Below are positions 1 through 33,882 of a DNA stretch of 33,882 bases, one piece after another. A model generated the notes under the pieces. The model saw only the letters and a program-made list of their open reading frames with translations, made no database searches and was not told where the DNA came from. Each line of letters starts with the position of its first letter. Position 1 is the first letter of the stretch. The translations under genes and the position numbers were made by a program. The stretch is from Bacillota bacterium (GTDB lineage Bacteria; Bacillota; Limnochordia; Limnochordales; ZCTH02-B6), in the NCBI GenBank assembly GCA_017577945.1, contig PKQS01000016.1, forward strand, positions 1-33,882. Direction: 5' to 3'.

Positions 1-192
1 ACCTCAGCGGGTTGTAGACCAACTCTCCGGCAAGCCTGTCCCGGCTTACCTTCTTGCCGCTAGGCCTTCCCTTCCACCGAAGACCCGCACTCTTCCTGGC
101 CGTTGCGCTGTTTAGTTTTCAAGGACCAATCCCTCGCCGCAGCTTCCGCTGCGCCGGGGCGCCGCCCGTGCGTTTCCGCACCGAGCCGGCAG
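1..192 (-). promoter_or_regulatory. Leader of a leftward rRNA operon, with boxA-like element
   Basis: No protein gene is seen here. Read on the minus strand, the segment after two tandem promoters contains TTGAAAACTAAACAG (plus-strand positions about 108-122), which matches the boxA-type antitermination element found in Bacillota rRNA leaders and spacers. Downstream a hairpin can form between GGTAAGCC and GGCTTGCC (about 30-53). The window ends before any 16S sequence is seen, so the operon is inferred from tandem promoters plus boxA. It could instead be a tRNA-led stable RNA operon. Confidence 0.6.
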
Positions 193-198
193 TTCACT

Positions 199-227
199 AG
201 TTTATCAACTGCCCGTTCCCTTTTCAA
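199..227 (-). promoter_or_regulatory. Sigma-A promoter, proximal rrn promoter P2
   Basis: On the minus strand there is a -35 TTGAAA (222-227), a 17-base spacer and a -10 TAAACT (199-204). It lies just upstream of the boxA-like leader and about 80 bases downstream of a second promoter, the tandem arrangement usual for rRNA operons. Confidence 0.65.
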
Positions 228-284
228 GAGGGATTTTTTGCTCGGCCAGCCGGATTTTGTCCAACTGACCGCCGGGCATTACTT

Positions 285-313
285 AATATAGCACGCCTTC
301 AGCGGCCGCGCAA
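285..313 (-). promoter_or_regulatory. Sigma-A promoter, distal rrn promoter P1
   Basis: On the minus strand there is a -35 TTGCGC (308-313), a 17-base spacer and a -10 TATATT (285-290). It sits between the end of azlD and promoter P2 and points into the same stable-RNA leader. Confidence 0.6.
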
Positions 314-344
314 CACCTAATTTCCCGGACTGCGCCCGGCGGCG

Positions 345-671
345 TCACGAACCGAAGAAAACCTGCATGGCTCCGTAAACGGCCATGCCGCTCAAAACCG
401 TCAGCGCCAGGCTGCGGCGCCGCCACGCGACGACTCCGGCGACCACGGCCGGAACGATCATCGGGTTGCGCCACGACAAGTCCAGCGCCCCGCCGGGCGC
501 GAACACCGCCTGGGCCACCAGCGCGCCCAGCAGAGCCGCGGGCAGCAGGCTCAGCCACTCCATGACGAGAGGCGGAAAGTCGCGCCCCGACAGCCACACC
601 AGCGGCACCATGCGCGGCAAATACGTCACGGCGGCCATGGCCGCCACAATCAGGAGGACTTCCGCATCCAC
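345..671 (-). CDS. azlD: AzlD-family branched-chain amino acid exporter subunit
   Basis: This is a 108-residue membrane protein with about three or four hydrophobic segments, including the stretch around LPRMVPL near residue 20 that is typical of the AzlD family. AzlD works with AzlC in the inner membrane to export branched-chain amino acids and analogues. I chose the GTG at 669-671 because an upstream extension would be arginine/glycine-rich shadow translation, and because this start overlaps the end of azlC by 22 bases, which suggests translational coupling. It is the last gene of the greA-lysS-azlC-azlD series; the rrn promoters begin 31 bases after its stop. The substrate is inferred from the family only. 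Confidence 0.85.
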   Translation of the reverse strand: MDAEVLLIVAAMAAVTYLPRMVPLVWLSGRDFPPLVMEWLSLLPAALLGALVAQAVFAPGGALDLSWRNPMIVPAVVAGVVAWRRRSLALTVLSGMAVYGAMQVFFGS

Positions 672-1384
672 CGCGCCGCCGCCACCCCCGCCGCAGCCGC
701 GACGACCGCGGCCACCATGGTACTCCACCGTCCCAGCACCGGACCCGCGGCCACGGCCACCAAGCCGCCCAGCGTCGCCGCCAGCACCGCGGGCCGGGTG
801 CGCAGGCTGCCCGCCAGCAGCCCGATGAACATTCCCGTCAGCGCGAAGTCCAGGCCGAGGGCGGCCGGCAGCGTCACCGCACTGCCCACGACCGCTCCGG
901 CCACTGTGGCCGCAAACCACGCGATGTACGGAATAATGCTCAACCCGGCGAAATACGAAGCGTCGCCCTGGCCCCGCTCGGCGAACACCGCGCTGCTGAC
1001 GCCGAACGCTTCGTCGGTCATGAAAAACGACAGCGCGGCCAGCACGGGACGCCGCACGCCCTGAAAGTAGGGGCTAAGGGCGGCGCTCATCAGGAGGTGG
1101 CGCAAGTTGACGAGAAACGTGGTCATGGCAATGGCGGCCAGACCGGCCTCCGCCGCCAGCATCCCTACCGCGATGAACTGGCTGGCGCCCGCGTAGACCA
1201 GCAAGGACATCGCGCCGATCTCCGCCGCGGTCAATCCGGCGCCGGCCGCCAGCACACCCAACGCGAAGCCGATAGGCAGGTAGCCGATGACGACGGGCCA
1301 GGCGCTTCGTGCGCCCAGCCAAAACCGGTCCTTGCCGGTTCCGGTCCACGCCGGCCGCGCCGGCGCCGTCGCACGCGCCGCCAT
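650..1384 (-). CDS. azlC: AzlC-family branched-chain amino acid exporter
   Basis: The 244-residue polytopic membrane protein has the AzlC core: a GYLPIGFALGVLA segment near residues 35-47, LVYAGASQFIAVGML near 65-80, LVNLRHLLMSAALSP near 95-110 and FFMTDEAFG near 125-133. AzlC is the large subunit of the AzlCD exporter of branched-chain amino acids. The ATG at 1382-1384 lies 12 bases after the lysS stop and gives a protein of family length. The 3' end overlaps azlD. No internal promoter was seen between lysS and azlC, so it probably belongs to the greA-lysS transcript. Confidence 0.88.
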   Translation of the reverse strand: MAARATAPARPAWTGTGKDRFWLGARSAWPVVIGYLPIGFALGVLAAGAGLTAAEIGAMSLLVYAGASQFIAVGMLAAEAGLAAIAMTTFLVNLRHLLMSAALSPYFQGVRRPVLAALSFFMTDEAFGVSSAVFAERGQGDASYFAGLSIIPYIAWFAATVAGAVVGSAVTLPAALGLDFALTGMFIGLLAGSLRTRPAVLAATLGGLVAVAAGPVLGRWSTMVAAVVAAAAGVAAARWMRKSS

Positions 1385-1395
1385 GCGCCCATCGC

Positions 1396-2943
1396 CTACC
1401 AGTCGCGCGCCCGCATGTGCGGGAACAAGAGCACGTCCCGGATAGAAGGCGAATTGGTCAGCAGCATGACCAGCCGGTCGACGCCCACGCCCAGGCCTCC
1501 GGCCGGCGGCATGCCGTGCTCCAGCGCGCGCAGGAAGTCTTCGTCCATCATGTGGGCTTCCTCGTCGCCCGCGGCCCGCTGCGCCATCTGCCGCTCGAAC
1601 CGCTCCCGCTGGTCGACGGGGTCGTTGAGCTCCGAGAAGCCGTTGGCCATCTCCCAGCCCATGATGTAGGGCTCGAAGCGGTCCGCCAGGTGCGGTGCGC
1701 CGTCTTTCCGCTTGGCCAGCGGCGAAATGTCCACCGGGTGCTCGGTGATGAACACCGGCTGGATGAGGTGCGGTTCCACCAGCTCCTCGAACACTTCCGC
1801 CATAACGGCCCACTTGGACTTGCCCGGCTCCACCTCGACGCCCTTGGCCGCCGCCAGCGCCCGGGCCTCTTCGTCGGTCTCGATCTGATTAAAGTCCAAG
1901 CCCGTATACTGCCGCACCGCCTCGGCCATCGGCAGCCGCTTCCACGGCGGCGTCAAGTCGATTTCGTGGCCCTGGTAGACGATGCGCGTGCTGCCGGTCA
2001 CCTGCTCCGCCACGTAGGCGAACAGCTGCTCCGTCAGCTCCATCATGTGAGCCGCGTCCTTGTATGCCTCGTACACCTCGAGCATCGTGTACTCGGGGTT
2101 GTGCCGCGTCGAGATGCCCTCGTTGCGGAAGTTGCGGCCCAGCTCAAACACCTTGTCGAAGCCGCCGACCAGAAGCCGCTTCAGATACAGCTCCGGCGCG
2201 ATGCGCATGTACAGGTTCATGCCCAGCGCGTTGTGGTACGTGATGAAAGGACGCGCGTTGGCGCCGCCCGCGATGGGGTGCAAAATGGGCGTCTCCACCT
2301 CGAGGAAGCCCCGCTCGGTGAGGAAGCGCCGAATGGCGGCCACCACCTGGCTGCGCTTGATGAAGACTTCGCGCACGTGCGGGTTGACGATGAGGTCGAG
2401 GTAACGCTGGCGGTAGCGCAGCTCCACGTCCTTGAGGCCATGCCACTTCTCGGGCAAAGGCCGCAAGGCCTTGGCCAGCAGCTGCCAAGCGGTTACTTCG
2501 ACGCTCCGCTCGCCGCGCTTGGTGCGCATGACGACGCCTTCGGCGCCGATGATGTCGCCCAAGTCCAGCCATTCCAGCCGCTCGTAGGCTTCCTCGCCCA
2601 TGCTGTTGATGCGACAGAACAGCTGGATGCGCTCGCCGTTGTCCTGCAGGTCCATGAAGGTGATGCGCCCCTGGCGCCGGATGGTCCGGATGCGCCCGGC
2701 CACCTTCACCGTCTGCCCTTCGAGCTCATCGAAACGGCGCAGCAGCTCGTCCACCGTATGGGTACGGTCAAAGCGGCCGCCGTAGGGCGCGATGCCCATC
2801 TCCAGCAGCCGCTGCCGTTTGTTCATCCGCGATGCGATCTGATCGTTGATCTCCAGCGCTTCGCGCTCGTCCTCCCGGACGTCGCGCTCCTCGGCGCCGG
2901 GCGCCGGCGAAGAAGCGCCGGCGCGCCGCAGCTCCTCAGTCAT
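1396..2943 (-). CDS. lysS: Lysyl-tRNA synthetase, class II
   Basis: The 515-residue protein charges tRNA-Lys with lysine in the cytoplasm. An OB-fold anticodon-binding domain (about residues 65-170, with VAGRIRTIRRQGRITFMDLQ) is followed by the class II catalytic core. Motif 2 is FRNEGISTRHNPEYTMLE and motif 3 is GLGVGVDRLVMLLT close to the C-terminus. The N-terminal 30 or so residues before NDQIASRMNK are acidic and longer than in most homologues. The ATG shares a base with the greA stop (TAATG), so the two genes are translationally coupled, an arrangement common in Bacillota. Confidence 0.97.
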   Translation of the reverse strand: MTEELRRAGASSPAPGAEERDVREDEREALEINDQIASRMNKRQRLLEMGIAPYGGRFDRTHTVDELLRRFDELEGQTVKVAGRIRTIRRQGRITFMDLQDNGERIQLFCRINSMGEEAYERLEWLDLGDIIGAEGVVMRTKRGERSVEVTAWQLLAKALRPLPEKWHGLKDVELRYRQRYLDLIVNPHVREVFIKRSQVVAAIRRFLTERGFLEVETPILHPIAGGANARPFITYHNALGMNLYMRIAPELYLKRLLVGGFDKVFELGRNFRNEGISTRHNPEYTMLEVYEAYKDAAHMMELTEQLFAYVAEQVTGSTRIVYQGHEIDLTPPWKRLPMAEAVRQYTGLDFNQIETDEEARALAAAKGVEVEPGKSKWAVMAEVFEELVEPHLIQPVFITEHPVDISPLAKRKDGAPHLADRFEPYIMGWEMANGFSELNDPVDQRERFERQMAQRAAGDEEAHMMDEDFLRALEHGMPPAGGLGVGVDRLVMLLTNSPSIRDVLLFPHMRARDW

Positions 2944-3419
2944 TACCGTGTCACTTCCAGGATCTGATACTTGATGACGCCGTCCGGCGCCTTCACTTCG
3001 ACGATGGTGCCCTTCCGCTTGCCCATAATGGCCTGTCCAACCGGCGACTCGTTGGAGATGCGGTGGTTGAGCGGGTCCGCCTCCGCGGAGCCGACGATGA
3101 TGTACTCGAACTCGTCACCGTACTCCAAATCCTTCAACCGGACGCGGGAACCGAGGCTGACGACGCCCTCTTCGATCTCCGACTCGTCAATGACCTTGGC
3201 GTTCCGCAGCATCTTTTCGAGCTGCATGATCTTGCCCTCGATGAACGCCTGCTCGTTCTTGGCGTCGTCGTATTCGGAGTTCTCCGAGATGTCGCCGAAC
3301 TCCAGGGCCTGCTTGATCCGCTCCGCGACTTCGCGGCGGCGAACCGTCTTGAGCAGCTCCAACTCGCGCTCAAGCTTGGCCAGGCCCTCGCGCGTCAGCA
3401 ACACTTCCTTCTCACGCAT
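2943..3419 (-). CDS. greA: Transcription elongation factor GreA
   Basis: The 158-residue protein has the usual GreA length. It stimulates RNA cleavage by backtracked RNA polymerase. The N-terminal coiled coil carries the conserved [16 protein letters not shown] segment (about residues 42-57), whose acidic residues enter the polymerase secondary channel. The C-terminal FKBP-like domain includes the [14 protein letters not shown] region. The ATG at 3417-3419 is preceded by a GGGAGA ribosome binding site; longer in-frame starts would translate the leader. Transcription probably starts at the promoter at 3530-3558, leaving a leader of about 100 bases that contains a perfect hairpin. Confidence 0.97.
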
Positions 3420-3471
3420 CGAGCTCGGTCTCCCCTTTGCTCCGGGCGGGATTTGCCCACTATTGTACGCA

Positions 3472-3499
3472 CCGCTAGCCGGAAACTTCCGGCTAGCGG
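3472..3499. other. Perfect inverted repeat in the greA leader
   Basis: CCGCTAGCCGGAA (3472-3484) is repeated in inverted form at 3487-3499, leaving a nominal 2-base loop (in RNA probably a tetraloop). No T-run follows, so it is not a simple terminator. It lies in the predicted greA 5' untranslated region, about 50 bases before the start codon. On the minus strand a TACAAT lies just after it (about 3462-3467) and could be a second, weaker -10 element. Confidence 0.6.
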
Positions 3500-3529
3500 T
3501 CCGCATCGGGTCCCCAAGTTTCGCAGGAG

Positions 3530-3558
3530 ATTATATATGAAGCGCGTGGCTTTGTGAA
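3530..3558 (-). promoter_or_regulatory. Sigma-A promoter for greA-lysS-azlCD
   Basis: On the minus strand there is a -35 TTCACA (3553-3558), a 17-base spacer and a perfect -10 TATAAT (3530-3535). The predicted start near 3523 leaves a leader of about 100 bases before greA. Confidence 0.7.
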
Positions 3559-3573
3559 GAGGCGCTAGCGGCG

Positions 3574-3603
3574 AAAAGAAGCGGGCGGCCGCCACCAGGC
3601 GGC
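3574..3603 (-). terminator. Possible terminator after the fusion gene
   Basis: On the minus strand GCCGCC and GGCGGC (3588-3593 and 3598-3603, loop of 4) form a short GC-rich stem that starts at the stop codon. A pyrimidine run TTCTTTT follows after a gap of several bases (3574-3580). The gap between stem and T-run makes this a weak call. Confidence 0.3.
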
Positions 3604-6242
3604 TACGCCCGCGCAGGGGACATGGTCTCGGCCCGGGCCGCCAGCAGCTGCCGCCAGCGCTCCTCGGTGACGGGCCGGTCGAAGCTGCGCAGCCCCGCTA
3701 GCTTGAAGCCGTGCTTGCGCGCGAGTTCCCTGAACCGCAGCACGGAAGCCGGCGTCAGATCGCTGCCGAGCGACGTGTCCTGATAGTCCCGCTCCAGGGC
3801 CAGCATCATCGTCTCCGACATGCAGGCGTACGCCAACCCTTGCTCGTAGCCGAAGTTCCAGCCGAACCACGGCCGGCCCGGGACTTCGATGACGCCGCCG
3901 TCCAGCACCAGCACGTCGGGACGCTCCTTTTCCACCCGGCGGCTGACGTTGGGCGGCCGCGACATGTCGCAGATAACCGCGCCGCGGCGCAGCATCTCGG
4001 GCGTGACGAACTCCTCGGCCGAACTGGTGGCGATGACCACGGCCTGCGCCTGCGCCAGCGACGCCGCGACGTCGATGGACAGCTGCACCGGGCAATCCGG
4101 TGCGGCCAGCAGCGGCTGTGCCCAGGCGGCAAACGCTTCCAAGCCCGCGTCCGGCGCCGGACGGCCCGGCTGCGCCAGCAGCCAGTCGCCGATGGTGCCG
4201 GGCGCAAAGGTGCGGCCGCCTTCGGCCTCCTTCGCCACGTGCTCGAACAGCTCCGCGGCCACCAACTGCAGCCGCTCCATCCCCTTCTCGCCCGAACGCG
4301 GGTTGCCCACCAAGATCAAACGCCGGACGTCCGGACCCAGCAGCAGCGCCGTGCCGCGGCCGATGGAACCTGCCGCGCCGACGACCGCCGCCGTCATGGA
4401 CGCCAGATCCTCCCCGAGCCGCGTGCTGGCCTCCAACAGCGCTTCGATGGCCGCAACCACCGTGTAGCTGTTGCCCGTCGTCAGCGCCACCTCCCGGTCT
4501 TTGAGCGCCCGGCCGCTGCGGGTCACGATGGCCGTGTAGGCGCCCAGGCCCACGATGCGGGCGCCGCGCTCGTGCGCCAGCCGCACCGCCTCGGCGACCA
4601 CTTCGAGGTTCTCCTGCCGCGAGCCGCTGATGAGCTGCTCGGTCGTGCGCGGCACGACGACGAACTCGCCGTAGGCCTTCTCGCCGGTGGCCGACACGAC
4701 GCGCGTCTGGCCGATGACGAAAGGCTTCATCAGCCCGTTAAACCGTTCCGAGAGCCGCCGCATCTCTTCCTCTGTATACGGCGCCAGGCTGCGGTCGAAC
4801 TCCGCGTAGTTGCCCAAGTCCAGCGGGTGCACGAGGAAGGCGAAGCGGCCTTCGTCGGGCTCCGGGCCTGCGGGTACCGGAATGTCGTCCTCCGGCAGCC
4901 GCACCGGCGCCGGCACGGGTTCCGTGCGGTCAACCAGATGCGCCAGCAGCTCGCCCGTGTTGCCCTGCGCCAGCACCCGGCATACGTCTTCGAGCGCCGC
5001 CAGCGCCAGCTCGCACTGCTCGTCGTCGACGATGAGCGGCGGTTCGATGCGGATGACGCTGTTGCCGTTCAACGTCGGCGCCACCCGCAAGCCGCGCCGG
5101 TTGAGCAGATACGACGAGATGGCCGGCGTCAGCAGCTCCTGCTCGGCCATAATGCCCAGCATGGAGCCGGGGCCGCTGCCGAACGTCCGCCGGTCGATGC
5201 CGAAGTCGACGCCCAGCATAAAGCCAGCGCCGCGCACTTCTCGGATGACGTGCGGGTATCGCTCGCGCAGCTCCTCCAGTCCCCGCTTCAGCCGCTCACC
5301 AAGCCGCCGCACGTTGGCCAGCAGGGCCCCGTCGTTTTCCGTCAGCAGCTCCAGCGCCGCCAGGCCCACCCGGGCGCCCGGTGTGTTGCCGGCAAACGTG
5401 GACGAGTGCTTCATGGCGAACGCCTCGGTGTACACCTCGGCGCGGCAGAGCACGGCACCGATGGGGAAGATCCCGCCGCCCAGCGCCTTGGCCAAGGTAA
5501 GCACGTCGGGCTTGACGCCCTCCTCCTGGTACCGGAACAGCGCGCCCGTGCGCCCCAAGCCCGTCTGTACTTCGTCGAGGATGAACACGACCCCGAACTC
5601 GCGGCAAAGCTGTTCCACCTGCTTTAAGTAACCCGGCGGCGGCACCACGATGCCGCCCTCGCCCTGAATGGGCTCCAAGATGACGGCCGCGTACTCGCCA
5701 GGCCGCGCCTCCAGCGCCCGCCGGATCGCTTCCGCGTCGCCGTAGGGGACGAAGTCGAAGCCTTCGAACGGCACGAAGAAGGCATCCTGATAGCTGGGCC
5801 GGCCCGTGGCGGAGAGGGCCCCCAGCGTCTTGCCGTGGAAGCTGTTGTTGGCGGCCAGCACGCGCCGGCGCCCCGTGGCCGCCCGAGCGAGCTTGATGGC
5901 GGCCTCCGTCGACTCGGTGCCGCTGTTGGTGAACGTCACGTAGTCGAAGTCGCCGTTGGTGAGCTGAATCAGCCTTTCCGCCAGCTGGCCGGCCGCGTCA
6001 AGATAGGAAGGCTGAATGAAGCTGGGCTCGCCCGCCTCCCAGACGCGCCGCAGCGCTTCCCAGATGCGCGGCGGATTGTATCCGAACGGCAGCGCGCCGT
6101 ACGCGGCGATGAAATCGAGATACCGGTTGCCTTCCGCGTCCCACAGCCATGCGCCCTCGCCGCGCACGAACCGCTTATCCAGCTTGACCGTCTTCAGGAG
6201 CTCGCCCAAATGGGGGTTGACGTACCGAGGAAACGGGTGCAT
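3603..6242 (-). CDS. Fused class III aminotransferase and acyl-thioester reductase (AAR-like)
   Basis: The 879-residue protein has two enzyme halves. Residues 1-430 are a class III PLP aminotransferase of the ornithine/acetylornithine/putrescine type: SGTE near 107, LDEVQTGLGRTG at 222-233 with the PLP-binding Asp223, and AKALGGG with the Schiff-base Lys252. Residues 465-850 resemble cyanobacterial acyl-ACP reductase: GLGAYTAI near 565, TTGNSYT at 588-594, a dinucleotide site VVGAAGSIG at 620-628, and YACMSE at 805-810, where Cys807 aligns with the acyl-accepting cysteine of that family. About 45 extra residues (665-715) sit inside the reductase half. The plausible chemistry is acyl thioester to aldehyde to amine, or the reverse; the substrate is unknown. 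The ATG has a GGAGGG site six bases upstream. It is a single-gene unit with its own promoter and dyad. Confidence 0.85.
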   Translation of the reverse strand: MHPFPRYVNPHLGELLKTVKLDKRFVRGEGAWLWDAEGNRYLDFIAAYGALPFGYNPPRIWEALRRVWEAGEPSFIQPSYLDAAGQLAERLIQLTNGDFDYVTFTNSGTESTEAAIKLARAATGRRRVLAANNSFHGKTLGALSATGRPSYQDAFFVPFEGFDFVPYGDAEAIRRALEARPGEYAAVILEPIQGEGGIVVPPPGYLKQVEQLCREFGVVFILDEVQTGLGRTGALFRYQEEGVKPDVLTLAKALGGGIFPIGAVLCRAEVYTEAFAMKHSSTFAGNTPGARVGLAALELLTENDGALLANVRRLGERLKRGLEELRERYPHVIREVRGAGFMLGVDFGIDRRTFGSGPGSMLGIMAEQELLTPAISSYLLNRRGLRVAPTLNGNSVIRIEPPLIVDDEQCELALAALEDVCRVLAQGNTGELLAHLVDRTEPVPAPVRLPEDDIPVPAGPEPDEGRFAFLVHPLDLGNYAEFDRSLAPYTEEEMRRLSERFNGLMKPFVIGQTRVVSATGEKAYGEFVVVPRTTEQLISGSRQENLEVVAEAVRLAHERGARIVGLGAYTAIVTRSGRALKDREVALTTGNSYTVVAAIEALLEASTRLGEDLASMTAAVVGAAGSIGRGTALLLGPDVRRLILVGNPRSGEKGMERLQLVAAELFEHVAKEAEGGRTFAPGTIGDWLLAQPGRPAPDAGLEAFAAWAQPLLAAPDCPVQLSIDVAASLAQAQAVVIATSSAEEFVTPEMLRRGAVICDMSRPPNVSRRVEKERPDVLVLDGGVIEVPGRPWFGWNFGYEQGLAYACMSETMMLALERDYQDTSLGSDLTPASVLRFRELARKHGFKLAGLRSFDRPVTEERWRQLLAARAETMSPARA

Positions 6243-6268
6243 GACAGCCCTCCTAACGGCCTCTGCCG

Positions 6269-6304
6269 AAAAAAGAGCATGTGCACAAAACTGTGCACAT
6301 GCTC
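6269..6304 (-). promoter_or_regulatory. Perfect dyad over the start site, with T-run (operator or attenuator)
   Basis: GAGCATGTGCACA and its exact inverse TGTGCACATGCTC (6275-6287 and 6292-6304, 4-base spacer) directly abut the -10 box at 6305. On the minus strand six T residues (6269-6274) follow. The predicted start (about 6298) lies inside the first arm, so only about seven base pairs could form in the RNA. A repressor operator is therefore more likely than a terminator. Both readings are inference. Confidence 0.7.
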
Positions 6305-6333
6305 ACTATAACAAGTCCTCTTTCGTCTGACAA
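6305..6333 (-). promoter_or_regulatory. Sigma-A promoter of the fusion gene
   Basis: On the minus strand there is a -35 TTGTCA (6328-6333), a 17-base spacer and a -10 TATAGT (6305-6310). The promoter lies in the 115-base gap between the upstream gene and the fused aminotransferase, so the latter is transcribed independently. Confidence 0.75.
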
Positions 6334-6357
6334 CAGGCCCGGCGATTTTTTCGCGGT

Positions 6358-7260
6358 TTAACCGTTCAGCATCTCGATGCGGGGCTTCAGCTGGAGCTTG
6401 TCGATGAGGGCCAAATACTCGTGGGGCTCCAAAGCGCGGCCTCGGCCGTCGAGGGCGATGAGGAGCGCTTCGATGACGTTGGTGGCAAACGACCGCCCGT
6501 TCAGCTCGGGCGTGGACGTCACCAGCATGCGCACGCCGCGGCGGCGCAAGTCTTCCACGTCGCTCTTGGTGATGGTCTGGGTGATGATGATCTTGCCCGT
6601 GAGATCATCGGGCATGTGCCGGCGGATGTAATGGTAGTCGCCCGCGATGACGTCGGCCCACTGATAATACTTCACGAACTTCGGCCGCGACTTGGTCTGC
6701 TTTTCGCCCGTCGGGTAAAGCACCGAAATGGGCAGCTGCACGATGAGCGGCGCCAATACGCGCGCCACGTTCACCAGCGTCTTCAAGGACCGCATGGGAA
6801 TGGGCAGGCCCAAGACAAACATGAAGTCGCCGATGATCAGGTCGCACCCGGACTTGGCCAGCTCCTCCGCCATGCCGAAGCGGTCGACGGCGGAGACCAG
6901 CAGCACTTTCTGCTCGGGCCAGCGCAGGCCCACTTCTTCGGCGAGATACGAGACGATGCGGCGTTCCAGCGAGTTCTTGAGGCCCGAGCCGTCGACGATG
7001 GGCGTCTTCTGCGCGGCGCGCGCGATGCGGTGGGCGTCCCGCAGCTCGTAGCGGCGGCCGCCGGCCCAGACGTACAAGTCGATGCCGCCCATGCCGAAGG
7101 CGTCGACCTGGCCGTCCAGCTCGCGGATGAGGGCGACAGCCTTCTCCACGTCGCCGTCGGTGCCGATGCGTTCCACCCGCACCCGCTCGCCCAACAGCTC
7201 CAGCTCGGCCACGTGGTCGCGCGACGACGAACTGATACTGACGCTGACCACCCGTTTCAA
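6358..7260 (-). CDS. Uncharacterised conserved protein ('quinate 5-dehydrogenase'-like)
   Basis: The 300-residue soluble protein begins KRVVSVSISSSSRDH after the initiator. From memory, similar Bacillota proteins carry the database name quinate 5-dehydrogenase, but I see no clear glycine-rich Rossmann motif and would not rely on that name. Visible conserved-looking stretches are RIGTDGD (about 33-39), DAFGMGGIDLY (about 53-63), DGSGLKNSLERR (about 89-100) and QTITKSDVEDLRRRG (about 230-245). The TTG start at 7258-7260 was chosen because GGAGGC lies eight bases upstream and because homologues, as I recall them, begin with this KRVVSVS motif. It follows the regulator-like gene by two bases, so the two are coupled. 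Confidence 0.75.
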   Translation of the reverse strand: MKRVVSVSISSSSRDHVAELELLGERVRVERIGTDGDVEKAVALIRELDGQVDAFGMGGIDLYVWAGGRRYELRDAHRIARAAQKTPIVDGSGLKNSLERRIVSYLAEEVGLRWPEQKVLLVSAVDRFGMAEELAKSGCDLIIGDFMFVLGLPIPMRSLKTLVNVARVLAPLIVQLPISVLYPTGEKQTKSRPKFVKYYQWADVIAGDYHYIRRHMPDDLTGKIIITQTITKSDVEDLRRRGVRMLVTSTPELNGRSFATNVIEALLIALDGRGRALEPHEYLALIDKLQLKPRIEMLNG

Positions 7261-7262
7261 GC

Positions 7263-7808
7263 TTATACGCCTCCATTGCCGCGCGTCGCCGCCAGGATTT
7301 GCGCGATGCGCTGCGGCGACACGTATTGATCTTCGGTGATGGGCGACGGCCCCAGCTCGATGCTGACCACCTTGTCCGCGCCGAGAATGGCCTCCGCCCA
7401 CTCGATGCGCATGTCGGAGCCGAGGAAGATGACGGTGTCGCATTCCTTCAGGCGGGAAATGACTTCCAGCACGCGGTTCAGAAGCTCCGCGCCCGAGACG
7501 CTCTGGACGTAGCCCCAGCGTTCGGCGTTGTTGAGCAGCAGCACGTAGTCGACGCCCGCCTCGCGCGCGAGGGCTTCCAGCTCGTCCTTGTTGGCCACGG
7601 GAAAGCCCACCAGTGCGACGCGCTCGCCCTTGCGCACTTCGCCCAGGGCCTCCAGGCGCGAGACGACCGCCCGGTCGATGCCGAACTCGGCCGCCACGTC
7701 TTGCTGCGAAGCGCCCTGGGCACGGCGCTCCAGGATCTTGTCGACGGCCCGGTGGATCTTGCGGCGGCTGATCAGTTTGTCGCCGATGCGCACCAAATCC
7801 ATAGTCAT
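7263..7808 (-). CDS. Putative HTH transcriptional regulator
   Basis: The 181-residue protein has an N-terminal region (about residues 15-55) with QGASQQDVAAEFGIDRAVVSRLEALG, read as a helix-turn-helix. The rest is alpha/beta, with hydrophobic strands VALVGFPV, VDYVLLLNN and DTVIFLGSD that could bind a small ligand. It is followed after two bases by the 'quinate dehydrogenase'-like gene and preceded by dus. The start could be either of two ATG codons (7808 or 7802); neither has a strong ribosome binding site. It is a candidate to control its neighbours, including the dyad near 6290, but nothing in the sequence shows this directly. Confidence 0.75.
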   Translation of the reverse strand: MTMDLVRIGDKLISRRKIHRAVDKILERRAQGASQQDVAAEFGIDRAVVSRLEALGEVRKGERVALVGFPVANKDELEALAREAGVDYVLLLNNAERWGYVQSVSGAELLNRVLEVISRLKECDTVIFLGSDMRIEWAEAILGADKVVSIELGPSPITEDQYVSPQRIAQILAATRGNGGV

Positions 7809-7824
7809 CTTCGGTAAGAACGCG

Positions 7825-8847
7825 CTAGGCGGCTTGCCCCGCGCGCGGGCGCGGCGCCGGCAGCGGCTCGTCTGCCCTTTGTCCGAGCGAAGCCAGGTAG
7901 TCGAACAGCACGTTGGCCACCGCGTCGGCCTGCTCCAGCGTCTGCACCAGCTGCTTGACGCGGGCGCTGCCGGGGAGGCCTTTCAAGTACCAGGCAATCT
8001 GCTTGCGCATCTCCCGCACGCCACGCCACTCGCCTTTGAAGTCCACCGCCATGCGCAGATGGCGCACGGCCATCTCGATCTTTTCCCGCGGCGTCGGCAT
8101 GGGCAGCAGCTCGCCCTTCTCCAGGTAGTGCACCACGCGCTTGAAAATCCACGGGTCGCCCAGGCAAGCGCGCCCGATCATGACCGCGTCGCATCCGGTC
8201 TCTTCCAGCATGCGCGCCGCGTCCTGGGGCGTCGCCACGTCGCCGTTGCCGATCACGGGAATGCCCACAACCTGCTTGACCTTCCGGATGATGTCCCAGT
8301 CAGCGCGGCCGGAGTAGAAGTCTTCGCGCGTCCGCCCGTGGACGGTAATCGCGGCCACGCCGGCTTTCTCCAGCTCCACGGCGACCTCGGGAGCGGTGAC
8401 GTGGTTTTCGTCCCAGCCTTTGCGGATTTTGACCGTCACGGGCAGCCGCACCGCCTCGACGACGCAGCGCACCAGGCGGCCCGCCCGCTTCGGATCCAGC
8501 ATCAGCGCGCAGCCTTCGTCGTTGCGGGTAATTTTCGGCACCGGGCAGCCCATGTTGATGTCCAGCAAGTCCGGCCCGCGCCGCTCCACGTGCAGCGCGG
8601 CCTGAACCATCGTCTCCGCCTCGCCGCCGAAAATCTGCAAGCCCACCGGCCGCTCCGCCTCGGCGATCTCCAGCAGCTCCAGCGTCCGCTGGCTGCCGTA
8701 GCAAATGCCTTTGGCCGACACCAGCTCGGAATAGACCAGCGCGGCGCCTTGCTCGCGGGCGATGAGCCGGTACGGCAGATCGGTCACGCCCGCCATCGGC
8801 GCCATGACGACCGGGTGTTCCAGTTGGATCGGGCCAATGCGCGCCAT
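7825..8847 (-). CDS. dusB: tRNA-dihydrouridine synthase (DusB-like)
   Basis: The 340-residue flavoenzyme reduces specific uridines in the D-loop of tRNA. The TIM-barrel half begins with VVMAPMAGVTDLPYR (about residues 13-27). The catalytic cysteine lies in DINMGCPVPKITRN (about 95-108). FMN-contacting segments are VKIRKGWD, TVHGRT and GNGDV. The helical tRNA-binding domain follows after GDPWIF. The ATG at 8845-8847 is preceded by GGGAGGC. It lies between rpmE and the regulator-like gene on the same strand. The choice of DusB among the three Dus subtypes is from overall resemblance only. Confidence 0.95.
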   Translation of the reverse strand: MARIGPIQLEHPVVMAPMAGVTDLPYRLIAREQGAALVYSELVSAKGICYGSQRTLELLEIAEAERPVGLQIFGGEAETMVQAALHVERRGPDLLDINMGCPVPKITRNDEGCALMLDPKRAGRLVRCVVEAVRLPVTVKIRKGWDENHVTAPEVAVELEKAGVAAITVHGRTREDFYSGRADWDIIRKVKQVVGIPVIGNGDVATPQDAARMLEETGCDAVMIGRACLGDPWIFKRVVHYLEKGELLPMPTPREKIEMAVRHLRMAVDFKGEWRGVREMRKQIAWYLKGLPGSARVKQLVQTLEQADAVANVLFDYLASLGQRADEPLPAPRPRAGQAA

Positions 8848-8911
8848 GCCGCAGACGCCTCCCTCGCAGCGACGCCTCGCCGGCGCAGGGACGGCGCGGG
8901 AGCGCCCGCGC

Positions 8912-9124
8912 TTACTCCTTCTCGCTCAGGCCGTACTTCTGCCGGAACTGCTCCGCCCGGCCGGTGCTGGTCACCACGCGCTGGCGCACGCCGGTGTAGA
9001 ACGGATGGCAGTTCGAGCACACTTCGACTCGCATGTTGCGCGCGGTGGAACCCACCTCGAACGTCGCTCCGCAGGCGCACGTAATCGTGGTGCGGTAGTA
9101 TTCGGGATGAATCCCCTTCTTCAT
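8912..9124 (-). CDS. rpmE: 50S ribosomal protein L31, zinc-binding type
   Basis: The 70-residue protein begins [12 protein letters not shown] and matches L31 in length. Four cysteines, C16, C18, C36 and C39, form the zinc site, so this is the zinc-containing (C+) form and not the zinc-free paralogue expressed in zinc starvation. GGAGAGG precedes the ATG. After the stop, GCGCGGG and CCCGCGC (8894-8900 and 8905-8911) form a tight hairpin without a T-run. The gene heads a group that continues with dus. Confidence 0.97.
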
Positions 9125-9184
9125 CCTGGTTCACCTCTCCGTCGCGAATCGGACGGCCCCTCGTCCGGGGCCAATATCCAAGCA

Positions 9185-9215
9185 ATTATACCACACCGTC
9201 CCGGCGGGAAGACAA
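9185..9215 (-). promoter_or_regulatory. Sigma-A promoter for rpmE-dus
   Basis: On the minus strand there is a perfect TATAAT (9185-9190) with an extended TG one base upstream. A TTGTCT (9210-9215) lies 19 bases from it, longer than ideal. The extended -10 probably compensates. Confidence 0.6.
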
Positions 9216-9242
9216 CTCGCCGATCGCCGGCCCCGTCGCCTA

Positions 9243-9251
9243 TGCTAAAAT
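9243..9251 (+). promoter_or_regulatory. Extended -10 promoter for the peptide transporter genes
   Basis: TGCTAAAAT gives an extended -10 (TAAAAT at 9246-9251) about 50 bases before the binding-protein start. No convincing -35 is seen. Confidence 0.4.
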
Positions 9252-9301
9252 ATTGGCGATTACGACATAAATCGTCCACGCCACGTCGAGGGGGATGCTC
9301 C

Positions 9302-10807
9302 GTGCGCGCAAGAGCGTTCCGTTGGCTGTCGGCGCTGCTGTTCGTCCTGCTGCCGGCTTCGGTAGTCTTCGCGCAGCCGGCGCCCGTGCGCGGCGGACAC
9401 TTGGTCGTCGTGCAGTCCGCCGAGCCGCCCATCCTGGACCCGTCGGCTACCACCGCCACGGCCGCCACGGCCATCGTGCACCACAACGTGTTGGAAGGCC
9501 TGGTGAAGATTACGTCCTCCGGCGCCATCGTTCCGGCGCTGGCCGAGTCGTGGACCATATCTCCCGACGCGATGGAATACGTCTTCCACCTGCGGCGCGG
9601 CGTGCTGTTCCACGACGGCCGGCCTTTCACGGCGGCGGACGTGGTGGCCAAGTTCCGGCGCGCCATGGACCCGGCGTCGGGCCATACGAACCAGCAGTAC
9701 TATTCCTCCATCGCGGAAGTGGAAGCGCTGGACGATTATACCGTGGTATTCCGGATGCGGACGCCGGACGCCGAATTTCTGTATAATTTGGCCCGGCCCG
9801 ATTCGGTCATCGTCCCGGCCGGGTCGTACGCCGAGCAAGCCACGAGGCCCGTCGGCACCGGCCCGTTCCGCTTCGTGGAGTGGGTCCCGGGCAGCCACGT
9901 GCGCCTGGAGCGTTTCGAGCAGTACTGGAATCCGGAGCTTCCTTACCTGGACGGCGTGACGTTCCGCTTTATCGCGGATCCGAGCGCGCAGGTGGCGGCG
10001 CTGCTGGCCGGCAGCGTCGACGCCATCGCGGGCGCGGCCACCGCCGAGCAAGCCATGCAGGTGGAGCGGCGGCCGGGCTTCAAGGTGATCCAGGGACCCA
10101 CCACCAGCACGGTGGTGCTGGCCATGAACAACTCGCGCGCCCCGCTGAACGACGTGCGAGTGCGGCGAGCCATCAGCCACGCCATCAACCGCGAGGAGGT
10201 CATCCTGGGGGCCGAGTTCGGCTTCGGCGTGCCTATCGGCTCGCACATGTCGCCGGCCGATCCGTACTACGTCGATCTGACCGGCGTCTATCCCTACGAC
10301 CCGTCCAAAGCGCGGGCGCTTCTCCAGGAGGCGGGCTACGGCGACGGCCTGCGGCTCACCCTCAGCTTGCCCAACCAGTATCCGTACGCGGTGCGGGCCG
10401 GCGAGATCGTCGCGGACCAGCTGCGGCGCGTCGGCATCCAGGTGGACATCGAGCTTGTGGAGTGGGCGACGTGGCTGTCCCGCATCTTCGGTGAAGCGGA
10501 CTACGACTTGACCGTCATCGGCCACGCGGAGCCGATGGACATCAGCATTTACGGCAACCCGAACTACTACTTCCGCTACGACAGCCCCGTGGTGCGGGAG
10601 CTGCTGGCGGCGGCCCGGCAGACCAGCGATGAAGGCGAGCGGGCGCAGATCTACCGGCGGCTGCAGGAAAAGCTGGCGGAAGACGCGGTGAACGCGTGGC
10701 TGTATGCCCGGCCGTACTTCGTGCTGAGCCGCGCGGACGTTTACGGCTGGTGGGAGGCGCTGCCCATGGTCATCACCGACGTCACCGCGGTGTACATCGC
10801 CCGCTGA
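9302..10807 (+). CDS. ABC transporter substrate-binding protein, family 5 (peptide/nickel type)
   Basis: The 501-residue exported protein binds the substrate of a peptide, oligopeptide or nickel-type importer. A signal peptide is visible at residues 1-24 (basic start, LSALLFVLLPASVVFA, then AQPAP). No lipobox cysteine is seen, which is unusual for a Gram-positive binding protein, which normally needs a lipid anchor. Family 5 features include WTISPDAMEYVFHLRRGVLF near residues 83-102, GTGPFRFVEWVPGSH near 185-200 and NNSRAPLNDVRVRRAISHAI near 276-296. The GTG at 9302-9304 follows a GAGGGGGAT site and is the only start that gives a clean signal peptide. Two permease genes follow closely. The substrate cannot be told from sequence. 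Confidence 0.92.
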   Translation: MRARAFRWLSALLFVLLPASVVFAQPAPVRGGHLVVVQSAEPPILDPSATTATAATAIVHHNVLEGLVKITSSGAIVPALAESWTISPDAMEYVFHLRRGVLFHDGRPFTAADVVAKFRRAMDPASGHTNQQYYSSIAEVEALDDYTVVFRMRTPDAEFLYNLARPDSVIVPAGSYAEQATRPVGTGPFRFVEWVPGSHVRLERFEQYWNPELPYLDGVTFRFIADPSAQVAALLAGSVDAIAGAATAEQAMQVERRPGFKVIQGPTTSTVVLAMNNSRAPLNDVRVRRAISHAINREEVILGAEFGFGVPIGSHMSPADPYYVDLTGVYPYDPSKARALLQEAGYGDGLRLTLSLPNQYPYAVRAGEIVADQLRRVGIQVDIELVEWATWLSRIFGEADYDLTVIGHAEPMDISIYGNPNYYFRYDSPVVRELLAAARQTSDEGERAQIYRRLQEKLAEDAVNAWLYARPYFVLSRADVYGWWEALPMVITDVTAVYIAR

Positions 10808-10814
10808 GCCATCG

Positions 10815-11756
10815 ATGCAGGCGTATCTCGTGCGGCGCGCCGCGACGTTCCTGGTTACGATCTGGCTCGCGGCGTCGCTGACGTTTTTCACCTTGCTGGT
10901 GTTGCCCGGCAATCCGGCTCGCATCGTGCTGGGCACCGACGCCAACCCGGCGGCGCTGGCCGCTTTGGAGAAACAGCTGGGCCTGGACCTGCCGCCGCTG
11001 GCTCGCTACGGCCGCTGGCTGGCCGGCCTGGTTTCTTTTGACTTGGGCTCTTCGCTCGTGTACCGAGTGCCCGTGGCCGAGCTCATCGGCCAGCGGCTGC
11101 AGGTGACGTTGCCGCTGGCCGCGCTGGCGCTGCTGTGGGCGGCGGCCATCGGCTTGCCCGCCGGCTTGTATGCGGCGTACCGCCGGGGCAGCGCGGCTGA
11201 CGCGCTGGTCTCGGCGCTGGCGCAGCTGGGCGCGGCGACGCCGTCATTTTGGCTCGGCATCTTCCTGATTCTCGTCTTCGCCGTGCAGCTCAACTGGCTG
11301 CCGTCGGGCGGCTTTCCGGGCTGGTCCGACGCGGGGGCGGCGCTGCGCGCGCTGCTCTTGCCCGCGCTCGCGCTGGGCACGGCGCGCGCCGCGGCCTTGA
11401 CCCGCATCGTGCGGGCGGCCGCGGTGGAAGTGCTGGAGCAGGATTTCATCCGCACGGCGCGGGCGAAGGGCTTGCCGGAAGCCGTCGTCGTGCGGCGGCA
11501 CGTGCTGCGCAACGCGCTGGTCACCGTCAGCACCGTGCTTGTGGTGGAGCTGGGCCAGCTGCTGGCGGGAGCGGTCATCATCGAGCAGGTGTTCGCGCTG
11601 CCCGGCCTCGGCAGCCTGGCGCTGGCAGCTGTGCAAAACCGCGACCTGCCCCTGACGCAAGGGGTAGTGCTGGTCATCGCCGGCGCGGTGGTGCTGCTCA
11701 GCTTCGTCACCGACGTGTTGTACGCCTATCTTGATCCGAGGATCCGGTACGAATGA
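10815..11756 (+). CDS. ABC transporter permease, DppB/OppB type
   Basis: The 313-residue inner-membrane permease has six predicted transmembrane segments and the DppB-type N-terminal MQAYLVRRAATFLVTIWL. The cytoplasmic coupling loop is visible as EVLEQDFIRTARAKGLPEAVVVRRHVLRNAL (about residues 207-237), with the conserved ARAKG that contacts the ATPase. It starts seven bases after the binding protein stop and overlaps the next permease by four bases (ATGA), so all three are one operon. Confidence 0.93.
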   Translation: MQAYLVRRAATFLVTIWLAASLTFFTLLVLPGNPARIVLGTDANPAALAALEKQLGLDLPPLARYGRWLAGLVSFDLGSSLVYRVPVAELIGQRLQVTLPLAALALLWAAAIGLPAGLYAAYRRGSAADALVSALAQLGAATPSFWLGIFLILVFAVQLNWLPSGGFPGWSDAGAALRALLLPALALGTARAAALTRIVRAAAVEVLEQDFIRTARAKGLPEAVVVRRHVLRNALVTVSTVLVVELGQLLAGAVIIEQVFALPGLGSLALAAVQNRDLPLTQGVVLVIAGAVVLLSFVTDVLYAYLDPRIRYE

Positions 11757-12610
11757 GCAATGCGGCGGAAACGGCTCCCCGGGCCGTTCGGCTCCGGCGG
11801 GCCCGGGCGTGGAACTTGTACGTGGGCGCCGCCTTGGTGAGCCTAGTGCTCGCCATGGCGGTGATCAGCTTCGTATGGGTGCCCCATGACCCGACGGAAG
11901 TGCAGGTACTGCGGCGTTTCCAAGGTCCCAATGCCGTCCACTGGCTGGGCACGGACCACTTGGGGCGCGACGTGTTCAGCCGCCTGCTGGTCGGCTCGCG
12001 CACGGTGGTGCTCGTCGGCGTCGTAGCGGTCAGTGTAGGTGTGGTGGCCGGCAGCCTCGTCGGCAGCCTGGCGGCCCTCGCGAGAGGCTGGATCGACGAG
12101 GCGCTGATGCGGCTCATGGACGCGGTCGCGGCTTACCCGCCCGTGCTGGCGGCGCTGCTGCTGGCGGCGGTCCTCGGCCCGGGGGCCGTGACCGGCACGC
12201 TGGCCATCGGCATCGCCTCGGTGCCGGTCTTCGCCCGCATCGTCCGGGCCCACGTTCTGACGCTGCGGGAACAAGGCTTCATCGAAGCCGCTCGCGCCCT
12301 GGGCGCGAGCGGCTGGCACATTTTGACGCGGCACATCCTGCCCAACACCGCCGGACTCGTGCTCGTCCAAGCCACCGTAGCCTTCGGCCAAGCGGTGCTG
12401 GCCGAAGCCGCCCTCAGCTACCTGGGCCTGGGCACCCAGCCCCCCACGCCCAGCTGGGGCCGCATGCTGCGCGACGCGCAAGACTTTCTCTTCTTCTCCG
12501 CCTATCCCGCGTTCTTTCCGGGCCTCGCCGTCGCTTTGGCGGTGCTGGGCTTCAACTTGCTGGGCGACGGCCTGCGCGATCGATTGGACCCCCGTCTCCG
12601 GGGGTCCTAA
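11753..12610 (+). CDS. ABC transporter permease, DppC/OppC type
   Basis: The 285-residue permease has the DppC-type N-terminal domain with HWLGTDHLGRDVFSRLLVGSR (about residues 63-83) and the coupling loop GFIEAARALGASGWHILTRHILPN (about 176-199). It pairs with the preceding permease to form the translocation channel. It is the last gene of the operon. No ATP-binding subunits (DppD/DppF type) follow; the next gene is on the opposite strand. The ATPases must be encoded elsewhere or shared with another transporter. Confidence 0.93.
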   Translation: MSNAAETAPRAVRLRRARAWNLYVGAALVSLVLAMAVISFVWVPHDPTEVQVLRRFQGPNAVHWLGTDHLGRDVFSRLLVGSRTVVLVGVVAVSVGVVAGSLVGSLAALARGWIDEALMRLMDAVAAYPPVLAALLLAAVLGPGAVTGTLAIGIASVPVFARIVRAHVLTLREQGFIEAARALGASGWHILTRHILPNTAGLVLVQATVAFGQAVLAEAALSYLGLGTQPPTPSWGRMLRDAQDFLFFSAYPAFFPGLAVALAVLGFNLLGDGLRDRLDPRLRGS

Positions 12611-12675
12611 CGGAGCTCCAAACTGTCCTCTTGCGACCCGTGCGGTTGCGCTCCGTACGGCCGTGCGGCGCCTGC

Positions 12676-12703
12676 CGCCCGCGGCACCGAAGCGCGGGCG
12701 TTT
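12676..12703 (+). terminator. Probable terminator of the transporter operon
   Basis: CGCCCGCG (12676-12683) and CGCGGGCG (12693-12700) form an 8-bp stem with a 9-base loop, followed by TTTCCGTT. It lies between the converging transporter operon and peptidase gene. A second hairpin, GGACCCCC with GGGGGTCC, overlaps the permease stop near 12587-12608 but has no T-run. Confidence 0.4.
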
Positions 12704-12738
12704 CCGTTCCGAAGTGCAACCGCTGCAAGACCGAAGCG

Positions 12739-13782
12739 CTACCGCTTTAGATACTGCAACGGGTTGACGGCCGTGCCGCGGTAGCGTATCTCGAAGTGCA
12801 GGTGCGGCCCCGTGGAGTTGCCGGTGTTGCCGCTGTAGGCGATGAGCTGTCCCCGCTTGACCCGCTGGCCCACCGACACCACCGGGCGGCTCAGGTGCGC
12901 GTAGCGCGTCTCCACCCCGTTGCCGTGGTCGATGATCACGAGGATACCGTAGGTGCCCATGGGCCCGGCGTAGGTGACGGTGCCCGCGGCCGCGGCGTAG
13001 ACTTGCGTGCCGATTGGTACGGCGATGTCAATGCCGTAGTGCATCCGGCCCCAGCGCTGCCCGAAGTTGGATGAGATGCGCGCGCCGCTGATGGTCGGCC
13101 ACTCGAAATTGCGCAGCAGCTGGCCCGACGAGGAAACGAGCGCTTCCCGCCGCAAGGCAGCCGCCGCAGCCTGGGCGCCCGGAATGATCAGCTGCTGATT
13201 GACCTGGATGCGCGACGGATCCGCGATGCCGTTGACCGCCGCGATCTCATCGATGGAGACGTTGTAGGTACGGGAGATATCCCACAAGCTTTCGCCGCGC
13301 CGGACCGTGTGAATCGCTCCGCGGATGGTCAGGATGGTGAGCTCTTGGCCGATCTGAAGGCGATCGATGTCCGGAATGTCGTTGTTGGCCACGATGGTGT
13401 CGACGTCGATGCCGTACTTCAGCGCGATTTCCCAAAGCGTTTCGCCGCGCTGAACGACGTGCTTGAGGATGAGCGGTCGCTGCTCTTCCTTTTCCGCAGC
13501 GTCCTCCACAGCTTCCTGGCCGCCCGCGTCCGCCGGGGCGGCCGCTGTCGCGCCGCCGGCCGCGGTTTCGGCCGCGGCGACCGCAGCTGCGTCGTCGGAA
13601 GAGGCGCTCGGTGCGTCCGCCGGTAGAGCCGGCTCCTCGTAGGCGGTCGCGCTGATGACTACCAGGTCGTCGTCGGGACCGCCGACGCCGGAGCGGTTCG
13701 CGGTGTCACTGCCCATTTGCGTAGCCATGGCTGCGATGCCTAGAAAAAAAAGAACGACCGCGACGAGTGATGAGGTCCGCAC
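12739..13782 (-). CDS. LysM-containing M23 family metallopeptidase
   Basis: The 347-residue protein is a membrane-anchored or secreted cell-wall hydrolase. An N-terminal hydrophobic segment (SLVAVVLFFLGIAAMA, about residues 4-19) acts as signal or anchor. A low-complexity Ala/Glu-rich linker follows. Two LysM peptidoglycan-binding repeats come next (HVVQRGETLWEIALKYG and HTVRRGESLWDISRTYN). The C-terminal M23 domain has the zinc ligands in MHYGIDIA and HLHFEIR, plus IDHGNGVETRYAHLS. The GTG at 13780-13782 was chosen because GGAGGA lies eight bases upstream; a longer frame exists but has no ribosome binding site. It lies 74 bases downstream of rho. Confidence 0.92.
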   Translation of the reverse strand: MRTSSLVAVVLFFLGIAAMATQMGSDTANRSGVGGPDDDLVVISATAYEEPALPADAPSASSDDAAAVAAAETAAGGATAAAPADAGGQEAVEDAAEKEEQRPLILKHVVQRGETLWEIALKYGIDVDTIVANNDIPDIDRLQIGQELTILTIRGAIHTVRRGESLWDISRTYNVSIDEIAAVNGIADPSRIQVNQQLIIPGAQAAAAALRREALVSSSGQLLRNFEWPTISGARISSNFGQRWGRMHYGIDIAVPIGTQVYAAAAGTVTYAGPMGTYGILVIIDHGNGVETRYAHLSRPVVSVGQRVKRGQLIAYSGNTGNSTGPHLHFEIRYRGTAVNPLQYLKR

Positions 13783-13856
13783 CTGCTTGTCCTCCTCCGA
13801 CCGAGACGCCGAACTCGTCAGGCGCACCCTTCGACGCCCCGGGCTTGGATCCCTGC

Positions 13857-15128
<1,272 letters not shown>

Positions 15129-15203
15129 GCCGAATTCCTCCTCGAACCGACCGAATCGCCGCTCGCTTTTCATGGAGTTGACGGGACGGAAGGGACGCGG
15201 GCA

Positions 15204-15233
15204 TATATACAGGGGTACCTCAGGGTATCTCAA
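15204..15233 (-). promoter_or_regulatory. Sigma-A promoter of rho
   Basis: On the minus strand there is a -35 TTGAGA (15228-15233), an 18-base spacer and a -10 TATATA (15204-15209) preceded by TG. The spacer contains two near-identical copies (GAGATACCC and GAGGTACCC), which could be a coincidence or a regulator site. Confidence 0.5.
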
Positions 15234-15335
15234 AATTCAACGAATTCGCGGATCAAGAGCGCGCAGGCGGCAAGTCCGCGGACTCTGTTTCGCTGCCGTG
15301 GAATAAATTCCTGCCGCCTGCTTCCAGTATGGGGG

Positions 15336-15362
15336 AAAATGAGGCGACATTATTCTCGCCTC
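15336..15362 (-). terminator. Probable terminator after the nuclease-family gene
   Basis: On the minus strand GAGGCGA and TCGCCTC (15356-15362 and 15341-15347, loop of 8) form a 7-bp stem followed by ATTTT. It begins at the stop codon of the bifunctional-nuclease-family gene and precedes the rho promoter. Confidence 0.5.
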
Positions 15363-15846
15363 AGCCGCGCAAGTTGCGTTCAAAGTCTTCCGGGCTGACG
15401 TTCTCCAGGAAGCGCCGGAACTGCTCCATTTCCTCGTCGTCCGGCTTCTTGGTGGCGATAACCGCCCGGGCGGCCACTTCCTCCGACACGTAGATCGGAG
15501 CGTCGACGCGCACCGCCAGCGCGATGGCGTCGCTGGGCCGCGCATCGATGTCGAGCACGCCCTTGTCCGTCTTCAGACGCACGCGGGCGTAGTACACTTC
15601 CTCCTTGAGGTCGCTGATGACGACGCGCTCCACCTTCACGCCCAGCTCATCGAGGATGTTCTTCAGCAAATCGTGCGTCATCGGACGCGCCGGTTTGTTG
15701 TTCTCCAGATGCGAAGCGATGGCTTGGGCCTCCGCGGGGCCGATAAGAATCGGAATAAAGCCCGACTCCTCCATGTCCGTGATGATGACGACGGGGATCA
15801 GCGTGTTCTGGTCAAGACCGACGACTTTGACCTTCATGCGGACCAT
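15361..15846 (-). CDS. Bifunctional nuclease (BFN/DUF151) family protein
   Basis: The 161-residue protein belongs to the DUF151 family. Its core includes IPVVIITDMEESGFIPILIGPAEAQAIA (about residues 17-44), VYYARVRL near 84 and DARPSDAIALAVRVDAPIYV (about 101-120). The DARPSDAIALA motif is the family hallmark. A plant member was reported to have RNase and DNase activity, but bacterial members are largely uncharacterised. The ATG at 15844-15846 follows GAGGGGTG. The gene has its own likely promoter and terminator, so it seems to be a single-gene unit between pyrG and rho. Confidence 0.88.
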   Translation of the reverse strand: MVRMKVKVVGLDQNTLIPVVIITDMEESGFIPILIGPAEAQAIASHLENNKPARPMTHDLLKNILDELGVKVERVVISDLKEEVYYARVRLKTDKGVLDIDARPSDAIALAVRVDAPIYVSEEVAARAVIATKKPDDEEMEQFRRFLENVSPEDFERNLRG

Positions 15847-15902
15847 CCGAGCTTCACCCCTCTCAGCGGAGTGGAAAAACGACCCCGCTCCTTCTTGGTG
15901 TT

Positions 15903-15911
15903 AGTATATCA
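15903..15911 (-). promoter_or_regulatory. Extended -10 promoter of the nuclease-family gene
   Basis: On the minus strand TGATATACT gives a -10 TATACT (15903-15908) with the extended TG. The -35 region is weak. It lies just after the pyrG stop. Confidence 0.5.
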
Positions 15912-15923
15912 GACGTCCGGCCG

Positions 15924-19428
<3,505 letters not shown>

Positions 19429-19432
<4 letters not shown>

Positions 19433-20328
19433 GACCGCCCACTCCTGAACTTGCCGCCGAAGCCGATGACGGCCTCGCGGACCAGCTTGGCCGCCAGCAC
19501 CGACGTGACGTCGGACGCGTCTTGCGGGGGACACACCTCCACGATATCCAGGCCTACTACGCGCAAAGGCCGCAGCGCGACCAGCGCCTGGAGCAGCTCC
19601 CCCGGACTGACGCCGCCCGGCTCGGGCGTGCCCGTCCCGGGCGCATAGCCCGGATCCACCACGTCGATGTCGATGGTAACATACACCGGCCGATCCCCGA
19701 CCGCCCGGACCGTCCGCTCGGCCAGCTCCACCAGTGAGCCGCCGGCGCTGCCCAGCGGCAGCGGGTGGAAGTTGGTGTGCTCCCGGCCGAAACGAAACTC
19801 GTCGGCCGTCCCGGAGCGGATGCCCAGCTGGTAGAGCCGCTCCGGCCCGATGACCTCGGCCACCCGCCGCATGACGGTCGCATGGGAAAGTTTCTCACCT
19901 AGGTAATCATCGCGTAAGTCGGCGTGCGCGTCAAACTGGATGACCACCACATCCGGCACGTGCCGCGCCACGCCGGTCACCGCGGCCAGCGTCAGCAAGT
20001 GCTCGCCGCCCAAGATGATGGGCAGCCGGCCGCGGCCCACGATGTCCGCTACCGCCTCCTCGATGGCCTCCAGCGAGGAACGGATGCGGCCCGGCGACAG
20101 GTCCACGTCGCCCGCGTCATAAAAAGGAACGTCAAGGAGCGATCCGTCCTGAATGGGGCTGTAGTCCTCGAGGCCGTCGCTGACGGCCCGGATGCGGGCC
20201 GGGCCGAACCGGGTGCCGGGCCGGAAGCTGGTCGTCACATCCAGCGGCGCGCCCAGCAGCACCACGGGCGCCTCGGGATCGCGGACGGACGCGAGAAACG
20301 GCTCGCGCGGCAAGAAGGCCGGTTTCAC
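19429..20328 (-). CDS. speB: Agmatinase / ureohydrolase family protein
   Basis: The 299-residue enzyme of the ureohydrolase superfamily most likely hydrolyses agmatine to putrescine and urea. The manganese site is visible: GGEH (about residues 106-109), FDAHADLRDDY (about 130-140) and DIDVVDPGYAPGTGTPEPGG (about 220-239). The GTG start overlaps the speE stop (GTGA) and follows GGGGGAT. Beside PdaD the agmatinase role fits. In some thermophiles a homologue instead removes urea from N1-aminopropylagmatine, making spermidine without free putrescine, and the order pdaD-speE-speB is compatible with either route. Confidence 0.92.
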
Positions 20329-21185
20329 AAGGCATCCCCCGCGCCGGACGCTGCAGCCGACTCCACCAGCTCACGCACGAACTGCGGCAGCTGGAACGCG
20401 CCGAAGTGCACTTCGCGGTTGTAGTACTTGGTCGGCAGCGGCTTGATGTCTTCAGGCTTCACCGCCAGCGGATCGTACTTGAGCGACCCCAGCGTGAAGC
20501 TCCACAAGCCGCTGGGGTACGTGGGAATGCTGGCCAGATACAGCCGCGTCACCGGAAACGACGCCCGGATGCCCGCCTGCGTGCGGCGGATGATGTCTTG
20601 GTTGAAGAACGGCGACTCCGTCTGCGCGACCATGATGCCGTCCGGGCGCAGCGCCTTGCGCACGTCCGCGTAAAACTCCGGCGAGAACAGCCCCACCGCC
20701 GCGCCGACCGGCTCCGTCGAGTCGATGAGCACCACGTCGTACTCGTTGTACGCCTCGCGGACGTGCTGCACGCCGTCGCCGATCTTGATCGTGACACGGG
20801 GATCCGACAGCGCCCCCGCGATGCTGGGCAAATATTCGCGGCACGCCTCCACGACGCGCCTGTCGATTTCGGCCAGCACCGCTTCCTCCACCGTCGGGTG
20901 CTTGAGCACTTCCCGGATGGTGCCGCCGTCGCCGCCGCCGATGACCAGCACTCGGCGCGGGTTCGGGTGCGTGTTGAGCGCCACGTGCGTGATCATCTCG
21001 TGGTAGACGAATTCGTCCTGCTCGGTGGTCTGCACCATCCCGTCGAGGACCAGCATGCGCCCGAACTGCTCGGTCTCGATGATGGCCATGTGCTGGTACC
21101 CGGTGTGCTCCTCGACGAGCGTGCGCGTCGTCTTGCACGTGATGCCGACGGATTTCGTCTGGTATTCGGTGTACCAAAGTTCCAC
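20325..21185 (-). CDS. speE: Spermidine synthase (polyamine aminopropyltransferase)
   Basis: The enzyme of about 286 residues transfers an aminopropyl group from decarboxylated S-adenosylmethionine to a diamine acceptor. Motifs are ELWYTEYQTKS at the N-terminus, YQHMAIIET, LDGMVQTTEQDEFVYHEM, the substrate-binding VIGGGDGGTIREVLKH, and VVLIDSTEPVG with the catalytic aspartate. The start is ambiguous. The GTG at 21183-21185 matches where Bacillus SpeE begins (ELWYTE) but has no adjacent ribosome binding site. An in-frame GTG at 21222-21224 overlaps the only strong Shine-Dalgarno sequence. The stop overlaps speB. No AdoMet decarboxylase gene is in the window. Confidence 0.93.
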   Translation of the reverse strand: MELWYTEYQTKSVGITCKTTRTLVEEHTGYQHMAIIETEQFGRMLVLDGMVQTTEQDEFVYHEMITHVALNTHPNPRRVLVIGGGDGGTIREVLKHPTVEEAVLAEIDRRVVEACREYLPSIAGALSDPRVTIKIGDGVQHVREAYNEYDVVLIDSTEPVGAAVGLFSPEFYADVRKALRPDGIMVAQTESPFFNQDIIRRTQAGIRASFPVTRLYLASIPTYPSGLWSFTLGSLKYDPLAVKPEDIKPLPTKYYNREVHFGAFQLPQFVRELVESAAASGAGDAL

Positions 21186-21219
21186 AAAAAGAGGCTCGCC
21201 TGTCCGTGCAAGCGAGCCT
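21186..21219 (-). promoter_or_regulatory. Hairpin with U-run between pdaD and the speE start
   Basis: On the minus strand AGGCTCGC and GCGAGCCT (21212-21219 and 21192-21199, 12-base loop) form a perfect 8-bp stem followed by CTTTTT and then GTG. It could act as an intrinsic terminator or attenuator that lowers speE relative to pdaD. If folded, it would also bring the Shine-Dalgarno at 21222-21230 within about eight bases of the GTG at 21185. Confidence 0.6.
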
Positions 21220-21249
21220 GTCACCTCCCCGGCGCTTGCCGTGTCGTGA

Positions 21250-21708
21250 TTAATACCAGAGAGCGACGGCGGCGAAGGCGCATCCGCACTTTTCCACCAC
21301 GTGCTCGGCGCTCTTCACCATTACCTTCTTGAGGGGCAGGTTGCGCTGCGCGAACGCGGCTTCCACCATCTTGCGAATCATGGCCTCGGCTTCTTCCGCC
21401 GTCGCGCGCCCCGACCACTCCATAATGACCCCGTACGTATCTTCGCTAAACCCGATGCCAACGGCCGCGGCGATCCGCTCACCCGGTTTGTCGCTCGTAA
21501 TGGCGCCGTACGCGGTCGGCGTCAGCGAACCCGGCGCGATGGACAGTTTCTCGACCAGCTGGCAGTTGGGCGGCAAGATGCTGCTCACCCGCACCAGGTT
21601 CAAGTTGCCGATACCCGCGGCGAGCAGCGCGTTGTCAAAAGCATTCAGTTCGGTCGGCCCCTCGGCCGCCCCGGCGACCAGGGTAAACTTCGTCGGCGTC
21701 GGCAGCAT
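21250..21708 (-). CDS. pdaD: Pyruvoyl-dependent arginine decarboxylase
   Basis: The 152-residue protein has the length and core of the pyruvoyl-dependent family, which converts arginine to agmatine without PLP. The self-cleavage site is visible as VRVSSILPP, with predicted scission between Ser42 and Ser43; the new N-terminal serine becomes the pyruvoyl group. Other family stretches are GIGNLNLV before the site and GVIMEWSG near residue 92. The ATG at 21706-21708 is preceded by AGGAGGT nine bases upstream. It opens the pdaD-speE-speB-argS operon behind a promoter at 21746-21773. Confidence 0.95.
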   Translation of the reverse strand: MLPTPTKFTLVAGAAEGPTELNAFDNALLAAGIGNLNLVRVSSILPPNCQLVEKLSIAPGSLTPTAYGAITSDKPGERIAAAVGIGFSEDTYGVIMEWSGRATAEEAEAMIRKMVEAAFAQRNLPLKKVMVKSAEHVVEKCGCAFAAVALWY

Positions 21709-21745
21709 CGCCTGCGACCTCCTGCTTGCGAAATTCACCTCAGCT

Positions 21746-21773
21746 AGTATACCAAAGGCGGGCCGCAGCGCAA
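21746..21773 (-). promoter_or_regulatory. Sigma-A promoter of the polyamine operon
   Basis: On the minus strand there is a -35 TTGCGC (21768-21773), a 16-base spacer and a -10 TATACT (21746-21751). It lies just after ndk and 38 bases before the pdaD start. Confidence 0.6.
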
Positions 21774-21804
21774 TGTCCTTTCGGCGCTATCCTTGAATTT
21801 TATT

Positions 21805-22212
21805 TTATTCTTCCGTCCCGAAGAAACGCGCAATTTCTGCGATGGCCGATTCCGGGCTGTCGGACGCATGCACGATGTTGTAGGGAAGCTCGGTCGCGAA
21901 ATCGCCGCGAATGGTGCCGGGCGCGGCCTCCACCGGGTTGGTGGCGCCGATGAGGTTGCGCACGTGCTTGATGGCGTTGGGCCCCTCGATGATGGCCATG
22001 CACACCATGCCCGACGTCATGTACTTTACCAAATCCTCGAAAAAGGGCTTGTCCTTCAGGTGGGCGTAATGCTCCCGGGCCACCTGCTCCGAAATGTAGC
22101 CCGTCGCCAGCCGGGCAATGCGCAGCCCTTTCCGTTCAAAGCGCGACAAGACTTCGCCGATAAGCCCCCGCTGTACCCCTTCAGGCTTGATGATGACGAA
22201 AGTCCGTTCCAT
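21805..22212 (-). CDS. ndk: Nucleoside diphosphate kinase
   Basis: The 135-residue enzyme passes phosphate between nucleoside tri- and diphosphates through a phosphohistidine. ERTFVIIKPEGVQRG opens the protein, and the active His115 lies in NIVHASDSPESA. GATNPVEAAPGTIRGDF is the conserved phosphate-binding stretch. Where many homologues have GRN before the histidine segment, this one has LPYN. GGAGGC lies 13 bases before the ATG. It is the last gene of the rex-to-ndk series, 28 bases behind the MaoC-like gene. No terminator is apparent before the pdaD promoter. Confidence 0.97.
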   Translation of the reverse strand: MERTFVIIKPEGVQRGLIGEVLSRFERKGLRIARLATGYISEQVAREHYAHLKDKPFFEDLVKYMTSGMVCMAIIEGPNAIKHVRNLIGATNPVEAAPGTIRGDFATELPYNIVHASDSPESAIAEIARFFGTEE

Positions 22213-22240
22213 CCCGCGCGATAGCCTCCTGCACCGATAC

Positions 22241-22735
22241 TCAATCGTAGTCCTCGAACGCTTCCGTCAGCACCGGCCGCAGGCTCGACGGCGGCACCAC
22301 TTCCGCTTCGGCCGACAGCACTTCCTGCCGGTGCTGATTGCGGCCCACCGCTCGCAGCCGTACCCGCCCGCGGGCACCGTCGATGGCGGTCACTTCCACG
22401 GTAATGGTGATGGTGTCGCCGATGCGGACCGGGTGCAAGAAGTGCAGCGTCTGCGACAAGCTGATGGTACCGGGACCGGGCAGCCGCTGCATCATGGCCG
22501 TAAACACGTATCCCGCCAACAGCACCGCCGGCACGACCGGCTCGCCCATCGGCGTGCGCGCGGCGAAGTTCCGATCCAAATACATTGGATTCGTATCGCC
22601 GGTCACGCCCATGTACAGCATCACTTCGCGCTCGGTCACCCGCCGCGTCCAGACGGCCCGCTGGCCCACCGACAGCTGGTGAATCCGCCACCCGCCGGAC
22701 TGCGTCGCCGCCGCTCCTTGTTGCCCGCTCCGCAT
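22241..22735 (-). CDS. MaoC-like hotdog-fold protein, catalytic His replaced
   Basis: The 164-residue protein resembles single-domain MaoC/(R)-specific enoyl-CoA hydratases. A signature region VTGDTNPMYLDRNFA lies at residues 44-58, followed by PVVPAVLLAGYVFTAMMQRLPGPGT and LHFLHPVRIGDTITITVEV, typical hotdog strands. The usual hydratase motif is Asp-x-Asn-Pro-x-His; here Asp47 and Asn49 are present but the His position is Tyr52. The protein may act on acyl thioesters in another way, or bind them without hydration. The ATG at 22733-22735 follows GGGGCGGTGAA. A TACAAT (minus strand, about 22790-22795) could be a local promoter. Confidence 0.8.
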   Translation of the reverse strand: MRSGQQGAAATQSGGWRIHQLSVGQRAVWTRRVTEREVMLYMGVTGDTNPMYLDRNFAARTPMGEPVVPAVLLAGYVFTAMMQRLPGPGTISLSQTLHFLHPVRIGDTITITVEVTAIDGARGRVRLRAVGRNQHRQEVLSAEAEVVPPSSLRPVLTEAFEDYD

Positions 22736-22815
22736 CCTTGGTTCACCGCCCCGCTGCAGGCCCCTCGTCCAACGACTGCTATCGCATCTATTGTATCCGC
22801 TGCAGGTCGATTCGG

Positions 22816-23625
22816 CTAGTCGTTGGTTCGCTCGCCGACGTTGGTCGCCCCGGCGCGGGCTTTGGCCCCGGCTAGGCGAGCGACGAGCAGGCTGACCTCG
22901 AAGAGCAGCCAAAGGGGCAGCGCCAGCAGCAACATCGAGAACACGTCGGCCGGCGTCAGCACCGCAGCGGCCACGAAAATGCCGAACACCGCATACTGGC
23001 GCCGCGCAGCCAGAGAGCGGGCGTCGATGACGCCCATCCGGGCGAGGACGGCGACGATGAGAGGCAGCTGGAACAGGAGTCCGAGCGGAAGGACGAGCCA
23101 GAGGACGAAGCGGATATAGGCGGACAGCGACAGCATGGGCACAAGGTCGGGCCCGGCAAAGCCCAGCAGAAAGCGCAAGGCCACCGGCACGAGGCCGAAA
23201 TAGCCCAAGGCAATGCCGGCGACGAACAAGGCGGTGGCCGCGGGGATGGCGCGCAGCGCCGCGCGGCGGGCCCCCGGGGACAGCAACGGCGCCAACAGGC
23301 GCACCAGTTGATATAGAAGGACGGGCACGCTCAGCGTGAAGCCGCCGGCCAGCGCCAGCTTGACGCGGCTGACGAACGCCTCGGCGGGCGAGAGATAAAA
23401 CAGCTCCTCTCCCTGCGGCAGCGGTGCGACCATATGCTCGATGAGCCGCGGCGCCGCGGCGTAGACGCCGGCCGCGGCCGCGAGCCACGCCAAGCCGGCC
23501 CGGATGAGGCGCGCCCGAACCTCGGCCAGGCGCGAGCGCACCCCGGCGAAATGGCTGCCGTCGTCAGCCGCTCCGGCTTCCGCGTCCTGCCGCGGCGCGC
23601 CGTCCGCCTCGTCCCGCTCAGCCAC
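22816..23625 (-). CDS. Second TatC-like protein, divergent
   Basis: The 269-residue polytopic protein is a TatC homologue with six predicted helices. The family start RLAEVRARLIRAG lies at about residues 32-44 after a hydrophilic, acidic extension. LSPAEAFVSRVKLAL and LTPADVFSMLLLALPLWLLFEVSLL match TatC landmarks. Where TatC normally has a conserved Glu in the first external loop (PHER in the neighbouring tatC), this copy has PGAR. The GTG at 23623-23625 was chosen because GGAGAGG lies six bases upstream and it overlaps the tatC stop (GTGGCTGA). An earlier GTG at 23646 is possible. Confidence 0.82.
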   Translation of the reverse strand: MAERDEADGAPRQDAEAGAADDGSHFAGVRSRLAEVRARLIRAGLAWLAAAAGVYAAAPRLIEHMVAPLPQGEELFYLSPAEAFVSRVKLALAGGFTLSVPVLLYQLVRLLAPLLSPGARRAALRAIPAATALFVAGIALGYFGLVPVALRFLLGFAGPDLVPMLSLSAYIRFVLWLVLPLGLLFQLPLIVAVLARMGVIDARSLAARRQYAVFGIFVAAAVLTPADVFSMLLLALPLWLLFEVSLLVARLAGAKARAGATNVGERTND

Positions 23626-24340
23626 GGACGGCCTCTCCTCGGCCACCGGCCCCCGCCCCCTTCCGCAACCGCCAGATCGTCAGCTCATACAGCACGATGA
23701 CGGGAATGGCCAAGAGGATTTGCGATACGACGTCGGGCGGCGTCACGATCGCGGCGACGACGAACACGGCGAAGTACACACTGCGCCGCAGCTGCGCCAG
23801 CCGAGCCGCTGTCGTCAGCCCCAGCTGCACCAGCAGCGAAAGCACCACAGGAAACTGAAAAGCCAAGCCGAAGGGCACCGTCACCGAAACGAAAAACGCC
23901 AGAAAGCGCGAGACGGAGAGGGCCGGCGTCACCCGCTCGCCCCCGAAGCCCAGCAGAAAACGCAGCGCGAACGGGTACGCGACGAAAAAGCCGAATGCGA
24001 CGCCGATGACGAAGAGCAGCAAGGAAGGTATGAGATAGCGGCGGGCTGCTTGCCGTTCGTGGGGGAAAAGGGCCGGCAGCACGAACAGCCACGCCTGGTA
24101 GAGAATGACGGGCGAAGCCAGCGCGAGGCCGATGAACAACGCCGCCTTCAAGTAGCTGGCGAACGCTTCGCCAGGCGAGACGAACACGAACGGCTGGCCC
24201 ACGTCAGCCGCAAACCGCCGCAGCCACCCGGGCGCCGCGGCCCAGCCCACGAGACTGCCCGCGCCCCACGCCGCCAGGCTCGTCAGCAGGCGGCCACGGA
24301 GCTCCGCCAAATGCTCCTCCGTCGTCATCGTGGGCAGCAA
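23618..24340 (-). CDS. tatC: Twin-arginine translocase subunit TatC
   Basis: The protein of about 240 residues is the signal-peptide receptor of the Tat pathway, which exports folded proteins. TTEEHLAELRGRLL at the N-terminus, FVSPGEAFASYLKAAL, FVLPALFPHERQAARRY with the conserved Glu95, and VTPPDVVSQILLAIPVIVLYEL are all TatC hallmarks. Six helices are predicted. I used the TTG at 24338-24340 because GGAG lies eight bases upstream; the in-frame ATG at 24326-24328 is four residues later and equally natural by homology. No tatA gene is seen in the window. A divergent second tatC overlaps its 3' end. Confidence 0.9.
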   Translation of the reverse strand: MLPTMTTEEHLAELRGRLLTSLAAWGAGSLVGWAAAPGWLRRFAADVGQPFVFVSPGEAFASYLKAALFIGLALASPVILYQAWLFVLPALFPHERQAARRYLIPSLLLFVIGVAFGFFVAYPFALRFLLGFGGERVTPALSVSRFLAFFVSVTVPFGLAFQFPVVLSLLVQLGLTTAARLAQLRRSVYFAVFVVAAIVTPPDVVSQILLAIPVIVLYELTIWRLRKGAGAGGRGEAVRG

Positions 24341-24432
24341 GTACTCGTCTCCGCCCCAGTCAGCGCCCCCGGCCACCGTCTCCCCGCCCCCTGCGGCCGT
24401 GCCCCTTCCGGCCGCGGGCCCCTGTGATCCTC

Positions 24433-25404
24433 TCAGAACGCCCGGCGCAGCAGCGCGTCCGCCACGCCGGCCAACAGCTCCCGCCCTTCGGATTCCGGCA
24501 AACAAGCCAACTGCGCCTTGGCCTGCTCAGCGAAGCGCTGCGCCACGGCCCGGCAATACTCGATGGCGCCGTTGCGCCGCACCAGCTCCAGCACGTCGTC
24601 GACCTGTTCGCGCGTGAAAGGCGGCCGCCCCAGCACTCGCCGCACGTACGGCCCTAGCTCCTCGTGCCTGAGCACATAAATGACCGGCAGCGTCACGACG
24701 CCCGCCAGCAAGTCGTTGCCGATGGGCTTGCCGACCACGTCCGCTTCGCCGCTGACGTCCAGCAAGTCATCGACGACTTGGAAGGCCATGCCGATGTTCC
24801 GGCCGTACTCCGCCAGCGCCCGCACCTGGTGCTCGGGCGCGCCCTGGTGCATGGCCCCCGCCTCGCAGCAGGCGGCGAAAAAGAGCGCCGTCTTCTTTTC
24901 GATGCGGTCGAAGTAGTCCTGCTCCGACTGGTCGAGCCGGTGCAGCGACGCCTTCTGCTCGATTTCCCCGTCGCACATGCGGCGGATCATGTCGGACATG
25001 ACGCGCACGATGGCGGGCGAGCCGTGGTCTACCAGCAGCACCAGCGCGCGTGCCAGCAGCACGTCGCCGGCCAGCACGGCGGTGTGATTGTCCCAGCGGC
25101 TGTTGACCGTCGCCCGCCCCCGGCGGGTCTGGGCCCCGTCGATGACGTCGTCGTGGGCCAGCGTCGCCATGTGGATGAGCTCCGTGGCGGCCGCGATGGG
25201 CACCGTCTTGGAAACGTCCTCGCTGAACACGTGCGCTGACAGCAGCGTCATGATGGGCCGCAGCCGCTTGCCGCCGGCGTCCACCATGTGCCGCGTAATC
25301 TCCCGCATCTGCTCGCCCGTATCGTCCGACACGTTGCGGAGCTGTTCCTCCACGGCTTGCAAATAGGGGGCCAACGCCTCTATGACCCGCTCCACGACTT
25401 GCAT
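24433..25404 (-). CDS. hepT: Polyprenyl diphosphate synthase (HepT-like)
   Basis: The 323-residue trans-prenyltransferase extends isoprenoid chains for the menaquinone side chain. The first aspartate-rich motif is HDDVIDGAQTRRG (about residues 88-100) and the second is FQVVDDLLDVSG (about 203-214). GGKRLRP near 44-50 binds diphosphate. It lies 29 bases after menG, the usual partner in menaquinone synthesis in Bacillota, so heptaprenyl diphosphate synthase large subunit is the best guess. The small subunit HepS is not in the window, and chain length cannot be read with certainty. Confidence 0.92.
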   Translation of the reverse strand: MQVVERVIEALAPYLQAVEEQLRNVSDDTGEQMREITRHMVDAGGKRLRPIMTLLSAHVFSEDVSKTVPIAAATELIHMATLAHDDVIDGAQTRRGRATVNSRWDNHTAVLAGDVLLARALVLLVDHGSPAIVRVMSDMIRRMCDGEIEQKASLHRLDQSEQDYFDRIEKKTALFFAACCEAGAMHQGAPEHQVRALAEYGRNIGMAFQVVDDLLDVSGEADVVGKPIGNDLLAGVVTLPVIYVLRHEELGPYVRRVLGRPPFTREQVDDVLELVRRNGAIEYCRAVAQRFAEQAKAQLACLPESEGRELLAGVADALLRRAF

Positions 25405-25433
25405 CGATTGGACACCTCAACTTCTGCTCCGCC

Positions 25434-26159
25434 TCAAACCTCGCCGATGTGCAAGCAGCAAATGCCCCCGGTCAGGTTATGATAGCGCACGTTGCGCAGG
25501 CCCAGCTCACGCATGCGGGCCGCCAGCGCCTCTTGATCCGGGAAGGCCAGTACCGTCTCCGGCAAATATCGGTAAGTATCGGCGTCGCCTTGAACCAGTC
25601 GGCCGATGAGCGGCAGGATGTAGCGGAAATAAATAAGGTAAACTTCGCGGAACACGGGCCAAACCGGCCGGGAAAACTCGAGGACGAGCACCCGCCCGCC
25701 GGGCCGCACCACGCGCCGCATCTCCAGCAGGCAGCGATCCCGATCGACCACGTTGCGCAAGCCGAAAGCGATGGTGGCCGCGTCGAACTCGCCGTCGGCG
25801 AAGGGGAGATGCAAGGCGTTTCCCTGCACGAACCGGCACACGCCGCCTAACCCGAGCTTGTCCGCCTTGCGCCGCGCCAGCGCCAGCATTTCCTCGGTGA
25901 AATCCAAACCAACCACGCGCCCGGACGGACCCACCACGGCCGCCAGCTCGAACGCCAAGTCCCCGGTGCCCGTCGCCACGTCCAGCACGGAGTCGCCCGG
26001 CCGCAAGCCCGCCTGGCGGGCGGTGTACCGCCGCCACGCCACGTCGCGCCGGAAGCTCAGCAGCCGGTTGAGAAAGTCGTACGTGGGCGCCACACGGCGG
26101 AACAAATCTTGGACGTACCGTTCCCGCTCTTCCAGGGCGGCTTCCTTTTCCTCAGCCAC
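25434..26159 (-). CDS. menG: Demethylmenaquinone methyltransferase
   Basis: The 241-residue SAM-dependent enzyme catalyses the last methylation in menaquinone synthesis (UbiE/MenG family). FRRVAPTYDFLNRLLSFRRD (about residues 20-39) and the SAM-binding DVATGTGDLAFEL (about 61-73) are typical. FGLRNVVDRDRCLLEMRRVVRPGG (about 133-156) and YRYLPETVLAFPDQEAL near the end are UbiE/MenG signatures. The GTG start at 26157-26159 follows GAGGAGACGAGG. It lies between rex and hepT in a redox-linked operon: Rex senses the NADH/NAD ratio and menaquinone carries the electrons. Confidence 0.95.
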   Translation of the reverse strand: MAEEKEAALEERERYVQDLFRRVAPTYDFLNRLLSFRRDVAWRRYTARQAGLRPGDSVLDVATGTGDLAFELAAVVGPSGRVVGLDFTEEMLALARRKADKLGLGGVCRFVQGNALHLPFADGEFDAATIAFGLRNVVDRDRCLLEMRRVVRPGGRVLVLEFSRPVWPVFREVYLIYFRYILPLIGRLVQGDADTYRYLPETVLAFPDQEALAARMRELGLRNVRYHNLTGGICCLHIGEV

Positions 26160-26181
26160 CGCCTCGTCTCCTCAGCTTGCG

Positions 26182-26823
26182 TCAGTCTTCCAGGTAATAA
26201 GCCAGGCGCTGCAGCTCGAGGCTTAGATCCGCGTGGACGATGTGCACGTCTTTCGGCACCGCCAGCTTGACCGGCGCAAAGTTGAACAGCAGCCGCACGC
26301 CCGAGGCCACCAACGTGTCGACCACGGACTGCGCGGCTTCGGCCGGCACCGTCACGATGGCCATGCGGATACCCAGTTCCTTCACACGCTCGGGAATGCG
26401 CTCGGGCGGCTCTACCGGCACTCCTTCGATAGTTTCCCCTTGCTTGGCGGGGTCCGCGTCGAACAACACCACGATGTTCAGGTGAAAACCCGGGTCCGCG
26501 ACGTAGCGGCGCCGAAAGTAGCGAACTAGTGCCGCTCCCAGGCTGCCGACGCCCACCAGGGCCACGGGAACGTCGCGGTCGAGATGCAAGATGCGGCGCA
26601 GCTCGGTGCGCAAGTGTTCGACGTCGTAGCCGACGCCCTGCTTGCCGAACTCGCCGAACCAGGCCAAGTCTTTCCGCACCAGCGCCGGGCTGACGCCGGC
26701 CCGCTCCCCCAGCTCCTGCGACGAAACCAGTTCCTTGGCACCGTCTCGCGCCAGTTCGTCGAGGACGCGCAAATAGATTGGCAGCCGGCGAACGACGGCA
26801 CCAGAGATTTTCTTCAGCCGCAT
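26182..26823 (-). CDS. rex: Redox-sensing transcriptional repressor Rex
   Basis: The 213-residue repressor releases DNA when NADH rises. The winged-helix domain has SSQELGERAGVSPALVRKDLAWFG (about residues 34-57) followed by EFGKQGVGYDVEHL. The Rossmann domain has VALVGVGSLGAALVRYF (about 87-103). The C-terminal helix LELQRLAYYLED is characteristic for domain swapping. The ATG follows GGGTGGC. It heads the rex-menG-hepT-tatC-tatC2-MaoC-ndk series behind a strong promoter. I did not find a convincing full Rex operator in the promoter region. Confidence 0.97.
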   Translation of the reverse strand: MRLKKISGAVVRRLPIYLRVLDELARDGAKELVSSQELGERAGVSPALVRKDLAWFGEFGKQGVGYDVEHLRTELRRILHLDRDVPVALVGVGSLGAALVRYFRRRYVADPGFHLNIVVLFDADPAKQGETIEGVPVEPPERIPERVKELGIRMAIVTVPAEAAQSVVDTLVASGVRLLFNFAPVKLAVPKDVHIVHADLSLELQRLAYYLED

Positions 26824-26857
26824 ATTGCCACCCGGATTCGAGATTCAACGCAGGCTC

Positions 26858-26887
26858 ATTATACCGTCTCGTGAAAGCCGTCGTCAA
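26858..26887 (-). promoter_or_regulatory. Strong sigma-A promoter of rex and downstream genes
   Basis: On the minus strand there is a -35 TTGACG (26882-26887), an 18-base spacer and a perfect -10 TATAAT (26858-26863). It drives rex and probably the long series behind it. Confidence 0.75.
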
Positions 26888-26996
26888 ATTCGGGAAGTCT
26901 ATAGACATGCGCCGGGTTCGGCCGCCAAGGCCGCCTTCAGCTGGCGCGCCGCACCCGAGCCACGAGGTGGTGAGCTCGCGACGGGGAGGTCGGAGC

Positions 26997-27617
26997 ATGG
27001 ACGACGGACGTGCGAGCCCAACCGAACAGCCGCCGCCGGCGGAGCCGGCCAAGCCACTGGCCTCCGTTTACGACTTGCAGGAATGGCGCCGGCGGCTCAG
27101 GGCGCGCGGCCGGCGCAGCCGGCGGGAAACGCCGCGCCGGGGCGGGCCCTATTACGGGGACTACTTCGGCTACGGCTATTACGGCTACTACGGCGGCTAC
27201 TCGGGCGGCTACTACAGCCGCTACTACGGTGGGCAGCGGAAGGGGCCGGACTACGCCTGGCGCGACCCGCTGGGGCCAGAGGCGTACGCCGCCCCGCGCC
27301 GCGCAGCGGCCCCGGGTGACAAGCCCGCCGCCGGGGGCCGCGGCGGCGCGCGCCGCCGTTCGGTTGTCACGCTGCTGCCGGCCGTGCGCGCACAGCTCCT
27401 GCGCCGCCGGCGCGCCCTGGCGCTGGCCGTGGTAGCGTGCCTGATGATCGGCGCGCTGCTGCTGGGGCGCAGCGTGCTGGCGCGGGAGTGGGGACCGGTG
27501 GCCGACCCGCCAGGGACGTCGCCCGTACGGCTGGCGGACGCCGCGGAAAACGCGGCGGACGACCCGGCCGCTGGCGATTTTTTCCCGCATGATGGGACGG
27601 AGCGCGGTCCACAATAG
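26997..27617 (+). CDS. Tyr/Gly-rich single-pass membrane protein of unknown function
   Basis: I do not recognise this 206-residue protein. Residues 1-45 are Pro- and Arg-rich. Residues 50-79 are a tract with 13 Tyr in about 29 residues, mixed with Gly (repeats such as GYYGYYGGY and GGYYSRYYGG). A basic stretch (residues 115-139, RRR and RRRR) precedes one hydrophobic segment (about 140-160, LALAVVACLMIGALLLG). The tail of about 45 residues is acidic. By the positive-inside rule the Tyr/Gly tract would be cytoplasmic and the tail outside. The ATG at 26997-26999 has GGGGAGGT ten bases upstream. It diverges from rex, and its stop is followed within ten bases by the structured RNA candidate. Confidence 0.7.
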   Translation: MDDGRASPTEQPPPAEPAKPLASVYDLQEWRRRLRARGRRSRRETPRRGGPYYGDYFGYGYYGYYGGYSGGYYSRYYGGQRKGPDYAWRDPLGPEAYAAPRRAAAPGDKPAAGGRGGARRRSVVTLLPAVRAQLLRRRRALALAVVACLMIGALLLGRSVLAREWGPVADPPGTSPVRLADAAENAADDPAAGDFFPHDGTERGPQ

Positions 27618-27624
27618 CGACTGA

Positions 27625-27926
27625 GGAGTTCACGACGACCGGGCGAAGTACCCAGAGGTCGCTGTAGGTGCTGGCGGCATCTGCGTCGGTCTCCGAGATC
27701 GACGCAGGTCCCGGCCGGTATGTACAGCGGCTGAGCGAAGACTGCCTGAGGTTGTCGGCGGGATTCGTCTCGGCCGGGAGTCGGTCGAGACGGGTTGCGT
27801 CGGGGATCTCCGGTGGTCGATCAAAGATCGCTTCAAGCCTATAATGGATCGACGACGGCGGCGCGACTGCCGTCGCCGGTTCAGACAAGGTTTGAAGCGG
27901 TCGGCGACAAAGTCGTCGTGAACTCT
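27625..27926 (+). ncRNA. Candidate structured RNA of about 300 bases, unrecognised family
   Basis: No credible gene is seen between 27618 and 28053. GAGTTCACGACGAC (27626-27639) pairs exactly with its inverse at 27912-27925 and closes the element. Inside, successive helices can be drawn: 27658-27666 with 27723-27731, continued by 27679-27692 with 27696-27709 (14 bp, loop CCG); 27740-27746 with 27750-27756; 27762-27776 with 27782-27796 (15 bp); 27798-27804 with 27809-27815; 27826-27840 with 27888-27902 (15 bp), enclosing 27845-27861 with 27867-27883. About 17 pairs are G-U on the plus strand, and only one mismatch would become G-U on the minus strand, so a plus-strand transcript is indicated. 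TCTCTTTT follows the closing helix. It starts right after the stop codon of the Tyr/Gly-rich protein. I see no SRP, RNase P, tmRNA or 6S signature. This is manual folding. Confidence 0.55.
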
Positions 27927-28038
27927 CTTTTCGCGTTTACCGAGCAGCGCCCGGAGACGGTCCCCGCCGCTTGCCCTCCAGGCCCGGGCCCGAGTTGATG
28001 TCCCCTGGTCAGCGGGCGGGTACGAGTTGACGCCGCCC

Positions 28039-28069
28039 GGCGCCGCGCGAGCGTCACCCGCGCGGCGCC
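28039..28069 (-). terminator. GC-rich hairpin at the end of spoVAE
   Basis: GGCGCCGCGCG (28039-28049) and CGCGCGGCGCC (28059-28069) form a perfect 11-bp stem with a 9-base loop, overlapping the spoVAE stop. There is no T-run on the minus strand, so termination is uncertain. A second hairpin, GGGCGG with CCGCCC, lies next to it at about 28015-28038. The rest of 27927-28038 holds nothing I recognise. Confidence 0.4.
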
Positions 28070-28407
28070 GACACCAGCGCCGCCACCGTGGAAAACAAGA
28101 CGCCCGCGGCGATGCCTAAGCCGACCAGCTCCAGCGTCCCCGTCAGCAGCCCCTCCCACCCGAGCCGGCGCATCTCTTCCATGACGCCGCGCGTGATGGC
28201 CGCGCCGAAGCCGCTGACCGGCAGCAGCGCTCCCGCCCCGGCGAACTCCACCAGCCGATCATAGAGCCCGAAGCCGTTGACGATGGCGCCCGTCACCGTC
28301 AGCCCCACCAAGAGATGTCCCGGCGTCAGCTGCTGAAACTTCAGGGAGATGTACTCCATCAGCGCGCAAATGAGCCCGCCGACGACGAACGCCCAAAAGT
28401 AAATCAT
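28054..28407 (-). CDS. spoVAE: Stage V sporulation protein AE (SpoVAEB)
   Basis: The 117-residue membrane protein has about four hydrophobic segments and belongs to the SpoVAC/SpoVAEB family. The SpoVA channel moves dipicolinic acid into the forespore and releases it in germination. Family stretches are LTPGHLLVGLTVTGAIVNGFGLYDRL (about residues 27-52) and PVSGFGAAITRGVMEE (about 63-78). GGAGGGAC precedes the ATG. It lies 17 bases behind spoVAD, the order C-D-E found in many spore formers. It shows that the organism, or its ancestor, makes endospores. Confidence 0.93.
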   Translation of the reverse strand: MIYFWAFVVGGLICALMEYISLKFQQLTPGHLLVGLTVTGAIVNGFGLYDRLVEFAGAGALLPVSGFGAAITRGVMEEMRRLGWEGLLTGTLELVGLGIAAGVLFSTVAALVSAPRG

Positions 28408-28424
28408 GGCCGTCCCTCCGCGTG

Positions 28425-29435
28425 TTATCCGTTTTCCAGAACCAGCGCGTGGCAGACGCCCGGGCACGAGTCGCCCTGCTGCGTCGTCAGGGCGTTGTGG
28501 AGGCAGCCCGTGGCCAGCGCCAGCACCCGCCGGTACCGGCCCTTGGCCATCTCTTTCAGCACGTACGCCAGCAGCACCGACGCGGAGCAGACGGCGCCGC
28601 TGGCTCCCGCGCCCGGCTGCTGTTCAGGCGAGTAGAGCGAGGCGCCCGCGTCCATGTGCTTGCCGCCCAGCGTGTGGCCCTCGCGCTTGACCAGCTCGCG
28701 GAACAGCTTCGACCCGTGCTGCGCCAAGTCACCCGTCAGGATTAAGTCGAAGTCGGCCGGCGTGGTGTTGGTGTCCTGGAAGTGGCGCAGCAGCGTATCC
28801 ATGGCAGCCGGCGCCATGGCCGCGCCCATATGGTTCGCGTCTTTCACGCCCCAGTCCATGACGCGGCCCACCGTCACGTGGCTGATCCGCGGGCCTTCCC
28901 CTTCGGCGGCCACCACCGCCGCGGCTCCGCCCGTGGCGGTCCACTGGTTGGTGGGCTTGCGCTGGATGTTGAGCTCGATGGGGTATCGGTACTGCCTCTC
29001 CGCCGTCTGATAGTGGCTGGCCGTCGCGACCAGCACCCGGCGGGCAAAGCCGCCGTCGACGAGCATCGCCGCCAGGCTCAGCCCCAACGTGCTGGTGGCG
29101 CAGGCAGCGAAGACGCCGATATGGGGTATCCCCAAGGAACGGGCGCTGAAGGTGGACGAGACGATCTGGTTCATCAGGTCGCCGGCGATGAAGTAGTCGA
29201 CGTCGTTTTCGCTGACCCCCGCCCGCTCCAGCGCGCGCCGGGCCGCATGCTCCAGGAACTTGCGCTCGGCTTTCTCGGGCTGGTATTCGCCCCACATGTA
29301 GTCGTCGACGATGGCGTCGAAGTACTTGCCCAGCGGGCCTTGGCCCTCGCGGGGGCCCATGAGCGTGAAAGCGCCGACGATGCGCGGCGGCTGGCTGAAC
29401 TGCACCGTGAATTGGCCGACTCGCTTGGCGGTCAT
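28425..29435 (-). CDS. spoVAD: Stage V sporulation protein AD
   Basis: The 336-residue protein has the thiolase-like fold of SpoVAD, which binds dipicolinic acid on the spore inner membrane. IAGDLMNQIVSSTFSARSL (about residues 83-101), GVFAACATSTLGLSLAAMLV (about 107-126) and TGGAAAVVAAE (about 168-178) match the family. The C-terminal half includes TGDLAQHGSKLFRELV and YSPEQQPGAGASGAVCSA. GGAGGC precedes the ATG at 29433-29435. It sits between spoVAC and spoVAE on the same strand. Confidence 0.96.
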   Translation of the reverse strand: MTAKRVGQFTVQFSQPPRIVGAFTLMGPREGQGPLGKYFDAIVDDYMWGEYQPEKAERKFLEHAARRALERAGVSENDVDYFIAGDLMNQIVSSTFSARSLGIPHIGVFAACATSTLGLSLAAMLVDGGFARRVLVATASHYQTAERQYRYPIELNIQRKPTNQWTATGGAAAVVAAEGEGPRISHVTVGRVMDWGVKDANHMGAAMAPAAMDTLLRHFQDTNTTPADFDLILTGDLAQHGSKLFRELVKREGHTLGGKHMDAGASLYSPEQQPGAGASGAVCSASVLLAYVLKEMAKGRYRRVLALATGCLHNALTTQQGDSCPGVCHALVLENG

Positions 29436-29525
29436 GGACGAGCCTCCAGGAAGCGGGCCGCCGCTGGTTCCGCGCGGAAAGCGCCCTGGCGCTCCGCCCA
29501 GGAACAGCGGCCGGCGCCGCCGAGA

Positions 29526-29993
29526 TCAGCCGGCGGCCAGCCGCAGCAGCGTTGCGACCAGCCCGGTCAAAATGCCGGCCACGATGCCGTAGACGATAAC
29601 GGGCCCGGCGATAACGAACATTTTGGCCGCCATGCCGAGCACCATGCCCTCCCGGCGAAAGTCGATGGCGGCGGCCGCCATGCTGTTGGCGAACCCTGTG
29701 ATAGGCACCGCGGCGCCCATGCCGCCCAGCTCGCCCAGATGGTCGTACACGCCCAGCGCCGTCAACAACACGCCGGCGGAAATCATCGTGGCCAGCGTCA
29801 GAGCGATGGCTTCCACTTCGGTGGGCTGCCGCTGGCGGAAGTAATCGAAGACAAACTGGCCTGCGAAACAAATGGAGCCGCCCACGAGAAACGCGCGGCT
29901 GATCAGGAGGGGTACGTTGGGCTTCGGGGCCCACTGCGCCACCAGCCGGGCATAGTCTTTCGCCCCTTCGATGGCGGTTTGGTCGCGATCCAC
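29526..29993 (-). CDS. spoVAC: Stage V sporulation protein AC
   Basis: The 155-residue membrane protein is of normal SpoVAC length. It has about five hydrophobic segments and the family stretches FLVGGSICFAGQFVFDYF (about residues 51-68), SAGVLLTALGVYDHLGELGG (about 87-106) and PITGFANSMAAAAIDFRREG (about 112-131). SpoVAC is thought to act as a mechanosensitive channel in the spore inner membrane. The GTG at 29991-29993 follows GGGAGGTGA; longer frames would translate arginine-rich shadow sequence. A forespore sigma promoter is expected upstream, but I found only a weak resemblance (GGAATACTA near 30115). Confidence 0.94.
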   Translation of the reverse strand: MDRDQTAIEGAKDYARLVAQWAPKPNVPLLISRAFLVGGSICFAGQFVFDYFRQRQPTEVEAIALTLATMISAGVLLTALGVYDHLGELGGMGAAVPITGFANSMAAAAIDFRREGMVLGMAAKMFVIAGPVIVYGIVAGILTGLVATLLRLAAG

Positions 29994-30132
29994 GGTCGTC
30001 ACCTCCCTGGCGCTGCGGTGGAACAGAACATGGCCGCGCGAACGCGGCGCGGGGCGTTGTCGTGCTGGGCGTGCGGGCGCGCCGCGGCCGCGCGGCACCA
30101 ATCCGCCCGCTAGTATTCCGCACCAGGGAAAA

Positions 30133-30170
30133 GGTTACGCGCCGGAGGAAAGGCTACACGCCGGAGGAGA
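30133..30170. repeat. Imperfect 19-base tandem duplication at the end of folD
   Basis: Two adjacent 19-base units (30133-30151 and 30152-30170) differ at three positions. Both contain CGCCGGAGGA. The second copy covers the folD stop and its last codons and the first lies just beyond, so a short duplication at the gene end is likely. Confidence 0.6.
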
Positions 30171-31032
30171 GACGGGTGAGGTTCTTGCGCAGGCGGGCAG
30201 CTTGCACGGTATTGGCCAGGAGCATGGCGATGGTCATGGGCCCCACACCGCCTGGCACGGGCGTAATCCAGCCCGCGACCTGGCGGGCCGCTTCGAAGTC
30301 GACGTCGCCCACCAGGCTGCCGTCTTCCAGGCGGTTGATGCCCACGTCGATAACGGCCGCGCCCGGCTTGATCCAGTCGGCCTTCACCATGCGCGGCCGG
30401 CCCACGGCGGCTACCAGAATATCGGCTTCACGGCAAATGGAAGGAAGATCACGAGTGCGCGAGTGGCAAATGGTCACGGTGGCGTCGGCTTGGACCAGCA
30501 ATGCGGCCATCGGCTTGCCGACGATTTGACTGCGGCCGATGACGACAGCCCGCAAACCCGCGGGTTCAACGCCGGCCTCGGCCAGCAGGCGCATGACGCC
30601 CAGCGGCGTGCACGGCACCAGGTACGGCTGCCCCTGCCAGAGCCGGCCCACATTCACCGTGTGGAAGCCGTCCACGTCCTTGGCCGGCGTGACGGCGGCG
30701 ATGATTTCCGCTTCGTCCAAATGGTGCGGCAGCGGCAGCTGCACCAGGATGCCGTCGACCGCGTCGTCTTCGTTCAGCGCGGCAATGCGCTCCAGCAGCT
30801 CCTCCCGCGGCGTCTCGGCCGGCAGCGCATATTCCCACGAACGCATGCCCGCCTGGACTGCGGCCTTACGCTTATTCCGCACGTAGATCTCGGACGCCGG
30901 GTCGTTGCCGACGCGGATGACGGCCAAGCCGGGCGGCCGCCCCAGCAACTGCTCCAGCTGTTTCACGTCTTCGGCGACGCGCTCGCGGACGCGCGCCGCG
31001 ATTGCCTTGCCGTCGATAATGCGGGCCGTCAT
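30154..31032 (-). CDS. folD: Bifunctional methylene-THF dehydrogenase / methenyl-THF cyclohydrolase
   Basis: The 292-residue enzyme interconverts one-carbon units on tetrahydrofolate using [16 protein letters not shown] (about residues 47-58) holds the Tyr and Lys of the active site. [13 protein letters not shown] (about 93-105), the P-loop-like [16 protein letters not shown] (about 164-179) and [16 protein letters not shown] near the end are the usual FolD signatures. GGAGGG precedes the ATG, which overlaps the glycerate kinase stop (ATGA), so the genes are coupled. The last residues lie in a short tandem duplication. Confidence 0.97.
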
Positions 31033-32219
31033 GGCCGTCCCTCCTTGCCGTTCTTCCCGGCGCCGCGCATCCAGAGGCCTACTTGCACCAGGCGCGCCAG
31101 CCGCTCACCGGCGTCCTGCAGCAAACGCGCCGCCTCGCGCTGCGAGCTCACCGGATCGATGGGGCCCGGCGCGATGGAAAGCGCCGCGTCAATGCCCAGC
31201 GCGTACAGCCTCTCGACGCCTTCCCCCAGCGCGCCCGCCACGGCCACCACCGGCTTGCCGTGCCGTTTCGCCAGGCGCGCCACCGCCAGCGGCGCTTTGC
31301 CGAACGCGGTCTGCCCGTCCAGCTTGCCCTCACCGGTCACGACCAGCGCCGCTGGCCGAACCGCGTCCTCCAGCCCTACGGCTTCCAGCACCACGTCGGC
31401 CCCCGACCGCAGCGACGCGCCGCAAAACGCCAGCAGCCCAGCGCCGAGGCCCCCCGCCGCGCCCGCACCCGGCACGTGCCGCACATCCCGGCCCGTCTCG
31501 CGCGCCAAGACGTCCGCGTACCGGGCCAGCGCCGCCTCCAGCAACGCCACGTCTGCGGGCGACGCGCCCTTTTGCGGGCCGAACACGGCCGACGCTCCGT
31601 GGGGCCCGAGAAGCGGGTTCGTCACGTCCGCCGCGCCCACGATCTCCGCTTCGGCCAGGCGCGGGTCCAAGCCGCTGAGATCGATCCGGTCCAAGTCCGT
31701 CAACGCCGCGCCGCCTTCCGGCAGCTCCCGGCCGGACCGGTCCAGGAGCCGCGCGCCCAGCGCCCGCGCCATGCCCGCGCCGCCGTCGTTGGTGGCGCTG
31801 CCGCCCAACCCCACGATAATCCGCCGGCAGCCGGCGTCCAAAGCGGCCCGGATGAGCTCGCCCGTGCCCCGGCTCGTCGCCCGCCGCGGGTCGCGCTGCT
31901 CCGGCGGCACCAGCCCCAGGCCCGACGCCGCCGCGGCTTCGACGACGGCCGTTGCGCCGTCGCCGAGAATGCCCCACCGCGCCCGCACCCGCTCGCCGAG
32001 GGGCCCCGTCGCTTCCGTCTCGACGAACCGGCCGCCGGTGGCGTTCACCAGCGCGTCCACCGTGCCTTCGCCGCCGTCGGCCACCGGCTTGCAAAGGATC
32101 TCGGCCTGCGGCCAAACCCGCGCGATGCCCGCCGCCAGCGCTTCGGCGACCGCCGCGGCCGGCAAGCTGCCTTTGAACGAATCCGGCGCGATGACGACGC
32201 GCAACCCCGCCACCACCAT
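31029..32219 (-). CDS. Glycerate kinase
   Basis: The 396-residue protein of the GlxK/GarK family phosphorylates glycerate, probably to 2-phosphoglycerate. [21 protein letters not shown] (about residues 8-28) is the family start. [32 protein letters not shown] and [15 protein letters not shown] are the conserved motifs. The ATG at 32217-32219 gives five residues more than the usual start; a TTG at 32202-32204, just before RVVIAPDSF, is the start expected from homologues. It is coupled to folD, a natural pairing with one-carbon and serine/glycerate metabolism. Confidence 0.93.
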
Positions 32220-32222
32220 GCG

Positions 32223-32247
32223 AAAAGGCCCCGCCGTACGCGGGGCC
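32223..32247 (-). terminator. Intrinsic terminator of the 49-residue gene
   Basis: On the minus strand GGCCCCGC and GCGGGGCC (32240-32247 and 32227-32234) form an 8-bp stem followed directly by TTTT. It lies between the small gene and the glycerate kinase start. It may end the short transcript or attenuate read-through. Confidence 0.6.
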
Positions 32248-32252
32248 TGCCG

Positions 32253-32402
32253 TTACGATTGGAACTCCACGACCTTGCCGGACTTGAAAATCAGCCGAGC
32301 GATGCGGTTGCCTTTCCAGACGATCTTGACTTCCTCTTTCTCCGGACGTTTCTCGGGGTCCAGCTCGGACAACTTAATTTCCGCCGTCTTGGCCAAGCTC
32401 AT
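32253..32402 (-). CDS. Small protein of 49 residues, unknown function
   Basis: I do not recognise this protein. It begins MSLAKTAEIKLSELD, continues with a charged stretch rich in Glu and Lys, and ends with alternating hydrophobic residues (KIVWKGNRIARLIF and KVVEFQS) that suggest a small beta-sheet. GGAGG lies eight bases before the ATG. It has a near-consensus promoter, a leader of about 110 bases and a terminator right after the stop, so it is an independent, probably well-expressed unit. Those signals and the codon pattern support a real gene despite its size. Confidence 0.75.
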   Translation of the reverse strand: MSLAKTAEIKLSELDPEKRPEKEEVKIVWKGNRIARLIFKSGKVVEFQS

Positions 32403-32511
32403 CACCCCGACCTCCGGCAGCGTTCGCCGCGGGCCTAACCGCTCGTGACGGATACAAGCCTATCCGGGACCATGCGTATGCGCCCAGCGTCACAATCATG
32501 CGAGCGCTTCT
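32403..32511 (-). promoter_or_regulatory. Structured 5' leader of the small gene (possible cis-regulatory RNA)
   Basis: On the minus strand CGCTC and GTGAC near the 5' end can pair with the contiguous GTCACGAGCG about 50 bases later, with an 8-base bulge (GCATGATT). They enclose two smaller hairpins, one of which is GGATA with TATCC. A further stem, GCGGC-GAAC-GCTGC, lies just before the GGAGG of the small gene and could affect access to it. I match it to no riboswitch class I know. Confidence 0.35.
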
Positions 32512-32517
32512 TCCGAA

Positions 32518-32545
32518 ATTATAGCAGGACGATGTGGACTGTCAA
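32518..32545 (-). promoter_or_regulatory. Consensus sigma-A promoter of the 49-residue gene
   Basis: On the minus strand there is a perfect -35 TTGACA (32540-32545), a 16-base spacer and a perfect -10 TATAAT (32518-32523). It is the best promoter in the window. Confidence 0.8.
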
Positions 32546-32615
32546 GGCCGGCGACTGTGCAAGGAAATCGGCCCGCGGCGAGGAAAAATGGAGTCGACAA
32601 AGGGGGGTATACGCA

Positions 32616-33182
32616 GTGTCGATCGATTGGAAGGCGTGGTTTGAGAAGGGCCTACCGTACGACGAATTCGTGGCCAAGTACGCCAACGACACGGAGCGGC
32701 AGCGCTGGCAGAGCGTCTACGACCGCGTCCGCCTGACGGAAGAGCAGGACGCCCTGCTCAAGAGTTTCGTCCGGGAAATGAACGTGCTCGTGCTGGCGGC
32801 CACCTGGTGCGGCGACTGCGTCAACCAGTGCCCCATCTTCCGCCGGTTCGAAGAGGCCAATGACCGCATCAAGGTGCGCTTCCTGGAGCGGGACGAGGTG
32901 CCGGAGCTGCGGGACGAGCTCAAGATCAACGGCGGCCACCGCATCCCGGTGGTGGTTTTCCTGAGCGAGGACTTCTACGAATGCGCCCGCTACGGGGAGC
33001 GCGTACTCTCCATGTACCGGCAGCTGGCCTACAGCCGCCTGGAGACGGGGCGGCCGACCAACATCGCCGCGTCGGGCGACGAGCTGCTGGCGCGGGCCAC
33101 GGCCGAATGGCTGGACGAATTCGAGCGCATTCACTGGATGCTGCGGCTGTCGCCGCGCCTGCGGGAACGCCACGGCGACTAA
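32616..33182 (+). CDS. Thioredoxin family protein with CGDC motif
   Basis: The 188-residue protein has a thioredoxin fold in the middle. The strand VLVLAATWCGDCVNQCPIF (about residues 57-75) carries the redox pair Cys65 and Cys68, with Gly-Asp between them, and another Cys72. The cis-proline lies in HRIPVVVFLSED. The N-terminal IDWKAWFEKGLPYDEFV and the C-terminal helical region IHWMLRLSPRLRER extend beyond plain thioredoxin. Proteins of this length are common in Bacillota but mostly uncharacterised. The GTG at 32616-32618 follows AAGGGGGG; longer frames would cover the divergent promoter. It has no signal peptide and is probably cytoplasmic. Confidence 0.88.
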   Translation: MSIDWKAWFEKGLPYDEFVAKYANDTERQRWQSVYDRVRLTEEQDALLKSFVREMNVLVLAATWCGDCVNQCPIFRRFEEANDRIKVRFLERDEVPELRDELKINGGHRIPVVVFLSEDFYECARYGERVLSMYRQLAYSRLETGRPTNIAASGDELLARATAEWLDEFERIHWMLRLSPRLRERHGD

Positions 33183-33281
33183 CGGCCAAAACCGTGCACG
33201 GCGCCCGCGCCGGCTGTGCGGCAGCTTCTCGGGCTGGTTCACGCCTTTGCATGCGGCCTGGCCGCGCGAGAACGCGCGAGG

Positions 33282-33318
33282 AAAAAAGCGAAGGCCCTTC
33301 CGTTCGGAAGGGCCTTCG
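33282..33318 (-). terminator. Strong terminator after tRNA-Arg, possibly bidirectional
   Basis: CGAAGGCCCTTCCG (33289-33302) and CGGAAGGGCCTTCG (33305-33318) form a 14-bp perfect inverted repeat. On the minus strand CTTTTTT follows (33282-33288). On the plus strand TTT follows, so it may also stop the thioredoxin-like gene. Confidence 0.85.
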
Positions 33319-33320
33319 TT

Positions 33321-33395
<75 letters not shown>

Positions 33396-33443
33396 ATATC
33401 GCAGGGCGATGCCTTGACCGCACCGCTTTCAGGTCGCAGATAC

Positions 33444-33452
33444 AGTATAGCA
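33444..33452 (-). promoter_or_regulatory. Extended -10 promoter of tRNA-Arg
   Basis: On the minus strand TGCTATACT gives a -10 TATACT (33444-33449) with extended TG. TTGAGT lies too close (13 bases) to be a good -35. The gap 33453-33661 holds only GC-rich inverted repeats and no gene I can support. Confidence 0.5.
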
Positions 33453-33661
33453 GATGGTGTGGACTCAACGCAACCGGAAATGTAGGCGCCGCGGCGAAAC
33501 CGCGCGGAGGATCACGCTTACCCGTGTGAAGCCCGTCATCCTCGCGGCGTCGCAACCTGCGTCACGCTCGTCGCGCGGGAACAGGCGACCGGCCGCCGAC
33601 GGGTCGGTCTCCAGGTTCCCTCCTTTCGCGGGAACATTGGCGCCGGCCGCCCGCAGCTTGG

Positions 33662-33882
33662 TCAAAGCCCTCGTTCCAAAGTGTCCTCTCCGTCCTCGAA
33701 ACCATACATGTCGGCATCGTCGGGATTGTCCAGCGCCACCAGCGTCTCGGCGTCTTCCACGGCCGCCAGCGAATCGGACTGCGGCACAAGCTCGGCGTCG
33801 TCCGGGTTGTCGAACATCACCTGCGACTCAAGGTCGGGAACCGAAGGCTTGCGTGGCCGAAACCACGGCCTCTCGTCACGTT
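33662..33882 (-). CDS. Acidic protein of unknown function, C-terminal part
   Basis: Only the last 72 residues are in the window; the 5' part lies beyond the right edge. The segment is strongly acidic and contains two related pieces, FDNPDDAELV and LDNPDDADMY, about 30 residues apart, with EDAETLVALD before the second. The first residues seen (RDERPWFRPRKPS) are basic and could follow a membrane or DNA-binding part, but nothing shows this. The stop is TGA at 33662-33664. I do not recognise the family. Confidence 0.6.
   Translation of the reverse strand, partial: RDERPWFRPRKPSVPDLESQVMFDNPDDAELVPQSDSLAAVEDAETLVALDNPDDADMYGFEDGEDTLERGL

Follow-up and report, generated by a model that had tools for sequence, protein, structure and literature searches.

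The window, 33,882 nucleotides of contig PKQS01000016.1 from a Bacillota bacterium of the class Limnochordia, contains a structured element between a Tyr/Gly-rich open reading frame and a convergent gene of the SpoVAC/SpoVAEB family. On the plus strand, the element folds into a closing stem, P0, that encloses a small hairpin and three long arms. The outermost pairs of this fold place the limits of the RNA at positions 27617 and 27934. The features of the locus are:

26997–27617, plus strand: upstream Tyr/Gly-rich open reading frame with a predicted membrane segment, outside the RNA; no Pfam family matched it.
27587–27616, plus strand: candidate sigma-G/sigma-F-type forespore promoter, with GCATG at 27587–27591, 18 nt, and CACAATA at 27610–27616; it overlaps the upstream gene's stop codon.
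27617–27639, plus strand: 5' strand of closing stem P0, with a perfect core at 27626–27639, from the fold and the inverted repeat.
27641–27653, plus strand: small hairpin in place of the presumably lost arms A and B, from the fold read against the sister genome G003; the first linker, GGGCGAAG, is retained.
27657–27732, plus strand: arm C, from the fold and covariation; matched by model R1 at 27650–27741.
27737–27822, plus strand: arm D, from the fold; by reading, the counterpart of arm D of G003.
27826–27902, plus strand: arm E, matched by model R2 at 27815–27915 with 77.6 bits.
27912–27934, plus strand: 3' strand of closing stem P0, with a perfect core at 27912–27925, then TTTT at 27928–27931.
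28054–28407, minus strand: gene of the SpoVAC/SpoVAEB family, convergent with the RNA; its position marks it as SpoVAE, and it served as the syntenic anchor.

The minimum fold of the plus strand between positions 27610 and 27940 has an energy of −205 kcal/mol, and none of 100 dinucleotide shuffles (mean −134.06, sd 6.01, z −11.8) folded as low. The minus strand of the element folds less stably, at −139.8 kcal/mol (z −5.9). These values agree with the first-pass annotation, made from the letters alone, which had proposed a plus-strand RNA of long internal hairpins closed by a 14-bp perfect terminal inverted repeat. The repeat was found at 27626–27639 and 27912–27925, with the reported 272 nt between its halves. 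The plus-strand fold contains 125 pairs, 23 of which are G-U, and six single mismatches, one of which (A-C) becomes G-U when read on the minus strand. The plus-strand excess of G-U pairs noticed earlier holds, but its count of about 17 against one differs from ours. The placement of the element after the stop codon of the Tyr/Gly-rich gene (27615–27617) was also correct, except that the perfect core of P0 begins 8 bases 3' of the codon and not ten. SpoVAC/SpoVAEB-family and SpoVAD genes are located on the other flank, where spoVA genes had been reported. The upstream gene has an N-terminal stretch that is alike within the family (window 26997–27617; loci L031, L035, and L036). In G002–G004, it continues into a part that by eye resembles solute-binding proteins, which is missing from the Tyr/Gly-rich version of the window.

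The genome of origin has a single copy of the RNA (the sole match at a threshold of E 0.001), and the second copy named beforehand as a sign of a miniature transposon was not seen. In a blastn search of 100 genomes, including the genome of origin, a contig of G001 was nearly identical (99.4% along 6.3 kb), and G003 gave a match at 68%. The convergent SpoVAE gene, used as an anchor, located the RNA at the equivalent place in G002 and G004, and the RNA is syntenic in the four sister genomes G001–G004. The closing stems of the close relatives have diverged in sequence and kept their complementarity. Within the closing stem, the RNAs of G002, G003, and G004 carry arms A to E, five in all, whereas that of the window has arms C, D, and E only. 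The window RNA retains the first linker, and a tiny hairpin stands where arms A and B would be; the best reading is that this copy has lost two arms. G000 and G001 (L032) share the 99.4% identity despite being placed in different genera, which looks like an odd split.

Searches with models of single arms showed that the RNA is widespread. Model R1, built on arm C, matched 17 of the 72 genomes of the class at E 0.1 or better, five of them from the window's own family. At an E threshold of 0.01, model R2, built on arm E, found the RNA in 166 of the 398 phylum genomes and in 117 of 267 genera, with many matches below 1e-15; this search used stricter filters, and the individual matches referred to here are the best ones listed. 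A scan of named genomes with a narrow pattern returned at least 14 records, all Bacillota by title, including Desulfofundulus australicus DSM 11792 and Pelotomaculum terephthalicicum JT. The phylum name used here follows from these titles and from one record that matches a sampled genome (L115 and L089). Viral contigs gave no matches with two narrow patterns, and plasmids and phages gave none with one clostridial copy as the query; on the strength of these searches, a phage or plasmid element was rejected. Among the matches listed, genomes G103, G402, G372, and G440 have two or more copies, and both copies of G103 carry a promoter-like motif.

The pairing of the arms is maintained by compensatory changes. 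In arm C, aligned from four sequences, 11 of the 35 pairs have changes on both sides, and two cells are broken or gapped. In arm E, both-side changes occur in 30 of 38 pairs among 14 divergent sequences aligned with MAFFT, an alignment that was not fitted to the model. An alignment of 104 arm E sequences, which was fitted to the model and derives from 100 loci (in four cases, one copy supplies two arms as separate rows), has both-side changes in 35 of 38 pairs, including all 32 pairs of the arm proper, and 95.8% of its cells are paired. Its covariation score is 0.674, compared to 0.270 after shuffling and at most 0.160 when slid. The first-pass annotation had held that homologues without covariation would speak against a structured RNA; covariation is present, and it is beyond reasonable doubt that the RNA structure is conserved by compensatory changes. 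We regard it as practically certain that the copies form a real RNA family.

The architecture of the family was determined from 129 folded copies, comprising 80 loci from the R2 phylum matches listed and 49 others, some of which are duplicates. A closing stem and exactly five arms, together about 410 nt long, are present in 105 copies; of the others, 12 have four arms, three have seven or eight, and nine lack a multiloop of four or more. The median lengths of the arms in the five-arm copies are 37, 47, 76, 103, and 74 nt. The tip of arm E is a GNRA loop in 84 of the 105 five-arm copies, and 87 of the 181 hairpin loops of their arms D are GNRA, 61 of which are GAGA. The linkers between the arms are purine-rich and conserved, and those on either side of arm E have the consensus sequences G(A/G)GC-AAAG and GGAGC-GAAG. 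A median of about 73% of the bases are paired, and inspection of the consensus of arm E and its flanking linkers revealed no long conserved unpaired seed. The sequences of the arms drift, and their shape, number, and order are kept. In all 60 copies tried, out of 120, the plus strand folds lower than the minus strand; the median difference is 108 kcal/mol. Reading the linkers (GCGAAG...GGAGC) as a kink-turn was rejected: the register in which the covarying helix ends are preserved gives a 3x3 purine loop instead. Arm D is branched into two hairpins in G005 and G008 (L076 and L075), as in many clostridial copies. In several copies, the arm C model also matches arm E and the arm E model arm C, so internal duplication may have enlarged the RNA.

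The stretches upstream of the RNA, each about 84 nt long, were analyzed in 119 copies whose fold has four, five, or seven arms and whose locus extends far enough upstream, reduced to 107 by removing those that shared 8-mers; copies with other folds were left out. The half-site GG..A..TA is present in 93 of the 107 copies, compared to 25.9 in dinucleotide-preserving shuffles, and in the 91 copies that have it near the start of the RNA, aligned, the second box, GNATA, ends 14 nt upstream. A strict pair of boxes, of the sigma-F/sigma-G promoter form, is present in 53 of the 107 upstream stretches; shuffles that preserve only composition contain 0.86, with a maximum of 5. The reverse strand has two such pairs, and random stretches of the same loci have three in 321. 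The csfB promoter is printed as GTATA and GGGGAGGCTA (PMC4383634). Only five of the 107 copies have the narrow textbook sigma-G form, in which the −10 box contains CAT (0.37 in shuffles), and four have a sigma-A-like pair (2.1 in shuffles). In a control set of SASP genes, covering 27 of 30 loci with the remaining three incomplete, the strict pair was found at four, which does not clear the set's own shuffles (mean 0.82, maximum 4). The site of the window, GCATG-N18-CACAATA, fits the loose pattern and fails the strict one; it resembles the GCTTA-N17-CACAATA that precedes one of the genome's own SASP genes. At the other end of the RNA, a T-run follows the 3' strand of P0 in 36 of 119 copies against a background of 14%, and a terminator formed by P0 and the T-run is weakly suggested. 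Transcription of the RNA family in the forespore is very probable.

The RNA co-occurs with sporulation genes. SpoIVA is present in 336 of the 398 phylum genomes scanned with R2, and the RNA was found in 161 of these 336 compared to five of the 62 SpoIVA-negative genomes (Fisher 4e-10, by a test that ignores kinship). When only high-quality genomes are considered, the numbers are 148 of 307 and two of 49. All five SpoIVA-negative carriers have SpoVAC/SpoVAEB genes, so that SpoIVA or SpoVA genes are present in 166 of 166 carrier genomes. Because about half of the SpoIVA-positive genomes have no match, the RNA is dispensable for sporulation in general. The neighbors of the RNA vary widely, and spoVA, spoVT, and spoIVA are among them. 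Ten neighbor proteins were scanned, giving six SpoVT, three SpoVAE or SpoVAC, and one Rex; they were chosen by hand, and the counts are no measure of enrichment. In G361, G422, and G114, which belong to one family, SpoIVA is convergent with the RNA by coordinates. Forespore control of spoVT and of the spoVAC operon is reported for Clostridioides difficile (PMC7438776). The link to sporulation that had been suggested for the window element is supported by promoter class, co-occurrence with sporulation genes, and some of the neighbors. The alternative suggestion, a link to the neighboring protein, is unsupported, since the relatives adjoin many different genes.

The element had also been called a new structured RNA, which the covariation and the Rfam results uphold. 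The Rfam search proposed for the element, performed with Rfam 15 at gathering thresholds, gave no RNA-family match to it, only a tRNA elsewhere in the window, and no matches in 13 loci of relatives; below gathering, the window gave chance matches only. At E 0.5, 12 clostridial loci gave T-box and c-di-AMP leaders only, none of them at the RNA. A search of the main texts of open-licence papers did not find the family in print. Neither large orphan RNAs nor forespore RNAs are new as such. OLE RNA differs in architecture from the closing-stem-plus-arms shape. It is described as about 600 nt long, present in sporulating anaerobic Bacillota, and correlated with sporulation genes (PMC11332333). The RNA described here is likewise large, ornate, and correlated with sporulation genes in Bacillota; however, no Rfam model matched any scanned copy. 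CsfG, a forespore sRNA of Bacillaceae, is 136 nt long, lies in the ylbG-ylbH region, and has CU-rich loops; by this description (PMC3574147), it differs in size and place, the two points compared.

Bvs196, a Bacillus velezensis forespore sRNA from the hinT-ecsA region, deserved closer comparison. PMC9147052 describes it as 294 nt long, with a folding energy of −82 kcal/mol, and as forespore-specific and dependent on sigma-F/sigma-G by experiment. The same source uses two names, S357 and S547, for its B. subtilis homologue, and S547 is assigned to CsfG in PMC8216469. The orthologous regions resemble our family in being conserved, in carrying the strict promoter pair in three of five genomes (none on the opposite strand), and in containing a repeated linker-like motif. 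However, the window RNA is located between the Tyr/Gly-rich reading frame and SpoVAE, not between hinT and ecsA, and no hinT-ecsA pair was noticed by eye among the listed neighbors of the relatives. Five of 10 HIT-gene loci hold the ecsA-hinT region, with the ecsA genes recognized by eye. When R2 was run on the 10 loci with filters off, its best match inside that region, in one of the five, was at chance level (7.5 bits, E 7.6). The five orthologous regions also lack a strong common fold (RNAalifold −11.5). Membership of the Bvs196 type was rejected, as there is neither an R2 match above chance nor a shared fold, and none of the known families tested contains the window RNA. In the ecsA-hinT region (L242, L244, L245, L246, and L248), a motif resembling AAATGAGGTGTNTGTYAAAGAC occurs as many as three times, and its AAAG/CGCAG ends recall the linkers of the RNA family. 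A distant link between the Bvs196-type region and the family is possible at the level of these motifs.

We propose that the window element belongs to a family of large structured RNAs of sporulating Bacillota that has no catalogue entry, is likely transcribed by sigma-F/sigma-G RNA polymerase in the forespore, and would serve there as a rigid scaffold; the probability of this reading as a whole is about 0.55. We infer that the RNA is a stand-alone forespore transcript. It would begin just 5' of the closing stem and end just 3' of it. The arms might then radiate from a multi-helix junction, the GNRA tips and internal loops could bind spore proteins or more copies of the RNA, and the resulting particle could stay in the spore core; these last three steps are guesses. 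The idea of a scaffold is based on the drift of the arm sequences while their shape, number, and order persist, on the conservation of GNRA tips and purine loops, and on arm E being without a long conserved unpaired seed. Taken separately, a role as a scaffold or particle rather than as a base-pairing regulator has roughly even odds. A more specific picture, in which the RNA is a novel type of spore constituent, is speculative: a star-shaped, forespore-only RNA particle, retained during much of the evolution of Bacillota, would be packed in the dormant core, use its arm tips to oligomerize or to bind proteins, and aid survival or waking.

The strongest competing explanation is a forespore base-pairing regulator similar to Bvs196, which would use its linkers or loops to pair with mRNAs. 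This is the presumed mode of action of the known forespore RNAs of Bacillus, such as Bvs196 (PMC9147052), and the single-stranded linkers of the GRGC-AAAG type are conserved; however, most bases of the RNA are paired, arm E and its linkers offer no long seed, and the arms keep their shape rather than their sequence. A regulator is possible but doubtful. A cis-acting element of a neighboring gene, such as a long leader, a 3' UTR, or a processing site, is improbable. It would suit the six scanned loci, from two families, in which spoVT lies directly downstream of the RNA on the same strand. However, neighbors vary widely, and the downstream neighbor is convergent in 70 of 97 copies. The upstream neighbor is on the opposite strand in 62 of the 107 copies for which one was called, and therefore the RNA is not merely a 3' UTR. 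A miniature transposon, or another mobile element bounded by inverted repeats, would explain the perfect repeat, the two copies 2.6 kb apart in L115 (1344–1441 and 3957–4054), and the several copies in some genomes among the matches listed. This is extremely unlikely given the single copy in the genome of origin, the synteny in four sister genomes, the strand-specific folding and covariation, and the empty searches of viral contigs (two narrow patterns) and of plasmids and phages (one clostridial query). A retron msr-msd RNA, which shares the closing stem around hairpins, is equally unlikely, because the window's contig has no reverse transcriptase, as previously stated, and the PF00078 match in the genome is on another contig and scores 24.4 bits, below the cut-off of 29.6.

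An RNA of about 410 nt with a near-constant architecture and a forespore-type promoter thus occurs in 117 of 267 sampled genera without an entry in Rfam. The model provides annotators with a handle on intergenic regions of many Bacillota genomes. If the proposed reading is true, the family would be a large orphan RNA tied to a single cell type and a single stage of development.
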